NCBI RefSeq assembly: GCF_000702205.1
Contig: NZ_KL370871.1
Location: 1 to 64,000, forward strand
Length of the DNA stretch: 64,000 nucleotides
Origin: Lachnospira multipara LB2003
GTDB lineage: Bacteria > Bacillota > Clostridia > Lachnospirales > Lachnospiraceae
Direction of reading: 5' to 3'
A program made the translations under genes and the position numbers. Positions 1-64,000 of the stretch are shown here, in pieces. The notes below the pieces were generated by a model that saw nothing but the letters and a program-made list of their open reading frames with translations, did not search any database and was not told the origin of the DNA. How positions within the stretch are numbered: the first letter of the stretch is position 1; each line of letters opens with the position of its first letter.

Positions 1-284
1 ACTTGCTGACAAGACCTCCCTTGGTACCACACGTTTCTTTCTCTCCACATATCTGCCACATTTACTACAGTTAATTCCGAGTAGTTATTGGACTTCAGTT
101 TGTAATGCAACCTTATCCTTAACTATAGCCTGATGTGATTTCTGTTCGTCAGACCAGAGATTTGCCTCCACCTTCCTTCAGATTCCACCTCACGATGGAC
201 ACCCTTGGTCTTGGCTGTATCCTTCCCACTACTAGGGCGGATTAGGGACTTTCACCCATTAGAAACGTGCGCCGCAAGGCGCAC
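1..284 (-). mobile_element. Group IIC intron, 5' part (domain I), cut by the window edge
   Basis: On the minus strand the element begins with GTGCGCC at 284 and reads leftward off the window. The first bases form a GTGCGCC/GGCGCAC hairpin, followed by the GGGTGAAAGTCCC-like segment and then AAGGGTGTCCATCGTGAGG and GGAATCTGAAGGAAGG. From memory these match domain I of group IIC introns such as the Oceanobacillus iheyensis intron. The start lies 1-4 bases beyond the U-run of the rplT terminator, the site class that IIC introns use. The reverse transcriptase/maturase gene and domains V-VI would be to the left, outside the window. What is seen is the sequence match and position; that the intron is complete and active is not known. 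Confidence 0.82.
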
Positions 285-324
285 ATTAAAAAAAAAGTCC
301 TATAAGATAATCTTATAGGACTTT
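285..324 (-). terminator. Intrinsic terminator of infC-rpmI-rplT
   Basis: A perfect 14-bp stem (294-307 with 311-324, arm AAAGTCCTATAAGA) with a 3-base loop is followed on the minus strand by a run of nine U. It lies 25 bases after the rplT stop codon. The group II intron starts at the end of the U-run, so this hairpin is probably the intron's target motif. Confidence 0.93.
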
Positions 325-348
325 AAATCTCATATAATGTTGCTTTAA

Positions 349-705
349 TTAAGCTACCTTAGACTTTGCAACTTCAACAAGCTTAGCAAAACCTTCAGCA
401 TCGTTAACAGCCATTTCAGCTAATACCTTTCTATTAAGGTCGATGTTAGCTAACTTAAGACCGTACATGAACTTGCTGTATGAAAGACCATTGATTCTTG
501 CAGCAGCGTTAATTCTTGCGATCCATAACTGTCTGAACTGTCTCTTCTTCTGCTTTCTACCCTTGTAGCTTTCTGTAAGTGCTCTCATTACAGACTGCTT
601 AGCAACTCTGTACTGCTTAGATCTAGCACCTCTATAACCCTTAGCGAGCTTTAATACTTTATTATGCTTCTTCTTTGCGTTTAATCCGCCTTTAATTCTT
701 GCCAT
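349..705 (-). CDS. rplT: 50S ribosomal protein L20
   Basis: L20 binds 23S rRNA early in assembly of the large ribosomal subunit and, in Firmicutes, represses its own operon by binding the infC leader. The 118-residue protein has the usual family length and begins [20 protein letters not shown], with the basic N-terminal tail and the [13 protein letters not shown] segment typical of L20. The ATG is preceded by AGGAGG at good spacing. It is the last gene of infC-rpmI-rplT, 55 bases after rpmI, and is followed by a strong terminator. Identification rests on clear family resemblance and conserved gene order. Confidence 0.98.
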
Positions 706-760
706 TTTAAAATTCCTCCTATAAAAAACTTGAAATGTTAAGACCTAATAACTCATCGAA

Positions 761-958
761 TTAGAGATAAGGCATAATCTTCTTCATTGTCTTAACGTTA
801 GTTGCGTCAGTCATAGCTGCGTGTCTAAGATTTCTCTTTCTCTTAGTAGTCTTCTTAGTAAGGATATGGCTCTTGTAAGCCTTCATTCTCTTTAACTTAC
901 CTGTTCCAGTTACTTTAAAACGCTTAGCAGCTGCTCTTTTTGTCTTTACCTTTGGCAT
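761..958 (-). CDS. rpmI: 50S ribosomal protein L35
   Basis: L35 is a small basic protein of the large ribosomal subunit. The 65-residue product begins [20 protein letters not shown] and contains the KRKRNLRH stretch, both typical of the family, and the length is normal. An AGGAGG site stands 7 bases before the ATG. It sits between infC (30 bases upstream) and rplT, the standard bacterial order, so it is almost certainly controlled by the L20-responsive leader ahead of infC. Confidence 0.98.
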
Positions 959-988
959 ATTAGTTCCTCCTAAATCCTTCTTAATTTT

Positions 989-1495
989 TTAACGTTTTTC
1001 CGTTAAAAACATAGTCATACTCCTACCTTCCATCTTAGGAGCTTTATCGATTACAGCAACATCTGATAATCTCTCTGCAAACTCTTCAAGAATATGTTTA
1101 CTTGAATCAACATGTGCCATCTCTCTACCTCTAAATCTTAAAGAGACCTTAACCTTATTGCCTTTCTCGATAAACTTTCTAGCTGAGTTACACTTAGTGT
1201 TAAGATCGTTAGTATCAATGTTTGGTGATAATCTAACTTCTTTAACTTCAACAGTTTTCTGTTTCTTCTTAGCTTCTTTCTCTTTTCTGATTAACTCGTA
1301 CTTATACTTGCCGTAGTCAACAAGTCTGCATACTGGTGGATTTGCTGAAGGAGCTACCTTAACTAAATCTACTCCTGCCTCTCTTGCAAGCCCTTGAGCT
1401 TCCTTTGATGACATAATTCCTAACTGTTGTCCTTCTTGTCCAATTACTCGAACTTCCTTATCACGGATCTGTTCATTAATCATTAAATCGCTAAT
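989..1495 (-). CDS. infC: Translation initiation factor IF-3, AUU start
   Basis: IF-3 binds the 30S subunit, checks the start codon and initiator tRNA, and prevents premature joining of 50S. The start is set here at ATT (1493-1495), giving a 168-residue protein that begins (M)SDLMINEQIRDKEVRV. GGAGG lies 9 bases before this ATT. A longer reading from a GTG at 1546 would begin inside the U-run of the leader terminator with no ribosome site, and ATG at 1483 lies 12 codons' worth of bases further in without its own site. A rare AUU start is a known feature of infC in many bacteria and makes its translation sensitive to IF-3 level. The gene heads the infC-rpmI-rplT operon. Confidence 0.93.
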   Translation of the reverse strand: MSDLMINEQIRDKEVRVIGQEGQQLGIMSSKEAQGLAREAGVDLVKVAPSANPPVCRLVDYGKYKYELIRKEKEAKKKQKTVEVKEVRLSPNIDTNDLNTKCNSARKFIEKGNKVKVSLRFRGREMAHVDSSKHILEEFAERLSDVAVIDKAPKMEGRSMTMFLTEKR

Positions 1496-1680
1496 TGTCG
1501 TGTACCTCCATATTCGTCTATATGTTATGCAAAATCTCGTTTCCACAAAAAAGGTGGATAATCATAACGACTATCCACCCTTAAATCTAAACAAAACCTA
1601 TGCGGTAAATGATTTAAATATTAACCCGAGTCACATATATGTGCTGAGGTGAGAGTGGATACTCTTCTTTGCTTTGCAAC
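1496..1680 (-). promoter_or_regulatory. L20-type ribosomal leader of infC-rpmI-rplT
   Basis: About 185 bases of leader separate the promoter from infC. Near its 5' end the minus strand reads GAGTATCCACTCTCACCTCAG and later GACTCGGGTTAATATT, the sequence signature I associate with the Firmicute L20 leader (Rfam L20_leader). TATCCAC at 1655-1661 can pair with GTGGATA in the 5' arm of the terminator at 1572-1579, giving an antiterminator fold that competes with termination. By analogy to Bacillus subtilis infC, excess L20 should favour termination. The pairing is seen in the sequence; the L20 response is inferred. Confidence 0.85.
1547..1580 (-). terminator. Leader attenuator terminator ahead of infC
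   Basis: GGTGGATA (1553-1560 on the plus strand) pairs with TATCCACC (1572-1579), and the minus-strand transcript then carries six U. It lies inside the infC leader, before the ribosome binding site, so it is an attenuator and not an operon end. Confidence 0.88.
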
Positions 1681-1686
1681 TTCTAT

Positions 1687-1715
1687 ATCTTATCATTTAC
1701 TCTTAATTTTGTCAA
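1687..1715 (-). promoter_or_regulatory. Promoter of infC-rpmI-rplT
   Basis: TTGACA (1710-1715) is separated by exactly 17 bases from TAAGAT (1687-1692), which is preceded by TG as an extended -10. The start of transcription should be near 1680, right behind the stop codon of the GGDEF-EAL gene. Confidence 0.87.
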
Positions 1716-1734
1716 TATATTATTTAGAAAAGAA

Positions 1735-3408
1735 TTAATACTTCTTGCTAGTTAGTATGTTTATAAACTCATCGTTCTTAATTGGTTCATCAAATAAGTA
1801 ACCTTGAGCATATTTACAGCCCATTTTCTTTAGATAATCAACCTGTTCTGTTTTTTCAACGCCTTCTGCTATTACATTTTTACCAATCTTTTTTAACATA
1901 TCCACAAGACTTGAAATAATAATGTAATCCTTATCGTTGCCTTCAACTAATCTGTCAGTATAAATCTTATCTAATTTAATACAATCTACATCTAAGTCTC
2001 TTAAAATATTAATTGATGCTAATCCAATTCCAAAATCATCAATTGATGTTTTTATCTTTCTTTTATTCATTGCATCAACAAACTCTTTAAGGGCTGCATT
2101 ATGTTCTAAATCAGACATTTCAGTAATCTCAATTTCTATATACTTTGGATCAATGCCATATTCCTTAATTACAGTGCTTATTCTTTCAGCTAAATTGTCA
2201 TTAAAAATATGGATTTTGGAGAAATTAACCGAAACTGGAACTGGCTTAATACCTCTGTCTAGCCAACTTCTAATATCCATACATACGTGCTTAAGCATAT
2301 AAAAATCCAGGTCTTTTATTGTACCTTCCTTTTCAAGAACAGGAATAAATTCACTAGGCTTTATTAATCTTTCTTTAGATGCCCAACGAACCAATGCCTC
2401 TGCCCCACCTAAGCTATCAGTTTCTAAATCAACCTTAGGCTGATAAAAAACTTCGAATTTTTCTTCTGATACTGCATCATAAAATTTATAAGAGATTTCC
2501 TTCTCTCTAGCATCATCATCAATCATATACTCCCTAAACCATACGCAGTCAGTATTCTTTGATTGTCTAGCATATTTACAAGCAGTTAATGAATAATTAA
2601 GCATATTACCTATATTATCCTTTGGCACCGCAAAATATAGACCTATTGATGTCATTACCTCAAAATCCTTTGGTCCCCTCTTTGTATTTGCTCTAATTTT
2701 CATCTTAGAGATAAAGTCTACAAAATCATCGACCCTTGTTTTCTTAATAAAAACTACAAATCCATCTCCACCGATTCTTGCAAACAGCTCATCCTTTTGG
2801 ATATAAGAGTTAATTGCAATACTATATTTCTTAAGGATTTCATCTCCTAGCTTTGCTCCACCTTCATGATTAAATTGTGAGAAATTCTTTATATTAAAAA
2901 ATACAGACGCATACTCAGAAATGTCGTTTTTAATAAATAAAATTCCTCCATTTCGCATTAAACCGTTGGAATTTAGTGCACCTGTAAGACTATCCATAAA
3001 TGGTGTCATGGCTTCATATCCTGATATTCTTACATATTTACATACATAAGCTATGATTTTTACAATGAAACTAATGTGTTTTTCATCTTCTTCATCGTAT
3101 TCATAGCCTAAAACAGGATGCACCTGGAAGTTAATTCGTCCACCATCTGCTGTTAAGAACTGATATTCCTTATACTCTTCTTCATACTCAGAAGCCTCAT
3201 ATAGGTGATATCTAACATTCTTTCCCTGTGGAACTCTTACTGATACAGGAATTACAACATCCATAGTTAATAAACCTAGCTTTAAATCATCTGCAACAAG
3301 CTTAAGTGCAGACGCAATATAGCTATTGATATTATTAATATCTGAAAAATTAGATATTAACATTTCGCAAAATCCAGCAAATTTCTTGCTATAAAGTTCA
3401 TTATCCAT
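1735..3408 (-). CDS. GGDEF-EAL protein, likely c-di-GMP phosphodiesterase
   Basis: The 557-residue cytoplasmic protein has an N-terminal part of about 135 residues that I do not recognise, a GGDEF domain (about 140-295) and an EAL domain (about 305-555). The cyclase signature is GGDGF at about 213-217, with the metal-binding Glu replaced by Gly, and no RxxD inhibitory site is visible just before it, so cyclase activity is doubtful. The EAL domain keeps EALVRW, SVNFSK, EIEITE, IDDFG, IKLDK, AEGVE and YAQGY, the residues used for metal and c-di-GMP binding, so it should hydrolyse c-di-GMP. No transmembrane segment is evident. It is transcribed alone from its own promoter. Activity is inferred from motifs. 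Confidence 0.9.
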   Translation of the reverse strand: MDNELYSKKFAGFCEMLISNFSDINNINSYIASALKLVADDLKLGLLTMDVVIPVSVRVPQGKNVRYHLYEASEYEEEYKEYQFLTADGGRINFQVHPVLGYEYDEEDEKHISFIVKIIAYVCKYVRISGYEAMTPFMDSLTGALNSNGLMRNGGILFIKNDISEYASVFFNIKNFSQFNHEGGAKLGDEILKKYSIAINSYIQKDELFARIGGDGFVVFIKKTRVDDFVDFISKMKIRANTKRGPKDFEVMTSIGLYFAVPKDNIGNMLNYSLTACKYARQSKNTDCVWFREYMIDDDAREKEISYKFYDAVSEEKFEVFYQPKVDLETDSLGGAEALVRWASKERLIKPSEFIPVLEKEGTIKDLDFYMLKHVCMDIRSWLDRGIKPVPVSVNFSKIHIFNDNLAERISTVIKEYGIDPKYIEIEITEMSDLEHNAALKEFVDAMNKRKIKTSIDDFGIGLASINILRDLDVDCIKLDKIYTDRLVEGNDKDYIIISSLVDMLKKIGKNVIAEGVEKTEQVDYLKKMGCKYAQGYLFDEPIKNDEFINILTSKKY

Positions 3409-3458
3409 AATTTTTCTCTTTTCTTTAATAATATTTAGTTCCGTTATAACTATAGTAT

Positions 3459-3488
3459 ATTATAGCATATGTGTAGTTTTATTTACAA
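3459..3488 (-). promoter_or_regulatory. Promoter of the GGDEF-EAL gene
   Basis: TTGTAA (3483-3488) and TATAAT (3459-3464) on the minus strand are 18 bases apart, about 50 bases before the ATG. Confidence 0.65.
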
Positions 3489-3511
3489 CCATAAAGCAGA
3501 CTTAAGCCTAT

Positions 3512-3557
3512 AAAAAAGGGGCTGTGAAAAAATGAGATAATCATTTTTCACAGCCCC
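3512..3557 (-). terminator. Terminator of the feo operon
   Basis: GGGGCTGTG (3518-3526) pairs with CACAGCCCC (3549-3557), the inner A/T bases extending the stem, followed on the minus strand by six U. It begins six bases after the Fur-like gene's stop codon. Confidence 0.93.
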
Positions 3558-3563
3558 TAAATA

Positions 3564-4037
3564 TTAATTTTCAAAAACTAATTGTAGAGCCTGTACGTTG
3601 CTTATTTTTTGTTCTTTAATATATCCGCATGCTTTTAAGCCAGTTTCCATTATCTTACTTAATGACTGCTTAGATAAATTTAGAACTGTAGCATCATTTA
3701 GCTCAATTAAACAAGCATCATCATAATCACATGAATCACATGATAGCTTATACATATTTCCTCGATTTATAGCGCCTATTTCTTCTAGAACATTCACCAT
3801 TCTATAAACAGTTGCACTACCTATCTTAGGATCACGTTTAGATGCTTTATAATAGATTTCCTTACAACAAGAACAGTCCTCTTGTAAGATTACATCTAAA
3901 AGTATCTGACGTTGCTTGGTGATCCTGCACCCACGTTCTTTAAGTAATCTTAAAACCATGTCTTTTTGCATCTGAGTTCTTGTAAAACCCATTTCTTGCC
4001 TTTTCTTATCAGCAGAATTTTCAAGCATATTTTTCAC
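3564..4037 (-). CDS. Atypical Fur-family regulator, last gene of the feo operon
   Basis: The 157-residue protein has a Fur-like winged helix (about 28-90), including RITKQRQILLDVIL and the recognition-helix region GSATVYRMVNVLEEIGAI. The second half differs from Fur: the His-rich HHxHxxC regulatory site is missing, and in its place stand CSCC and SCDSCDYDDAC, followed by a short helical C-terminus. It may therefore sense metal through cysteines, or not at all. It is co-transcribed behind feoA-feoA-feoB and the small Cys-rich protein, so it is a good candidate to control the feo operon and the other genes with the same palindrome. That link is inference; other DNA-binding proteins elsewhere in the genome could bind these sites. 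Confidence 0.8.
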   Translation of the reverse strand: MKNMLENSADKKRQEMGFTRTQMQKDMVLRLLKERGCRITKQRQILLDVILQEDCSCCKEIYYKASKRDPKIGSATVYRMVNVLEEIGAINRGNMYKLSCDSCDYDDACLIELNDATVLNLSKQSLSKIMETGLKACGYIKEQKISNVQALQLVFEN

Positions 4038-4073
4038 CTCTTACCGCCTAATGAACCAGCGTCTTTCTAAAGC

Positions 4074-4214
4074 TTAGTGGCAATGACCACCACATTTACT
4101 GCAGTCAGCACCACATTGTATTGACTTGCCACTCTTTTTATCTTTTACAAGGCTCCTTATAGCCAAGAATACAATGAGTATTAATATTGCACCTGTAATT
4201 ATATTTCCTAACAT
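4074..4214 (-). CDS. FeoB-associated Cys-rich membrane protein (46 aa)
   Basis: A short gene reads MLGNIITGAILILIVFLAIR at its N-terminus, one membrane helix, followed by a basic stretch and a tail with CGADCSKCGGHCH. It starts at ATG with TAGGAGG 6 bases upstream. This layout, a single helix plus CxxxCxxCxxxC, is that of the FeoB-associated Cys-rich family found next to feoB in Clostridia. The tail probably binds iron at the cytoplasmic mouth of FeoB, but its exact job is not established. It lies 40 bases after feoB and 36 bases before the Fur-like gene, in one operon. Confidence 0.9.
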   Translation of the reverse strand: MLGNIITGAILILIVFLAIRSLVKDKKSGKSIQCGADCSKCGGHCH

Positions 4215-4254
4215 ATAAACCTCCTATAATTCGCCTTTAAAATCTTAATAAAAA

Positions 4255-6669
4255 CTAGATATTAGCTACTTTTTCGTTAATCTTAAGTGTCTTTGCTGGC
4301 TTGTATGGTCTAAATAATAGATATAATACACAAGCTATAGCAATAATTGCAACTATAAGACCTAATACATTTACTGAACCTGTAAATAATAATCCTAACT
4401 GATAGATTACTAATGAAACGATATAAGCTGTAGCACACTGATATCCAATAGCAATCCATGTCCACTTCTGGCTATTCATTTCTCTCTTAATAGCACCAAT
4501 TGCTGCAAAGCAAGGAGCACAAAGTAAGTTAAATGCAAGGAAAGAATATCCTGCAAGTGGTGCAAGGCCTTCAAAGTCAAGTACGCCAAATACACCTACT
4601 ACTTCTTCCTTAGCAACAAGACCCATAACTGTTGCAACAGCTGCTGTTGCATCTGCAAAACCTAGTGGAGCAAAAATCCACTTTATACCATTACCAATTG
4701 CACCAAGAACTGAGTCTGAAAGTTCAAGGTCTGGATTCCATCCAAATGATCCTTCGCTCCAACCAAATGTTGAACCAAACCAAATAATAATTGATGAAAG
4801 TAAGATAATTGTACCAGCCTTTTTAATAAATGAGAATCCTCTTTCCCACATACTTCTAAGAATAGCACCTACTGTTGGTAAGTGATATGAAGGAAGTTCC
4901 ATAACGAATGGAGCTGGATCTCCGGCAAATAATTTTGTCTTCTTTAATATAATACCTGAAAGAATAATAACAGCAATTCCAAGGAAGTATGCTGAAGGAG
5001 CTACCCACCAAGCATTATCAAATAATGCTGCTGTAATAAGAGCAATAATTGGTAACTTAGCACCACATGGAATAAATGTTGTTGTCATGATTGTCATACG
5101 ACGATCTCTTTCATTCTCAATAGTTCTTGATGCCATAACACCAGGAACACCACAACCTGTACCAATAAGAATTGGAATAAATGACTTACCACTTAAACCA
5201 AATTTTCTAAAGATTCTATCCATAATAAAAGCAATTCTTGCCATATAACCACAGCTTTCAAGGAAAGCAAGGAAGATGAAAAGTACAAGCATCTGTGGAA
5301 CGAAACCAAGAACTGCACCAACACCTGCAACAATACCATCAATAATTAAGCCTGTTAAAAATTCGTTACAATGAATTGCTTCAAGGCCATTTCCAATAAT
5401 AACAGGAACACCAGGAACCCAAATACCGTAATCTGCATTATCTGGAAGTTCTGCATCTTCTCCTGTTGCCTCATCAACTACTTCAGAAATAGAATACTTT
5501 CCATCTTCTTTTTCATCTAATTCAGCACCATATGAACCATAAGCTTCATCAAAATCTCCGAAGCTCTTATCATTAATTGTATCTAAAATATCACTAGCAC
5601 CTGTAATACCAGCATCTGCTGCAGCTTCTACATTAGCAACAACTTCGTCTGTCCATACATTCTCTTCATAATAAGCATTCATATCTTCTTCATATGCTGC
5701 TCTACCATTGCCAAATAAATAGAAACCATCACCAAATAAACCATCATTAGTCCAATCAGTAACATATGTACCAACTGTTACAACTGAAATATAATAAACT
5801 ACAAACATAATTACAGCAAAGATTGGAAGTGCTAAAATTCTGTTAGTAACAATTCTATCAATCTTATCTGATGTTGTAAGCTTCTTAGCATGATTTTTAG
5901 TTACACAACTATCAATAATTGATGAAATATACGTATATCTCTCGTTAGTGATAATTGATTCTGTATCATCATCAAATTCTTTTTCAAGCTTAGCTATTTC
6001 TTCTGATGCATCAACGTTTTGTTTTGTAAGATTTGAAACTTTATCATCTTTCTCGATAAACTTAATTGCAAAAAATCTCTTCTGCTCTTCACTTATATCT
6101 GAACCAAGCTTTGATTCTACACTACTAATAGCTTCTTCAACACTGTCTGAAAATCTATGAACTAGCTTGTTAGCCTTCTTAGAATTAGCTGCCTTAATAG
6201 CTAATCCAACAGCTTCCTTAATACCTGTTCCTTTAAGAGCTGAAATCTCAACAACCTGTGCGCCAATTACATCTCCAAGTTTCTTAATATTGATCTTATC
6301 TCCTGACTTCTTAACAAGGTCCATCATATTAACAGCAACTATAACTGGAATACCAAGTTCAATAATCTGTGTTGTTAAATATAAGTTTCTCTCTATATTA
6401 GTACCATCAACAATATTAATTACTGCATCAGGTCTTTCATTAACTAAATAATTTCTAGCTACAACTTCTTCAAGTGTGTATGGTGAAAGTGAATATACAC
6501 CTGGAAGATCAATAATCCCTACACTCTTGTCTCCCTTATATTTACCTTCCTTCTTCTCTACTGTTACACCTGGCCAGTTACCTACATACTGATTAGATCC
6601 TGTAAGTGCATTAAAAAGTGTTGTCTTACCGCAGTTAGGATTACCTGCAAGCGCGATTTTTATTGACAT
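4255..6669 (-). CDS. feoB: Ferrous iron transporter FeoB
   Basis: FeoB imports Fe2+ across the cytoplasmic membrane using an N-terminal G domain. The 804-residue protein shows G1 GNPNCGKTTLFNALTG near residue 9, the G2-region VGNWPGVTVEKKEG, G3 DLPGVYSLSP and G4 NMMD, followed by a helical regulatory domain and a membrane part with two Gate-like halves (for example CGYMARIAFIMDR and the CAPCFAAIGAIKRE region). Between the first and second membrane helices, about residues 300-425, lies a long acidic, Tyr-rich loop that should face outside, as in other clostridial FeoBs. It follows two feoA genes and precedes a Cys-rich helper and a Fur-like gene. Confidence 0.97.
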   Translation of the reverse strand: MSIKIALAGNPNCGKTTLFNALTGSNQYVGNWPGVTVEKKEGKYKGDKSVGIIDLPGVYSLSPYTLEEVVARNYLVNERPDAVINIVDGTNIERNLYLTTQIIELGIPVIVAVNMMDLVKKSGDKINIKKLGDVIGAQVVEISALKGTGIKEAVGLAIKAANSKKANKLVHRFSDSVEEAISSVESKLGSDISEEQKRFFAIKFIEKDDKVSNLTKQNVDASEEIAKLEKEFDDDTESIITNERYTYISSIIDSCVTKNHAKKLTTSDKIDRIVTNRILALPIFAVIMFVVYYISVVTVGTYVTDWTNDGLFGDGFYLFGNGRAAYEEDMNAYYEENVWTDEVVANVEAAADAGITGASDILDTINDKSFGDFDEAYGSYGAELDEKEDGKYSISEVVDEATGEDAELPDNADYGIWVPGVPVIIGNGLEAIHCNEFLTGLIIDGIVAGVGAVLGFVPQMLVLFIFLAFLESCGYMARIAFIMDRIFRKFGLSGKSFIPILIGTGCGVPGVMASRTIENERDRRMTIMTTTFIPCGAKLPIIALITAALFDNAWWVAPSAYFLGIAVIILSGIILKKTKLFAGDPAPFVMELPSYHLPTVGAILRSMWERGFSFIKKAGTIILLSSIIIWFGSTFGWSEGSFGWNPDLELSDSVLGAIGNGIKWIFAPLGFADATAAVATVMGLVAKEEVVGVFGVLDFEGLAPLAGYSFLAFNLLCAPCFAAIGAIKREMNSQKWTWIAIGYQCATAYIVSLVIYQLGLLFTGSVNVLGLIVAIIAIACVLYLLFRPYKPAKTLKINEKVANI

Positions 6670-6690
6670 GTCCTTACCTCTCTCCCTTTA

Positions 6691-6909
6691 TTATTCAACA
6701 TCTATTAATTGTGCATCTGTCTTACGTAATGAAAGTTCATATCCACGAACTGTAACCTCTATAGGGTCACCTAATGGAGCAACCTTTCTTACATAAACCT
6801 CAATACCCTTTGTAATGCCCATGTCCATAATTCTTCTCTTCACAGGGCCATCACCGTTAAGTTTCTTAACTTTAACTGTTGTGCCGATTTTAACGTCCCT
6901 TAAAGTCAT
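6691..6909 (-). CDS. feoA: FeoA-domain protein (second of two)
   Basis: FeoA is a small SH3-like cytoplasmic protein thought to act with FeoB in ferrous iron import. The 72-residue product has the family core, including KIGTTVKVKKLNGDGPVKRR, the IMDMGITKGIEVYVRKVAPLG turn region and a final ELSLRKTDAQLIDVE strand. It lies 21 bases after the first feoA and 21 bases before feoB. It differs clearly in sequence from its partner, so the two probably have separate roles and are not a recent duplication. Confidence 0.93.
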   Translation of the reverse strand: MTLRDVKIGTTVKVKKLNGDGPVKRRIMDMGITKGIEVYVRKVAPLGDPIEVTVRGYELSLRKTDAQLIDVE

Positions 6910-6930
6910 CTTCTCTTTCTCCTTCTCACC

Positions 6931-7155
6931 TTATACCATAATTTTATTAGCCATTTCTTTACCGATAGCTACTCTAGAACCCTTGATGTTGACAATTACA
7001 TTACCGCCTGTTCTTGAAATAACCTCCACATCAGCGCCGCTAACAAAACCTAACTTTTCTAAAAACTGCTTGGTTTCTTCTAAACCGCCAACTCTTTGTA
7101 TTCTAACTTTTAAGCCTTCTTCTAAAAATGATAATGGCATATAAATTACCTCCAC
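6931..7155 (-). CDS. feoA: FeoA-domain protein (first of two)
   Basis: This 74-residue protein opens the feo operon. It has the FeoA fold pattern: LEEGLKVRIQRVGG, the FLEKLGFVSGADVEVISRTG turn, and NVIVNIKGSRVAIGKEMANK, where the segment IKGSRVAIG matches the usual FeoA end. The upstream ATG is preceded by GGAGG. In Clostridia two consecutive FeoA genes before feoB are common; one is generally assumed to contact FeoB. Expression should depend on the operator over the promoter just upstream. Confidence 0.93.
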   Translation of the reverse strand: MEVIYMPLSFLEEGLKVRIQRVGGLEETKQFLEKLGFVSGADVEVISRTGGNVIVNIKGSRVAIGKEMANKIMV

Positions 7156-7185
7156 ATATCTTATTGATATATTTTCTCAACACGA

Positions 7186-7217
7186 GTTAGTATAAGCTAA
7201 CATTTATTAGTTGTCAA
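7186..7217 (-). promoter_or_regulatory. feo promoter with palindromic operator
   Basis: TTGACA (7212-7217) and TATACT (7189-7194) are 17 bases apart on the minus strand. A perfect 16-bp palindrome, GTTAG-N6-CTAAC (7186-7201), covers the whole -10 box. Related palindromes stand at the promoters of the two neighbouring units, so this looks like a repressor site. A metal-dependent repressor is the natural guess. Confidence 0.8.
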
Positions 7218-7272
7218 GAATAATTATTAGTTTTTTCTAAATCACGTTTTACTAAACTAAGCCCCTTAAAAA

Positions 7273-7381
7273 ACCCGTGCCTTAGCATAAGAAAATATAA
7301 AGTCTAATCTCAATTAACCTAAATATTGCCTGTAATCCGAGAGCTATCCTTGACCTATTTTCCATCCTTAATGGCACGGGT
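7273..7381 (-). ncRNA. Possible structured RNA ending in a terminator, downstream of flavodoxin
   Basis: On the minus strand ACCCGTGCC is found at 7381-7373 and GGCACGGGT at 7281-7273. These nine bases can pair as a closing helix around about 90 bases, and the transcript then ends in a run of U. The interior contains AAGGAT twice, about 20 bases apart. A simple terminator would not enclose so long a loop, so this may be a structured 3' untranslated region or a small RNA released from the flavodoxin operon. I do not recognise a known RNA family. Confidence 0.45.
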
Positions 7382-7431
7382 AACGCTTTTATTTAGTTGA
7401 TATGTATGGCTTTTGTACTCACGCGCACAAT

Positions 7432-7854
7432 TTAAGCAAGCTTAGATCCAAGGGATTTAGCAGATTCTAGAGCTGCATCATCTGGTGCTTCATTGCAGAT
7501 TACAGGATCAGCTACTAAATTAGCTCCACAAGCTTTAGCTCTTCCTTCCCATTCTTCCATCCATTCGCCTGAACCCCAGCCATATGAACCAAAAAGAGCA
7601 ATTTTCTTGCCAGATAATGAGCCTTCAAGCTCTGTAAATGCTGGATCAACTTCTGTTTCTTCAAGCTGTTCAGCACCCATTGCTGGACAACCAAAAGCGA
7701 TTGCATCATATGATCCAACACTTGCTGAATTAATATCTCCAAAGCCAAGTATTGACACTTCTGCACCTGCACTCTTAGCACCTTCTGCTACTGCATTTGC
7801 AAGGCTTTCTGTATTACCTGTCTGACTCCAAAAAACTACTGCTACTTTACTCAT
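7432..7854 (-). CDS. Flavodoxin
   Basis: Flavodoxin carries electrons with FMN in place of iron-sulfur ferredoxin, typically when iron is scarce. The 140-residue protein begins MSKVAVVFWSQTGNTESLAN, with the FMN phosphate loop SQTGNTE, then AFGCPAMGAEQLEE and GSYGWGSGEWMEEW, the loops that flank the flavin ring. The start is placed at ATG 7854 because AGGAGG lies just before it; an upstream GTG would put that ribosome site inside the coding region. It follows DUF3793 and DUF2325 in the same direction, 78 bases after the former, and probably belongs to their operon, which has palindromic operators at its promoter. Confidence 0.95.
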   Translation of the reverse strand: MSKVAVVFWSQTGNTESLANAVAEGAKSAGAEVSILGFGDINSASVGSYDAIAFGCPAMGAEQLEETEVDPAFTELEGSLSGKKIALFGSYGWGSGEWMEEWEGRAKACGANLVADPVICNEAPDDAALESAKSLGSKLA

Positions 7855-7896
7855 TTTTCCTCCTTCTTCCACCTAAGTGAAAAGCAACTTTTTTAT

Positions 7897-7919
7897 ATTA
7901 AAGAAGATTCTTCTTTAAT
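7897..7919 (-). repeat. AT-rich perfect hairpin between DUF3793 and flavodoxin
   Basis: ATTAAAGAAGA (7897-7907) and its inverse (7909-7919) form an 11-bp hairpin with one central base. No U-run follows on the minus strand, so it is not a standard terminator. It may be a processing or mRNA-stability element that lets flavodoxin be expressed at a different level. Confidence 0.5.
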
Positions 7920-7932
7920 CCATATTAAAAAA

Positions 7933-8559
7933 TTATGCACCTACTGTTAGCTGACTTAATGTTCTACCATCTAAAAATACTTTTTGATAAATCTTAAAGC
8001 ATTTCTTATACTTAGCAAAAATAGCCTTTGAACGTTCTTCATTGTCATAAACCTTCCAGAAACCACAGCATTTGCAGTTTTGTCCTTTTTGTTCAATAAA
8101 GCCTATCACATCCTCTCTTGGATAGCCTAAAAAAAAGCCAATCTCATGAGGAAAGCTATCTTCCATCTCAATTCTGTTAATAAGTGTCCTAATGAATTTG
8201 TTACAAATCACAAGAGCATCACACCTATCATCTAGATTATCTAAATCCACATGATATCCATCCTTTTTAAGGGTGTTTAAAGTCTTATCATTTAACAAAT
8301 CCTTAAGTAAGCGCATTGGTCTATAAACATAAAGTAATGCTCTTGTCTTTGATATCCTAAGAACTTGTAAATAAACACCTTTTTTGTTAAGTAGACTATT
8401 CATCTTTAAAAGCTCTCTATTCATGCTATCAATAGATTCAAATTGATAGTTAAATAGGTTGGCTGTCTTTAGTCCTGCAAGTGTTGGTGCACACTCCCTA
8501 ACCAAATCAAGTTCTAATTTATTATTTACCTTAGCTCTTATCTCAATCAAATCTTCCAC
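7933..8559 (-). CDS. DUF3793 family protein
   Basis: The 208-residue soluble protein shows the DUF3793 hallmarks: RECAPTLAGLKTANLF near the N-terminus, RALLYVYR in the middle and the block PHEIGFFLGYPREDVIGFIE followed by CKCCGFWKVY. The function of the family is unknown. It often lies next to DUF2325 and flavodoxin genes in Clostridia, as here, and the shared operator with feo suggests a role in iron or redox balance. Three cysteines in NCKCCGFW could bind metal, which is only a suggestion. It begins 39 bases after the DUF2325 gene. Confidence 0.88.
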   Translation of the reverse strand: MEDLIEIRAKVNNKLELDLVRECAPTLAGLKTANLFNYQFESIDSMNRELLKMNSLLNKKGVYLQVLRISKTRALLYVYRPMRLLKDLLNDKTLNTLKKDGYHVDLDNLDDRCDALVICNKFIRTLINRIEMEDSFPHEIGFFLGYPREDVIGFIEQKGQNCKCCGFWKVYDNEERSKAIFAKYKKCFKIYQKVFLDGRTLSQLTVGA

Positions 8560-8597
8560 AACAATACCTCTTTATATTTATAATTTAACCAACAATT

Positions 8598-8885
8598 TTA
8601 TACATTCTCAAAGTACTCATCTAATACGTTGTTAAGAGATGAAGCACTGCTTGAATGTGTTCTTATAATCTCTATATCATTTTTCTTAGCTTCACTAACA
8701 GCCGATAAAACCATCTTATGTGAAACCGTATTAGTAAAAAGTATCATTAAATCTGGGTTTCCAAGTCTGTCTTTAAAACCGCTTTTTTCTTTAACAAAAA
8801 CTTTAGCCTTACAACCATGTTTCTTGCATATTCTCTCGTATTGACAAACCATACATTCGTTGCCACCAATAATTACTACGCTCAC
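8598..8885 (-). CDS. DUF2325 family protein
   Basis: The 95-residue protein starts at GTG, with GAGGAGG 6 bases upstream; an out-of-frame ATG overlaps it. It has the DUF2325 pattern VVIIGGNE, YERICKKHGCKAKVF, a PDLMILFTNTVSHKM core and IIRTHSSSASSL. The fold is probably a small Rossmann-like alpha/beta domain. Its function is unknown. It is the first gene of a unit with DUF3793 and flavodoxin and lies behind a promoter region with three copies of the GTTAG-N6-CTAAC palindrome, so iron control is likely. Confidence 0.88.
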   Translation of the reverse strand: MSVVIIGGNECMVCQYERICKKHGCKAKVFVKEKSGFKDRLGNPDLMILFTNTVSHKMVLSAVSEAKKNDIEIIRTHSSSASSLNNVLDEYFENV

Positions 8886-8939
8886 ATTTACCTCCTCATT
8901 TGCTCAAGTTAAAAATCTAGTTACATGTATCTTACGCGT

Positions 8940-9057
8940 GTTAGTTATCGCTAACTGGTGTTTTTAAAATAACGGGACATTAAGTCCCGAATATAATCCT
9001 TTATAGTTAGTATTATCTAACCACTTATAGGTTAGCATATACTAACTCCATTGTCAA
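8940..9057 (-). promoter_or_regulatory. Control region of the DUF2325 operon: -35 box and three palindromes
   Basis: A TTGACA -35 box lies at 9052-9057 (minus strand); the -10 box is not clear, TAACCT at 9029-9034 having the right spacing. Perfect GTTAG-N6-CTAAC palindromes stand at 9031-9046, 9006-9021 and 8940-8955. The first lies between the promoter boxes, the second just downstream, the third well inside the leader. A CGGGAC/GTCCCG hairpin (8973-8989) sits between the last two, before TTATTTT. Such multiple sites suggest cooperative repression. Confidence 0.72.
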
Positions 9058-9063
9058 TAGCAT

Positions 9064-9432
9064 CTACGCTTCTTTTATAGAAATAACCTTAAAGTCTAAA
9101 CGCTCAACTGCAATCCTTAAATCTTCATCGTCTAATACTCTATCATATTCAACAACGGCCCTGTTTTTCTTAAGATTTACCACAGCTCTTGCTCCATCAA
9201 TCCTATTAATAGAACGTTCCACACTATTTTTACAATTATCACAATGCATTCCCTCTATTGAGATTATCTTTTTTCCAATAATCTTGCCTTCTAATTCCTT
9301 AATTTCTGTTAGTGTAGCACTATCACTGCCACCGCCACAACATCCGCCTTCACCCTTTAGGTGTTTCTTGCTTTGTGATATAGCTAATATTACTAAAACT
9401 GCCAAAATAAGCACTACTATAACTGTTCCCAT
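9064..9432 (-). CDS. Membrane-anchored HMA (heavy-metal-binding) protein
   Basis: From the ATG at 9432 (GGAGG 6 bases upstream) the protein is 122 residues. It starts with one membrane helix (about 2-20), followed by a basic turn and the Cys-rich segment GEGGCCGGGSDSA. A heavy-metal-associated domain (about 50-120) follows, with the metal loop GMHCDNCKNSVE and the usual beta-alpha-beta-beta-alpha-beta pattern. The helix plus Cys cluster resembles the FeoB-associated small proteins, so this looks like a fusion of such a module to an HMA domain. HMA domains usually carry Cu+ or Zn2+. The palindrome at its promoter ties it to the iron group. Substrate is unknown. Confidence 0.85.
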   Translation of the reverse strand: MGTVIVVLILAVLVILAISQSKKHLKGEGGCCGGGSDSATLTEIKELEGKIIGKKIISIEGMHCDNCKNSVERSINRIDGARAVVNLKKNRAVVEYDRVLDDEDLRIAVERLDFKVISIKEA

Positions 9433-9451
9433 ATATACCTCCATAATGATA

Positions 9452-9503
9452 GTTTGTTATAACTAACCGTAATGATACTACAACTAAAGCACCATAATGT
9501 CAA
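9452..9503 (-). promoter_or_regulatory. Promoter and operator of the HMA gene
   Basis: TTGACA (9498-9503) and TAGTAT (9475-9480) are 17 bases apart on the minus strand. GTTTG-N6-CTAAC (9452-9467), one base off the palindrome seen upstream of feoA and DUF2325, starts at about +8, where a bound protein would block transcription. Confidence 0.72.
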
Positions 9504-9520
9504 TCATAAGCACTAAATTA

Positions 9521-9557
9521 AAAAAGACAGATGCAAATATAGGCATCTGTCTTTTTT
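9521..9557 (-). terminator. Terminator of purL
   Basis: A 14-bp stem (9521-9534 with 9543-9556, core GACAGATGC) has A/T runs on both sides, so it can end transcription in either direction. On the minus strand it follows the purL stop codon by about 35 bases. Confidence 0.9.
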
Positions 9558-9590
9558 GGATTATCGTTTATTCAATATGTATCTTAAATA

Positions 9591-12500
9591 TTACTTAAAG
9601 TAGTTAACACCTGATTCAAAGATCTTTAAATCCTGTTCGCCATAGATATTAATAGCAACTGAATCGCCGCGTCTTTCTGAGTGAGCCATCTTACCCAAGC
9701 AACGTCCATCAGGAGATGTGATACCTTCAATAGCCATATATGAACCGTTAATGTTCCATTCTTCATCCATTGAAACATTACCATCTAAGTCACAATACTG
9801 TGTTGCAACCTGGCCGTTAGCAATAAGCTTATCAAGCCATTCCTTAGGAGCTACAAATCTACCTTCACCATGTGAAGCTGGGTTTGTATAAACTCCACCA
9901 AGCTTAGCTCCAGCAAGCCATGGACTCTTATTAGATGCAACTCTAATGTAAGCCATCTTAGAGATATGACGGTTAATTGTATTATATGTAAGAGTTGGTG
10001 AATTAGAATCCTGACCTGTAATTTCTCCGTTTGGTACTAAACCAAGCTTAATAAGAGCCTGGAAACCATTACAAATACCAAGAGCTAAACCATCTCTTTC
10101 ATTAAGAAGCTTTGTAACTTCTTCCTTCATCTTCTCATTTCTAAATGCTGTAGCAAAGAACTTAGCAGAACCATCTGGTTCATCACCAGCTGAGAATCCA
10201 CCTGGGAACATAATAATCTGTGACTGAGCAATTGCCTTGCTAAATTCATCAACAGATTCTCTAATGCTAGCAGCATCTAAGTTTTTAAATACCTTAACGA
10301 TTGTGTTAGCGCCTGCTTTTTCAAATGCTCTAGCAGAATCATATTCACAGTTAGTACCTGGGAATACTGGAATAAATACTGTTGGCTTAGCCACCTTATT
10401 CTTGCAAATATGAATTTCCTTAGCATCGTAAGTAATTGCTTCAATCTTATCTACTGCCTTAGAAGCCTTAGTTGGGAATACTGATTCTAATGTATCAGTC
10501 CATACGCTTAAAGCTTCTTCCATGTTGATTGAAACGTTCTTATATGTAAACTTAGCTTCATCATTAACCACACCGACCTTAGTGTAAGCAGTCTTAATTT
10601 CATCTAATCTTTCTGCTGGAACTTCTGCTACTATACAACCAAATCCTGGTGCAAATAAATCTTCTTCCTTAATGCTATCTTCTAAGCTTACACCTAATTT
10701 ATTACCAAATGCCATCTTAGAAATTGCTGGTACTAAACCATTAGCATCAAGAACAAATGTTGAAACAATAAGCTTATTTAAAATCAATTCATGAATCTCT
10801 TCATAAAGAGCCTTAATCTGTGTAAAGTTAGGAAGATCATACTGATCTCTTGCAATGTCAAATCTTACTAATACATTACCAGCTTTCTTTAATTCAGTTG
10901 TAACAATGTCTGATTCCTTAGCTGTATCAATTGCAAATGAGCAAAGTGTTGGTGGAACATCAATATCTTCAAATGTACCTGACATACTGTCCTTACCACC
11001 AATTGATGGAAGACCAAATTCCATCTGAGCTTCATAAGCACCAAGAAGAGCTGCAAAAGGCTGACTCCATCTCTTAGGATCACTTGTCATTCTTCTAAAG
11101 TATTCCTGGAATGTAAATCTTATCTTCTTATAATCACCACCTGCTGCCACAATCTTAGCAACAGAGTCAACTACTGCATACATTGCACCATGGTATGGAC
11201 TCCACTTAGAAAGGAATGGGTCAAAACCGTAAGACATCATTGTTACTGTATCGCACTTACCCTTAAGCACTGGTAATTTTGCAACCATTGCCTGTGTTTC
11301 AGATAACTGATACTTACCACCATAAGGCATTGTAACTGTACCTGCACCAATTGATGAGTCGAATCTTTCCACAAGACCTTTCTGTGAACACTCATTTAAA
11401 TCAGCTAATGTCTTAAGCCACTTAGCACGAACATCTGCAATTTCCTTCTTAGTAAAGAAATTATCTTCTTCTACTGGCATTTCAACTTCTACGCAAGTTT
11501 CCTGATGAGCACCGTTAGTATCAAGGAATGCTCTTGAAATATTAACAATATCCTTACCTCTCCAGTTAAGAACAAGTCTAGGCTCCTTAGTAACAACAGC
11601 AACTTCAACAGCCTCTAAGTTTTCTTCTGCTGAATACTTTAAGAATTCCTTAACATCCTTAGGATCTACAACAACTGCCATTCTTTCCTGTGATTCTGAA
11701 ATTGAAAGTTCAGTACCATCAAGACCTTCATACTTCTTTGGAACCTTATCAAGATCTACTCTTAAACCATCTGCTAATTCACCAATTGCAACTGAAACAC
11801 CGCCAGCACCAAAGTCATTACACTTCTTAATAAGCTTTGTAACTTCTGGTCTTCTAAAGAGTCTTTGCATCTTTCTTTCTGTTGGAGCATTACCCTTTTG
11901 AACTTCAGCACCACACTCTTCAATTGATTTTTCTGTATGAACCTTAGATGAACCTGTAGCACCACCACAGCCATCACGTCCTGTTCTACCACCAAGTAAG
12001 ATAATAATATCACCTGGATCTGAATTTTCTCTCTTAACAGCAGCTCTTGGAGCAGCAGCCATAACTGCACCAATTTCCATTCTCTTAGCTACATAATCTG
12101 GATGATAAATTTCCTTAACATAACCTGTTGCAAGACCAATCTGGTTACCGTATGAAGAATAACCGTGAGCTGCACCTGTAACTAACTTTCTCTGAGGAAG
12201 CTTACCATGCATTGTCTCAGATACTGGAACTGTAGGATTAGCTGCACCTGTAATTCTCATAGCCTGATATACATAAGTACGTCCTGAAAGTGGATCACGG
12301 ATTGCACCACCAAGACATGTTGCAGCACCACCAAATGGTTCGATTTCTGTTGGATGGTTATGTGTTTCATTCTTGAAGTTTACTAACCATTCTTCTGTCT
12401 TACCATCTATTTCAACTGGGACAACAATTGAACAAGCATTAATTTCATCTGATTCTTCCTGATCTTCTAGTAAGCCCATCTTCTTGAGCTTCTTAGCTGC

Positions 12501-13343
12501 AAGTGTACCAAGATCCATAAGACAAATAAATTTATCCTTACGACCTGCATAAACTGATTCTCTATCAGCTAAGTATTTCTTAAATGTTGCTTCGATTGGG
12601 GCTTTATACTTACCCTCATCAAATTTAATATCCTTTAATTCTGTAGCGAAAGTTGTATGACGACAGTGATCTGACCAGTATGTATCTAATACTCTGATTT
12701 CTGTCATTGAAGGATCACGCTTTTCTTCTGTCTTAAAGTAATCCTGAATGAATTTGAAGTCATTAAATGTCATAGCAAGATTAAGTGATTCGTAAAGTTC
12801 CTTTAAATCTGCCTCGTTCATAGCCACAAAGCCATCAAAAATCTTAACGTCAGCAGGTGTCTTAAATTCAGTAACTAAAGTCTGTGGAATATCTTCCTTA
12901 GCTTCTCTTGAATCTACTGGGTTTATACAGTTTTCCTTAATCTTTACTTTTTCTTCATCTGTTAACTTACCTGATATAACGTAAGTTGTTGCTGTTTTAA
13001 TAACTGGGGTTTCATTTTCGTTAAAGAACTTAACGCATTGTTCGGCAGAATCAGCTCTTTGATCAAACTGACCTGGTAAATACTCTACAGAAAATACAAA
13101 ATCATCATCATTTTTATTAAATGTGCCTTCATACACATCATCTACAGGAGGCTCAGAAAACACGGTTGTTAACGCCTTCTTATATGTTTCCTCCGAAAGA
13201 TTTTCTACATCGTACCTAATTAAAACTCTAACGTCTGTGATAGTCTTAATTCCAAGGTATCCAATAATCTCATTTTCAAGTTCTTTCGCTTTCACCGCGA
13301 AATCCTTCTTTTTTTCAACAAAAACACGTTTAACGTTGCTCAT
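9591..13343 (-). CDS. purL: Phosphoribosylformylglycinamidine synthase, single chain
   Basis: PurL makes FGAM from FGAR, glutamine and ATP in purine synthesis. At 1250 residues this is the large one-chain form, as in many Clostridia, with the synthase and glutaminase in one protein. The N-terminal half holds TEIRVLDTYWSDHCRHTTF and HNHPTEIEPFGGAATCLGGA; the second half repeats the synthetase fold around GLPSIGGKDSMSG. The C-terminal glutaminase shows VFPGTNCEYDSARAF, MFPGGFSAGDEPDGSAKFF and the nucleophile in GICNGFQALIKLG, with the HGEGRFV histidine near the end. GGAGG precedes the ATG. It is transcribed alone, away from purEMND at 57-60 kb. Confidence 0.97.
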   Translation of the reverse strand: MSNVKRVFVEKKKDFAVKAKELENEIIGYLGIKTITDVRVLIRYDVENLSEETYKKALTTVFSEPPVDDVYEGTFNKNDDDFVFSVEYLPGQFDQRADSAEQCVKFFNENETPVIKTATTYVISGKLTDEEKVKIKENCINPVDSREAKEDIPQTLVTEFKTPADVKIFDGFVAMNEADLKELYESLNLAMTFNDFKFIQDYFKTEEKRDPSMTEIRVLDTYWSDHCRHTTFATELKDIKFDEGKYKAPIEATFKKYLADRESVYAGRKDKFICLMDLGTLAAKKLKKMGLLEDQEESDEINACSIVVPVEIDGKTEEWLVNFKNETHNHPTEIEPFGGAATCLGGAIRDPLSGRTYVYQAMRITGAANPTVPVSETMHGKLPQRKLVTGAAHGYSSYGNQIGLATGYVKEIYHPDYVAKRMEIGAVMAAAPRAAVKRENSDPGDIIILLGGRTGRDGCGGATGSSKVHTEKSIEECGAEVQKGNAPTERKMQRLFRRPEVTKLIKKCNDFGAGGVSVAIGELADGLRVDLDKVPKKYEGLDGTELSISESQERMAVVVDPKDVKEFLKYSAEENLEAVEVAVVTKEPRLVLNWRGKDIVNISRAFLDTNGAHQETCVEVEMPVEEDNFFTKKEIADVRAKWLKTLADLNECSQKGLVERFDSSIGAGTVTMPYGGKYQLSETQAMVAKLPVLKGKCDTVTMMSYGFDPFLSKWSPYHGAMYAVVDSVAKIVAAGGDYKKIRFTFQEYFRRMTSDPKRWSQPFAALLGAYEAQMEFGLPSIGGKDSMSGTFEDIDVPPTLCSFAIDTAKESDIVTTELKKAGNVLVRFDIARDQYDLPNFTQIKALYEEIHELILNKLIVSTFVLDANGLVPAISKMAFGNKLGVSLEDSIKEEDLFAPGFGCIVAEVPAERLDEIKTAYTKVGVVNDEAKFTYKNVSINMEEALSVWTDTLESVFPTKASKAVDKIEAITYDAKEIHICKNKVAKPTVFIPVFPGTNCEYDSARAFEKAGANTIVKVFKNLDAASIRESVDEFSKAIAQSQIIMFPGGFSAGDEPDGSAKFFATAFRNEKMKEEVTKLLNERDGLALGICNGFQALIKLGLVPNGEITGQDSNSPTLTYNTINRHISKMAYIRVASNKSPWLAGAKLGGVYTNPASHGEGRFVAPKEWLDKLIANGQVATQYCDLDGNVSMDEEWNINGSYMAIEGITSPDGRCLGKMAHSERRGDSVAINIYGEQDLKIFESGVNYFK

Positions 13344-13399
13344 GTCGACCTCCTAAATATTTAATAAATCATTCCTCGCCTCTAAAGGTAAACGCTACC

Positions 13400-13435
13400 A
13401 AAAAAGACCTGTCAGGATTAGTCCCAACAGGTCTT
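13400..13435 (-). terminator. Hairpin plus U-run directly after the purL promoter
   Basis: AAGACCTGT (13404-13412) pairs with ACAGGTCTT (13427-13435), an inner GGGA/TCCT pairing adds to the stem, and six U follow on the minus strand. The 5' arm begins one base after the -10 box, so transcription probably starts inside it. It can end read-through from the upstream deacylase pair, or act as an attenuator at the very start of the purL leader. Confidence 0.8.
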
Positions 13436-13436
13436 A

Positions 13437-13465
13437 ATTCTACCACAGCAAAAAATGTAAATCAA
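13437..13465 (-). promoter_or_regulatory. purL promoter
   Basis: TTGATT (13460-13465) and TAGAAT (13437-13442) are 17 bases apart on the minus strand. They lie about 95 bases before the purL ATG and abut the terminator-like hairpin. Confidence 0.72.
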
Positions 13466-13540
13466 TTCATTGACAGGGCAAAAATAATTATTTTTAAAAT
13501 TTTTTCATAGTCGGTCAAAGTCGCTTAAATTCAAACAACT

Positions 13541-14476
13541 TTACTCATGCATACGTCTAAGAATTTTATATACCACCTCATCACCTAAAACCATAGGTGC
13601 TGTATGAGCAAAAAAGACAATCCCCTCAGTAGGTGATTTAATCTTGGCCTTTATCTCTCCCTCGTGGGGATCAAGAATTTCTGCTATAACCTCATCATGA
13701 GCACAAAAATCCCCAGGGTTTTTAAGTCTCTTATAAAATCCCGCAGTCTCAGACTTTACAGCCATTAAATCATCTTCGTTAGTAATACTAGCAATGTAAC
13801 CAGAATGATTATTATATTTTAAAATGCCCATTCTAGTTAAGAATCTAAGAACAGATGATACTGCCTGTCTTGCAGAAGCTTCATCAATTAAGTCTGTACT
13901 ATTGGTGTAAATTGAAAATGAACTTGTACCATTCATCTGCCAATTGTAATTTAATGTTACTGTATCCATGGGCTTTGGCTTTCTAATAATTACATATGGA
14001 AGTCCAAAAAGCGTTGCAAGGCTTGGACTTTGCTGTCCTGCCTCCATAATTCTTACATGGGGAATAAAATCTCCCGGCATATAAAATGATGCAAACTGAA
14101 TTCCATAGCTATAGCCCTTAACTCTTTCAAAAATGGCATTGGCAATTTGTTTTGTTGTATCGCCATAAGCATCTCCTGGGAATTGTCTATTAATATCCTG
14201 ATTATCAATAGCCCAGAACCTCTTCTCAATATTCATAGAAAAACTATTAGCACTTGGAATCACTACAATTTCGTGATTGTGAGTTATTGCTCCATGGGCT
14301 TCAAGGTATTTAAGAGTTTTTACAAGTTGCGAGCAAATATATAATTGCTGCATTTCATTTCCCCTTAAAGAACCCACTATTGCTGCTGATTTGTCCCCAT
14401 GTCCAAATCTATATGCCTCTATTTTAAAATCTTCTCGATATAATCCCTTTAAACTAAATACTGTCTCTTTAACCAT
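13541..14476 (-). CDS. M14-type deacylase paralog, apparently without its zinc site
   Basis: This protein of 311 residues resembles succinylglutamate desuccinylase/aspartoacylase-type M14 enzymes and its upstream neighbour. It keeps the DINRQFPG substrate loop and the C-terminal beta-rich part ending IVFFAHTAPMVLGDEVVYKI. The zinc ligands are altered: the usual HGDE is SLRGNE, so the His is Arg, and DIHSS is replaced by QFASF. The VEMG segment with the catalytic Glu is not visible. It is likely a non-catalytic partner of the intact enzyme. The start is set at ATG 14476, with AAGGA 9 bases upstream, six bases past the neighbour's stop. Catalytic loss is inferred from motifs. Confidence 0.82.
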   Translation of the reverse strand: MVKETVFSLKGLYREDFKIEAYRFGHGDKSAAIVGSLRGNEMQQLYICSQLVKTLKYLEAHGAITHNHEIVVIPSANSFSMNIEKRFWAIDNQDINRQFPGDAYGDTTKQIANAIFERVKGYSYGIQFASFYMPGDFIPHVRIMEAGQQSPSLATLFGLPYVIIRKPKPMDTVTLNYNWQMNGTSSFSIYTNSTDLIDEASARQAVSSVLRFLTRMGILKYNNHSGYIASITNEDDLMAVKSETAGFYKRLKNPGDFCAHDEVIAEILDPHEGEIKAKIKSPTEGIVFFAHTAPMVLGDEVVYKILRRMHE

Positions 14477-14481
14477 TCTAA

Positions 14482-15426
14482 TCAATCCTTATGATAAATT
14501 CTACAAAGTAATGCTCCCTTATAAACCACTGGATGTTCCCTAATTGTAAAAATTATACCATCCACAGGAGACTCTAAATGCTGTAATATTCTACCTTCTA
14601 TAGGTTCAATTATATCTCCTATATAGTCACCTGCTTTTATTTCACCTAAATTCTCAATATTAGGGACAAAAAGTCCAGAATCCTTGGCACTTATAAAGGT
14701 TACCTCTCCTTCCTTTGAAACAATTGGCTCTTTAACTGGAAGAGTATTTCCTTTAAATACGCCAACTTCCTTCAACAAATTAAGAATTCCCTCAAATAAT
14801 TGCTTACAGTAGCTTTTGCTAATTCTATTTCCAACACCCATTTCCACAACCATTGTTGGAACTCCAAGATGGTTTAGAGAATATGAAAGTGTTGCCTCTC
14901 TAACAGGAAGGGATGAATAAACCCATACAAAATCAGCATTAAGGGTCTTTGCGTATGGAAGTAATTTTTCTTCGTTATCATCATTTAGTCGCACCTGCAA
15001 CATTTCCTTAATAAACTTATTACTTGAATGAATATCAAGGCACATATCAGACCCTATAATATCATTAATAAGATTAGCTGCCACATATTCTGCAAAGGCA
15101 CCATTACTCATTCCAGGGAAAACCCTATTCATATCAAGGTCAAACATTGGTATTCCTCTGTAACCACTATCAAGACCTAATGGATTTACACAAGGATAAA
15201 TATCAATAATTCCCTTTAAATCATCTTCATGCATATTCATATGTCTTATTAATTCATAAATTATATATTGTCCATCAAGCTCATCTCCATGAATTCCAGT
15301 TACAATAGATATTCTAGGACATTTTGACAAAGCCTTAGAATCTAGCCCCTTAGGCATAATACGTTTCTTTTTTATAACTAGATTTTCATGAACTGGAAGC
15401 TCAACTGAAACTATGTTCTCAATCAT
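14482..15426 (-). CDS. M14-type succinylglutamate desuccinylase/aspartoacylase family protein
   Basis: The 314-residue protein has an intact metal site: the GIHGDELDG motif gives His and Glu ligands, LDIHSSN the third ligand, DMNRVFPG the substrate Arg loop, and VVEMGVGNRIS the catalytic Glu. A beta-rich C-terminal domain follows (about 230-314), with repeats of IEPIEGRI/ESPVDGIIF type. Members remove acyl groups from amino acids or act as carboxypeptidases; the substrate here is unknown. AAGGAG precedes the ATG. It is directly followed by a paralog that has lost the zinc ligands, so the two probably form a complex. Confidence 0.88.
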   Translation of the reverse strand: MIENIVSVELPVHENLVIKKKRIMPKGLDSKALSKCPRISIVTGIHGDELDGQYIIYELIRHMNMHEDDLKGIIDIYPCVNPLGLDSGYRGIPMFDLDMNRVFPGMSNGAFAEYVAANLINDIIGSDMCLDIHSSNKFIKEMLQVRLNDDNEEKLLPYAKTLNADFVWVYSSLPVREATLSYSLNHLGVPTMVVEMGVGNRISKSYCKQLFEGILNLLKEVGVFKGNTLPVKEPIVSKEGEVTFISAKDSGLFVPNIENLGEIKAGDYIGDIIEPIEGRILQHLESPVDGIIFTIREHPVVYKGALLCRIYHKD

Positions 15427-15482
15427 TTTTACTCCTTATGTCATAAACTTTTTACCTTCTTATAATACTACTTTTATGCCCT

Positions 15483-15519
15483 AAAAAAAACCACTAGTGT
15501 TGATAACTAGTGGTTTTTT
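15483..15519. terminator. Two-way terminator
   Basis: AAAACCACTAGT (15487-15498) pairs with ACTAGTGGTTTT (15506-15517), with A's before and T's after. On the minus strand it ends the FapA-like gene's transcript, about 40 bases past its stop codon. Confidence 0.88.
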
Positions 15520-15560
15520 ATAAACCATACCTATTAAATTATATAAAACTTTTAATCTTA

Positions 15561-16982
15561 TTACTCATCGTCATAATCCAACAGTTTTATATTATTCATC
15601 ACCTTTTTTATCAAAATATGATCAAATACAGAACTTGGAATATAGCTCTTATCATTAAGAATTATTCTACATCCCTGATAACAGCTTTTCTCGATTTTTA
15701 ATACAGACCGCTCTGATTCTCTAATAAGCCCAAAAAGCATTTTACTTCTTTCTTCTTCCTTTGTTTTCTCAGCCTTTTTAACGATTTTGGATTGGAAGAT
15801 TCTTGTTTCCATCTCCTTATCATACTTATCAGAAGCTGCTTCTTTTAGTAAACCAATCTTTTCTAATGCCTGATCAAAGGTATCAATAGATGAATCTATT
15901 TCCTTTATTTTCATTATGCATTCTGCATATTCATGTCTAATTTCTTTAGTTGCTCCAACTCTAAGAACTGTTTTTACATTGGTTTCATGACCGCAGTACT
16001 GTGTATCTATTCCAAGAACTCCTGTAATATCTCCACCAATAATCGAGCCTCTTCCTCCTGAAACAAAAACCTTTCCATAGGCTACAACTGTGCAGTTTAG
16101 AATATATTCCGCTTTAATATCACCTTTGCAATAAACATTGGCATTTTCAAAAAACTTAGCTTGAATACTTCCATCTGCCACAAATCTTCCCAGTCCCTTA
16201 GTATTACATCCAGCCTTTATTATAATATCTTTTTTAGCCCTTAAATTGGCATCCTCAACAAATCCGCTAATAAAGATATTACCCATTGCTGAGATATTAA
16301 CACCGCTCTTAACATTACCATTAATATTGACATCCCCATCAAAATCAATATTTCCTGTACTTAAATCCACATCTCCATCAACCTCATATATGTCACTTAT
16401 GTTAAGATCGTAATTTCTAAATTCAATTTTGCCATTTTTTAAGGCATAATATTCAAGACCATCGTTAGATACAATAAAGCCCTTGCCCCTGATTTTAGGA
16501 GCTGGTTTTCCTGGCTTTGGAACTAACAACTTACCAAATACATCAAAGCCAAAATTTCCCTTTGTTGGCTCATGATATTTGCAAAGAAGATCCCCTTCCT
16601 TAACCTTTACAAAAAGCGTCTTATTTAAAAAATCAATGCTTCCATCGCTTCTAATATTGGGCTTTTTAGTCTTTGCTTGACTAGCAGCTTCCACATCAAA
16701 AAAATATTCATAATAACCATCTTCACCATGTTCAACTTGCTTGCCTGTGGCTATTATTAAAAATTGGCCATACTGCTTATTTGTTATCATTTCTAGTATT
16801 TTATCTTCATCAATTCCAGTTTTTATGCCTATTTCAGATAGCTTAGACATAATCTCTGATTTGGTATAATTATCTTCACTTGAGTCAGGCTTAGATATGC
16901 TAATAGCAGCTTCCATCTTATCATCTGATATCTGCACCTGAATCTCTCTTATATTATCATTGTTATTTAAACTATCGTCCAC
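15561..16982 (-). CDS. FapA family (DUF342) polymer-like protein
   Basis: The 473-residue protein (GTG start at 16982, GGAGG 8 bases upstream) has the DUF342/FapA layout: an N-terminal region, then PTKGNFGFDVFGKLLVPKPG, and a long run of short beta-strand repeats such as GDVDLSTGNIDFDGDVNING and GFVEDANLRAKKDIIIKAGC, predicting a right-handed beta-helix of the bactofilin type. A helical C-terminal tail follows. Such proteins occur in many Firmicutes near motility or envelope genes, but their role is not settled. It lies 87 bases after the 26-residue-repeat protein, in the same direction. An alternative TTG start at 16997 would bury the ribosome site. Confidence 0.85.
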   Translation of the reverse strand: MDDSLNNNDNIREIQVQISDDKMEAAISISKPDSSEDNYTKSEIMSKLSEIGIKTGIDEDKILEMITNKQYGQFLIIATGKQVEHGEDGYYEYFFDVEAASQAKTKKPNIRSDGSIDFLNKTLFVKVKEGDLLCKYHEPTKGNFGFDVFGKLLVPKPGKPAPKIRGKGFIVSNDGLEYYALKNGKIEFRNYDLNISDIYEVDGDVDLSTGNIDFDGDVNINGNVKSGVNISAMGNIFISGFVEDANLRAKKDIIIKAGCNTKGLGRFVADGSIQAKFFENANVYCKGDIKAEYILNCTVVAYGKVFVSGGRGSIIGGDITGVLGIDTQYCGHETNVKTVLRVGATKEIRHEYAECIMKIKEIDSSIDTFDQALEKIGLLKEAASDKYDKEMETRIFQSKIVKKAEKTKEEERSKMLFGLIRESERSVLKIEKSCYQGCRIILNDKSYIPSSVFDHILIKKVMNNIKLLDYDDE

Positions 16983-17069
16983 CCGGCTCACCTCCAAGCT
17001 TTGCCTTCAGTTACATAATTTCTAATCTACTTTCCTACGTTTCACTCAGCTTTCTAACTTCATTAAAAA

Positions 17070-18008
17070 TTAACAATTGGCATAAATTAATAAGTCGCTA
17101 GCATCCTCTCCTCTTTCTAGCCTAACCCTTATAGCCTCCATTTGATGGAAAGAATACCTTGCATCCGCATATAAACTAACATCAACACCACTCATTAATC
17201 CAAGTAATATTTCCTGACTTTGTAGGTCATCTAATTTAGGCTCTTCAGCTGAGTCTCCACGTTCCTCTTTTTCTCTCATTTCTTTCATAGTAACTGAATC
17301 ATAAAAAGGATCTGCGTATGGTGTAACATCTATTCCCGCTTCTAAACCTAGTCTAATTTCTTTCATTTGGCCTGAAGAAAAACCTGTGAAATTGTAAACG
17401 TCAATATCAACACCATTTTCCAAGCCTAGGCGCAACTGCTCCATCTGCTCGCCTGTGTATTCATGTAGCATAAACTTTGATACATCTACACAGGACTTAA
17501 TGCCTAATCTAATTTCATTTAATTGGAAGGGATCAAAATTATCCCTTACAAAAAAATCAATATCTATATCATCTTTTCTAGCAAGTCTTATTTGTCTTAA
17601 AATCTCACCAGAATATCCTAATTTAGCGTAATGAACCACATCATATCCATTTACTCTTGCAAGACGAATTTCTCTAATCACAGAATTAGAATATGAGGGA
17701 TTACATACATCTTCTATATCAATCCCCGATCTTAGGCACTCTTTAATTTCCTCCATCTGCATATAATCAAATTCAGGCGTAGCAAAAGGGCTAACATCAA
17801 TTCCCTCTTCTAAACCTAATCTAAGGGACTTCATGCTGGCCGCATTAAACTCTGGATTGCAGTAAATTAACACATTTACTCCATTATCCATACCTCTATT
17901 AATTTCCATGGTTTGGAATTCATCAAAACCCAATTTCATCCATTCATCTTTATCAGCTCTACGATTGATGTATTCACTAACAAGCTTTTCAAATTCTGCT
18001 TCTTCCAT
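17070..18008 (-). CDS. 26-residue tandem-repeat protein
   Basis: After about 27 residues the 312-residue protein is built of some ten to eleven units of about 26 residues. The consensus is [YF]xxxQMxEIRLGLExGxDV, followed by xxYAxP. The unit QMKEIRLGLEAGIDVTPYAD (near residues 219-238) is typical, and one unit (about 243-265) is degenerate and rich in charge. Each unit probably forms a helix and a turn, stacking into a solenoid that binds another protein. I know similar repeats from clostridial phage and mobile-element proteins, but no function. No membrane segment is visible. A good promoter and GAGGAG site precede it. Confidence 0.85.
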   Translation of the reverse strand: MEEAEFEKLVSEYINRRADKDEWMKLGFDEFQTMEINRGMDNGVNVLIYCNPEFNAASMKSLRLGLEEGIDVSPFATPEFDYMQMEEIKECLRSGIDIEDVCNPSYSNSVIREIRLARVNGYDVVHYAKLGYSGEILRQIRLARKDDIDIDFFVRDNFDPFQLNEIRLGIKSCVDVSKFMLHEYTGEQMEQLRLGLENGVDIDVYNFTGFSSGQMKEIRLGLEAGIDVTPYADPFYDSVTMKEMREKEERGDSAEEPKLDDLQSQEILLGLMSGVDVSLYADARYSFHQMEAIRVRLERGEDASDLLIYANC

Positions 18009-18044
18009 GTGAACTCCTCATAAACATATTCTTTATTAAGTTGT

Positions 18045-18112
18045 GGTCTTAAACTCACCAATAAGACCTGTATATCTATATAGATAATATCATATTTAAA
18101 GAATATTCACAA
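18045..18112 (-). promoter_or_regulatory. Promoter and leader hairpin of the repeat-protein gene
   Basis: TTGTGA (18107-18112) and TATTAT (18084-18089) are 17 bases apart on the minus strand. In the leader, GGTCTTA (18045-18051) pairs with TAAGACC (18062-18068). No U-run follows, so it is probably not a terminator. Confidence 0.68.
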
Positions 18113-18136
18113 TAAAAAGTTTAAGAATATAATGGC

Positions 18137-20659
18137 TTACAAATCCCAGAAATCCCTAATACTTGACACAATTCCATTCTTAGTTACTTTATAGATTTTA
18201 TCCCATTCTCGCGGGAAGAGTCGTTCGTATTCTGGAGTTAAAAATCTATCATCAAGAAGTAATATTATTCCCTCATCATTAGCCGTTCTTATTACACGCC
18301 CAGCAGCCTGCAAGACCTTATTCATACCAGGATAAACATAGGCATAGGAATAGCCATCCTTTCCAATTTGATTAAAGTAATCCCTTATAATATCTCTACT
18401 TCTGCAAATCATAGGAATACCCGTTCCAACAATTGCTGTACCAATAAGGCTATCTTCCTTTAAGTCGATTCCTTCAGAAAAAATCCCTCCAAGAACGCAA
18501 AATCCAACTAAGGACTTTATATTAGTTCTTAGATTTGCTCTATCGAATTTATCCTCTAGCTTAATACTGTCTGTAATTTGACCATCACTAAGAGAGAAAG
18601 CAAAAGTCACATTATTTAGAGAGTTCTCCCTAGAGGTAAAGTTACTTAAGAATTCCTCTCTTTCCCCTTCTGTCATTTTTCCAGTTTGCATAATAACTTC
18701 CACCGACTCATCAAATGGATTTATAAATTCAGAGGAATATTTTAAATAAACCTTCTCCATAAAGGAAAAAGAAGGGAAAAATACTATGTAATTGCCACGT
18801 TTGGTCTTTACTAATGCATCAATATATTCACAAATTTTTCTATATTCATTATCGTTTCGCCTAGAATATCTGCTGCTTACATCAGCTGCAATAATAACCT
18901 TCCTTTTTTCTGTATCAAAAGGAGAATTGGCATAAATCGCCATATCATGTACATCTCCTGTAATCATTTCTTTATAGTAATTTATTGGTAAAAGGGTTGC
19001 GCTAAAAAATACAGCCGATTTAGCCTGACCAAGTCTTAAACTGATATTGCCTGATGGGTCAATGCAGGAAAGATTTACAACAAAATTTCCTCTTTCATCT
19101 TCTTCAACATATCTAACATATTTTTCATCAGCCACATCTTCCATAGATAAAAAGTGCCTAATATCAAAGAAGAAATCAAGGACTTCCGGAAAAACAGGCT
19201 TTCCCTTTTGTTTTTCTAGATATTTGCTTAGTAAACTTCCAAGTCTTTCTAGACTAACACTAAATTTGCCAAAGCTTGACATCTTAGCAAATCCCCTGGC
19301 CTCTTTTTTTAATTCAAGTAATTCTTTATTACATTTATTAATTGCTGAAACTATTTTTTTATCAGATGGGTCCTTGAAAAGTTTCTTAACCTCAAGGAAA
19401 TCCTCTTTAATAAGCCTTGCACTATACATGCTTCTTGCTCTATCTACTAGATTATGTGCCTCATCCACAAGTATTCCATAATCTCCTTTGCTACCCTCTG
19501 CAAAATATCTCTTAAGGCAAGCATCAGGATCAAAAACGTAGTTGTAGTCACATATAATTCCATCGCACCAATAACTTGCATCTAACTCCATTTCAAAAGG
19601 GCATACAGTCTGCTCTTTAGCATACTCTAATACCACGTCTCTTGTAATGTTTGTTTCATGAGTTATCATATCATAGACAGCATCATTGACCCTATCAAAA
19701 TGACCCTTAGCGTAAGGGCAAACTTCAGGATTACACTCCATCTCATCTAATGGGCATATTTTTTCCTTAGCAGTAAGGGTAATAGATCTAAAGGATAGTC
19801 CCTTATCCTTTAAAATCTTATAGGTTGACTCTGCCACCGTTCTAGTTATTGTCTTAGATGTAAGATAAAAAATCTTATCAAGCATCCCACGTCCCACAGC
19901 TTGAATTGTGGGATAAAGAGTTGAAATGGTCTTACCAACCCCTGTGGGTGCTTGAATATACATATTTTCTGACTTTTCTATTGTTTTATAAACTGCTGAA
20001 ACAATCTGCTTTTGTCCCTTTCGATATTCAAAAGGGAATTCTAGATTTCTTATAGATTCATTTCTTTTTGCTCTTTCATCAAGCAAAAAATCAGTCCATT
20101 TTTTAAATTCATCAAGCAAGTCATTAAACCACTTACTTAAGTCCTCATAAGTGTATTCTTCTACAAACCTTTTTATAAATTCAGTTTCTGGATTGCAATA
20201 AGTCATTTGTACAATTATAGAATCTAGATTATTCTTTGTTGCATAAATATAAGCATATACCAAAGCCTGAGCCTTATGTACATAAACGGCTTCTTTTAAC
20301 TTAGTAATACCATATTGCATAGTCTTAATTTCATCTACAGTAACAGCTCCAATAGGTGTTTTATTGCCATCCTCATCTTCATACATATCAGCAATAATAC
20401 CATCGGCTCTACCTTCAATAGAAATTACATAAGGGTTAGCATTATCTGTAACCATATTAAAATCCATTTTTAAAGGAACCTCGGCATGATAAGATGCTCC
20501 TGCCTCATGCTGGATTTTTCTATGAATTCTAGCACCTTCCTGCATTGCACGTACATCAGTTATTCCTGTACTTCTTCTATCAATATTTCCTGTTGTACAT
20601 AAAAATTCCACCAAATTTCTAACTGAAATTCTAAGAACATTTTTTACAATAACATACAT
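18137..20659 (-). CDS. PD-(D/E)XK nuclease fused to XPD/DinG-type helicase
   Basis: The 840-residue protein joins two activities. Residues about 35-210 look like a Cas4/RecB-type nuclease: GARIHRKIQHEAG gives the His motif, IEGRADGI the Asp and VDEIKT the ExK. The helicase part has QAPTGVGKT (Walker A), four Cys in the iron-sulfur region (CPLDEMECNPEVCPYAKGHF and CPFEMELDASYWC), VDEAHNL (motif II) and QAAGRVIRT (motif VI). XPD/DinG enzymes unwind DNA 5' to 3'. Such fusions are seen in Firmicutes and are thought to act in repair. It starts at ATG with a weak AGG site, and is alone or pairs loosely with the upstream glycosidase. Confidence 0.9.
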   Translation of the reverse strand: MYVIVKNVLRISVRNLVEFLCTTGNIDRRSTGITDVRAMQEGARIHRKIQHEAGASYHAEVPLKMDFNMVTDNANPYVISIEGRADGIIADMYEDEDGNKTPIGAVTVDEIKTMQYGITKLKEAVYVHKAQALVYAYIYATKNNLDSIIVQMTYCNPETEFIKRFVEEYTYEDLSKWFNDLLDEFKKWTDFLLDERAKRNESIRNLEFPFEYRKGQKQIVSAVYKTIEKSENMYIQAPTGVGKTISTLYPTIQAVGRGMLDKIFYLTSKTITRTVAESTYKILKDKGLSFRSITLTAKEKICPLDEMECNPEVCPYAKGHFDRVNDAVYDMITHETNITRDVVLEYAKEQTVCPFEMELDASYWCDGIICDYNYVFDPDACLKRYFAEGSKGDYGILVDEAHNLVDRARSMYSARLIKEDFLEVKKLFKDPSDKKIVSAINKCNKELLELKKEARGFAKMSSFGKFSVSLERLGSLLSKYLEKQKGKPVFPEVLDFFFDIRHFLSMEDVADEKYVRYVEEDERGNFVVNLSCIDPSGNISLRLGQAKSAVFFSATLLPINYYKEMITGDVHDMAIYANSPFDTEKRKVIIAADVSSRYSRRNDNEYRKICEYIDALVKTKRGNYIVFFPSFSFMEKVYLKYSSEFINPFDESVEVIMQTGKMTEGEREEFLSNFTSRENSLNNVTFAFSLSDGQITDSIKLEDKFDRANLRTNIKSLVGFCVLGGIFSEGIDLKEDSLIGTAIVGTGIPMICRSRDIIRDYFNQIGKDGYSYAYVYPGMNKVLQAAGRVIRTANDEGIILLLDDRFLTPEYERLFPREWDKIYKVTKNGIVSSIRDFWDL

Positions 20660-20728
20660 AACCTTACCTACTTAAACTTTATCTCCTATTGCTATGGATA
20701 CTAAGCCTAGCCCGGTTCATAAAGGAAA

Positions 20729-23257
20729 CTAACACTCAATGTTAAATTCTAATTCCTTAGCTGTATCTATACCACTCCACTCTTCTGGTAAGTCGATTCG
20801 CACCTTAGTCTTAGAAGCAACTCCCCTAGTCTTAAGGTAAGTGCCTCCCATACCACCAAGAATCTTAACCCTCTTTGGTCCAATTATTTCAAGTCCTTCT
20901 CCACTAATTGTAATTGGAAGTGAATCATTAAAAAAGCATGCCAAATTATTATTCTCATCTTTAACCTTAACCCTTATAGCTGCCACATCATATGTCTTAT
21001 CATCAACTAAATTAGTGCTTGAAACATCTAATTCCAAATGTAATTTACTAGATGTCTTCTTAGTCACAGTTAAAACCTTCTTGCCATCTTTATAGCCTTC
21101 AAATCTAAATGCAGTTGATGTACCACCCCAGTTACCAACATATTTCTGGTAAAGGGCATAGGCATCAGCAAAGGTCATTCTATAAATCGTTAAAGCCTTG
21201 CCAGCTTCTAATAAAATCTCTGCTGGTAAATGATTCATACCAAATCTAGCCACATAATTAAGACATTTCTTAACAGTGTCATTTTGCTTTTTGGAGAATT
21301 TTTCTTCCTTTAACATAATATCTCCAACATAATCATCCACTAGTATTGGACCATTCTTTAGATTCTTAAATGGAGAATCCTTATGAGTATATTCCTTTAT
21401 AAAAATGTCGTTTTTATACATTTTAACACTATCGCAATTAGTAAAAATATATGTATTTCCTCTTGAACCTGCAGGATGTTCACCAATATCAAAGGAGGAA
21501 CTTACCTCTAATACAGGTCTTACTCCCTGCATAGCTTCATACACATAAGCTGCTAGTTTAGGATTTCTAAACATATCCATTACACCATGATAACATATTC
21601 TATCACCACTGCCAAAATCTTTATGTGTATTATAATCAAACATGCACCAGCCAAAGGCACCGGCTATGTCTTCATTTTTATAAAAATCATTTAAGACTTT
21701 CGCATGTCTAATGGCATGTTCTAGTCTGTGTTCCTCACTATCATAGGATTTTGTTGGGAACATATGTCCATTAAATTCACTAATTATATATGCTTTATTT
21801 CTATTAGATGTTACCTTCTTCTTAGGCTCACAACCTGCATTAGTTCCATCATGAGAAAAGTCGTTATATGTATAAACATCCTCAAGAAGTGAGCTGTTCT
21901 TTAAATATCTAACGCCTGCTGTAGCTCTGCTGCTATCTAGCTTTCTTGCTACTGCATTTGTTTTTTTATAAAATTCGTCATCATCAACTGATTCATTAAT
22001 TCTAACACCCCAAAGAATAATTGATGCATGATTTCTATACTGTGTTACCATATTAGCCACGTTTCTTATAGCCACATTCTTCCATGCTTCATCTCCAATA
22101 TGCTGCCATCCTGGAATTTCTGTAAATACCAATAAACCAAGTTCATCACATCTATTAATAAAGGCCTTAGACTGTGGATAATGGGATGTTCTAACTGCAT
22201 TGACGCCTAATTCGAAACGTAGTATTTCTGCATCTAATCTTTGCATACTCTCAGGCATTGCATAGCCAACATATGGATAGCTTTGATGTCTATTAAGGCC
22301 TCTAATTTTTAGCTTTCTATCATTAAGGTAAAAGCCGTCTTCCTTAAATTCAGCCTTTCTAAAGCCAATCTTACATTCCCATACATCTAAAGTCATATCT
22401 TCGCTTTTTAATTCACATACTAAAGTATAAAGTTTTGGATAAGTTACATCCCAAGGTCTTATTTTTTCAATATCAATTTCTTCTTCAATTAAAGCATTGC
22501 CTTCTTTTAAATTAGCTAAAAAGTCACTGTTTATATAGTCTAATAAAGGATAATTTCTTAAACAGATAATTTCCTTATCGTCTATTAATTTCAACTCAAT
22601 TTTAGCATGACAGGTTTCTTTATATGTATTATCTATAAGACTATCCGATAGAGAGAATTGTAGTTTTAAATTAGCTCTACAACTAGCCTCCTTAAATGTC
22701 TTTGTTTCTTTCTTAATATCTGAAGAAATTGTTGGTATGGCATATAGATCTTTAAAGTGCAACATTCCTGAAATTTCAAGGGATACTTCACGATATATTC
22801 CACCATAAGTCATATAATCAATAACATAGCCAAATGGCGGTATATTCTGATCTTCCCTAGAATCTACCTCTACAACAATTGTATTTTTCTTACCATAAAT
22901 CGCCTTTGATGTAATATCAACTTCAAAGCTTGTATAACCGCATAGGTTCTCATATAATCTTTCCCCATTAAGATATACAACCGCTCTATGGGCAACTCCA
23001 TCGAATTTTAAAGCAATTCGTCTGCCCTTCCATTCCTCTAGGATTTCTATTGTCTTTCTATAAGCAGCATCATGCTGATAAATTCCTTCATCAAAATAAT
23101 TAAATGGCGTCTCAACCATTGTATGTGGAATTCTTACCTTAGAAAAACCCTTAGTATTATTTAAATCAAAGACTCCCTCATTAAAATCCAATGTAAATTC
23201 CCAATCATTGTTTAATGGAATACTTTTTCTTAAACAATTCTCCTTTAAGTCCCTCAT
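20729..23257 (-). CDS. Glycoside hydrolase family 2 (beta-galactosidase-like)
   Basis: The 842-residue enzyme lacks a signal peptide and so should act in the cytoplasm. It has the GH2 order: jelly-roll sugar-binding domain (about 15-180, with YFDEGIYQHDAAYRK and FDGVAHRAVVYLNGE), an Ig-like domain, and a TIM barrel with GLNRHQSYPYVGYAM, ILWGVRINESVDDDEF (general acid Glu in INES) and IISEFNGHMFPT (nucleophile Glu in SEF). Two more beta domains follow. This subtype is common in gut Firmicutes and probably cleaves beta-galactosides or related oligosaccharides, but specificity cannot be read from the sequence. It lies 69 bases before the nuclease-helicase gene. Confidence 0.92.
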   Translation of the reverse strand: MRDLKENCLRKSIPLNNDWEFTLDFNEGVFDLNNTKGFSKVRIPHTMVETPFNYFDEGIYQHDAAYRKTIEILEEWKGRRIALKFDGVAHRAVVYLNGERLYENLCGYTSFEVDITSKAIYGKKNTIVVEVDSREDQNIPPFGYVIDYMTYGGIYREVSLEISGMLHFKDLYAIPTISSDIKKETKTFKEASCRANLKLQFSLSDSLIDNTYKETCHAKIELKLIDDKEIICLRNYPLLDYINSDFLANLKEGNALIEEEIDIEKIRPWDVTYPKLYTLVCELKSEDMTLDVWECKIGFRKAEFKEDGFYLNDRKLKIRGLNRHQSYPYVGYAMPESMQRLDAEILRFELGVNAVRTSHYPQSKAFINRCDELGLLVFTEIPGWQHIGDEAWKNVAIRNVANMVTQYRNHASIILWGVRINESVDDDEFYKKTNAVARKLDSSRATAGVRYLKNSSLLEDVYTYNDFSHDGTNAGCEPKKKVTSNRNKAYIISEFNGHMFPTKSYDSEEHRLEHAIRHAKVLNDFYKNEDIAGAFGWCMFDYNTHKDFGSGDRICYHGVMDMFRNPKLAAYVYEAMQGVRPVLEVSSSFDIGEHPAGSRGNTYIFTNCDSVKMYKNDIFIKEYTHKDSPFKNLKNGPILVDDYVGDIMLKEEKFSKKQNDTVKKCLNYVARFGMNHLPAEILLEAGKALTIYRMTFADAYALYQKYVGNWGGTSTAFRFEGYKDGKKVLTVTKKTSSKLHLELDVSSTNLVDDKTYDVAAIRVKVKDENNNLACFFNDSLPITISGEGLEIIGPKRVKILGGMGGTYLKTRGVASKTKVRIDLPEEWSGIDTAKELEFNIEC

Positions 23258-23343
23258 GTAAAAAACCTCCCTATATCTATATCATCTTTTGCATAATCGC
23301 TAGATTTATTTTACTATATTTTTATGCAAAAAGAAACTATTTT

Positions 23344-23374
23344 GGCGGAAGCAGTTTCCATAACTACTTCCGCC
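23344..23374 (-). terminator. Likely terminator after the cohesin gene
   Basis: GGCGGAAG (23344-23351) pairs with CTTCCGCC (23367-23374). It is a strong GC stem about 25 bases past the stop codon of the cohesin gene, but the transcript then reads AAAATAGTTTCTTTTT, so the U-run is poor. Confidence 0.6.
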
Positions 23375-23398
23375 ATAAAGGATATATTATGAAATGTA

Positions 23399-24865
23399 TT
23401 ACTTATCATCTAATGGTAAATCATCATCATCGTCTAGCTCTATATCTTCTTCTCCAGTACTTAACTTGTTAAGTCTTATGCTTTGAATTGTAATTATAAT
23501 TACTGCTGCAAGAAGAATAATTGCACATACCAAGCAAGCCAGGTAAAAATACCATCTATAAGATGTTAAATTCTTAGTCTCATTTTTACTATAGCCTATA
23601 ACATCTGTATCGCTTGCAACCACTGCATCACTAATAAATTTTTGCACTGTGCCTTCGCTTATTAAATATCTGTAGAAGCCTTTTTCTCCAGTAGAACTTA
23701 CTCCATAAAATACAAAAAATGTTCTATCTTTATCTGTATAAACTTCACAATCAAATCCAGCAATATTAACACTTGTCCTTGTTAATCCCTCAATCTCCAT
23801 GTTGGATTCGTCAAGTGGTAGGATTGTGTATTTTAATTCTGGCTGCTTTACTTCATTGTATGAATAAAAATTACCATTTGAGCTATTGTAAATATAAAAG
23901 CCGCTTTTTCCTAGTCCATCTAGATTTTCTAGATACATAAGTACTAGACCTGTGGTTTCTGATTTACCAGCTCTTACAGTTACACCCTCATACTCTGTAT
24001 AATTCACTCCCACAAAGCCCTCTGGGAATGGATGTTTTTCTTCATCATTTGCAATCTTAAATCTGTAACCATTTAGAACAATTTCTTTTTCTTCTATATC
24101 ATCACTAACTGGCTCGCTTTCTGCTGTTACGGTCTGCTCCTCTGTTGCCATGGCACTTCCCTTAGTAGTCTCGATTGTATATGTTCTTGTAGTACCGTTT
24201 TGGGCTGTAACAACTACAAAAGTCTGATTGTAACCTGGATCAAGATTTGGGTACTTTACTGAAACACTTGCATTACTATCATTAGCCACTGCATTAATTA
24301 TAAGTTCATCAACATCCTCATCTACGCTTGTTGTATAATATGTCACATCCGGTGAAAATGAAGGTGATAAGACACCAGGACTTATTTTAAGTGAACTAAG
24401 AGAATTATCACTTGAATAATTTGCCTGTGCTATACCTGTTACAGAACCTGCATTACTGCTAACTGTCATATCCTTTTCGTTGCCATCTATAATTCTTGTA
24501 TTACCAACAACGCTTATTCTGCTTGTGCCAACTCCATTTATCTTAAAGGTAAATGTAAAAGTCTTAGATGTAAATGTATCTGTATTTACAAACCCTAATG
24601 TTCCTGCGCCATTAGTATCTGCAGAGCCTGACACATACTCTAAAATGTTACTATCATATGATAAATACATCTGTGTTGCATATATTTCTGCCCCTGAACT
24701 TACGGTAACTGACACTGTTACATTTTCTCCAACTGTTGCGCTTGCGCTACTAATTGATACATTGGCCGTATTAGCCGCTTGTGTAATACTTTTATTACTA
24801 AAAATTAGCAACAATGCAAAACACATACTTAATGCAACTGATAAAAAAATCCTTCCTCTTCTCAT
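23399..24865 (-). CDS. Membrane-anchored cohesin-domain protein
   Basis: From ATG 24865 (AGAGGTGAG upstream) the protein is 488 residues. It has a signal peptide (about 1-31), a cohesin-like domain (about 33-145, with SATVGENVTVSVTVSS, MYLSYDSNILEYVSG and FTFKINGVGTSRISV), a cadherin-like beta-sandwich (about 155-235), a region I do not recognise, a membrane helix (about 440-465) and an acidic Asp-rich tail. Cohesins bind dockerins. The upstream gene, whose stop codon lies 10 bases away, encodes a secreted protein with a C-terminal dockerin, so the two are probably a binding pair in one operon, holding the partner at the membrane. That pairing is inferred from domains and position. Confidence 0.87.
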   Translation of the reverse strand: MRRGRIFLSVALSMCFALLLIFSNKSITQAANTANVSISSASATVGENVTVSVTVSSGAEIYATQMYLSYDSNILEYVSGSADTNGAGTLGFVNTDTFTSKTFTFTFKINGVGTSRISVVGNTRIIDGNEKDMTVSSNAGSVTGIAQANYSSDNSLSSLKISPGVLSPSFSPDVTYYTTSVDEDVDELIINAVANDSNASVSVKYPNLDPGYNQTFVVVTAQNGTTRTYTIETTKGSAMATEEQTVTAESEPVSDDIEEKEIVLNGYRFKIANDEEKHPFPEGFVGVNYTEYEGVTVRAGKSETTGLVLMYLENLDGLGKSGFYIYNSSNGNFYSYNEVKQPELKYTILPLDESNMEIEGLTRTSVNIAGFDCEVYTDKDRTFFVFYGVSSTGEKGFYRYLISEGTVQKFISDAVVASDTDVIGYSKNETKNLTSYRWYFYLACLVCAIILLAAVIIITIQSIRLNKLSTGEEDIELDDDDDLPLDDK

Positions 24866-24875
24866 ACTCTCACCT

Positions 24876-27053
24876 CTACTCAACAATATACTTCTTGCCA
24901 GTTAAATGTCTTTTTATTGCAACCACATCTAAAATATCTGTTGTGCCATTTCTATTGGCATCAGCAGCTTCCACATAGCATTTATCTAGAATTGTAGTTC
25001 CAATAATATATTTCTTTAATCTAACAATGTCCATTAAATCCACAGCTCCATCACCATTAATGTCGCCATAAATTATAACTGTATACTCATTTTTTAAATT
25101 ACCATTATTATCAAAAATTCTTAGTTTATCCCCTGTGGCAATAACTCCACTCTTATCATTACCACTTGTGTTAACAAGCTTGCAATATCCATTGCTTACC
25201 TGCACTGCCTGCTTAACACTATCAACACTTGTTCCAATTCCAATGCCAGAAACCAAATTAGAGTTGTTATTTAACTTAAGACTCGTAGTTACATTAAGCT
25301 CTGCATTGCCAGCTGAACTTCCTGAGTTTGAACCTCCACTTCCGGAACCCGCTGAACTGCCTGAGTTTGAACTTCCACTTCCGGAACCCGCTGATCCTCC
25401 GCTTGCTGAACCAGAGTCTCCGCTAGTTGTGGCCTGCGTACGTATAATTTTTATACTATAACTTCTTGTATTCCCATTTTGTGCTGTTACATTTACTGTG
25501 AAATTATTCTCTCCCACATTAAGTCCATAAGTTCCTGTGCCATAAACACTTGCCCCTGAATCAATTGCATTAGCATTAATCTGTATCTGGCTGACAGAAT
25601 TATCAACAATAACAGAGTAACTGCTTGTGTCTTTATTAAATGTTGGTGTTAAACTACATCCTGATACACTTAACTCTCTTAACTTATTATTGGCGCTGCC
25701 GCTTCCAACTGGGCAATCACAGACTTGATCTGACATGTTATCATATACCGGAATCTTAAAAACTAAAGCTGTATTTTTCTTCATTGTTTCTGAATAAGCA
25801 TTACTAGCTATAGCTGATTCTGATCTTGCAGCCAATATATTAGTCATATACTGATGCCAGAAATTCTTTATGTCGAATTTTTCATAATATATAGTATCCT
25901 GGCCTGCATTTATATAACCTTTACCAATAAGAATTGCACCACCAACAATAGATTTCATTCGCGTATTCCATGGTCGCAAACTTGAACTATCATTATTTGA
26001 TGCATATTTTAAGCCGTTAACCACAGTTGATGTTCCCCCTGAACTATATGCACCCTGGTTGTAATAATTGTAATAGCCTGCGTATCCTCCAACAGTTCCT
26101 GAAATACTACTTCCGCCGCCATTAAATCCTTGTTCCTGTAAAATCCTTGATGCTAGGTGATATGGGCTTACCCCTGACATACGTCCTGCAAGAAAAAGTC
26201 CACTATTATAGTTATAACTTGTTCCATCATAACTTAAGTCATGATTTGAACCATCCATAAAGGAACCAGATATAATGCTTTGTAAGCCCTCTTGTGTTTG
26301 TTGAACTGAATTAAAGGATAATTTTTCAAACATAAAAATATATGTGCTTGTTAAGAAGTTTCTAGGATCTAGTGCATATGAGACTAATTCCTCACTTGCC
26401 TGAACCCATCCACCACTATCAAGCTGTGTATATTCTCCTGTATTCCAGTCATAACATCCACTGGCTGTTGACTTCCAAGAAGATGCTGCACTTGAATAAA
26501 TAAGACTTCTACCCAAAACATTTTCATTGTCTACTAATGTGTTCCAATCAACACCTGTCTTGTCTGCAATAAATACCCAATTAGGATATGATGCATGTAA
26601 ATGTCTTAACCCATCCTTATAACTTTCTGGAAATCCTTGTCTGTTAAGATAATCCTCGAATGACTCATCAGAAGTATTATTATCAACGTAAGAATCAATA
26701 GTTACATACTCTGCATAAACATATCCATATGTGTATGAATTATTAATGTTCATGGCAACATATAACCAATCATCCCCAGAAGAATCCTTTTCTGATGAAT
26801 AGACATCCATGGTCTGTCCACCATCAACTTTAGTAATAACGTTATTGGTGTTACTAGTATCCATGGAATTTCTAAATCGTAAATTCGTTACCCCCTCTGT
26901 AACATGTGCATATGCAATTACAGATCCTGCTGCATATACCTTTGATTTCCCCCATGGTAAAAAAAGAAGATTAGTACTCACCACAACAAGCAAATAAACA
27001 AAAGCTAATACTAATCCCACCATAGGTTTTAGATTAAATCTTTTCTTCTCCAT
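24876..27053 (-). CDS. Secreted glucosaminidase-like protein with C-terminal dockerin
   Basis: From ATG 27053 (GAAGGTG upstream) the protein is 725 residues. Seen in order: signal peptide (about 1-42, ending YAAG), an SH3-like domain (about 45-120), an LytD-type endo-beta-N-acetylglucosaminidase domain (about 145-400, with SGVSPYHLASRILQEQ and NYYNQGA), a cadherin-like beta-sandwich, a Gly/Ser linker, a small beta domain, and a type I dockerin at the end with GDINGDGAVDLMDIVRLKKY and ADANRNGTTDILDVVAIKRH, two calcium loops. It should trim peptidoglycan or other GlcNAc polymers at the surface while docked to the cohesin protein encoded next. Activity is inferred from family. Confidence 0.9.
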   Translation of the reverse strand: MEKKRFNLKPMVGLVLAFVYLLVVVSTNLLFLPWGKSKVYAAGSVIAYAHVTEGVTNLRFRNSMDTSNTNNVITKVDGGQTMDVYSSEKDSSGDDWLYVAMNINNSYTYGYVYAEYVTIDSYVDNNTSDESFEDYLNRQGFPESYKDGLRHLHASYPNWVFIADKTGVDWNTLVDNENVLGRSLIYSSAASSWKSTASGCYDWNTGEYTQLDSGGWVQASEELVSYALDPRNFLTSTYIFMFEKLSFNSVQQTQEGLQSIISGSFMDGSNHDLSYDGTSYNYNSGLFLAGRMSGVSPYHLASRILQEQGFNGGGSSISGTVGGYAGYYNYYNQGAYSSGGTSTVVNGLKYASNNDSSSLRPWNTRMKSIVGGAILIGKGYINAGQDTIYYEKFDIKNFWHQYMTNILAARSESAIASNAYSETMKKNTALVFKIPVYDNMSDQVCDCPVGSGSANNKLRELSVSGCSLTPTFNKDTSSYSVIVDNSVSQIQINANAIDSGASVYGTGTYGLNVGENNFTVNVTAQNGNTRSYSIKIIRTQATTSGDSGSASGGSAGSGSGSSNSGSSAGSGSGGSNSGSSAGNAELNVTTSLKLNNNSNLVSGIGIGTSVDSVKQAVQVSNGYCKLVNTSGNDKSGVIATGDKLRIFDNNGNLKNEYTVIIYGDINGDGAVDLMDIVRLKKYIIGTTILDKCYVEAADANRNGTTDILDVVAIKRHLTGKKYIVE

Positions 27054-27092
27054 TTTTTCACCTTCATGTCCTTTACGCCTAAAATGTCCCCT

Positions 27093-27140
27093 ACTGCAAT
27101 TTTGAAGCAACTGCAATTATGAAGTAACTGCAATGAAGTC
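27093..27140 (-). repeat. 17-bp tandem repeat in the leader of the dockerin gene
   Basis: On the plus strand two 17-base units, ACTGCAATTTTGAAGCA and ACTGCAATTATGAAGTA, follow each other, and a shortened third unit (27127-27140) completes the array. It lies 40 bases ahead of the ATG, in the untranslated leader. Copy number may vary between strains. Confidence 0.85.
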
Positions 27141-27861
27141 TCGTAATTCTGTCTTACCATTATCGATACCTTCACTGAATTTAAGGTAAAACAATTATAT
27201 TATTAAATTGTTCGATAAATTCTATATTTATAATAACACGCGATTCAGTAAATAACAAGGGTTGAAGAGAAAAAAGAAATCGGGTTCAAAGTCGGGTGGG
27301 GTGGGGTGTAGAGATGTTTGGAAGTGATGGGGTGGTTTAAGGTTGGGGTTAGGCTTACGGGCGGGTTTAACGAAGTTATGTCTTGGGAGATAGGTTGGAT
27401 ATTGCCCAAATCAAGAAATTTAAAGCCAAAAAGATTACTTTTCCAAATTTCATTATTTCTATCATTTTAACAGTTAATCCGTAGACGACAAAAATTCACA
27501 ATAAAGGCAATAAATTTCACACATTACTTGCTTTTTGAGCGTGGAATTAATCTAAATCTGGATTATTTGTCCGAAAAAGATTAAACACAGGAGGAAATTT
27601 TCCAAAAAGCTTGCCTTTTTGATTAGTTTCTTGCTGTTTTAGATACATTTCTCAGAAATCCCCTTATTTTCTAGCTTTATCACCTTTCCCAGAACCCACT
27701 TATTTCCTTGCAGCAGCCCCACCACTTCCGAGACTTACACCCGTTAGAGCGCGCCCCATGGTGCCCGGGCCACACCACTTCCGGGCCGCGCCAAAAAAAA
27801 TCGGGTTCAAATCCTACGACTTGACCCGATTATTATTTCTTAATTGTTGTGTACTGTTTTT
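27117..27861. other. Gene-free stretch of uneven composition with 14-bp flanking repeats
   Basis: No plausible gene fits here. The 5' part should hold the dockerin gene's promoter; TATAAT lies in an ACAATT/AATTGT inverted repeat near 27198-27215. From 27265 to 27370 the plus strand is rich in G and T with seven runs of three or more G. From 27700 to 27792 it is GC-rich, unlike the AT-rich surroundings, with two near-identical 14-mers ending CACCACTTCCG (27717-27730 and 27770-27783). AAATCGGGTTCAAA occurs at 27277-27290 and again at 27798-27811, flanking these parts. It may be the remnant of an insertion. Confidence 0.5.
27793..27831 (-). terminator. Terminator of the glycosyltransferase unit
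   Basis: AATCGGGT (27799-27806) pairs with ACCCGATT (27824-27831), extended by CAA/TTG past a bulged T. Eight U follow on the minus strand. It lies 30 bases past the glycosyltransferase stop codon. Confidence 0.9.
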
Positions 27862-28869
27862 TTACTTATTAGTTAGTTTGTACATTGCCTTTAGAGCAAA
27901 GACCATATTGTGGTTACTGAAAAGGCGCAAAAGAACTTTTCTTTTCTTTAGATTATCCATGGAGTTGATAACATTTACAAAATACTTGTCATTGATGATT
28001 TCTTTGATAAGTTTGTTCTTAGCATTTCCCTTAAGGTCCTCTTTATTAGCAATTTGCTTTATGTAGGAAGCAACCTGTTCTATAAAGAGGTCATTGTACC
28101 TATTAATTGCTTCTTCGTTACCACCGTTATGGCTAATATATTTGATTGCGGCTTTGTGAATCTTCTTAACTGAATCATAATTATTATTATGAAATTTAGT
28201 TAGAGCAGTTCCATCAGCCTGAATCATATAGTGGTAATATGCTTTGTGGTTTACCTTAATTAATCTGGCAGCATCTAGCGCCTTAAGATTAAATAAGATA
28301 TCCTCATAGATTGAAAGACTAGTGTCAAATTCAATTCTATTCCATATTAAAAAATCACGTCTATAAAGTTTATTCCATGGTGCATTTAAGATTTCTTCAC
28401 TCATTAAATCAAGAAATGCCTCATTAAAAAAAGCTGTTTCGTTTCCTGAAAAATCGGACTTGATACATGTCTCTTTTATTCTATTCTCTGATAATATATG
28501 ATACCAAAAACCAAAATAAAGAATATCTACTTCTTCATCTCCTATTAATTCCATATTGTCCTTAATAGTGTCAGCTTCTAAGTCATCATCCACATCAAAA
28601 AAATATACATATTCACCCTTAGCCATCTTAACGCCAAGATTTCTTGTATCACTAACCCCAGAATTTTCTTTATTAATTGCGTTAATGTTAGAATAAGTCT
28701 TGCAAAGCTCCTTTAAACAATCAAAGGTTTCATCAGTGCTTCCGTCATTAATCAAAATAATTTCAAGATTCTTATATGTCTGATTAAGTAAGTTATTAAC
28801 GCATCTATCTATATATTTTGCTCCGTTGTAAATTGGAACAATAACACTAACTAATTTGTTGTCTGTCAT
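27862..28869 (-). CDS. Family 2 glycosyltransferase
   Basis: The protein, 335 residues from ATG 28869 (TAGGAG 7 bases upstream), has a GT-A fold: VSVIVPIYNGAKYIDRCVNN at the start, INDGSTDETFD for nucleotide binding, and FFDVDDDLEA as the DxD metal site. It should transfer a sugar from a nucleotide donor to a cell-surface glycan or lipid; donor and acceptor are unknown. It has no clear membrane helix. The ATG overlaps the stop codon of the pyruvyl transferase gene (TAATG), so the two are translated together and probably act on one polymer. A strong terminator follows. Confidence 0.93.
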   Translation of the reverse strand: MTDNKLVSVIVPIYNGAKYIDRCVNNLLNQTYKNLEIILINDGSTDETFDCLKELCKTYSNINAINKENSGVSDTRNLGVKMAKGEYVYFFDVDDDLEADTIKDNMELIGDEEVDILYFGFWYHILSENRIKETCIKSDFSGNETAFFNEAFLDLMSEEILNAPWNKLYRRDFLIWNRIEFDTSLSIYEDILFNLKALDAARLIKVNHKAYYHYMIQADGTALTKFHNNNYDSVKKIHKAAIKYISHNGGNEEAINRYNDLFIEQVASYIKQIANKEDLKGNAKNKLIKEIINDKYFVNVINSMDNLKKRKVLLRLFSNHNMVFALKAMYKLTNK

Positions 28870-29735
28870 TATTTCTCTCCTAGCCACAAGTCATATGGAA
28901 ATGTTTCTATAACATTATCTTGCAATTTAGATAAATCTGCAAGAGGTGTTGGCTCAACTTTAATAGCCTCCTCTATTGATTTTGCAATAACGAACTTAGA
29001 TCTATTAGTTGATTCATAATAATCGTAGAATTTCATAAGTTCGTCATCCATTCCTGTACTTAAAAATACAGCAGGAACCCCGTAACTTTCAGCTAAAATT
29101 ATGCCATGAAGTGATGATGTTATAACCTTTTTTGATGAAACTAATTCATCTATAAAAAACTTATAGTCATCTGTTTCAATGTCGATTTTATGCACATTTG
29201 CAGGGACATTTACAAGCTTTAGTGTATTCATATGTAATACAACTGAAATGTCGTATTTCTTCACTGCTTCCGATTTATAGATTAGTGGCATAATAAGAGC
29301 TGGATCTCCGTATTTTTCCTCTACTTTATATCCATTGTCTACAAGGATCTGTCTTGTTCTTGGACCTCTTACAAGCCTTACATCATACTTTACGTAAGAT
29401 TTATGATTACTAATAGCATCCATTAATGTCTTATTATGAATGCCTGAACCCCAAATAACAGCATCAAAATCATAAGATCCAATAATAGAACCTATTGCGC
29501 ATAAATGATGTGTCTTTTTTGTCTTAGTTTTTAGGCTAAGTCCTTTTTTTGCTAACATAAATTCAACAACCACTGGGGATATGGCATCCCCAAGGTTTTT
29601 CTTGAATTTCCAGTATTCTAAATTGACATGTTTTTTCTTAAATTCGTTGCCATAAAATGTCTTAGAATTTCTTACAAAAGATAACATGCCTCTCTTCTTT
29701 AATACCTCATATATATGTTTAATACTAATTCCCAT
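28869..29735 (-). CDS. Polysaccharide pyruvyl transferase family protein
   Basis: This protein of 288 residues has the family's features: NLGDAISPVVVEFMLAKKG near residue 47, VIWGSGIHN, VRLVRGPRTRQILVDNGY and YGDPALIMP, then a second Rossmann-like part with SSLHGIILAESYGVPAVFLS. Members move pyruvate from phosphoenolpyruvate onto sugars of surface polymers, although many homologues are glycosyltransferase-like and untested. It sits 27 bases after prfC and its stop codon overlaps the start of a glycosyltransferase. The neighbours suggest surface-glycan modification. Confidence 0.88.
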   Translation of the reverse strand: MGISIKHIYEVLKKRGMLSFVRNSKTFYGNEFKKKHVNLEYWKFKKNLGDAISPVVVEFMLAKKGLSLKTKTKKTHHLCAIGSIIGSYDFDAVIWGSGIHNKTLMDAISNHKSYVKYDVRLVRGPRTRQILVDNGYKVEEKYGDPALIMPLIYKSEAVKKYDISVVLHMNTLKLVNVPANVHKIDIETDDYKFFIDELVSSKKVITSSLHGIILAESYGVPAVFLSTGMDDELMKFYDYYESTNRSKFVIAKSIEEAIKVEPTPLADLSKLQDNVIETFPYDLWLGEK

Positions 29736-29762
29736 TTAATCACCTGTAATTTCGTGAATATA

Positions 29763-31364
29763 TTAATTATTTTTACCAAATTCAGATAACTTAAGGCCTT
29801 CATTACGTTCAAGTACCATGTTAACTGACCAGCTATTAGCAAATACAAGTAATGGATTACCCTTTAAGTCCTTAATCTTCTTCATATCAGATGTACCAAC
29901 AAGTCTATCAACGTTAACCTCTTCTGGGTTCTCAATCCATCTAATATATTCATATGGAAGTGGCTCAAGCTTAATATCTACGTTGTATTCATTCTTAAGT
30001 CTGTATTCAAGAACTTCAAACTGAAGAACACCAACTACACCAACGATAATTTCTTCCATACCAGTGTTATATTCCTGGAAAATCTGAATTGCACCTTCCT
30101 GGGCAATCTGATTAATACCCTTAATAAACTGCTTACGCTTCATAGTATCCATCTGTCTTACTCTTGCAAAATGTTCAGGAGCGAAAGTTGGAATTCCATC
30201 GTAAGCAAATTTTTTATTAGATTTACAAATTGTATCACCAATTGAGAAAATACCTGGATCAAATACACCAATAATATCGCCAGCATAAGCCTCTTCTACA
30301 ATATGACGCTCTGAAGCCATCATCTGTGTAGACTGTGAAAGACGGATTTTTTTGCCGCCCTGAACATGGTTAGCTTCCATACCAGCCTCGTATTTACCAG
30401 AACAAATTCTCATAAATGCAATTCTATCTCTATGTGCTTTATTCATATTAGCCTGAATCTTAAATACAAAAGCAGAGAAATCTTCTTCAACAGGGTCAAT
30501 ATCCCCTTCTGATGAATGTCTAGCAAGTGGTGCTGTTGTCATATCAAGGAAGTGCTCAAGGAAAGTCTGAACACCGAAGTTAGTAAGGGCTGAACCAAAG
30601 AATACAGGAGTTAAGTTACCTGCCTGTACTTCTCTTAAGTCAAATTCAGCACTAGCACCATCTAGAAGTTCAATATCTTCATCAAGCTTTTCCTTAAAAG
30701 TATCACCAATTTCACCAAGAAGAGCTGGATCATCAATAGAAACAACTTCTGTTTCAACTTCCTTTTGACCATTCATAGCAGCCTTAAAAAGTGAAACTTC
30801 TCTTTCCTTACGGCTATATACACCTCTAAATTCCTTGCCGCAACCAATTGGCCAGTTAATAGGACAAGTAGAAATTCCAAGTACATTTTCAATATCATCT
30901 AATAATTCATATGGATCTTTAGCTTCTCTATCCATCTTGTTAATAAAGGTAAAAATAGGAATATGTCTCATAACACAAACCTTGAAAAGCTTAATTGTCT
31001 GCTTTTCAACACCCTTTGATGCATCAATAACCATGACCGCAGAATCTGCTGCCATAAGTGTACGATATGTATCCTCTGAGAAATCCTCATGTCCAGGAGT
31101 ATCAAGGATATTAACGCAGAAACCATCATAGTTAAACTGTAAAACAGAAGATGTAACTGAAATACCTCTCTCCTTCTCGATTTCCATCCAGTCAGAAACT
31201 GCATGTTTAGCGGTTTTCTTACCCTTTACTGAACCTGCAAGATTAATAGCTCCTCCGTAAAGCAAGAACTTCTCTGTAAGAGTTGTCTTACCAGCATCAG
31301 GATGGGAGATAATCGCAAAGGTTCTTCTTTTATTAATTTCTTCAACTAATTTCTTATCAGCCAT
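29763..31364 (-). CDS. prfC: Peptide chain release factor 3
   Basis: RF3 is a GTPase that recycles release factors RF1 and RF2 from the ribosome. The 533-residue protein shows ISHPDAGKTTLTEK (G1), EKERGISVTSS (G2), LDTPGHEDFSEDTYR (G3), FINKMDRE (G4) and the family-specific C-terminus with VVGVLQFEVLEYRLKNEYNV. Length is normal. GAAAGGAAAT stands before the ATG. It follows the terminator of a small unknown gene and seems to start a unit with the pyruvyl transferase and glycosyltransferase genes downstream; the link is only positional. Confidence 0.97.
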   Translation of the reverse strand: MADKKLVEEINKRRTFAIISHPDAGKTTLTEKFLLYGGAINLAGSVKGKKTAKHAVSDWMEIEKERGISVTSSVLQFNYDGFCVNILDTPGHEDFSEDTYRTLMAADSAVMVIDASKGVEKQTIKLFKVCVMRHIPIFTFINKMDREAKDPYELLDDIENVLGISTCPINWPIGCGKEFRGVYSRKEREVSLFKAAMNGQKEVETEVVSIDDPALLGEIGDTFKEKLDEDIELLDGASAEFDLREVQAGNLTPVFFGSALTNFGVQTFLEHFLDMTTAPLARHSSEGDIDPVEEDFSAFVFKIQANMNKAHRDRIAFMRICSGKYEAGMEANHVQGGKKIRLSQSTQMMASERHIVEEAYAGDIIGVFDPGIFSIGDTICKSNKKFAYDGIPTFAPEHFARVRQMDTMKRKQFIKGINQIAQEGAIQIFQEYNTGMEEIIVGVVGVLQFEVLEYRLKNEYNVDIKLEPLPYEYIRWIENPEEVNVDRLVGTSDMKKIKDLKGNPLLVFANSWSVNMVLERNEGLKLSEFGKNN

Positions 31365-31385
31365 TGTAATTTCCTTTCATAAATA

Positions 31386-31411
31386 AAGCCTGCAACTTTG
31401 ATTGCAGGCTT
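31386..31411 (-). terminator. Terminator after the 86-residue unknown gene
   Basis: AAGCCTGCAA (31386-31395) pairs perfectly with TTGCAGGCTT (31402-31411), followed on the minus strand by TATTTAT. It lies 30 bases past the stop codon. Confidence 0.75.
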
Positions 31412-31440
31412 ATAAAATCTATCAAGTAAGATTGATTCTA

Positions 31441-31701
31441 TTATCTATTATTTAAAGCAAACTTATATGAAACTTCAGATTTATCATCAATCTTTCTAAA
31501 AACGTTAACTACTGCATTAAGAGCAGCAGCGAAATCTTCTACCTTCTCAACTTCTACTGTAGCAATCTGACCTTCATCAGATAATTCAACAGACTTACAC
31601 TCGCTAGCTGTTTCCTTAATTCTATCTTCTACTTCTTTAATCTGCTCTTCTGTCTTTAAGAGCTTAGAACTTTTAATTTTAATTGCATATGTTCTCTTCA
31701 T
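31441..31701 (-). CDS. Small conserved-looking protein of unknown function (86 aa)
   Basis: I do not recognise this protein. From ATG 31701 (GGAGG 10 bases upstream) it is 86 residues, begins MKRTYAIKIKSSKLLKTEEQ and reads as alternating strands and helices: a basic first strand, a helix rich in Glu and Lys, a short strand ELSDEGQIATVEV, a helix EDFAAALNAVVNVFRK and a last strand. This suggests a small ferredoxin-like alpha/beta fold. A TTG start three codons earlier lies too close to the ribosome site. It has its own terminator and lies just upstream of prfC. Confidence 0.75.
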   Translation of the reverse strand: MKRTYAIKIKSSKLLKTEEQIKEVEDRIKETASECKSVELSDEGQIATVEVEKVEDFAAALNAVVNVFRKIDDKSEVSYKFALNNR

Positions 31702-31810
31702 TATATTCAATCCTCCAAACTAATTAAAGTTTTACGATTCTAAGATTATTGGCGAGCTGCCAAAATACATTATTCTCTTAAATTCCAATAATCGCGTATA
31801 TAATTATATA

Positions 31811-32482
31811 TCAGCAACTATGATTATTCAAGGAAATTTTATTTTTATATGCCACTAAAGCAATGAAAAAGGCAGCAAATAAACTAGTCAAATATAAGAA
31901 AAATTTATCTCCTGTTTGAACTGATATTTGGTCGCTATTATCATCCTCTTTATATTCTTGTGTATAGATTTCATCATTAGATACACTATCAAGATACTCT
32001 TTATCTTCAAGTCCAGTAACTTCATACTCATCGGTTGCTATTTCAGTATTTTCATTTAAAACACCATTACTAACTTCCATTGTTGTAAGTTCACTCATGT
32101 TAGTTTCAAGAGCTAGGACATAGTCATACTCCTCTTTTGTGTAAGCTGCTTTAACATTTTTTTCAATATTTCCCACCTTAATGGTAATTGTTGTATCTGC
32201 TTTTTGCGGAGCCACAATATCATCAATAAAGCTATAATCCGTAATAACTCTAGAATCATTAACATTAACATAAACCTCAATATCATCCATTCTTATAGCT
32301 CTAGCCTCCATAGATAAGGAGAAACCATTAACAAATAAAACCTCGATCTGTTTTTCATTAGTTACCGTAATTTCCTTAGCATAAGCAAAATCTGACAAAT
32401 AAACAGCACAAAAAAGCATCAACAGAATCTCCATCAATGCTAATAACTTGCCAATTAAGATTTTCTTAGTACGACATACCAT
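31811..32482 (-). CDS. Secreted surface protein with QTGD sorting-like end
   Basis: The 223-residue protein has a signal peptide (about 1-35, hydrophobic LLALMEILLMLFCAVYL, ending AYA), one Ig-like domain (about 37-115, with ADTTITIKVGNIEKNVKAAY), an acidic linker rich in Glu and Asp, and a C-terminal ISVQTGDKFFLY followed by a membrane stretch and KNK. The VQTGD-hydrophobic-basic end resembles noncanonical sortase signals of Clostridia. Its Ig domain resembles the two repeats in the next surface protein upstream, so they may be related or act together. Function is unknown. Anchoring by sortase is inferred. Confidence 0.82.
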   Translation of the reverse strand: MVCRTKKILIGKLLALMEILLMLFCAVYLSDFAYAKEITVTNEKQIEVLFVNGFSLSMEARAIRMDDIEVYVNVNDSRVITDYSFIDDIVAPQKADTTITIKVGNIEKNVKAAYTKEEYDYVLALETNMSELTTMEVSNGVLNENTEIATDEYEVTGLEDKEYLDSVSNDEIYTQEYKEDDNSDQISVQTGDKFFLYLTSLFAAFFIALVAYKNKISLNNHSC

Positions 32483-32561
32483 AATTTAGCCCCCTAGTAA
32501 ATCAAATAATCAGCTCATAATCTCTTATAATTTCTCGTGCTTTTATTATCCTTCTATAAGT

Positions 32562-32590
32562 ATATTAAACTATTTATACTATTTTGTCAA
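32562..32590 (-). promoter_or_regulatory. Promoter of the QTGD surface protein gene
   Basis: TTGACA (32585-32590) and TAATAT (32562-32567) are 17 bases apart on the minus strand. The leader then runs about 75 bases to an AGGGGGC ribosome site. Confidence 0.82.
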
Positions 32591-32614
32591 TTTTATTCTA
32601 AAAAAATGCATAAC

Positions 32615-32655
32615 AAAAGAGCAAAGAGACATATAAAATGTCTCTCTGCCCTTTT
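32615..32655 (-). terminator. Terminator of the PETAD surface protein gene
   Basis: An 18-base arm (32615-32632) pairs with 32638-32655 with two mismatches around AGAGACAT/ATGTCTCT. The U-run is part of the stem. It lies 18 bases past the stop codon. Confidence 0.8.
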
Positions 32656-32672
32656 AATTTAGTGTAACCCTA

Positions 32673-34874
32673 TTATTGGAATTCTTTCCTAAATGCTACA
32701 ACTAATACTGCTCCAGCACTTACAGTAATTATAAATGCCCATAATACATTTCTAAGATCTGCAGTCTCAGGAGATACATCTCCGTCATTTAATACAACTT
32801 CTGGTTCTATAATAGCTGCCTCAATTACAGGTGCCTCTACAACTTCTTCATCAGCATATACTAAAGCCATTGTACAAAGCTTAGTTGTTGATGCTGTAAA
32901 TGTTGCATCATCATCATCAATATCAACTAACTCAAATGTTTCAAATGTTCCATCAGCTAATTCATGACTTGCAACAAGTGTGAATACTCTACCTTCATTT
33001 CTAATTTCTTCTGGTATATCAATTGTAAATGAAATTGCATCGCTAAATTCTGTTATTGAAGACTTATTATCTTCATCGTCATTGAAAATCTTATAAAGAT
33101 CTGCTGTAAAATAATATGCACTTTCATTAGTATTTAAATTGCTTTCAATTAACTGTCCACCAGTTGTATCCTTAGCATCTGATGTTTCATCAACTACAAC
33201 TTCTAATCTTAAATCAACTTTTTCACCTGCTAAAACCCTGATAATTTCTTCTGGTGTTAATGAATTAGTAATTACAGATGCATCAACTGTATTTACCTTA
33301 GCTTGTAATTTAGCAGCTGTACCATCCTGCTTTACAGCAACATTAGCATCTCCTATATCAATAGCTTCATTAACATACTTATCAAGTTTTTCTGTCTCCA
33401 TAATTTGAATAGCAGCTTCAACTGTTGAGATTGAATTATTATTAATTACACTCTGAGTCTTAGGTGTAATAGAAGAAACCTTATTAATTAACTCTTTAAC
33501 ACCTGTAGTACCATTAGCTTTTACATCTCCTGTGATTGCTGTTGCTGCACCAATCTCCTTAGTATATCCTGCATATAAAATTGTAATCTTAGTATCTCCC
33601 TTACTTGGATCTACATATGGGTCTACTAATTCAAAATCTGAAGCTGTAATGCTTTCACCATCTAATGTATAACCTACTGCAATTTCATCCTTAGTAAATG
33701 TCTTAGCTAGAACACCTGTATATTTGCCTCCATTTACTCTTGCAAAGATAGCTGACTCCTCTAATTTCGTTGCTGCAACAATCTGCTTAGTATATCCTGC
33801 ATATGAAATTGTAATCTCAGTATCTCCCTTACTTGGATCTACATATGGATCTACTAATGTAAAGTCTGAAGCTGTATGGCTTACACCATCTAATGTGTAA
33901 CCTACTGCAATTTCATCCTTAGTAAATGTCTTAGCTTGAACACCTGTATATTTGCCAGACTTTAATTTTGCAAATATACTCGATTCTTCAATTTTAACTG
34001 CAGCTGTAATTTCTTTTTCAATATACGAACCATCTACGCCTACTTTAGCTGTTATTGTTACATCCCCTGTTTCAGGGTTTACTTTGTTATCAGATAATTC
34101 AATTGATGGTACTGTATAAGTAGTATTATTGTCTAATTTAATTACAGCCTCTAATAATGAAGGATTAACAGTTCCAGCTGTATTAAGCAGAGTAAAATCA
34201 TTTTTAAATTTTACTTCTACATTATCTGAAGAGATTGCTATAGATTTAGTATCATATGTGTAGATATAGAATGGACCTGCTTTTTTAACATAACCGCCAC
34301 TACAATTATAACGCCACTCATTATCTATGTACTTTATACTACCATATGGACATTGATCAAAACCTTTTCCAGCTTGACTTGGTTGTACAACATAAACATT
34401 TTCTTTGTCATTAGAATCAATACAATTAGTACCAGTAATACCAGCTGCCCTCTCTATATCAGATTTACTTGCTGAACCAGAAGTAACTAAATTTTTAAAT
34501 TCTGTTATACTATCTAATGTTTTTGTATCACTTGCCAATGCAATTGGTCTAACTAACGCAGAACCATTAGGAAGTCCCATAATAACATCATTAGTACCAT
34601 ATTTTTGTGGTATCATTGCTATTTCCGTTTTACCTGATCCTGAAATTCCACTTACAGATGTTAACTCCTTAAAGTTAGTCAAAATCTTTACTGTAATTTC
34701 ACCATTTGAAGTTGTATCACCAGAAGTATTCTGATTTAATTCACCAACATCATTTGAAGTTGTTCCATCTGCAAATGCTCCAACTTGACCTGTAAAGACT
34801 ACCAGGTTAAACACCATTAAAAAGGCTAAAATCATTCCGACAACACGCTTCATTTTTAAAGAAGAATTTTTCAT
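32673..34874 (-). CDS. Large surface protein with Ig-like repeats and PETAD end
   Basis: From ATG 34874 (AGGAGG upstream) the protein is 733 residues. It has a signal peptide (about 1-37, ending AFA), a region with a Tyr/Cys-rich segment (about 155-205), a beta domain and then two near-identical 76-residue Ig-like units (about 297-448) of the type KDEIAVGYTLDGVSHTASDF, a middle region of helices, a beta-rich domain (about 590-680) and a C-terminal SPETADLRN, hydrophobic stretch and FRKEFQ. PETAD resembles clostridial sortase signals. It is likely wall-anchored, with adhesin or scaffold function unknown. A strong promoter precedes it and a terminator follows. Confidence 0.83.
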   Translation of the reverse strand: MKNSSLKMKRVVGMILAFLMVFNLVVFTGQVGAFADGTTSNDVGELNQNTSGDTTSNGEITVKILTNFKELTSVSGISGSGKTEIAMIPQKYGTNDVIMGLPNGSALVRPIALASDTKTLDSITEFKNLVTSGSASKSDIERAAGITGTNCIDSNDKENVYVVQPSQAGKGFDQCPYGSIKYIDNEWRYNCSGGYVKKAGPFYIYTYDTKSIAISSDNVEVKFKNDFTLLNTAGTVNPSLLEAVIKLDNNTTYTVPSIELSDNKVNPETGDVTITAKVGVDGSYIEKEITAAVKIEESSIFAKLKSGKYTGVQAKTFTKDEIAVGYTLDGVSHTASDFTLVDPYVDPSKGDTEITISYAGYTKQIVAATKLEESAIFARVNGGKYTGVLAKTFTKDEIAVGYTLDGESITASDFELVDPYVDPSKGDTKITILYAGYTKEIGAATAITGDVKANGTTGVKELINKVSSITPKTQSVINNNSISTVEAAIQIMETEKLDKYVNEAIDIGDANVAVKQDGTAAKLQAKVNTVDASVITNSLTPEEIIRVLAGEKVDLRLEVVVDETSDAKDTTGGQLIESNLNTNESAYYFTADLYKIFNDDEDNKSSITEFSDAISFTIDIPEEIRNEGRVFTLVASHELADGTFETFELVDIDDDDATFTASTTKLCTMALVYADEEVVEAPVIEAAIIEPEVVLNDGDVSPETADLRNVLWAFIITVSAGAVLVVAFRKEFQ
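33531..33986 (-). repeat. 228-bp internal tandem repeat coding for Ig-like units
   Basis: Two copies with a period of 228 bases (76 codons) lie at about 33759-33986 and 33531-33758. They encode near-identical segments around TFTKDEIAVGYTLDG and LVDPYVDPSKGDT. The high DNA identity points to a recent duplication. Confidence 0.88.
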
Positions 34875-35004
34875 AAGACAACCTCCTAATTCACGCCCAA
34901 GGATTGTTCTAAATTTCCACAAGAATAATTTAGAATATACGAATCTCTATTAAAGAGTTACACTAGATTTAAGTATTAAATTCTCACGTCGTTAACATGG
35001 GCTT

Positions 35005-35033
35005 AGTATATCAAAAGAAAAAAAAAATAGCAA
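35005..35033 (-). promoter_or_regulatory. Promoter of the PETAD surface protein gene
   Basis: TTGCTA (35028-35033) and TATACT (35005-35010) are 17 bases apart on the minus strand; the spacer is nearly all T and ends TGA, giving an extended -10. The leader is about 130 bases, with no recognised RNA element. Confidence 0.72.
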
Positions 35034-35095
35034 GTACTATTACCACCTTTTTTGAATATTTTTTAAAATCTGGTACTTATGTCTTAGTTTATGTG

Positions 35096-35132
35096 AAAAA
35101 AGCGAGGTAGTAACTATAAAGTTATACCTCGC
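35096..35132 (-). terminator. Terminator of the radical SAM gene
   Basis: GCGAGGTA (35102-35109) pairs with TACCTCGC (35125-35132), with inner AT pairs, followed by six U on the minus strand. It lies 31 bases past the stop codon. Confidence 0.92.
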
Positions 35133-35163
35133 GTCCTATTAATCATCTAATTTGTAACTTAAT

Positions 35164-37143
35164 CTATCTTGTTTTCTTGTGTCTATTAGACTCTTTATTA
35201 TTGATTTTTTTATTTATCTTAGCTGGCTTAGCCCCATCTTTACTCCTATTTTTACTCTTATCCTTACTTTTATATTTGTCTTTATTATGTTCATTATTAT
35301 TTTTGTTTTTATCCTTACCCTTAGATAATTTATAAGTATAAGTCATCTTACGTGGTGGAATAAGACATTCCTCACCAAAGCCAATAAGATCTTCTCTACC
35401 AGCTTCTTTTAATGCTTCCTTTACAATATCATAATTTTCCGGTTTCCAATATTGAATTAAAGCTCTTTGCATAGCCTTCTTATGTGGATTATGTTCAACA
35501 AATACAGGTTCAAGAGTAAATGGATCAAGTCCTGTATAATACATTGTTGTTGATACTGTACCTGGCGTTGGATAAAAATCCTGCACCTGCTCAGGGCTTA
35601 TATGATGCTTCTTTAAATATTGCGCAAGCATAATAGCATCCTCTAATCTAGAACCCGGATGTGATGACATTAAATATGGCACAATATACTGCTTTAAGTT
35701 AAGATCTTTATTGATTTTCTCAAATTCCTTGACAAACTCATTGTAGATTTCAACTCCAGGTTTTCCCATCTTAGATAATACGTTATCTGAAATATGCTCT
35801 GGTGCTACTCTTAACTGTCCACTAACATGATATTGACATAATTCCTTTAAGAAATCTTTATTCTTATCAGCAACTAAATAATCATATCTAAATCCAGAAC
35901 GAACGAATACTTTCTTAACGCCCTGTAATTTTCTTAATTTACGAAGTAGGCTCAAATAATCGGAATGATCTACATTTAAATTGATACATGGCTTTGGATA
36001 TAGACAACGTTTGCCAACACAAGCGCCTTTAGTCATCTGCTTAGAACAAGCTGGTGCTCTAAACTCAGCTGTTGGGCCACCAACATCATGAATATATCCC
36101 TTAAAGTCAGGATCTTCTATCATTTGCTTAGCCTCTGTAATAATAGATTCATGACTTCGTGCCTGCACAATTCTACCTTCATGCATAGTTAGGGCACAGA
36201 AATTACATTCACCATAACAGCCTCTATTAGAAGTTAAGGAAAACTTAATTTCCTGTAAAGCGGGTACCCCGCCTGCTGCCTCATAACTTGGATGATAAGC
36301 TCTCATATATGGCAATTTATATACATCATCCATCTCAAGCTCTGATAGAGGTAGTGCTGGCGGGTTTTGTACTACAAATGTCTTTCCACCATAACACTCA
36401 TACATAGTCTTTGCCTGAAATGGATCGGTATTCTTATATTGAAGGGCGAAGCTTCTAGCATATTCTCTCTTATCATTTTCAATAGTCTCAAAATCAGGAA
36501 GTCTAATAGCATCATATATACTATCCTCGTCCCTTGTCTTATAGACTGTTCCCTTAATAAAGGTAACATCCTTTACATCAAGTCCTGAATTTAAGGCATC
36601 TGCGATTTCAACGATTGAATGCTCACCCATACCATAGCTAATAATATCAGCACCTGATTCTAGTAAAATGGAACGTCTAACGGAATCTGACCAATAATCG
36701 TAATGTCCCATTCTTCTAAGAGAAGCCTCTAGGCCACCGATTATGATTGCATCTTTCTTGTAAGTCTGACGAATAAGATTACAATAAACTATAACTGCTC
36801 TATCTGGTCTCTTACCCATTACGCCACCTGGTGTAAAGGCATCTGTACTTCTATGTTTCTTAGCTACTGTATAATGATTAACCAAAGAATCCATATTTCC
36901 TGATGAAACCAAAAAACCTAATCTTGGCTTACCAAACACATTTATTGATTCTGGATTTTTCCAATCTGGCTGTGCTATAAATCCTATTTTATAGCCATTA
37001 GCCTCTAATACTCTTGTTATAATGGATGCACCAAAAGAAGGATGGTCAACATAGGCATCGCCACAAACGTAGACGAAATCCACCTGATCCCAGCCTCTTT
37101 CTAACATTTCTTCTCTTGTAATTGGTAAAAATCCTGTATTCAT
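35164..37143 (-). CDS. YgiQ-family radical SAM protein
   Basis: The 659-residue protein has an N-terminal domain (about 1-280, with GFLPITREEMLERGWDQVDF, GDAYVDHPSFG and GGLEASLRRMGHYDYWS) and a radical SAM core from about 295 with the cluster motif CYGECNFC in SNRGCYGECNFCALTMHEGR. More Cys occur in KGACVGKRCLYPKPC, which may hold a second cluster. YgiQ proteins are widely conserved but without a settled reaction. The last 45 residues are almost all Lys, Asn, Asp and Ser, an unstructured basic tail not usual for the family. AAGGAG precedes the ATG. Confidence 0.93.
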   Translation of the reverse strand: MNTGFLPITREEMLERGWDQVDFVYVCGDAYVDHPSFGASIITRVLEANGYKIGFIAQPDWKNPESINVFGKPRLGFLVSSGNMDSLVNHYTVAKKHRSTDAFTPGGVMGKRPDRAVIVYCNLIRQTYKKDAIIIGGLEASLRRMGHYDYWSDSVRRSILLESGADIISYGMGEHSIVEIADALNSGLDVKDVTFIKGTVYKTRDEDSIYDAIRLPDFETIENDKREYARSFALQYKNTDPFQAKTMYECYGGKTFVVQNPPALPLSELEMDDVYKLPYMRAYHPSYEAAGGVPALQEIKFSLTSNRGCYGECNFCALTMHEGRIVQARSHESIITEAKQMIEDPDFKGYIHDVGGPTAEFRAPACSKQMTKGACVGKRCLYPKPCINLNVDHSDYLSLLRKLRKLQGVKKVFVRSGFRYDYLVADKNKDFLKELCQYHVSGQLRVAPEHISDNVLSKMGKPGVEIYNEFVKEFEKINKDLNLKQYIVPYLMSSHPGSRLEDAIMLAQYLKKHHISPEQVQDFYPTPGTVSTTMYYTGLDPFTLEPVFVEHNPHKKAMQRALIQYWKPENYDIVKEALKEAGREDLIGFGEECLIPPRKMTYTYKLSKGKDKNKNNNEHNKDKYKSKDKSKNRSKDGAKPAKINKKINNKESNRHKKTR

Positions 37144-37246
37144 AAAACTCCTTATATCTGTCGTAAATTACTCGTATCAATATTTATCTCACAAAGTTAT
37201 ATATTAATCTAAATATTATCTAATTACAAGAGAGTAAAATAAGCAG

Positions 37247-38257
37247 TTACTTATAATCAATTACTGTAAATAATGGTTTCACAATAACTACTTCATCATA
37301 CTCTTTCTGTGTTACCTTAACACTTGGATTTAAAGCTTTTAAGTCTTTTTTAACCACTTCCATGGCATCTTTTTCATTAAATGCTCTTCCCTCTCTAATA
37401 ACGCGAATCATTCTATCAATAACTATTGGATGGGCATAGCTTGCTGGCACTGGAAAGTTAGAAATCTTTTTTAATTTATTTTCCATATGCTGCACGCTTT
37501 CCTTGTAACAGTTCTCACCATAACGCTTATTATTAGTTCCTGTTGGTAAAATATGAGCTGATATTACAAAAAAGATAAATGCAAAACCTACTAACACATA
37601 TAAACCACCGGTCTTAAAGCCCTGTGTCATAACCACATGAATTCCAAAAGCCGCACAAGCTGCTGCTGCTAAAAATACAGCTATTGCAAGTAATCTATAT
37701 GTTGGATGTATTGCATCTAATGTTCTTTTTTGCTTAGCACTAAAGGCTAAATTATTGCTTAATGTTCTATCTTTTTCAAGTTCTTTCTTGGCATTTTCTA
37801 ATTTATTAATTGTATTAAGGGCTTCCTTTGATAGATTCTTAATGTATCTAGCTTCCTCTTCCCTCTTAGCCTTTAATAATCTTTTTTCTGCCTCCACTGA
37901 ATGTGTAGGTATTTCTGGATGATCCTCACTTATAGCCTCTAAGATTTCATCCACATGTTCCTCGTATTTAAAATTGCAGACTTTCTTACTTCCATCTTTG
38001 AATAAAACCACAAGGTATGGAATTGACCCAAACAAACCTTTTCCTGTAAAACCGCCCTTACTCATTGCTACTCTCTTAAATACGCGGTCTATCTTACTTA
38101 ACTCTGCATAATACATTCTATCTATATAAAAAGAATTAAGGTAAATTGCTTTTTTACCTAATCCACATGGTCCAAATTTAATACATTCCCTCTTATCTTT
38201 AATCAATGTTTCCTTGTCTAAATTAGAAGATCCTAATGCTTTTGGTGTAAAAATCAT
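37247..38257 (-). CDS. Unknown membrane protein with two helices
   Basis: I do not recognise a named family. The 336-residue protein has a soluble N-terminal part (about 1-125) with GPCGLGKKAIYLNSFYID and YLVVLFKDGSKKVCNF, reminiscent of PH-like domains, a basic helical stretch rich in Lys and Glu (about 125-180), two membrane helices (about 187-210 and 220-240, LAIAVFLAAAACAAFGIHV and GLYVLVGFAFIFFVISAHIL), and a soluble C-terminal end with RMIRVIREGRAFNEKDA. It lies 103 bases upstream of the YgiQ gene and probably forms its own unit. Confidence 0.7.
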   Translation of the reverse strand: MIFTPKALGSSNLDKETLIKDKRECIKFGPCGLGKKAIYLNSFYIDRMYYAELSKIDRVFKRVAMSKGGFTGKGLFGSIPYLVVLFKDGSKKVCNFKYEEHVDEILEAISEDHPEIPTHSVEAEKRLLKAKREEEARYIKNLSKEALNTINKLENAKKELEKDRTLSNNLAFSAKQKRTLDAIHPTYRLLAIAVFLAAAACAAFGIHVVMTQGFKTGGLYVLVGFAFIFFVISAHILPTGTNNKRYGENCYKESVQHMENKLKKISNFPVPASYAHPIVIDRMIRVIREGRAFNEKDAMEVVKKDLKALNPSVKVTQKEYDEVVIVKPLFTVIDYK

Positions 38258-38284
38258 ATTAAAAACTCCCGTTTTATTTTTTTT

Positions 38285-38349
38285 AAAAAAGCCAAGCTAG
38301 CATATAACAAGCTTATCCACCTAACTTGTTATATGTAATTAGCTTGGCT
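38285..38349 (-). terminator. Long terminator of cstA
   Basis: AGCCAAGCTA (38290-38299) pairs with TAGCTTGGCT (38340-38349), and ATATAACAAG pairs with CTTGTTATAT further in, with a U-run on the minus strand. It lies just past the cstA stop codon. Confidence 0.92.
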
Positions 38350-38372
38350 ATAAATTATAATTTATATTTTAT

Positions 38373-39848
38373 TTATGCGTGCTTTTCTTGCATTGTAACA
38401 TTTTTTCTACGCTTTGTTGCCATAATAAATAGGCAAAGGAAGAGAAGTGCTACAATTACGCCAACTGGATAAGCTACTAATGTATTGTTCTTAAGTGCTG
38501 GAATAAGTCCTAAACACTCTGGAGCCATTACAAAGTATGTTGCTGATACTGCACTCATAAATGTTGCAGGTACAACTGTAATCCAGTAATTTCTCTTTTC
38601 CATAAATAGATACATTGAAGCTGCCCAAAGTACGATCATTGCTAATGTCTGGTTTGTCCAGCTGAAGTATCTCCAAATAATTGAGTAATCAATAAATCCA
38701 AATGTATTACCAAATCCTAAGATTGCACCAATACCAAGTAAAGGTACACAAAGGATTAATCTGTTCTTAGCCTTATTCTGATCTAGACCTAACCAGTCTG
38801 AAAGTGTTAGACGAGCTGATCTAAATGCTGTATCACCTGATGTAATTGGACAAGCAACAACACCAAGCATTGCTAAGATAATACCAACTGAACCCATTGT
38901 CTTAGAACAGATTTCGTAAACTGTTGTTGAGTTTCCGCCACCTGCATTTACTAAACCTTCTCCGCCAAAGATTGCACAGCCAGCTGCTGCCCAAACTAAT
39001 GCAATAACACCTTCAGCGACCATTGCTCCGTAAAATACGAATCTACCTTGTTTTTCACTCTTTAAGCAACGAGCCATAAGTGGTGACTGTGTTGAGTGGA
39101 AACCTGAAATAGCACCACAAGCTACTGTAATAAACATAAATGACCAAATTGGTGTATGCTTTGGATGCATATTAGTAAAGTGGCTCCAAAGTTCTGGAAC
39201 ATGATAACCACCTGCAAATGTACCAATAATAACACCTACTGCCATGATAATTAAGCAGATACCAAATACTGGATAAATTCTACCAATAATCTTATCGATT
39301 GAAACAAATGTTGCTATGAAATAATAGATAAGAATAATTGCTAGCCAGAAAGGTGCACTTGTAAGAATGCCTGTAGCGCCATTGTTCTTAAATAGTACTA
39401 CAACCAATCCTGCAGGTCCAACTGCAAATACAGTACCAACCATTACTAACAAAATAACTGAGAATACTCTCATTACGTTCTTCATTGTATTGCCAAGGTA
39501 TGTACCTGTAACCTCTGCAATTGAAGCTCCATTATTACGTTCTGAAAGCATACCTGAGAAATAATCATGAACACCACCGGCAAAAATTGTACCGAATGTT
39601 ATCCAAAGAAATACTACAGGTCCCCACTCAGCACCTGTTAAGGCACCAAAGATAGGTCCAAGACCTGCGATGTTTAAGAGCTGAACTAAAAATAATTTCC
39701 ACTGTGGCATTACAACATAATCAACTCCATCATTTATAGCCACTGCTGGTGTCTCTCTGTCGTCTGGGCTAAATGTATTCTCTACAAATTTACCATATGT
39801 AAAGTAACCCGCAACTAAAATAATAAGACAAATAAAAAAACTTACCAT
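38373..39848 (-). CDS. CstA-family carbon starvation transporter
   Basis: The 491-residue membrane protein has about 13-14 hydrophobic segments and typical CstA stretches: MPQWKLFLVQLLNIAGLGPI, FGALTGAEWGPVVFLWI, GGVHDYFSGMLSERNNGASI and the later GAISGFHSTQSPLMARCL. CstA proteins take up peptides or pyruvate, usually when carbon is scarce. It is shorter than the roughly 700-residue E. coli protein, as are many Firmicute members. It is a single gene with a strong promoter and terminator. The leader of about 95 bases is fairly long. Substrate is not known. Confidence 0.92.
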   Translation of the reverse strand: MVSFFICLIILVAGYFTYGKFVENTFSPDDRETPAVAINDGVDYVVMPQWKLFLVQLLNIAGLGPIFGALTGAEWGPVVFLWITFGTIFAGGVHDYFSGMLSERNNGASIAEVTGTYLGNTMKNVMRVFSVILLVMVGTVFAVGPAGLVVVLFKNNGATGILTSAPFWLAIILIYYFIATFVSIDKIIGRIYPVFGICLIIMAVGVIIGTFAGGYHVPELWSHFTNMHPKHTPIWSFMFITVACGAISGFHSTQSPLMARCLKSEKQGRFVFYGAMVAEGVIALVWAAAGCAIFGGEGLVNAGGGNSTTVYEICSKTMGSVGIILAMLGVVACPITSGDTAFRSARLTLSDWLGLDQNKAKNRLILCVPLLGIGAILGFGNTFGFIDYSIIWRYFSWTNQTLAMIVLWAASMYLFMEKRNYWITVVPATFMSAVSATYFVMAPECLGLIPALKNNTLVAYPVGVIVALLFLCLFIMATKRRKNVTMQEKHA

Positions 39849-39950
39849 AAATAAACCCCCTTAGTTTACTTTTAAGTAGAAAAGTCAAGGTCTCATAAGT
39901 CATTGTGGTGGATTCTGGCCTATGGGAGGTTTACATCCTCTACAAGTCTT

Positions 39951-39979
39951 ATTATAGTCCTTTTGGATTGTACTTACAA
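39951..39979 (-). promoter_or_regulatory. Promoter of the cstA-like gene
   Basis: TTGTAA (39974-39979) and TATAAT (39951-39956) are 17 bases apart on the minus strand. The leader of about 95 bases contains GAGG/CCTC and other small inverted repeats, but no known RNA family or CRE site was recognised. Confidence 0.78.
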
Positions 39980-40015
39980 TAATACATTCAAAATATTTTT
40001 GTATTTTACAAGTAC

Positions 40016-40044
40016 AAAAAGAGGACTTATAAAAGTCCTCTTTT
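40016..40044 (-). terminator. Terminator of addB-addA
   Basis: AAAAGAGGACTT (40017-40028) pairs with AAGTCCTCTTTT (40033-40044), with five U on the minus strand. It follows the addA stop codon within 10 bases. Confidence 0.9.
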
Positions 40045-40049
40045 GTAAC

Positions 40050-43000
40050 TTATACTTCAATCTCACGTCCCATATTCACTGCATAGATTACCTTCTTCTT
40101 AACCTTAATTCCTGTAATCTGTTCTACTGCTTTGCCGTAGTAGTCAAGCTGAATCTTATAACGTTTCTTTAATTCATCAATGCCTACTTTACCAAAGCGA
40201 ACACAGTCTGTCTTATAGTCTACGATTATTATTCCATCATCTTCTATAATAAACATATCTATAATACCCTGAACTAGCTGTCCGTCTACATCAAAGACGA
40301 AGGGCTGCTCTCTTCTTAATTTACCAAGACTGCTTGCCCTAGTTGCTAACTTACCAACTTCTGATTTTGTAAATTTATAGATGTCTTCTGGCTTTATGCA
40401 ATCATATTGTTGCTTAGTTATCTTCTCATCCATAAGCATCTTATGAATATTATCCTTTATGTCTTCTAGCGTCTCAACCTTACTATAATCAAGGCATTCA
40501 AATATTCTATGATAAGCACTACCTCTTTCATTACCCACAAGTTCATCCACTGTATTCTTAATAAACTTAGGGACATGCTTATTCTCGTATTCCTTAGTTA
40601 GTTCTGTTTCTTGACTTTCTAGATTATCCTTGGATTCTAGGCTTTTCTGTATCTCCATACTAGAATCTACCATAGAATTTTCCTTAGAATCTTCCATAGC
40701 TTCTTCCTGATCCTTGTAGTCTTCCTTTATTATAGACATGGCTTCACTATCAAAGTCAGCATCTGCCTGCATCTTCTTAAGAGCTGATACTGTAACTTTA
40801 ACTGGACGCTCTGCCTTAGGGTCAATTACATAATCTGGAAGTGGTGGTAGGCTTCCTTTTTTGAAATCTTCCTTAGTCATGGTCGTTTCAACCACTTCAA
40901 CTGACTGTGCTTCCTTTACCACATCTGCTGCGGGTAATATATCAATTTGGAAGTCTCCTGTTTGTCGTTCCTTAGGAAGTAGCGCAACTGGAAGCACCAT
41001 AGCTAAAAAGCTATTATGTTTATTAAGCTGCATATAACTAAAACCATTGGCGTTATTAACTAATGTTGCATCACTTGTTGCTGTTTCAATTAGCTTATTA
41101 GCATCATCAACAGCTGAAACCATTATTAATTTCTCTCTTGCACGAGTCATTGCAACATAAAGTACTCTTTGTTCCTCAGCTCTTGCTTCCCTATCAATTC
41201 TATTCTTAATGGCTCCCTTTACTATTGTGCTTGTCTTAGTTCTTGTATCTAAGTCTATATAATCCATTCCCATACCAAGATTAGAATCAAGAATTAGAGT
41301 TCCTTTAGAGTCTTTTAAGTTGTATTGCTTATTAACTCCAGCCATAATAACGATTGGAAATTCTAGGCCTTTACTCTTATGAATTGTCATAATTCGAACT
41401 AAATCTTCATTTTCAGAAAGAGTTGATGCCTCTTCAAAATCAATGTCGAATTTTTTCAAGCGCTCTATATAGCGTAAGAAATTAAACAAGCCTGTGTAAC
41501 TTGTCTTACTATAAGCTGCAGCCTTATCAAGGAATATTTCCAAATTCAACTGACGCCTCTTACCTGCTGGCATTGTACCAACATAGTCATAATAACCAGA
41601 ATTATAAATAATATCCCACAATAGGTCATATACATTTAAAAGATTAGACTTCTTACGATAATCATTTAATTCAGTTAAAAAGGCACTTATCTTATTAGCT
41701 AGTTGTCTTATTTCTTCTAGGCTAATAGCCTCAAAGTCCTCATCTAATACTCCATCAACTTCCTCGACAATTGCAAGCATCTCATGATAAAGATTAGGAT
41801 GTTCAAGACAATTTTCTTTCTTTAAATAGCGGCCAAGAACTCTTATATTTACCAAATCTTCTGAATTAAAGCCACCAAAGTATGATAAAAGTGAAGCCGA
41901 TAAAGGAATTTCTTGCACCGGATTATCTACTATTGTAAGGAAACTAAGTAACACGCTAATTTCCCTAACATTAAAATAGCCCTCACTATAATCACTATAA
42001 GCAGGTATATTATTATTCATAAGAATATTAACAAGTCTATCTGACCAACCCTTATTAGATCTTACAAGCACAACAATATCCCTATAACTTGCTCTTCTAT
42101 AATCTCCAAGATCTGTATCAAACACATAGTTTTCTTCATTAACTATCTTTCTTACTAAGGAAACTATATGAAGTGCCTCTAATTCCTTATTGTTATAACT
42201 TCCTTCTTCATAGCTAGCTGACATATCTGCATCTAAGCTGTCATCATCATCAGATTCAATAAAATCCACACCCTTTCCATCAATTAGATGTATTTCGCAT
42301 GGACTATTATTAAAGCTTGCATGACTACTAGTTTCTGGATAAGGAAATCCAGGGTTTAGGCTAACTTCACTTGTATAGGAAATGCCACAAAAGGCCTTAT
42401 TAAACACGTTTAAGAATACATCATTAGTTGCAAAAAGTACTTCCTTTCTTGAACGGAAATTCATCTTTAACTCAATTTTCTTAAATTCATCTGAGTCGTA
42501 TTTATAACTATCGTATTTTTCAATAAAAAGATCTGGACAAGCAAGTCTAAAGCGATAAATACTTTGCTTTACATCACCTACCATATACACATTATTAGGT
42601 TCGTTTAATCTAAGCTTTGACACTGCATTAAGAATAACTTCCTGTAACATATTAGAATCCTGATATTCATCAATCATGATATAATCAAAATTCTTAGCTA
42701 ATTCATTGGCTGTGTCTGTATAAACTATGTCCCCATCTTCCTTTTTTATAAGAATTGATAGGGCCATATGTTCCATATCATTAAAGTCAATAATTCCACG
42801 ATCTTTCTTAACTGCGGCTAATCTTTCATTGTATTCCTTAGCTAGCTTTATTATGGTCCTTACATATGTATAGCAATGCTTAACATCTGCTATTAGGCCA
42901 TCATAATCCCTAGAAAAAGTCTTCTTTAATTTCTCAATATACTTCTTATAATCATCCCTAGCATTCTTAACCTGGTTTTTTAAATCATCGTCTATATCAG

Positions 43001-43856
43001 GATTTGATCTAATTGTAGGCATTCTATCAAAGGAGATTCGTCCTAATTTTTCAATAAATCCCTTAAGATTCTCACTTTCAAGTAGACTCTTCATTCCTGC
43101 TGCTTCAGCTTGCATGGTAGACTTGTATTTTTCTGGTCCCATTGGTCTATCGCAAATCTCAATCATGCCCTCATATAAATCGGCGTATCCCTCTAGGGAT
43201 AATACAATGCTAGATAAACAGTCCTTTATTGCTGCATTGTCATCATCTGAATCAATGCTTTCATATACCTTTAGGACCTTGTCATACCACTCATCAATCC
43301 ATGGATTAGATCTAGCAAGGTCATAGACCTTTTCAATTAGGTCATTAATCTTACTGTCATCCCTACCTGTAGCGTAAGCTTCCACTAGATTAAGGAAATC
43401 TTTATCCTGCTTTTCATAATATTCCTCTATTAAATCATCTAACACATCTGCTCCAAGAAGCTTAATTTCTCCCTGGTCTGCAGTTCTAAAACCTGGATCT
43501 AAGTCAATTTCCGAAAAATGATTTTTAATAATCCAAAGGCAAAAACTATCTATAGTTGTAATCTGAGCATTATTAAGTAAGGTCTGCTGTCTAAGTAAAT
43601 TAGTATCAAGTGGATTCTCATCTAACTTAGCTTCAAGTGCCTTTCTAATTCTGTCCTTCATCTCACTTGCTGCTGCCTTAGTAAAAGTAACAACTACGAA
43701 TTTATCAATATCAGTAACCGGCTCTGTTGTAATCATCTCTACAATACGCTCAACAAGTACGGCTGTCTTACCAGAACCAGCTGCAGCTGAAACAAGAATA
43801 TTCTTATCACGTTCTTTAATTGCTAATAACTGATCTTTAGTCCAATTCTTACCCAC
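40050..43856 (-). CDS. addA: ATP-dependent helicase/nuclease subunit A
   Basis: AddA with AddB resects double-strand breaks and stops at Chi-like sites to start recombination. The protein is about 1268 residues from GTG 43856, whose first bases read VGKNWTKDQLLAI. It has SAAAGSGKTAVLVERI (Walker A), YIMIDEYQDSN (motif II), MVGDVKQSIYRFR (motif III) and MTIHKSKGLEFPIV, then a long linker with acidic low-complexity sequence, and a C-terminal RecB-type nuclease with GIIIVDYKTD. Upstream Met-less codons to 43892 overlap addB and were excluded because GAGGAA lies before the chosen GTG, one base past the addB stop. Confidence 0.94.
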   Translation of the reverse strand: MGKNWTKDQLLAIKERDKNILVSAAAGSGKTAVLVERIVEMITTEPVTDIDKFVVVTFTKAAASEMKDRIRKALEAKLDENPLDTNLLRQQTLLNNAQITTIDSFCLWIIKNHFSEIDLDPGFRTADQGEIKLLGADVLDDLIEEYYEKQDKDFLNLVEAYATGRDDSKINDLIEKVYDLARSNPWIDEWYDKVLKVYESIDSDDDNAAIKDCLSSIVLSLEGYADLYEGMIEICDRPMGPEKYKSTMQAEAAGMKSLLESENLKGFIEKLGRISFDRMPTIRSNPDIDDDLKNQVKNARDDYKKYIEKLKKTFSRDYDGLIADVKHCYTYVRTIIKLAKEYNERLAAVKKDRGIIDFNDMEHMALSILIKKEDGDIVYTDTANELAKNFDYIMIDEYQDSNMLQEVILNAVSKLRLNEPNNVYMVGDVKQSIYRFRLACPDLFIEKYDSYKYDSDEFKKIELKMNFRSRKEVLFATNDVFLNVFNKAFCGISYTSEVSLNPGFPYPETSSHASFNNSPCEIHLIDGKGVDFIESDDDDSLDADMSASYEEGSYNNKELEALHIVSLVRKIVNEENYVFDTDLGDYRRASYRDIVVLVRSNKGWSDRLVNILMNNNIPAYSDYSEGYFNVREISVLLSFLTIVDNPVQEIPLSASLLSYFGGFNSEDLVNIRVLGRYLKKENCLEHPNLYHEMLAIVEEVDGVLDEDFEAISLEEIRQLANKISAFLTELNDYRKKSNLLNVYDLLWDIIYNSGYYDYVGTMPAGKRRQLNLEIFLDKAAAYSKTSYTGLFNFLRYIERLKKFDIDFEEASTLSENEDLVRIMTIHKSKGLEFPIVIMAGVNKQYNLKDSKGTLILDSNLGMGMDYIDLDTRTKTSTIVKGAIKNRIDREARAEEQRVLYVAMTRAREKLIMVSAVDDANKLIETATSDATLVNNANGFSYMQLNKHNSFLAMVLPVALLPKERQTGDFQIDILPAADVVKEAQSVEVVETTMTKEDFKKGSLPPLPDYVIDPKAERPVKVTVSALKKMQADADFDSEAMSIIKEDYKDQEEAMEDSKENSMVDSSMEIQKSLESKDNLESQETELTKEYENKHVPKFIKNTVDELVGNERGSAYHRIFECLDYSKVETLEDIKDNIHKMLMDEKITKQQYDCIKPEDIYKFTKSEVGKLATRASSLGKLRREQPFVFDVDGQLVQGIIDMFIIEDDGIIIVDYKTDCVRFGKVGIDELKKRYKIQLDYYGKAVEQITGIKVKKKVIYAVNMGREIEV

Positions 43857-43857
43857 T

Positions 43858-46800
43858 TTATTCCTCACTTTCCTCTTCGCTAATTTCCCCAAGTGTGGTC
43901 TTTATGTTATGCCATATAATCTTATCCTCTAGATTAGCAAGTCTTCTAAATCCTTTCTTTGATAAATCAGCACTAAATCCACAAATACTCTTATAAGGGC
44001 AGTAATCACAACCTGTTTTTTTGCCCTTTATATATGGGTTTATCTCAATATTACCCTCTATAATTTCATTAGCCTTCCTTATATTCTCCTTAACAGTATA
44101 ATCAGAAAGCATCTCCAACTGCCTTGTAGACATTACCTTACTAGCCTTAGCAAGAGTGCCGTCAGTTTTAAGCTTTATAGGAATAGATTTAGCTTCCTTC
44201 TTATCTGTCATATCCTCCATAAGATTATAGACATGTTCATTATCATTAACTAAGCCCTTCATCTTAAGTTCCTGCAACATAGCCTCATCTATTTCATCAC
44301 TATCATCTGGATTAGCTTCAACAATAGGATTGTCCACATTCAAGTAAAGAATACCTGCAGGCACGTAAATTTTCTTGTGATATCTTCTTTTTTCAAGTTC
44401 AATAGCCTCTCTAAGATAAGTTATAAGCTGTATCTTAAGTCCATAATACATAGATAATAAGTCAAGATCTTGCTTACCTGACTTATAATCCACTACCCTA
44501 ACATAGAGATTATCTTCATCTTCACAAATATCAACTCTATCAATCTTACCATTCATCTTAAAGCTAACATCCTTTGGCATAGATTCTACATCTGTTAAGA
44601 ATTTAGCTTCTAACATATCAGGCTTAAATAGTCCTGATTCAAGATGCTTTCCAATTGTCCAAACAGATCTGTCAATAATATCTGTCATTCGCTTAATTAG
44701 ATACTCACTTCTCTTAGTATCTGTAAGTAAAGATTTAGCATTCTCATCAATTGCAACCTCCATACCCTTCTTAACTAACTGTGCTCTCTCTTCATCACTT
44801 ATATTAGAAAAAGACATCTTATTCTTAATAATTTCTGATGAAATGTGTTCTAGGGCTGAGTGAATAATTGTACCAAAGTCCTTAATTTCAAAAGAATATT
44901 CTTCTCTTTCCTGTAATCCCAAACCATAACGAAGAAAATATGCGTAGTGACATCTTTCATAATCTTCAAAAGATGTTACACTTCCCCTAAGTTCCTTGCC
45001 ATATAAGCTTAAGGCCTTAGCTGCAGCTATTGTATCAATAATACCTTCATCATCAAAACTCAATTCAGATTTAGGAAATGTAAGATAAAAATCACCTATA
45101 CTTTCCTCTCCACCATAAATAACATCTAACTTAGGGTACATCTTCTTAAGTGTTCGTATCATATATGATGGTAAAATTGACTTTCCTTCTGTATCCTTAT
45201 TGGCATAGCTTATATAAAGCTTCTTAGATGCCTTTGTTAGGAACAAATATAAATAATAACGCTGAACAAAAGCCTTCTCCTGATTAGTTGGAGATAGCTT
45301 TACATCCATACTTTCTAAGCTTCTTCTATCCGTTTCAGATAAAATACTTCTTGAATCAGATCTTGCAGGAACAAGTCCATCATTAACTCCAAGGAAAAAT
45401 AAGACCTTAACATCATCAAGTCTTGTTCTATTAATATCACCAATTACAACACAGTCATTACTTGGTGGAATAAGACCAATTTTTATTTCTTCAAAACCTG
45501 AATCAAGAATCTTAACATATTCTCCTATGCTTACTTTCTCAGTTCCAAGTAGTTCCACTAGTTTATCAAAAAGATCCATTACCAAAGCATAAACCTTCTC
45601 AAATTCATCAGCTAAATCACTATCTGCGCCTAAGCTAATAATCTTCTCTTCACTATTAAGCATACATAGGAAATCATAAAGAGCGAGGGTTAATTTATGT
45701 ACATTTCCTTCAGCTTCCCTAAAATCTTCCTTTAATTTAGCAAGTGGTGTAACTATCCTTTCTCTTAGACTATTAAGCTTTTCAAGGTCTGTCTCGTTAA
45801 TATGTCCTCTAAATTTCCTTGTCCAAGGATTCATCCATTTCTTATTACCTTTAATTCCAACAGCTCTAATGTAATTATCAATTAAATCAATATCATCAAC
45901 TGAAAGATCAGTCATAGAAGTTCTTAAATAGCGCATAACCGCATCATAACTAAAGTTCTTAGTTACAATTTCTAGGGCAGCACGAATAAACTCAACTAAA
46001 GGATTAGATGTAACATGTCTCTTATAGTCAAGGAAATATGGTATGCTATTTTGTTCAAGGATATTAGCTGTAAGTTTTCCATATCTTTCCATATCAGAAG
46101 TAACTATAGCTATATCTGAATATCTAAATCCAGATAATCTAGTAAACTTTAAAATTTCATTAGTTGCATAATGAATCTCATCCTTAGGATAATTGCCAGA
46201 ATAAATAACTAAATCCTTAACATCTTCCTTATAACGTGTCCATTTTTTTCTAAAAAGGTTGGCCTCTAAAAAGGCTAATTCCTTATTCTCTTTAAATCTA
46301 TAATTATCCTCTAGTTTAATATCCTCTAACATTTCAATATGCTCTTCATCACAAATCTTTCGTAGTTCCAAGGCACATTCCTTAGTCATAAAGAAGATAT
46401 TCTCCATGCCAGTATCTACATTAGTCTTCTCTCTTACGTCTGCTGTAAGTGTTAAATAAATCATATCCGTAACTTCAAGAAGTATTCTAATAAGTCTATA
46501 CTGCACTGGTGTAAAACCTGTAAAGCCATCTAGAACAATAGTAGAATTCTTTAACATCTTAGAATCTATGGCTACCCTTGCTAATACATCAAGAATTTCT
46601 TCGTTAGTGATATAAGAATTATCTATAAATTTCTTAAAACCGTTGTAGATTAAATCTATATCTTCAAGCTTATATGAAAGAACTGTATTATCCTTGAAGT
46701 CTTCCTTTATCTTAGCTAATCTTTCCTTATCAATATCATATTGTAAAAGCTCAGAAATCACAGACTTCATCTGTTCTGTAAAACCTGTGTTGCTTGTATT

Positions 46801-47133
46801 ACTAGCAAAATAGCACATCTTAGACTTATTCTGCTCTAAAACTCTTCTTATAATTAAATTCTTACCTGTATCATCAAGAATAGGAAAATTAACTCCTCCA
46901 ACCTCTTCAAAGACCTTAAAAGCAAGTCTTTGGAAAGATACAACATCAATATTCAAAATACCCTTGTTAGGATGTAATTCTACCACTCTCTTCTGTATAG
47001 CCATTGTGTACTGTTCTGGTACAACAATTATATAATTCTTATCTGGATTCTTAATTGATTCATCTATTATCTTCTTATAAATAAATGTTGACTTACCGGC
47101 ACCTGAACCGCCAAAAATAAGCTGTAACGCCAT
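43858..47133 (-). CDS. addB: ATP-dependent nuclease subunit B
   Basis: AddB is the second nuclease-helicase subunit of the break-resection complex. The 1091-residue protein has LIFGGSGAGKSTFIYKKI (Walker A) at the start, the central inactive-helicase-like region, VVDYKSGKQDLDL as its nuclease site, and near the end the Cys set C-x-x-C-P-Y-K-S-I-C (CDYCPYKSICGF) that holds an iron-sulfur cluster with an upstream Cys (ERCHYAYFLRYG). GGGAGG precedes the ATG. It is the first gene of the unit; addA begins within two bases of its stop codon, so translation is coupled. Confidence 0.95.
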   Translation of the reverse strand: MALQLIFGGSGAGKSTFIYKKIIDESIKNPDKNYIIVVPEQYTMAIQKRVVELHPNKGILNIDVVSFQRLAFKVFEEVGGVNFPILDDTGKNLIIRRVLEQNKSKMCYFASNTSNTGFTEQMKSVISELLQYDIDKERLAKIKEDFKDNTVLSYKLEDIDLIYNGFKKFIDNSYITNEEILDVLARVAIDSKMLKNSTIVLDGFTGFTPVQYRLIRILLEVTDMIYLTLTADVREKTNVDTGMENIFFMTKECALELRKICDEEHIEMLEDIKLEDNYRFKENKELAFLEANLFRKKWTRYKEDVKDLVIYSGNYPKDEIHYATNEILKFTRLSGFRYSDIAIVTSDMERYGKLTANILEQNSIPYFLDYKRHVTSNPLVEFIRAALEIVTKNFSYDAVMRYLRTSMTDLSVDDIDLIDNYIRAVGIKGNKKWMNPWTRKFRGHINETDLEKLNSLRERIVTPLAKLKEDFREAEGNVHKLTLALYDFLCMLNSEEKIISLGADSDLADEFEKVYALVMDLFDKLVELLGTEKVSIGEYVKILDSGFEEIKIGLIPPSNDCVVIGDINRTRLDDVKVLFFLGVNDGLVPARSDSRSILSETDRRSLESMDVKLSPTNQEKAFVQRYYLYLFLTKASKKLYISYANKDTEGKSILPSYMIRTLKKMYPKLDVIYGGEESIGDFYLTFPKSELSFDDEGIIDTIAAAKALSLYGKELRGSVTSFEDYERCHYAYFLRYGLGLQEREEYSFEIKDFGTIIHSALEHISSEIIKNKMSFSNISDEERAQLVKKGMEVAIDENAKSLLTDTKRSEYLIKRMTDIIDRSVWTIGKHLESGLFKPDMLEAKFLTDVESMPKDVSFKMNGKIDRVDICEDEDNLYVRVVDYKSGKQDLDLLSMYYGLKIQLITYLREAIELEKRRYHKKIYVPAGILYLNVDNPIVEANPDDSDEIDEAMLQELKMKGLVNDNEHVYNLMEDMTDKKEAKSIPIKLKTDGTLAKASKVMSTRQLEMLSDYTVKENIRKANEIIEGNIEINPYIKGKKTGCDYCPYKSICGFSADLSKKGFRRLANLEDKIIWHNIKTTLGEISEEESEE

Positions 47134-47173
47134 AAAACCTCCCGTAAATCTTAAGTTAATATCGCTAAGAAAA

Positions 47174-47182
47174 ATTATATCA
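47174..47182 (-). promoter_or_regulatory. Extended -10 promoter of addB-addA
   Basis: TGATATAAT (47174-47182) on the minus strand is an extended -10. The -35 candidate 17 bases upstream, TTTCTA, is weak. It lies about 45 bases from the addB ATG. Confidence 0.55.
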
Positions 47183-47340
47183 TAGCTAAATAAAAATAGA
47201 AAGTATGTTCGAGAATAAATTTAAATATGTCCTTTTTATTCTAGACTATTTTATAAGATTTCTCTTAAATTATTTTTTCCAAATTCCGATATAAACTATA
47301 TGGATATATGGATATTAAAAAAATATATTAGGGGACATTT

Positions 47341-47380
47341 CTAGCATTGGCTAGTTAGTAACTATCTTGCAGTTACTTTT
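47341..47380 (+). promoter_or_regulatory. Two leader hairpins just before the potassium channel
   Basis: CTAGCATTGGCTAG (47341-47354) forms a 5-bp hairpin. AGTAACT (47357-47363) pairs with AGTTACT (47371-47377), followed by TTTT and at once the AGGAGG site. The second could act as a weak terminator or hide the ribosome site when lengthened. No promoter is certain upstream. Confidence 0.45.
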
Positions 47381-47392
47381 AGGAGGGGAAAT

Positions 47393-48292
47393 ATGAAGAT
47401 TTCAAGAACTATTCGCTCTAGTAAATTACATATAATTCGCGAAAATATTTTCTATGCTATTGAACCAACAGTTACAGATAATACATCAAAACTTAATCTT
47501 TATGACTGGATTATGCTGATTTCAATAATTCTTGGTATTGTGCCACTAGCTTTTAAATACTCGACTCCTAGATTAAGTGTACTTGATAAAACTGTTGCTG
47601 GCATTTTTATATTTGATTATGTCTTAAGATTTTCAACAGCTGACTTTAAATTTAACGAATTTAGGCTAAAGTCCTTTATTAGATATCCTTTTACAATTAA
47701 TGCAATTATTGACCTTGTTACCATACTTCCAGCCTTTACTTTTCTTAGTAACAATCTAAAATTGCTTCGTATCTTTAGATTTTCAAGACTCCTTAGAATC
47801 TTTAGAATCTTTAGATATTCAAGAACTATTCGTCTTGTAAAAAATGTACTTAAAAATCAAAAAGGTGCCCTTGCTTCTGTGTTTACATTAGCTGTAGCCT
47901 ATATTCTAATTTCAGCTACTCTAATTTTTAATCTTGAGCCTGATAGTTTCGAGGACTTTTTTGATGCTGTTTACTGGTCTTGTCTTACTCTCACAACTGT
48001 AGGTTACGGAGACATCTATCCTATAACAGATCTTGGTAGACTTATTGCTATGATTAGTTCCTTCTTTGGCATTGCCATGGTTGCCATGCCAAGTGGTATT
48101 ATTACAGCTGGAATTATGAACGAATTGAATAAGGAAAAAGCCCACGAAGAAGAGGATGAATTTGAAAAACTTAAGGAATCCCTTCTTAATGGCACTTATA
48201 ATGCCGAAGAATATGAGAAAGTACATGAAAAATATGAAATTAAAAAAAGCGGTTGGGGATACATTTTCCATAAGCTCTTTAGTAGGTATTGA
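47393..48292 (+). CDS. Voltage-gated potassium channel
   Basis: This is the only gene on the plus strand. The 299-residue protein has six membrane helices: S1-S3 (about 38-115), a positively charged S4 (about 122-150) with Arg at every third position (LLRIFRFSRLLRIFRIF), a pore loop and S6. The filter TTVGYGD is at 201-207, the K+ signature. The short Glu/Lys-rich C-terminus has no RCK domain. It should open on depolarisation and pass K+. AGGAGGGG precedes the ATG. It converges with the ABC exporter genes, sharing a two-way terminator. Confidence 0.94.
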   Translation: MKISRTIRSSKLHIIRENIFYAIEPTVTDNTSKLNLYDWIMLISIILGIVPLAFKYSTPRLSVLDKTVAGIFIFDYVLRFSTADFKFNEFRLKSFIRYPFTINAIIDLVTILPAFTFLSNNLKLLRIFRFSRLLRIFRIFRYSRTIRLVKNVLKNQKGALASVFTLAVAYILISATLIFNLEPDSFEDFFDAVYWSCLTLTTVGYGDIYPITDLGRLIAMISSFFGIAMVAMPSGIITAGIMNELNKEKAHEEEDEFEKLKESLLNGTYNAEEYEKVHEKYEIKKSGWGYIFHKLFSRY

Positions 48293-48330
48293 AAAAATAA
48301 GACATGCCACCTTGATGTGACATGTCTTAT
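48292..48330. terminator. Two-way terminator between the channel and the ABC exporter
   Basis: ATAAGACATG (48297-48306) pairs with CATGTCTTAT (48321-48330); A's before it form a U-run on the minus strand. It ends the ABC unit and probably also the channel transcript. Confidence 0.85.
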
Positions 48331-48331
48331 C

Positions 48332-49039
48332 TTACGCTGATATGCTTCTTATTATTGACTTTGTATTAAAGCTCTTTATAAACACTAAAAGTACTATCAA
48401 AAAATTAACAGCCATCCAAAAAACATCATGTATAGTATAACTACATGTATTCATAACCTTAAATAAGATTCCTGTAAAAAAATACTTAGAGAAAAAATCT
48501 ATACTTGGTCTAAGTAATTCTATGTTAGGTAAGAAAAATAAAACCAATACTGTTGGTACTGCAATTGGTGCCACATTAGTTTGATTCTTTGCCATTCTAC
48601 CAATTATCGCTCCTATTTGCATTGATATAATACTTACAACTAGCATAAAAATACATATAATAAAATCATCAAAATTCTTTGTAGCTCCTGCCATATCAAA
48701 TATAAGAATTCCAGCTATAATAAAGCCTAACAAAACGTATGTTACACCTATAAAGTACTCAATTGAACTTACACCTGACATAACTAGTAATTTCAATGTA
48801 CCTTTTTCTTTTTCCTCTGCTACAAGAGTAGCCATAACCAACAATGGAACTAATATTACATACATCAGAATAAATGCAGCGCCGTCAGAACTAAAAATGT
48901 CACTTGATATCAAATTAGCTATAATATAAATAGCTGGAAAAATAAAGAAAATAAGCATTGTTCTTTTATTTCTCAAAAAATCCATTAGCTGTTTAAACGC
49001 CAACGCTTTTATTGTCAATCTTATTTTATTAACTAGCAT
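48332..49039 (-). CDS. ABC-2 type permease
   Basis: The 235-residue protein has six hydrophobic segments, with FLRNKRTMLIFFIFPAIYII near the start and LLVMATLVAEEKEKGTLKLL, the EKEKGT segment being typical of ABC-2 permeases. It should form the membrane channel with the ATPase encoded just upstream, whose last codons it overlaps by 11 bases. Substrate unknown; drug, lantibiotic-like peptide or lipid export are the usual roles. A GAGG sequence precedes the ATG. Confidence 0.88.
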   Translation of the reverse strand: MLVNKIRLTIKALAFKQLMDFLRNKRTMLIFFIFPAIYIIANLISSDIFSSDGAAFILMYVILVPLLVMATLVAEEKEKGTLKLLVMSGVSSIEYFIGVTYVLLGFIIAGILIFDMAGATKNFDDFIICIFMLVVSIISMQIGAIIGRMAKNQTNVAPIAVPTVLVLFFLPNIELLRPSIDFFSKYFFTGILFKVMNTCSYTIHDVFWMAVNFLIVLLVFIKSFNTKSIIRSISA

Positions 49040-49871
49040 TTACACCTGACCTCTTTAATTTTATAAAAATATCTTCTAGTGATACAGTTTCTGAATTAAT
49101 ATAAAAAGAATTATTAGACTTAATCGCATCAATTAACTCCTTCTTATCTTTATTTATATCGTATTCGCTTTTAATACCTTCATCATCAATAAAACTTACT
49201 CTTTTATTCATTTCGTACTTTTCTTTAATGGCATTTATTTTTCCACACTCAACTAATTCACCATTAAACAAAAAGCCTACGCTGTCACATATATTTTCTA
49301 CTTCTTGCATATTATGAGAAGTTAGAAAAATAGTTGTTCCTTCGTCTTTTATTTTCAAAAAAATTTCTTGAATATCTTTAGCAGTTGCTGGATCTAATCC
49401 TCTAGTTGGTTCATCTAAAAATAAAATTCTTGGAGAGTGTAAGATTCCACGTGCAATCAGCAAGCGTTGTCTCATTCCACTAGATAATTTATAAACCGCC
49501 TTATTAGCATCATCTTTTAGACCCACCATTTCTAATTTTTCCATTATATTCAAAGCATTCACATTATGAATCATTGACATTATCTTAAGATTTTCATAGC
49601 AAGTTAATCTCTCATATAAACCAATGGAATCCATTACGAATCCTATTTGTTCATAGAATAGCTTTCCTTTAGGTATATCATTAAATACCTTAACCTTGTC
49701 TTTTGAAAATAATTGACCTGTTAACAATTTTATTATTGTTGTTTTCCCGGCTCCTGAAGGGCCAATAAGTCCAAAAATTTCTCCTTCTTCTATTTTCAAA
49801 TTTATATTTTTAAGGATATCTTTCTTTCCATCATAGGAAAAATTAACTTTCTCTAATTCAATAACTGACAT
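49029..49871 (-). CDS. ABC exporter ATPase
   Basis: This ATP-binding subunit of 280 residues has GLIGPSGAGKTTIIKLLTG (Walker A), a YKLSSGMRQRLLIARGIL signature, RILFLDEPTRGLDPAT (Walker B) and an LTSHNMQEVENICD switch His. A C-terminal stretch of about 60 residues follows. It pairs with the ABC-2 permease immediately downstream (11-base overlap). AGGAG stands before the ATG. The pair resembles two-gene export systems for drugs or peptides; what it moves is not known. Confidence 0.93.
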   Translation of the reverse strand: MSVIELEKVNFSYDGKKDILKNINLKIEEGEIFGLIGPSGAGKTTIIKLLTGQLFSKDKVKVFNDIPKGKLFYEQIGFVMDSIGLYERLTCYENLKIMSMIHNVNALNIMEKLEMVGLKDDANKAVYKLSSGMRQRLLIARGILHSPRILFLDEPTRGLDPATAKDIQEIFLKIKDEGTTIFLTSHNMQEVENICDSVGFLFNGELVECGKINAIKEKYEMNKRVSFIDDEGIKSEYDINKDKKELIDAIKSNNSFYINSETVSLEDIFIKLKRSGVNAS

Positions 49872-50004
49872 TGCTGCTCCTTTAAATAACTATCTATCAT
49901 AATCTATCCCTAAAAAGAAACAACATCATATTAACACTCAGAAACTACATATCCAATTAAAATTTGATTAAATTCAAAAAATTATTTATTAAATAGCTTT
50001 TTGT

Positions 50005-51321
50005 TTAATTTATTGTCAACTTCTTCTTTAACATCACCACAACATAAATAGCCACAACAAATTCAGCCACTGGAATTGCAATCCACACACCATTAATTCC
50101 AAAAATAAATGGAAGTAACATAACTAATAGTCCATTTACAAAGAAGCCTCTAGCAAGGGAAACAACTAAAGATACCCTTAATCTATTAACGGCCTGGAAA
50201 TAGTAAGTTGAAGCGATGTTAAACATAAGAAATATTAAATCTAGGCAATAAAGTCTAATTGCTCCTGCACCTATTGCATAAACATCGGCTGTAGGTTTCA
50301 TGTAGATTTTTAAAAGTACATTTGGAAAAGCCATAGCAATTAAGCAAAAGAATATGCCTCCCACAAGGGCAGTTATTAGCATTACTCGTCTTGCTTCTTT
50401 TACACGCTTAGCATTTCCTGCACCATAATTAGTTGAAATAATAGCCTGTCCTGACTCACCTACTGCATAACTTGCTGACTGAACTGCTGTTACATATGAG
50501 CTAATTACGCCATAAACTGCTAGGGCTGTCTCTCCTGAATAGCGCATAATCTGGTTATTTACAAGGATTGTTACAACGCCAATGGCAATATCTACAATAA
50601 AGGTTGCGCTACCTGTAGAAACTACCTGTCTCATTCTCTTTCCTAATTTTAAGTCATTAAAGTTTAGTCTTAGCTTACATTTTTTTGAAAAAATATGACA
50701 CAATAATATTATTACAAAAATTAGCTGACCTATTGCTGTTGCAAGGCTAGCGCCAAGAATTCCCATATCAAGGCCAAAAACAAAATAAATATCTCCAAAC
50801 ACGTTAAATACACCACCTGCAATTACAGCAACTGTTGTAATGAAGGGCTTTCCATCTACTCTTACAAGAGGAATTAACATTTGTCCTATCACAAAAAGTG
50901 GAGATGCAAAGGCTATGTAAAAACAGTACTTAGTCGATAAATCAAGAACTGCGCCTCGACCTCCCGATAAATAAAGTAATTCTCTTGCCCAAAGGTTATA
51001 TACTATAAAAATAATTGCCGAGGCAATCACTGATAATATCACTGATGTCGTAAAGTATTTATTCGACTCTTCAAATTTCCCAGCTCCTCTTCTATGAGCT
51101 AGTAGCACTGAACCACCTATACCAAAACAAATTCCAAGAGCAAACATAATTGACCACATTGGCATAAAGTTAGCTACAGCCGCAGTACCATTAGGACCCT
51201 CATATCTACCAATTACAATTGTATCTACTAAGGCATAAATTGAAACTATAAGAGCACTTCCCCATGCGGCCGCTAGATACTTAAAATAAATCTTATTAAT
51301 CTTTCCTGTTAATAAATCCAT
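50005..51321 (-). CDS. MATE-family efflux transporter
   Basis: The 438-residue protein has 12 hydrophobic segments in two related halves, with ALVDTIVIGRYEGPNGTAAV and GICFGIGGSVLLAHRRGAGK in the first, and the matching GESGQAIISTNYGAGNAKRV in the second, both typical of MATE multidrug transporters. These use Na+ or H+ to export cationic drugs or metabolites. It is a single gene preceded by AGAGGT. Substrate is unknown. No regulator lies beside it, and I see no clear terminator after it. Confidence 0.93.
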   Translation of the reverse strand: MDLLTGKINKIYFKYLAAAWGSALIVSIYALVDTIVIGRYEGPNGTAAVANFMPMWSIMFALGICFGIGGSVLLAHRRGAGKFEESNKYFTTSVILSVIASAIIFIVYNLWARELLYLSGGRGAVLDLSTKYCFYIAFASPLFVIGQMLIPLVRVDGKPFITTVAVIAGGVFNVFGDIYFVFGLDMGILGASLATAIGQLIFVIILLCHIFSKKCKLRLNFNDLKLGKRMRQVVSTGSATFIVDIAIGVVTILVNNQIMRYSGETALAVYGVISSYVTAVQSASYAVGESGQAIISTNYGAGNAKRVKEARRVMLITALVGGIFFCLIAMAFPNVLLKIYMKPTADVYAIGAGAIRLYCLDLIFLMFNIASTYYFQAVNRLRVSLVVSLARGFFVNGLLVMLLPFIFGINGVWIAIPVAEFVVAIYVVVMLKKKLTIN

Positions 51322-51369
51322 AATTACCTCTCATAACTAAAATTTATTCTCTTATCCAATGCTAAACTT

Positions 51370-51422
51370 AAAAAAAGCGCCGGAAAAGATAAACAGAATA
51401 ACTCTGTCATCTTATCCGACGC
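51370..51422 (-). terminator. Terminator of hisS
   Basis: GCGCCGGA (51377-51384) pairs with TCCGACGC (51415-51422) with one mismatch, plus inner AT pairs, followed on the minus strand by seven U. It lies 80 bases past hisS. Confidence 0.87.
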
Positions 51423-51501
51423 ATAATCTTCCTTTACACATCCTCCGATGAACAATAACTATTATACATAATTATTTTTTTATAGCAAGACTTATTTAAT
51501 T

Positions 51502-52782
51502 CTACTTTTCCTCGCCAAAGAAGCTGATATCTTCGCCATTGCTTACATTTACAAAGCCCTTATATCCTCTTTCTTCAAGCTTTCCAAGGAACTTACCCAT
51601 CTTCTTAGGCTTAATATATAATGAGCAGCTCTTACCTTCTTCTCTATATTTTTCAGCAATCTTATATGCCTTAACAACTTCGCCTTCATCATACATAATT
51701 GCAATTCTTGTTGGACGAGACTTAGCGTCTACGCCATTTTCCATAAGAATTGAGAAAATTCTTTCAAAACCAATAGAAAAACCAACTGCGCTAACCTGCT
51801 GACCTAAGAACTTACCAATAAGGTTATCGTAACGGCCACCGCCTGCAATAGCTCCCTTAAAGTCAATGCTTTCTACTTCAAATACTGTACCTGTGTAATA
51901 TCCCTGACCTCTAACTAAAGATAAATCAAATACTACATCAAAGGCATTATCATCTCCTGCAGTCATTTCTTTAACTGTGTTAATGATGTACTTTAAGCTA
52001 TCAGCTGGTGTCTTATCCTCTAAGATTGCCTCAACTGATTCAAGACTGATTTCTGAAGGTGATGAAACTCCTGTTAAGAAGTCAGTAAACTTAGTAATTG
52101 CAGCCTCATCAAAAGCCTTCTCTACTAATTCAGCCTTAACTCCATCAAGTCCAATCTTATCCATCTTATCAAATGTAATACATACACTATCTAATTCTTC
52201 TTCCTTAAATCCACAATTTGAAAGGAAGGCTCTAAGTAATCTTCTATCGTTAATCTTAACCTTGAAGTTCTTCATACCGATTCTCTTTAAAGCCTTAGTT
52301 GTTGTAAGAATTAGCTCAACTTCTGAATCTCTTGAATCAGAACCAATAATATCAATATCGCACTGAACAAATTCTCTTAAACGACCTTTCTGTGGTCTTT
52401 CAGCTCTATAAACTCTATCCATCTGGATACATTTCATTGGAAGTGATAACTTATCCTTATTGTTAGCAAAATATCTACTTAAAGGAAGAGTTAAGTCATA
52501 TCTAAGACCCATATCTGCAAGTACGTTCTCGTTCTTAGATGTAACTCCTGAAGCAATAGCCTTATCAAGCTTATCGCCTCTCTTCATAATCTTAAAAATA
52601 AGATTTAAGTTATCTCCACCTTCTGACTTATCAAGATTCTCAATATCTTCAATAGCTGGTGTTGTAATATGTTCAAATCCGTTAGCAACGTATGTATTAA
52701 GAATTTCACTCTGTAAATAATCTCTAATTTCAACTTCATTAGGTAGGTAATCGTTAGTACCCTTAACTGATGTAATCTTCAT
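51502..52782 (-). CDS. hisS: Histidyl-tRNA synthetase
   Basis: HisRS charges tRNA-His with histidine. The 426-residue protein has class II motif 1 (VKGTNDYLPNEVEIRDYLQS region), motif 2 in RVYRAERPQKGRLREFVQCD, the HisRS-specific LVRGQGYYTGTVFEV and AGGGRYDNL segments, motif 3 near AVGFSIGFERI and a C-terminal anticodon-binding domain. It is a true HisRS and not HisZ, since it carries the whole anticodon domain and these signatures. The usual LVRGLDYYTG is LVRGQGYYTG here, a small variation. The leader has competing stems and no T-box, which is uncommon. Confidence 0.95.
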   Translation of the reverse strand: MKITSVKGTNDYLPNEVEIRDYLQSEILNTYVANGFEHITTPAIEDIENLDKSEGGDNLNLIFKIMKRGDKLDKAIASGVTSKNENVLADMGLRYDLTLPLSRYFANNKDKLSLPMKCIQMDRVYRAERPQKGRLREFVQCDIDIIGSDSRDSEVELILTTTKALKRIGMKNFKVKINDRRLLRAFLSNCGFKEEELDSVCITFDKMDKIGLDGVKAELVEKAFDEAAITKFTDFLTGVSSPSEISLESVEAILEDKTPADSLKYIINTVKEMTAGDDNAFDVVFDLSLVRGQGYYTGTVFEVESIDFKGAIAGGGRYDNLIGKFLGQQVSAVGFSIGFERIFSILMENGVDAKSRPTRIAIMYDEGEVVKAYKIAEKYREEGKSCSLYIKPKKMGKFLGKLEERGYKGFVNVSNGEDISFFGEEK

Positions 52783-52820
52783 ATTTCGGATCCTTTCTTT
52801 ATTCGTTTATATCTTTCAAT

Positions 52821-52875
52821 AAGCGCCAATGCGCTAAAAAAACTAATCTAATCGCTAATTTATTATTTTAGCGCC
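52821..52875 (-). promoter_or_regulatory. hisS leader with four competing stem arms
   Basis: On the minus strand the leader has arms GGCGCTAA (52875-52868), TTAGCG (52858-52853), TTAGCGC (52837-52831, after seven U) and GGCGCTT (52827-52821). The first arm can pair with the second or the third; the fourth can pair with the third. These are mutually exclusive folds, the usual layout of an attenuator. A T-box specifier or the AGGGTGG box was not found. Confidence 0.55.
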
Positions 52876-52951
52876 TAGTCCAACTTATTTTACAACAAAC
52901 TGATAAAGATTTCTAGACTTAATTTATCGTGGTAGCAAACTAAATTATACT

Positions 52952-53479
52952 TTATAACTTCCAACAAAGATAGCAATCTATAAATTCAATAATCAATATT
53001 ACAATTTGAGATATTAAAACAACTATTATTTTCCCAGGATAAATGGTTACATTACTAACTAATGCTATATAGCAAATTGAAATTAAATATATACCCATTA
53101 CACAAATTTCAATTTTTAATGTATCTAACAAGCGTAATTTAATATAATTTTTGTAATTAAATGGTGTTAATAACATCAATTGACTCACTCTATTTACCTT
53201 TAGTAAACTCAACTGTTTTTGCTGTGTTATCCCCTTATGAAAAACTTGTATTTTTTCACTTGTTAAAAACAATTTTCCAAAATAATAAAGTACAATAGCA
53301 TAATAAAACGACGCATACATTAAGTCATTTTCACAAGTATAAAACAAGGAAAACACTATAAATAAAATTGAAAAAAAGTAACCCACTACCCTCTGAATAG
53401 TTTTATAATCTGCATCTTTATTAACTTCATATAAAAAACCATCTATCTGTCTCATTTCCTCATTTTTAAAGATATTCAT
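52952..53479 (-). CDS. Small membrane protein, likely permease of an ABC system
   Basis: The protein, about 175 residues from the ATG at 53479 (AGGAG 7 bases upstream), has four hydrophobic segments, among them VVGYFFSILFIVFSLFY and IICYIALVSNV. An earlier ATG lies too close to the ribosome site. I do not recognise a domain family. It is the last gene of the five-gene GntR/ABC unit, overlapping the second ATPase gene by 14 bases, and is probably its membrane partner. An export role is inferred only from this position. Confidence 0.7.
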   Translation of the reverse strand: MNIFKNEEMRQIDGFLYEVNKDADYKTIQRVVGYFFSILFIVFSLFYTCENDLMYASFYYAIVLYYFGKLFLTSEKIQVFHKGITQQKQLSLLKVNRVSQLMLLTPFNYKNYIKLRLLDTLKIEICVMGIYLISICYIALVSNVTIYPGKIIVVLISQIVILIIEFIDCYLCWKL

Positions 53480-54134
53480 AAGCATTCTCCTCTATAGTTT
53501 CTTTAAATTCACCAAAAGCTCCATCTTTAATTACTGCGAAGAAATCAGTGTTTCTCTTTATTTCTTCATAATCATGACTAGTTAGTAAAACAGTTAATCC
53601 ATCAACTAAGCCTTCTCTAATTAAGTCATACATTTCCTTTTTGAAAACTGCATCAAGTCCTGCGCTTGCTTCATCCATAATTAACAATTCCGCCTTGTGG
53701 GCAAATGCAAAGGCTAACTGAGCTTTTATCTTTTCACCTCTAGAATAATCCATATAATTAGTGTTTAAATTAATTCCTAATTTTTTTGTCATTTCTTCCC
53801 ATATTTCTTCATCAAAATTACTATAGGCCATAGAAAAAAGTCTAGCATTTTCAGCCATACTTCTATCATCTATAAAATAAAAATCCTCTGAAATATAGCC
53901 TATCTTATTCATTGCAGATCTTCTGTTTTTCTTTATATCAAATCCAGAGAAAAAAATGTCTCCCTTATATGGCCAATTTTCAAAATATATGGATTTAAGA
54001 AGAGTAGATTTACCTGCACCATTTTTACCAACTAAGCCGTAAACATAACCTTTTTCAAGGGCAAAATTTATATTTTCTAATTTGAATTTCTTATTTTTTA
54101 CAGTTACATTTTTAAGTTCAAGTATCTTATTCAT
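53466..54134 (-). CDS. ABC ATPase, second of the YtrA-type operon
   Basis: This short ATP-binding subunit has 222 residues, with GLVGKNGAGKSTLLKSIYF (Walker A), the unusual signature DYSRGEKIKAQLAFAFAHK (SRGEK in place of SGGQ), LLIMDEASAGLDAVF (Walker B) and the switch His LLTSHDYEEIKRN. It lacks the longer C-terminus of its partner at 55.2-56.1 kb. The SRGEK form is common in YtrB/YtrE-like ATPases. It lies behind the GntR gene and overlaps the last membrane protein gene. Confidence 0.9.
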   Translation of the reverse strand: MNKILELKNVTVKNKKFKLENINFALEKGYVYGLVGKNGAGKSTLLKSIYFENWPYKGDIFFSGFDIKKNRRSAMNKIGYISEDFYFIDDRSMAENARLFSMAYSNFDEEIWEEMTKKLGINLNTNYMDYSRGEKIKAQLAFAFAHKAELLIMDEASAGLDAVFKKEMYDLIREGLVDGLTVLLTSHDYEEIKRNTDFFAVIKDGAFGEFKETIEENAYEYL

Positions 54135-54178
54135 AATTTCCTATCCTATCCTTTTATGCTGATTTATTCATGTCCTTT

Positions 54179-54553
54179 TTAGTCATATAGTGCCTTTATC
54201 ATCTCAATAAAATCTTCCAAACTTAGTCCTGCAGCCTTAGCTTCAGCTATGACCTCTTGTGACATTTTCTCAATAATCATTAACTGCTTCTCTTTTAAAT
54301 AGTCTGTATTGTATTCGCAAACGTAAAAGCCCTTACCTACCACTGACCTTACAAGCCCTTCCTTTTCAAGTTCTTCATAGGCTCTTTTTGTTGTAATAAC
54401 ACTTACGCCTAAATCTGCGGCAAGGCGTCTAATTGAAGGTAGTGCTTCATTTGCCTTTAAATCTCCAGAAACTATGGCATTCTTTAACTGCATCACTATC
54501 TGCTCATAAATTGCAAGAGTGCCCTGGGGATATATCTTTATTGTCAAATCCAT
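54179..54553 (-). CDS. GntR-family regulator, YtrA type
   Basis: The 124-residue protein is one winged-helix domain (about 10-75) plus a short C-terminal helix (about 90-124), the YtrA architecture without a large effector domain. Landmarks are YEQIVMQLKNAIVSGDLKANEALPSIR, VITTKRAYEELEKEGLVRSV and GKGFYV. Such regulators repress nearby ABC exporter genes and respond to cell-envelope stress or antibiotics. It lies third in a five-gene operon with two ATPases and two permeases. The 20-bp palindrome over the -10 box at 56.16 kb is its probable operator; that is inferred from the family. Confidence 0.9.
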   Translation of the reverse strand: MDLTIKIYPQGTLAIYEQIVMQLKNAIVSGDLKANEALPSIRRLAADLGVSVITTKRAYEELEKEGLVRSVVGKGFYVCEYNTDYLKEKQLMIIEKMSQEVIAEAKAAGLSLEDFIEMIKALYD

Positions 54554-54563
54554 ATATTAACCT

Positions 54564-55217
54564 CTACTTAGCCTTTTTTATTTCTTTATAAGTCATGGCA
54601 TAATCAAATTCTTCTATTATTTTTTTCTTACAGCTATAAGCCATTGGTATAATGAAAATACACATTATAAGCCACATAAACACATGCACTGATATTCTTG
54701 TTTCATAAAACATATCCACCTCAATTAGTTGAGTTATAAAACATGCTACAACCACCATTACAAATCTTACGGAAACATATTCATTAAAGCCCTTTGGTAT
54801 AATCATAAAACTTAAGATTATTACATTTAATAGCATAAAAGCTGCTGTAAAAATATTAACTCTAGCCATTATTATAACAATGCATAAAGGAATAATTCCT
54901 ATAATTAAATGTATCATTACAGCAAATAAATAGTTAGATACTATGGTTTTTCTTCTCTCTTCTAATGTCATTGGCAAAAGATAAAATACCTTGTCATAGT
55001 TTATTTTGTGAAAAAACATAGAAGCTACAATTAAAAACATGGGTAATAGCACCCCAAATAAACCTAAAAACACTGAGTTTGAAAAAAACTCATCACCATA
55101 ATCATTCATTCTATCAAAAACTATGATTAGCCATATAAAGCAAATTCCAATGCCACGATCTTTTATTATTTTTCTTAATTTAAAGCCTGATAAATACACT
55201 CTTAATCTATCTTTCAT
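54564..55217 (-). CDS. Membrane permease of an ABC exporter
   Basis: The 217-residue protein has six hydrophobic segments, for example IGICFIWLIIVFDRMND and LMLLNVIILSFMIIPKGFNE, and a charged helix in between, with VFYLLPMTLEERRKTIVSN of the ABC-2 permease type. It should form the channel for the ATPase encoded immediately upstream (the ATG overlaps that stop codon, TAATG). The final residues are Lys-rich. The transported compound is unknown. Confidence 0.82.
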   Translation of the reverse strand: MKDRLRVYLSGFKLRKIIKDRGIGICFIWLIIVFDRMNDYGDEFFSNSVFLGLFGVLLPMFLIVASMFFHKINYDKVFYLLPMTLEERRKTIVSNYLFAVMIHLIIGIIPLCIVIIMARVNIFTAAFMLLNVIILSFMIIPKGFNEYVSVRFVMVVVACFITQLIEVDMFYETRISVHVFMWLIMCIFIIPMAYSCKKKIIEEFDYAMTYKEIKKAK

Positions 55218-56074
55218 TATTCTGCCTCCTTAGTATAAAAATACATAAAGTCTTCAATTGTTACTGGACTAAATTCTAAGTGATTCATGTATCTTTCATC
55301 TAAATCCTTATTGATTAAATCCATATCAAACATAGCCCTTGTAGAATAGTTATTTACTTCCTTTGATAAAAGAGCTTTCTTAGTTAATCTATCTATATAG
55401 AATTCTTCTCCTACTGCTAACTTATACTTATCTCTAAAGCTTTCTAAATCTCCCATAAAGACTTTCTTTCCTTCATGAATAAATAATAGGTAATCGCCTA
55501 ATCTATCTATTTCAGAAGTTATATGAGTTGCAAATATAACTGTATGTTTACCATCTGACATTAACTTATTTATTTCTTCATGAAATGCCTTCTTAAATTC
55601 TGGATCAAAGTTAGCCGTTGGCTCATCGAGAATTAAATATTTAGGTCTTGTACTAATTGCAAATGCAAACTGTACTTTTAACTTCTCACCTCTTGATAAC
55701 TTATCAATAGCAATATTAGGATTAACTCTATACTTATTAAGTAAACATAGAAAACTAGTCATATTAAATCCTGTATAATATCTCCCATATATAAGGCCAT
55801 TTTCCTTAGCTGTACAATACCCATCTAATAAACCATCTTCAGATACTAAGGCGATTCTAGCATATATGGCTTTATCATCTTTCCCATATTCTAAGCCATC
55901 TATTACTACTTTGCCCTCATCCGGACTCGTTAAACCTGTTATTAAATTAAGTAAGCTTGTCTTACCAGAACCATTCCTACCAATAAGTCCACATATATAT
56001 CCTTCAGGGATTTCAAGAGACATATTAAGTTCCATAGCACCAAGCTTCTTCTTTAAATCCTTAATTTCTATCAT
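55217..56074 (-). CDS. ABC ATPase, first of the YtrA-type operon
   Basis: The ATP-binding subunit has 285 residues: GLIGRNGSGKTSLLNLITG (Walker A), DKLSRGEKLKVQFAFAIST as signature (SRGEK instead of SGGQ), KYLILDEPTANFDPEF (Walker B) and IFATHITSEIDRL with the switch His. A C-terminal extension of about 80 residues (DKYKLAVGEEFYIDRLTKK onward) is likely a membrane-protein contact. It opens an operon of ATPase, permease, GntR regulator, second ATPase and second membrane protein. GGAG precedes the ATG. Export of antibiotics or envelope compounds is the usual role. Confidence 0.93.
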   Translation of the reverse strand: MIEIKDLKKKLGAMELNMSLEIPEGYICGLIGRNGSGKTSLLNLITGLTSPDEGKVVIDGLEYGKDDKAIYARIALVSEDGLLDGYCTAKENGLIYGRYYTGFNMTSFLCLLNKYRVNPNIAIDKLSRGEKLKVQFAFAISTRPKYLILDEPTANFDPEFKKAFHEEINKLMSDGKHTVIFATHITSEIDRLGDYLLFIHEGKKVFMGDLESFRDKYKLAVGEEFYIDRLTKKALLSKEVNNYSTRAMFDMDLINKDLDERYMNHLEFSPVTIEDFMYFYTKEAE

Positions 56075-56154
56075 ATAAACTCCTTCTTGTTTGTGTAGTA
56101 GTATTGCAGCATTTGTTGCAATATCTAACAGCTGTATTCGCTGTGTGCATCTAC

Positions 56155-56195
56155 TGTATATATTAATATATACACTCTATAAACAGATATATCAA
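56155..56195 (-). promoter_or_regulatory. Promoter and GntR operator of the ABC operon
   Basis: TTGATA (56190-56195) and TATATA (56167-56172) are 17 bases apart on the minus strand. A perfect 20-bp palindrome, TGTATATATTAATATATACA (56155-56174), covers the -10 box. It resembles YtrA/GntR-type operators, so the GntR protein encoded in the operon probably represses itself here. Confidence 0.82.
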
Positions 56196-56321
56196 GGGGG
56201 TGGTGTAGTGGGGAGTGTGATTGGTAAGTCATTTTTTCCATATGTCGTCATTAACTGTTCTATGTCTCTTTAATTCTTATAATATCTTAAACACTACATG
56301 CAAAACGCTCTTTTTCTTTAG

Positions 56322-56695
56322 TTGACCGTATGTGATAAAGTTTAAGATTTTTAAGTCCTACAGGTGATTCACCAAGAATTCTAATTTGACCGTATTTACC
56401 TGTATAGCCTTTCAACTCTCTCTACAGTCAATCTATAAAAAACCATAAATTGACTGTATTCTTTAAAGAATGATTAGCAAGTTAGATTAGTTCCACTACA
56501 ATCAACTTACCATTTTTCCAGAATTACCCGTAGCTTATTAAATTCTTTTTATTACCCCACTACAGTTAAACTCTAGTTTTTCTTACTTTACCTGTAACTA
56601 TTTAAAAATTAAAGTAAGTTTGATACCCCCAAATCTATAAAATAATCCCATTGACTGTATAGCCTACAAAAACTTGCTTTCCATTTACAGGTAAA
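56322..56695. repeat. Cluster of about twelve 9-bp TTRMCYGTA-type motifs
   Basis: In a gene-free stretch, TTGACYGTA occurs at 56322-56330, 56386-56394, 56450-56458 and 56651-56659, with TACAGTCAA-type inverses at 56423-56431, 56497-56505 and 56561-56569. The related TTTACCTGTA or its inverse occurs near 56359, 56395, 56523, 56587 and 56686. Orientation and spacing vary. No gene, CRISPR repeat or RNA explains this. It may be a cluster of protein-binding sites, but function is unknown. Confidence 0.6.
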
Positions 56696-56820
56696 AACGG
56701 AAACTGCCTAAATTGCCTGCAAAAATTTCCAGCCGCCTTCAGTCCCAACGCACAGCAACTCCTATTTCACACTTCACTCCCAAACAAACCCCAACTCACA
56801 CTACTCCTACTCCCCAGCCC

Positions 56821-56854
56821 AATAAAAAAAGAGTGGCTGCCTTGCAGCCACTCT
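56821..56854 (-). terminator. Terminator of purEMND
   Basis: AGAGTGGCTGC (56830-56840) pairs with GCAGCCACTCT (56844-56854), a perfect 11-bp stem, followed by seven U on the minus strand. It lies 15 bases past the purD stop codon. Confidence 0.95.
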
Positions 56855-56869
56855 CACCTAAAGCCTTTA

Positions 56870-58147
56870 TTACATATTCTCTACAGCCTTAGCTATATCA
56901 GTTCTCATGTACTTGTTCTCAAACTCAACCCACTGTGTTGCCTCATAAGCCTTGCGTCTAGCTTCCTTTAGACTCTTACCTAGAGCTGTTACACCAAGAA
57001 CTCTACCGCCGTTTGTTACGATCTTACCTTCTTCATTAAACTTAGTTCCAGCGTGGAATAGGATGTAGTCATCCTTTCCTTCAAACTTCTCCATACCCTT
57101 GATTTCAAAGCCCTTCTTGTATGAAACTGGATAGCCATCAGATGCTAATACAACACAAACACAAGCATCATCAACAAATTCTAAGTCAATCTTATCAAGT
57201 GTTCCATCAATACATGCCTCGAATACATCAACAATGTCATTCTTCATTCTTGGAAGTACAACCTGAGCTTCTGGATCACCAAATCTAGCATTATACTCTA
57301 ATACTCTTGGTCCCTTTGGTGTAAGCATAAGGCCAAAGAAAATAACTCCCTTAAATTCTCTGCCTTCCTTAGCCATAGCATCTACAGTTGCCTGATATAC
57401 ATACTTCTTGCAGAAATCATCAACTTCATCTGTATAGAAAGGTGATGGACAGAAGTTACCCATACCGCCTGTATTTAAGCCTTCATCATTATCTTTAGCT
57501 CTCTTATGATCTTGCGCTGAAGCCATAATCTTAATAGTCTTACCATCTACGAAAGAAAGTACTGAAACTTCGCGACCTGTCATGAATTCTTCAATTACAA
57601 TTCTATCGCCTGCTGAACCAAACTTCTTATCAAGCATAAGTTCATCAACACCAGCTAGAGCCTCTTCCTTAGTTTCACAGATTAAAACACCCTTACCTAG
57701 GGCCAAGCCATCAGCCTTAAGTACGATTGGGAATTCTGCCTCTTCTTCTAAGTATTTCTTAGCTGCGTCTGCTGAATTAAATGTTTCATAAGCAGCTGTT
57801 GGAATATTGTATTTCTTCATTAAGTCCTTAGAAAATGCCTTACTACCCTCAAGGATTGCTGCATTCTTTCTAGGTCCGAAAACTCTAAGTCCTTCCTTCT
57901 CGAATTCATCAACAATACCGCCAACTAAAGGATCATCCATACCAATAACTGTAAGGTCAATTTCCTTCTCCTTAGCAAAAGCTACTAGCTTATCAAATTC
58001 CATAGCCTTAATATCAACGCATTCTGCAAGACTTGCAATACCTGCATTACCTGGTGCACAGTAAATCTTATCAACCTTAACACTCTTAGATAATTTCCAA
58101 CAAATTGCATGCTCTCTTCCGCCGCTACCTACAACTAAAACCTTCAT
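56870..58147 (-). CDS. purD: Phosphoribosylamine-glycine ligase
   Basis: PurD joins glycine to phosphoribosylamine with ATP, the second step of purine synthesis. The 425-residue protein is of normal length and begins MKVLVVGSGGREHAICWKLS, with the ATP-grasp stretch PIVLKADGLALGKGVLIC and GGMGNFCPSPFYTDE, and the later YNARFGDPEAQVVLPR. GAAGGGAAAA precedes the ATG. It is last in purE-purM-purN-purD, 17 bases after purN, and followed by a terminator. Confidence 0.97.
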   Translation of the reverse strand: MKVLVVGSGGREHAICWKLSKSVKVDKIYCAPGNAGIASLAECVDIKAMEFDKLVAFAKEKEIDLTVIGMDDPLVGGIVDEFEKEGLRVFGPRKNAAILEGSKAFSKDLMKKYNIPTAAYETFNSADAAKKYLEEEAEFPIVLKADGLALGKGVLICETKEEALAGVDELMLDKKFGSAGDRIVIEEFMTGREVSVLSFVDGKTIKIMASAQDHKRAKDNDEGLNTGGMGNFCPSPFYTDEVDDFCKKYVYQATVDAMAKEGREFKGVIFFGLMLTPKGPRVLEYNARFGDPEAQVVLPRMKNDIVDVFEACIDGTLDKIDLEFVDDACVCVVLASDGYPVSYKKGFEIKGMEKFEGKDDYILFHAGTKFNEEGKIVTNGGRVLGVTALGKSLKEARRKAYEATQWVEFENKYMRTDIAKAVENM

Positions 58148-58164
58148 AATTTTCCCTTCCCAAG

Positions 58165-58755
58165 TTAACTATTCAAAGCTATCTTATTAATTGCTGCTGG
58201 AAGTAACTTCCATTCAGCCTCTTCCATTATTCTTCTTTGTAGTGTTTCTGGAGTATCATCATCCTTAACCTCAACGGCCTTTTGGAAGATAATTTCTCCT
58301 GTGTCCATGCCTTCATCTACGTAGTGAACTGTAGCTCCTGAAACCTTAACTCCCTTAGCAAGAGCTGCTTCATGAACCTTAAGTCCATAGTAACCTACTC
58401 CACAAAATGATGGAATAAGTGATGGATGGATATTAATGATTCTATGAGAAAATTCATGAACCATCTTTTCTGGAATTCTAACTAAGAAACCTGCAAGTAC
58501 TACTAAATCAGTTTCAAGCTCCTTAACCTTAGCTAAAAGTGCATCGTTAAAGATTTCTCTTGATTCATAATCCTTAGGAGAAATGCAAAAGCTAGGAATA
58601 TTAGCTTTTTTTGCTCTCTCTAGGGCATAAGCTCCTGCATTATTAGAAATAACACCTACAAGCTTAGTATTCTTAATTGTTCCATTATTAACTGCATCTA
58701 TAATTGCTTGAAGATTAGTTCCGCCACCTGAAACTAAGACCGTTACTCTTAGCAT
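58165..58755 (-). CDS. purN: Phosphoribosylglycinamide formyltransferase
   Basis: PurN transfers a formyl group from 10-formyl-tetrahydrofolate to GAR. The 196-residue protein shows [20 protein letters not shown] for nucleotide binding, the catalytic region [20 protein letters not shown] with Asn and His, and [14 protein letters not shown] with the essential Asp. It is of normal length. Its ATG overlaps the end of purM by 7 bases, which suggests coupled translation. Confidence 0.97.
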
Positions 58756-59774
58756 ACAGTAACTCCCTTCTCGCCTTCTTCAATCTGACCGATTACGTAA
58801 GCTTCTTCGCCTGCTGCCTTTAGAGCCTCTAATGTCTTATCAGCATCTGCTGGATCAACTGCAAGAACCATACCAATACCCATGTTAAATGTGTTATACA
58901 TGATCTTTTCTTCGATGTCACCGTCATTTTGAAGCATCTTAAAAATTGCAGGTACTTCATAAGAATCCTTCTTAACTACAGCTCTTACACCATCGTGGAG
59001 CATTCTAGGAATATTTTCATAGAAACCACCACCTGTAATATGTGAGCAGCCCTTAATCTTAACGCCAGCATTCTTAACGCTCTTTAAAGCCTTAACATAA
59101 ATCTTAGTTGGAGCAATTAAAGCCTCACCTAAAGTCTTTCCAAGGGCATCATAATATGTATTAAGAGATTCTTCTGTGATTGTGAATACTGAACGAACAA
59201 GTGAGAAACCATTTGAGTGAACACCGCTTGATGTAATACCAATAAGTGTATCACCAGCCTTAATGTCCTTACCTGTAATTAAATCCTTCTCATCAACGAT
59301 ACCAACTGCAAAACCAGCTAAATCATATTCATCAACTGGATAAAAACCTGGCATTTCTGCTGTTTCACCACCAATAAGTGCACATTCTGACTGAAGACAT
59401 CCTTCAGCTACACCCTTAACGATTGTAGCAATCTTCTCAGGTTCGTTCTTACCACATGCTACATAGTCAAGGAAGAATAAAGGTTCTCCACCTGCACAAG
59501 CAATATCATTAACGCACATAGCAACACAGTCAATACCTACTGTATCATGCTTATCAAGTGTGAAAGCAATCTTAAGCTTTGTACCAACACCATCTGTACC
59601 TGAAACTAATGTAGGCTTTTCCATCCCCTTAAACTTCTCTAATGAGAAAGCTCCAGAAAATCCGCCAAGACCGCCAAGTACTTCAGGTCTCATTGTCTTA
59701 GCAACGTGCTCCTTCATAAGTTCTACTGCCTTGTAACCTGCCTCAATATCAACACCAGACTTTTTGTAATCCAT
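58749..59774 (-). CDS. purM: Phosphoribosylformylglycinamidine cyclo-ligase
   Basis: PurM closes the imidazole ring, turning FGAM into AIR with ATP. The 341-residue protein begins [20 protein letters not shown], and shows the glycine-rich [23 protein letters not shown], the [20 protein letters not shown] Mg/ATP segment and [18 protein letters not shown]. Length is normal and GAGGT precedes the ATG. It comes 155 bases after purE, with a 29-bp duplicated stretch in that gap. Confidence 0.97.
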
Positions 59775-59876
59775 TTTTCTACCTCATTCTTTTTAATTTA
59801 TTTTTGCCCATTTATTAAGCAAATGTGTTCTAAATTTTTGTTTTTAAAATTCTTTTAATCCTTCATAAAAATTATT

Positions 59877-59934
59877 TTGTTTAATCAGCCCAAAGCTTAA
59901 TTATCTTGTTTAATTAGCCAAAAGCCTAATTACT
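59877..59934 (-). repeat. 29-bp imperfect tandem duplication at the purE end
   Basis: Two 29-base units, 59877-59905 and 59906-59934, share TTGTTTAAT, AGCC and AAAGC at matched positions and differ at a handful of bases. The second unit covers the purE stop codon. It enlarges the purE-purM gap. Confidence 0.75.
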
Positions 59935-60436
59935 TTGTGTAATTTTTATATCCTACTTCTTGAAGCTTTGCGTCCTTTGCTTGTACGCCTTCCTTCATTT
60001 CTTTAGTATAGTCCTTTAATTTTGATAATAATTGTGAATCAGATGTTGCTAAGATCTTAGCTGCGAGAATACCTGCATTAGCACCTCCATTAATTGCAAC
60101 TGTTGCAACTGGAATGCCTGAAGGCATCTGTACGATTGAATATAATGAATCTCTTCCACCTAGGGAAGTTGTATGCATTGGGATACCAATAACTGGCATA
60201 GGGAAAATAGCTGCGCACATACCCGGTAGGTGGGCTGCCATACCTGCTCCTGCAATAATAACTTTAAACCCTTTCTCCTCTGCAGTCTTCGCGTATTCAA
60301 AAAATACGTCAGGTTCTCTGTGGGCTGAGATAATTGTCATTTCATATGAAATGCCGAACTTCTCTAGGATATCTGCTGCCTTAGCCATAACAGGCATATC
60401 AGAATCACTACCCATGACAATTCCAACTAATGCCAT
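59930..60436 (-). CDS. purE: N5-carboxyaminoimidazole ribonucleotide mutase
   Basis: PurE class I moves the carboxyl group of N5-CAIR to give CAIR. The 168-residue protein begins MALVGIVMGSDSDMPVMAKA, with IISAHREPDVFFEYA and the AGAGMAAHLPGMCAA loop containing the catalytic His. The SDSDMP and SAHR motifs are those of the class I mutase. AGGAGG precedes the ATG. It opens purE-purM-purN-purD; a PurK partner is not in the window. Confidence 0.97.
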   Translation of the reverse strand: MALVGIVMGSDSDMPVMAKAADILEKFGISYEMTIISAHREPDVFFEYAKTAEEKGFKVIIAGAGMAAHLPGMCAAIFPMPVIGIPMHTTSLGGRDSLYSIVQMPSGIPVATVAINGGANAGILAAKILATSDSQLLSKLKDYTKEMKEGVQAKDAKLQEVGYKNYTK

Positions 60437-60549
60437 AGTCTTCGTTCCTCCTAAATTTTAATTATATTGACCATTCGGTCTTTTTCTTTCATAATCTTGC
60501 CTTAGTAAATTTGGCATAAACAAGCAAAAAAATTATTGCCTGTACAAAA

Positions 60550-60593
60550 ATTATGGTGCCTAGTGCCTTATTTAATGCACCAAACACCATAAT
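60550..60593 (-). terminator. Hairpin plus U-run at the very start of the purE transcript
   Basis: ATTATGGTG (60550-60558) pairs perfectly with CACCATAAT (60585-60593); an inner GTGC/GCAC adds to the stem, and five U follow on the minus strand. Its first arm starts at the base next to the -10 box, the same arrangement as upstream of purL. It may be a leader attenuator, a two-sided DNA operator or a 5' stabilising hairpin. Confidence 0.7.
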
Positions 60594-60622
60594 ATTGTAC
60601 TTGCTTTTATTATGAAGGTCAA
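60594..60622 (-). promoter_or_regulatory. purEMND promoter
   Basis: TTGACC (60617-60622) and TACAAT (60594-60599) are 17 bases apart on the minus strand, about 160 bases before the purE ATG. No purine riboswitch or PurBox was recognised in the leader. Confidence 0.8.
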
Positions 60623-60723
60623 GGCGAAACCATCCCCATTTGTCCTTTTTTTTCAATCATTTTCAATCAAACTAATTCATTTTATTTTTCCATGATATGA
60701 AGAAAAATCGCTTTTTTAGTTAT

Positions 60724-61938
60724 CTACTTAAATGAAACCATAAATCTTGTGCCAAATTCAGGTCTTGATAAAACTTCTATTTTGCCTTCGTGGGCATCCA
60801 CTATCCACTTTGCAATTGAAAGTCCTAGTCCAGAACCACCAGTAGTTGAATTTCTAACTTCATCAGATCTATAGAATCGCTCAAAAATATGGGATATCTC
60901 ACTATTATTCATTCCAATACCCTCATCTTGTATTAAAAATCCAGCACCTTCTTTATACACACCAATCCTTATAACTGAGTGACTTTCTGAATATTTAGCT
61001 GCATTTTGTAAAAAGATTCTAGCCGCCTGCTTTATCATGCCATAATCCCCATTAATCTTGTGAAACTTATTATCTAATACTGCGAATTTTTCCTTGGGAT
61101 CTTCTATGTCTGCTGTCTTTTTTATTAATTTCTCAATTTCGTCTATATTATCTAGTCTGTAAATATGCTCTTCATCAACCATTAAGGATTCTTCCCAAAT
61201 CTCATAAAGCATTTCCTCTATATAAAAATCTCGTCTATTAAGAATATTTCTGCCACTATCTCCCCTTGCTAGGAAAAGTAGCTGTTCTATTAGCTCTTTC
61301 ATATGATCAGATTCATTTTTTATAGCATTTACTGACTCTTCTAGAATTTCTCTATCATCCTTTCCCCATCTATCTAACATGTTAACATAGCCCTGAATTA
61401 CCGCTATTGGGGTTCTTAGTTCATGAGATGCATCCGATACAAAACGAGCCTGAGAATTTTTAGCTTCCTGCAACCTTCTAATTAAACTGTTAATGGCAAT
61501 TTCTAAACTTTCTAAATCCTTATCTCCTAGTTTAATACTTGTAACTGTCTCATCTGCTGCATTTAACACTTCTTCTAAATGATCAAGGGAGGCTTGGTTT
61601 GCGCTTTTAGCTAGAACCTCTGCCTGAATCGCCAAATCATTTAATGTCCTTAACTGCTTTCTAATTATCTTGGTATTAAAAAGACTTTCCACAAGAAAAA
61701 TAAACTCTGCAATTAATATAATCACGCCTATTTCAACATAATTATCATAAAAATCACAAACCTGCTTTATATCCACACTAAAACCTGATGTTTTAAAATT
61801 CTGATAAAAAAACAATGCAAAACTTGCTATTAATATCCCCATATCCATTACAATCACTAGCTTTAATGTATGTAACCATACTCTAAAATTTATTTTTCTT
61901 GCAACGGAGCTCTGTCTTTTATTCTTATCATTTTCCAT
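60724..61938 (-). CDS. Sensor histidine kinase
   Basis: The 404-residue kinase has two membrane helices (about 25-50 and 70-90) around a short outside loop, a linker helix, and the kinase core: SDASHELRTPIAVIQGYVNM (H box), NEDS-rich dimerisation helices, FLQNAAKYSES (N box), IQDEGIGMNNSE (G1) and GGSGLGLSIAKWIVDAHEG (G2). It is membrane-bound with little outside sequence, so it probably senses the membrane. It starts 4 bases after the response regulator's stop codon. Because that regulator is interrupted, the pathway may be broken. Confidence 0.94.
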   Translation of the reverse strand: MENDKNKRQSSVARKINFRVWLHTLKLVIVMDMGILIASFALFFYQNFKTSGFSVDIKQVCDFYDNYVEIGVIILIAEFIFLVESLFNTKIIRKQLRTLNDLAIQAEVLAKSANQASLDHLEEVLNAADETVTSIKLGDKDLESLEIAINSLIRRLQEAKNSQARFVSDASHELRTPIAVIQGYVNMLDRWGKDDREILEESVNAIKNESDHMKELIEQLLFLARGDSGRNILNRRDFYIEEMLYEIWEESLMVDEEHIYRLDNIDEIEKLIKKTADIEDPKEKFAVLDNKFHKINGDYGMIKQAARIFLQNAAKYSESHSVIRIGVYKEGAGFLIQDEGIGMNNSEISHIFERFYRSDEVRNSTTGGSGLGLSIAKWIVDAHEGKIEVLSRPEFGTRFMVSFK

Positions 61939-61941
61939 AGA

Positions 61942-62661
61942 CTATTCCTTTATTACATACCCAACACCACGCACGGTTTGTATTAATTTTATGCCATATT
62001 TATCATCAATTTTAGTTCTCAAGTATCTAATGTAAACATCTATTATGTTAGTTTCTCCGTAATAATCATATCCGCATACCTTATTAAGTAGTTGTTCCCT
62101 ATTTAATACTATGTTTTTGTTCTCCATTAAGCACTTTAACAGCTCAAACTCTCTATTGGTAAGCTCTACTATATCTTGTCCCACCTTTACTTCATGTCTT
62201 AAAATCGATAATGAAACATTCTTTATTCTAAGAATCTCATCCTCTGCTATAATGGAGTTTTCCTTATTGCTTTCTCTTTGTTAACTATCTTTATTATCAC
62301 TTGCCTTATGCTTTATTGCTACACGAATTCTTGCTAATAATTCCTCTATGGCAAAGGGCTTTGTTATATAATCATCTGCTCCTGCATCAAGGCCTGAAAC
62401 CTTATCCATCACAGCGTCTCTTGCAGTTAACATAATAACTGGTGTGTTTTTTTGTAATCTTAAACGACGTAATACTTCCAAGCCGTTTAAACCTGGAAGC
62501 ATTACATCAAGTAATATTAAATCAAAGTCCATTTCAAGGGCTAAATTAAGTCCTTCTCTACCATCTACACATGTCTGTACTTCATATCCTTCGTGTCCTA
62601 ATTCTAGCTCTAAAAATCTAGCTATCTTAACCTCATCCTCTACAATTAGCACTTTGCTCAT
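61942..62661 (-). pseudogene. OmpR-type response regulator interrupted by an in-frame stop
   Basis: The receiver domain (ATG 62661, with VEDEVKIARFLELELGHEGY, DLILLDVMLPGLNGLEVLRR and the KPFAIEELLARI Lys) ends at a TAA at 62281-62283. Reading continues in the same frame after it: linker, then a winged-helix DNA-binding domain with ELTNREFELLKCLMENKN and VYIRYLRTKIDDKYG. Removing that one codon gives a normal OmpR-type regulator of about 239 residues. As read, the receiver would be made without its DNA-binding domain, unless a GTG at 62184 is used or the stop is read through. Frame and domains are seen; loss of function is inferred. Confidence 0.87.
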
Positions 62662-62694
62662 AACTAAATCCTATTCTTTCTTTATTCTTTAAAT

Positions 62695-63234
62695 CTAGTT
62701 GTTGATTTTGTTTTTTAAATCATCAACTTTATCTGCGCATTTATCGCACATTTCATTAACATCCACACTTACCTTGCCAATCCCAACAAAACTATATCTT
62801 ATCTCGAAAAATAATCCTATAATCATTAATGGAATAACAACCCAAAATGCAAAAATTAATAATAAAACAAGGAAAAAAACTGGAATCTTAGCTATTTCTC
62901 TGTCGTGTTTTTTTACTAATAAACACACCTCAAAGGATTTGTCTAATACTTTCTTACACCATCTGCATAATGAGGAAAATACATCACTAAATTTTTCATC
63001 CTTAACCGAATTCTCATAATTAGCCTGAGCTCTTGCAAATTGTTCGTCTGTTTTATTTTCACCTTTTTCAACTGTATAAAAGGCAGTTTGACCTTTGTTA
63101 ATTTTACCCATTCTTTCAAGGTAACAAATTGCATCCAAGATATCCTCATTACTATTTTCAAGGGCTATCTTAGCATCTTCATAGCTAACACCTGTCTTTT
63201 CAATGATTTTTTCGACCTTTTCTAACTTATCCAT
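62695..63234 (-). CDS. UBA-like domain membrane protein (DUF4342-like)
   Basis: The 179-residue protein begins with a UBA-like helical domain (about 3-42, VEKIIEKTGVSYEDAKIALE and DILDAICYLERMGKI), has a charged middle part (about 45-110), a strongly hydrophobic stretch (about 115-145, PVFFLVLLLIFAFWVVIPLM) that should span the membrane, and a Cys-containing C-terminus (MCDKCADKV). It resembles DUF4342-type proteins. It stands 33 bases upstream of the response regulator and kinase genes, all in one direction, so it may belong to their signal system. Function is unknown. Confidence 0.8.
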   Translation of the reverse strand: MDKLEKVEKIIEKTGVSYEDAKIALENSNEDILDAICYLERMGKINKGQTAFYTVEKGENKTDEQFARAQANYENSVKDEKFSDVFSSLCRWCKKVLDKSFEVCLLVKKHDREIAKIPVFFLVLLLIFAFWVVIPLMIIGLFFEIRYSFVGIGKVSVDVNEMCDKCADKVDDLKNKINN

Positions 63235-63405
63235 ATCTTATCTCCTTTATTCTAAATTTATTGTATATTTATTATTTGCTAAAGTCCATATTTTTATGAA
63301 TTAACTTAGAGTTGTTATTATATGGCTCCTTAGCTTGTATTTAGAATAAAGCAGTTATATTAATGCTAAATTTAGCAAAGATTAAAATTACATTAAAAAA
63401 GCAAG

Positions 63406-63434
63406 AAAAAAGGACCTGCTAAGTTAGCAGGTCC
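63406..63434 (-). terminator. Terminator of the right-edge surface protein gene
   Basis: GGACCTGCTAA (63412-63422) pairs perfectly with TTAGCAGGTCC (63424-63434), followed by six U on the minus strand, about 65 bases past the stop codon. Confidence 0.93.
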
Positions 63435-63498
63435 CTCTCCCTTACTAAAAGATATATTTTGTGTGGGTACACTATATACATCTCTATGTTAGTTTGCT

Positions 63499-64000
63499 TT
63501 AGTCTTCCTTACTTGATTTCTTTGATGTAATGACTACTAAAGCTCCAGCAAATAACATTATTGCCATGAAGTATATCATTCTAGTTCTGTTGTTATCGCC
63601 TGTCTGTGTTGTGTCAGCTGCAACATCTCCAACATCTACTATAGCTTCTTCTGCCGCAACCTCTCCAATATCTACGAAATCTTCATCTGCTGCAATTTCT
63701 CCAATATCTTCTGTTGGTGCTGGCTTTGTAACTACGTCTTCATCTGCTGCAACTTCTGTAGTTGGCTGTGGATTTGTTGGTTTTTCTGTTGGAACTTCCT
63801 TGATAGTGTAGTAAACCTTAATTACATTGTCTTCTACATTATCTGAAACTCCTAATCCTAAACCTTCTACTGATGAGAATTCATATCCATCCTTAATCTT
63901 ATCTTCGTATGAGTTAACCTCTAATCCATAATATTCAGGATTTGTTTCTGTTAATTCTTCATCTAACACATTATCGAAATAATATTCAACAGTCACATCA
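63499..64000 (-). CDS. Surface protein with MucBP-like domain and QTGD end (5' part missing)
   Basis: The frame stays open through the right edge, so the N-terminus is missing; the GTG at 63996 is probably not the start. The visible 167 residues begin with a MucBP-like beta domain (VTVEYYFDNVLDEELTETN and so on), followed by a linker with short repeats of the form IGEVAADE, and a C-terminal TQTGDNNRTRM, a hydrophobic stretch and SKKSSKED. The TQTGD end resembles noncanonical sortase signals, as in the protein at 31.8 kb. It is likely wall-anchored; binding partner unknown. Confidence 0.82.
   Translation of the reverse strand, partial: DVTVEYYFDNVLDEELTETNPEYYGLEVNSYEDKIKDGYEFSSVEGLGLGVSDNVEDNVIKVYYTIKEVPTEKPTNPQPTTEVAADEDVVTKPAPTEDIGEIAADEDFVDIGEVAAEEAIVDVGDVAADTTQTGDNNRTRMIYFMAIMLFAGALVVITSKKSSKED

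Follow-up and report, generated by a model that had tools for sequence, protein, structure and literature searches.

A conserved GTTAG-N6-CTAAC palindrome at iron-related promoters of Lachnospira multipara, very probably a target of a metal-dependent repressor of the DtxR type

Introduction

DtxR and IdeR are described, in the review PMC7762939, as global iron regulators of GC-rich Gram-positive bacteria, and the textbook DtxR box quoted there has two copies of TTAG-N6-CTAA, at positions 1 and 6. These repressors combine an N-terminal DNA-binding domain, a metal-binding and dimerisation domain with a Cys-Glu-His metal motif, and an SH3 domain; their iron box, TTAGGTTAGCCTAACCTAA, is a 19-bp two-dimer site, which lies over promoters of iron-uptake targets. 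MntR of Bacillus subtilis and its relatives is a two-domain protein with the ligands Asp8 and Glu99, and the MntR box differs from the palindrome described below. The role of iron-uptake repressor is also found in the Fur/PerR/Zur family, in which a protein with a normal recognition helix is expected to prefer GATAAT-type boxes, not TTAG-N6-CTAA. Lachnospiraceae are among the dominant gut bacteria. Searching an open-access library, and judging by title or the start of the abstract, we found no report of a regulator of their iron response and no paper on a Lachnospiraceae DtxR-feo pair.

Here we describe GTTAG-N6-CTAAC palindromes in a 64-kb window (the whole stretch of DNA analysed) of Lachnospira multipara LB2003, and thus in low-GC Clostridia rather than in the GC-rich Gram-positives to which PMC7762939 assigns DtxR/IdeR. 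The system shares with DtxR/IdeR the TTAG-N6-CTAA core, the two domains and metal motif of the candidate regulator, the iron-uptake targets and an operator over the promoter; it differs in that the candidate regulator (125 aa) is devoid of the SH3 domain and the operator is one 16-bp dimer unit. An earlier note on this DNA had proposed the palindrome as the operator of an iron-linked regulon, placed over the -10 box of feo, with a spacing foreign to DtxR and with the product of the last feo-operon gene, a Fur-like protein, as its candidate binder. The conserved operator and its position over the -10 box were corroborated, whereas the Fur-like binder was not. The judgement on spacing was mistaken: since the DtxR consensus box holds TTAG-N6-CTAA twice, the palindrome has the spacing of a single DtxR unit. 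Very probably, the palindrome is bound by a metal-dependent repressor of the DtxR type and not by the nearby Fur-like protein; from the sequence evidence, we assign a probability of roughly 0.8 to the more specific reading that it is the single-dimer operator of an Fe2+-responsive, SH3-less DtxR-family repressor, the 125-aa protein. Very probably, the system adds a new branch to an already familiar type of iron switch.

Palindromes in the window and the source genome

Scanning of the window revealed exact palindromes at 7186-7201, 8940-8955, 9006-9021 and 9031-9046 and one with a single mismatch at 9452-9467, just as the earlier note had listed them. These five were the sole matches at up to one mismatch, against a mean of 1.75 in shuffled sequence, and a count of five was reached in none of 100 shuffles. 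Pfam searches also bore out the gene assignments made previously (FeoA, FeoA, FeoB, DUF2325, DUF3793, flavodoxin, HMA and a FUR-family protein); all features of the window described in this section are on the minus strand.

The feo operator (7186-7201) reads GTTAGCTTATACTAAC on the coding strand and, as had been claimed, covers the -10 box: the promoter is TTGACA-17-TATACT, with the -35 box at 7212-7217 and the -10 box at 7194-7189, the two boxes together giving 11 of 12 consensus matches. It precedes a first FeoA (6931-7155, Pfam FeoA, with the likely ATG start near 7140), a second FeoA (6691-6909, Pfam FeoA), FeoB (4255-6669, Pfam and NCBIfam), a small Cys-rich membrane peptide of 46 aa (4074-4214, from translation), which by eye looks FeoB-associated, and the Fur-like protein with a CxxC motif (3564-4037, Pfam FUR), a probable regulon member.

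Three exact operators (8940-8955, 9006-9021 and 9031-9046, the last of them 17 bases past the end of the HMA gene) are located upstream of the genes for DUF2325 (8598-8885, Pfam), DUF3793 (7933-8559, Pfam) and flavodoxin (7432-7872, Pfam and TIGR01753). The single-mismatch site (9452-9467) precedes the gene of an HMA-domain protein (9064-9444, Pfam HMA), which has an N-terminal FeoB-associated-like stretch (FeoB_associated, below cut-off). As a promoter-like TTGACA-17-TAGTAT ends at 9475, this site would lie at about the transcription start.

The whole source genome (2.58 Mb, 99.95% complete) was then searched for the palindrome. All seven exact copies proved intergenic in a simple open-reading-frame test, and all stood upstream of genes; besides feo and the DUF2325-DUF3793-flavodoxin operon, they preceded a siderophore-type ABC operon, a short ABC gene and a ferric-reductase-like/ApbE operon. 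Their number was not enriched, the reversed pattern giving eight, and at up to one mismatch 45 palindromes were found versus 67 control sites; the genome-wide count was therefore rejected as proof. It should be added that five of the eight exact control sites were copies of one repeat. Only 8 of the 38 one-mismatch sites were intergenic, one of these eight (L027, on the edge of its stretch) being counted with reservation, so this class looks like background and, with the exception of the HMA site, was rejected as a source of regulon members. In the source genome, the signal is thus one of position, not of number.

Conservation of the operator among relatives

Linkage was assessed in 80 loci, the best-ranking of 576 named ones retrieved for their resemblance to DtxR. 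These were chosen on protein similarity only; the query alignment consisted of the source DtxR and four relatives from already inspected loci, and its seed peptides included metal-site residues. In 30 of the 80 loci dtxR and feoA were divergently arranged, with [GA]TTAG-N6-CTAA[CT] between the two genes in 27 cases (24 of them the exact palindrome), against a mean of 0.035 and a maximum of 1 in shuffled dtxR-feoA intergenic regions. The promoter register was retained as well, with TTGAC in 27/27 regions, the 17-base spacer in 26/27 and TATACT inside the operator in 24/27. Where dtxR was not divergent to feoA (50/80), a site was present within 600 bases 5' in 13 loci only, and a relaxed site occurred in the 1.5-kb flanks of only 16 of 30 DtxR loci from another search. 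The palindrome was also located within 400 bases 5' of DUF2325 in 24 of the 30 top-ranking loci among 53 matches listed (the source genome's own included), the reversed control in none. Only a spacing of six yielded such conservation: 24 feo and 28 DUF2325 matches, versus a single match for the remaining spacings between 0 and 15 combined.

Enrichment of the motif over its control followed DtxR rather than the Fur-like protein. In counts ignoring kinship, the ratio was 3.40x (292/86) in 41 genomes with both proteins, 3.56x (360/101) in 72 genomes with DtxR and without the Fur-like protein, and 0.6x (12/19) in seven genomes without a DtxR match; matches of at least 60 bits were scored as Fur-like, as lower ones look like PerR or Zur paralogues. 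Order-wide, and again ignoring kinship, a strong DtxR match (86 genomes) went with counts of 390/147, a weak one (21 genomes) with 45/57 and no match (39 genomes) with 55/85. Against this trend, three genomes without a DtxR match (G011, G030 and G063; 86-89% complete) have a site 5' of DUF2325. Furthermore, six genomes without a Fur-like orthologue have retained the site in the dtxR-feoA interval (G007, G106 and G108 with no match; G056, G057 and G061 with matches of at most 33 bits resembling other FUR paralogues), in a 20-locus sample that was partly picked for sites already seen and is not unbiased. On enrichment and retention together, the earlier assignment of the palindrome to the Fur-like protein was rejected. 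The motif counts partly reflect coding background in some genomes: 23 of 36 sites in G086 and G088 were intergenic, namely 18/19 in G088 and 5/17 in G086, the other 12 of G086 being inside genes.

Sites, -35/-10 register, conservation, dtxR linkage and an occurrence that goes with DtxR, not with the Fur-like gene, are features of the sequences themselves.

Candidate DtxR-family regulator

The source genome encodes one protein with both DtxR-family domains, 125 aa long and located outside the window (G000:C9:92446-92820; L016:1489-1866). Its DNA-binding domain (PF01325, 40.9 bits) and metal/dimerisation domain (PF02742, 55.2 bits) both scored above cut-off. No C-terminal SH3-like domain was found in this chain, which ends after the dimerisation domain, and the protein is hence a member of the DtxR superfamily, not a classical three-domain DtxR/IdeR. 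A second DtxR-profile match (L017), to the N-terminal part of a 395-aa protein that by eye resembles ROK-type regulators, was set aside. Less favourably to the 125-aa candidate, in the source genome no palindrome was found 5' of dtxR (L055), which there does not adjoin feo.

The AlphaFold2 model of an L. multipara orthologue 90% identical to the candidate (pLDDT 91) was compared with known structures, giving TM scores of up to 0.88 with MntR and 0.80-0.83 with IdeR/DtxR; MntR resembles the candidate in size and two-domain architecture, too. The nearest solved relatives are manganese regulators, an observation that speaks against Fe2+. The metal-site residues E13, H79, C101, E104 and H105 were present in 30/30 DtxR sequences from the best loci of the DtxR search and include the Cys-x-x-Glu-His primary-site motif (C101, E104, H105), in which we take C101 to be the counterpart of Cys102 of DtxR. 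In the alignment, the candidate has Asn and Cys in the places of the MntR ligands Asp8 and Glu99; among relatives, the former (position 10) is Asn in 26/30 and MntR-like Asp in 4/30, and the latter is Cys throughout. Conservation was recounted on these 30 separate loci because the seed peptides had included metal-site residues; the same Cys-Glu-His residues occurred in 81/81 sequences of the similarity-selected loci, a count that is not independent, as those loci were fetched with seed peptides including DACK..EH. Gln43 is among the base-contacting residues of DtxR, whereas position 43 is Val or Ile in the candidate and its relatives, so that this contact residue is not conserved.

Proposed mechanism and alternative explanations

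We infer DtxR binding, Fe2+ as the metal and repression as the effect. With plentiful Fe2+, a metal-bound DtxR dimer would cover the -10 box, its recognition helices docked one to each TTAG half-site, and keep RNA polymerase off feoAAB. The flavodoxin and HMA genes would be shut off likewise, as would those for siderophore-type uptake and the ferric-reductase-like genes. Under iron shortage, the repressor would be released, and ferrous-iron import and iron-sparing proteins such as flavodoxin would be made.

DtxR is preferred over the Fur-like protein as the regulator for the DtxR-box core of the palindrome, the sites kept without the Fur-like protein, the equal enrichment without it and the dtxR gene adjoining the site in many relatives. 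Binding by the Fur-like protein would accord with the place of its gene at the end of feo in the source genome and others, with its FUR-family fold and conserved helix-turn-helix region, with the palindrome 5' of its own gene in several relatives (e.g. L089, L100, L106 and L108) and with its proximity to DtxR, 19 of 42 Fur-like matches being within 12 kb of a DtxR match; gene-linkage counts used 52 of the 53 DUF2325 matches and the DtxR matches listed, and are lower bounds because only listed matches were covered on the DtxR side and a partial DUF2325 match was left out. Against this stand the DtxR-type spacing and the persistence of the palindrome in genomes without the Fur-like gene, and we regard such binding as very unlikely. 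A Fur box at these promoters was rejected likewise: the GATAAT-type box TGATAATNATTATCA, at up to three changes, had nine matches in the 64 kb and none between 3000 and 10000. A chance occurrence or a structural repeat (hairpin, terminator or mobile repeat) would fit the unenriched exact count of the palindrome in the source genome. In 27 intergenic regions of relatives, however, the palindrome has an invariant spacing and promoter register, and every exact copy in the source genome is intergenic, so that the probability of this explanation is next to nil.

The effector is a separate matter, as a DtxR-family binder might respond to Mn2+, like MntR, or to both metals, with the regulon being a mixed Mn/Fe response. 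The MntR-like size, the missing SH3 domain, MntR as the nearest PDB relative and the Asp at position 10 of four relatives point in this direction, and PMC7762939 reports DtxR-family members without the SH3 domain not to be Fe2+-responsive in vivo. The targets, however, are iron genes (feo, flavodoxin, siderophore-type uptake and ferric-reductase-like genes), and the invariant Cys101 stands where MntR has Glu; the manganese or mixed response thus appears unlikely.

An Fe2+-sensing DtxR-type repressor would, in these gut bacteria, switch the genes of iron uptake and iron sparing, and the SH3-less protein offers a test of the view that such members do not sense iron. The result names an operator, a probable regulator and a first target list reaching past one family, and ties DUF2325 and DUF3793, proteins of unknown function, to iron limitation.

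Features of the Fur-like protein

The Cys-containing Fur-like protein looks like a member of the regulon. As a more speculative and rather doubtful extension, the global iron switch of the Lachnospirales might have moved from Fur to an Fe2+-sensing SH3-less DtxR, with the Fur paralogue encoded last in feo having become a CxxC sensor of another signal (e.g. Fe-S clusters or redox state), in a two-input system where DtxR controls the gene of the second sensor.

The FUR Pfam domain scored 48.1 bits in this protein, over positions 1-65 of the 121-position profile only. Fur, Mur and PerR were its best fold matches (E 1e-4 to 1e-3), and two-domain structural alignment gave TM below 0.55 and rmsd near 10. 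The usual His-rich regulatory metal site of Fur/PerR/Zur proteins was not seen, the C-terminal half of the Fur-like protein from the window having no HxH; this protein instead has the CxxC, presumably in the place of the N-domain His. Both cysteines of this motif, C55 and C58, were each present in 10 of 11 sequences.

Palindromic sites in the window and the genome

Scanning of the 64 kb located exact GTTAG-N6-CTAAC palindromes starting at 7186, 8940, 9006 and 9031 and a one-change copy at 9452, exactly as the earlier note had placed them; the window held no further match at up to one mismatch, and five matches were reached in 0 of 100 shuffles of it. The genes concerned form two runs, feoA-feoA-feoB-46-aa Cys-rich peptide-Fur-like gene and DUF2325-DUF3793-flavodoxin, with an HMA-domain gene apart from both. 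The claim that the operator covers the feo -10 box was confirmed by the top promoter-scan match for feo, TTGACA-17-TATACT on the minus strand, whose -10 falls within the operator. For HMA, a promoter-like TTGACA-17-TAGTAT ends at 9475, which would set the operator at about the inferred transcription start. Because the scan yielded 14 promoter-like sites where 10.2 were expected, an individual match proves little, and conservation among relatives carries the argument. A terminator-like hairpin (8973-8989, minus strand) lies between operators 9006 and 8940, in the gap between the HMA gene and DUF2325.

The Lachnospira multipara LB2003 genome (G000; 2.58 Mb, 99.95% complete) contains seven exact sites. 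The genome-wide pattern anticipated for a regulon was seen in their position, all seven being intergenic, and not in their number, since the reversed pattern used as control occurred eight times; five of these eight are copies of one repeat, and site number alone is uninformative in this genome. At up to one mismatch, counts were 45 for the motif and 67 for the control, and 8 of 38 one-mismatch sites were intergenic. The three exact sites outside the window stand upstream of a Peripla_BP_2/FecCD/ATPase operon, of a short ABC-transporter gene (L022:4764-5777) and of a secreted protein-Ferric_reduct/FMN_bind-ApbE-NusG_II-Hpre_diP_synt_I operon (L023:3078-8227), possibly serving extracellular ferric reduction. 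The ABC-transporter gene encodes just 337 aa and, judged by eye, appears internally shortened. Five identical 16-bp palindromes, CAATCACAAGTGATTG on either strand, were noted at G000:C1:371038, 371338, 374161, 375946 and 392959, adjoining longer repeated inverted stretches.

Conservation of the dtxR-feoA site

Similarity scanning of named genomes for DtxR gave at least 576 confirmed relatives, and the analysis was restricted to the best 80. Among these 80 loci dtxR was divergent to feoA in 30, and the relaxed site, [GA]TTAG-N6-CTAA[CT], lay between the two genes in 27 of the 30, 24 times as the exact palindrome; dinucleotide shuffles of the same regions averaged 0.035 and never exceeded 1. When half-site spacings of 0-15 were tried, spacing 6 alone occurred there (24 matches), and upstream of DUF2325 there were 28 matches at spacing 6 and one at 7. 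TTGAC was present in all 27 feo promoters, 17 bases from the operator-embedded -10 in 26 of them, with TATACT at the same register in 24. Among the remaining 50 loci, three of which had less than 160 bases of upstream sequence, 13 had a site in the 600 bases preceding dtxR, including two (L167, L219) where it separates dtxR from a divergent DUF2325. The fetched flanks of DtxR loci from family genomes contained the relaxed site in 16 of 30.

A third half-site, CTAA, occurs 6 bases upstream of the operator TTAG in the window (7186-7217, minus strand) and in 16 of the 27 relatives' feo promoters, and might allow a second dimer to bind. In 12 loci of relatives (L145-L154, L156, L160) a palindrome, often GTTAG-N6-CTAAT, lies between feoA2 and feoB; it is absent from the window.

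Identity of the regulator

The earlier note had found the spacing incompatible with DtxR, wrongly: the DtxR consensus operator quoted in PMC7762939 is TTAGGTTAGCCTAACCTAA, in which TTAG-N6-CTAA occurs twice, at positions 1 and 6, that is, with the geometry of the window palindrome. Compared with this consensus, the window sites represent a single-dimer unit that has a G and a C at its outer ends. The window scan detected no Fur-box-like palindrome near these promoters.

Both DtxR-family domains occur in one protein of the genome (G000:C9:92446). Three FUR-family proteins are encoded: a PerR-like one adjoining a rubrerythrin-like gene, a Zur-like one adjoining a ZnuA-like gene (both neighbours recognised by eye) and the window's Fur-like protein; by eye, none of the three is a typical Fur. 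The last had been put forward as the binder, a proposal not supported by its distribution. Across 120 family genomes DtxR was found in 113 and the Fur-like protein (at least 60 bits) in 41; the exact motif was counted 292 times against 86 for the reversed control in the 41 genomes with both, 360 against 101 in the 72 with DtxR only, and 12 against 19 in the seven without a DtxR match. Six genomes without a Fur-like orthologue (G007, G056, G057, G061, G106, G108) keep the site between dtxR and feoA, G057 in relaxed form only. Order-wide (146 genomes), the motif/control ratio was 2.65 in the 86 genomes with a strong DtxR match, 0.79 in the 21 whose match was weak and 0.65 in the 39 that had none; outside the own family it was 2.18 (71) versus 0.70 (60), with a Mann-Whitney p of 6e-7 uncorrected for phylogeny.

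Against assignment to DtxR speak G011, G030 and G063, three of the seven DtxR-negative genomes, which have the site before DUF2325 and no PF02742 domain; at 86-89% completeness, this lack is likely due to genome incompleteness. In a further DtxR-negative genome, G074, the PF02742 match is partial and interrupted by a stop, and there is no exact site; nor was one found in G050 and G110, the DtxR-negative genomes that are 97-99% complete. Judging from sequence comparison, GTTAG-N6-CTAAC is very probably the operator of a DtxR-family repressor, whichever metal it senses.

Effector metal

The genome's DtxR is 90% identical to a Lachnospira multipara orthologue whose AlphaFold2 model (pLDDT 91) matched MntR with TM up to 0.88 and IdeR/DtxR with TM 0.80-0.83. 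E13, H79, C101, E104 and H105 were present in 30 of 30 DtxR relatives, of which 26 had Asn and 4 had Asp at position 10; an 81-sequence residue count was concordant but not independent, because seed peptides from the same regions had been used to retrieve its loci. Classical DtxR has Met10 and Cys102, and MntR residues Asp8 and Glu99 align with position 10 and C101. These metal-site residues, together with the target genes, argue for iron. An effector other than Fe2+, such as Mn in MntR, seems unlikely for this SH3-less protein: the nearest solved relatives are indeed Mn regulators, Asp does occupy position 10 in the four relatives, and the review PMC7762939 remarks that the SH3-less family members reported show no in vivo response to Fe2+, but the predicted targets are iron genes and a cysteine stands where MntR has glutamate. 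We propose, with a probability of about 0.8, that Fe2+ is the main effector of this DtxR-family repressor and that repression takes place at the -10: the Fe2+-loaded repressor would sit on a one-dimer operator over the -10 and shut the promoter. The proposed combination of a one-dimer operator and an SH3-less DtxR of the iron type is apparently used well beyond one Clostridia family; searches of an open-access library listed no account of a Lachnospiraceae DtxR-feo pair.

Further probable targets and the Fur-like protein

The Fur-like protein (3564-4037, minus strand) matches just the first half of the Pfam FUR profile and has no His-rich site; a CxxC, whose C55 and C58 are each present in 10 of the 11 sequences, occupies the usual N-domain His place. 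Its moderate structure model (pLDDT 77, pTM 0.51) shows a winged helix at the N-terminus and a small C-terminal part of beta-beta-alpha-beta form, and fold search returned Fur, Mur, PerR and Zur with TM below 0.55 across both domains. At least 19 of 42 Fur-like matches have a DtxR match no more than 12 kb away, and several relatives have the site upstream of the Fur-like gene, which is thus probably a target.

In 24 of 30 loci the 400 bases preceding DUF2325 contained a site (exact in 18; reversed control 0/30), and in four of the six loci without one DUF2325 follows DUF3793, within or ending a run. For at least 20 of 52 DUF2325 matches, a DtxR match is located no further than 12 kb away. In two relatives (L281, L284) DUF2325 is the first gene of a DUF2325-feoA-feoA-feoB run preceded by a relaxed site, an arrangement that ties DUF2325 directly to ferrous iron uptake.
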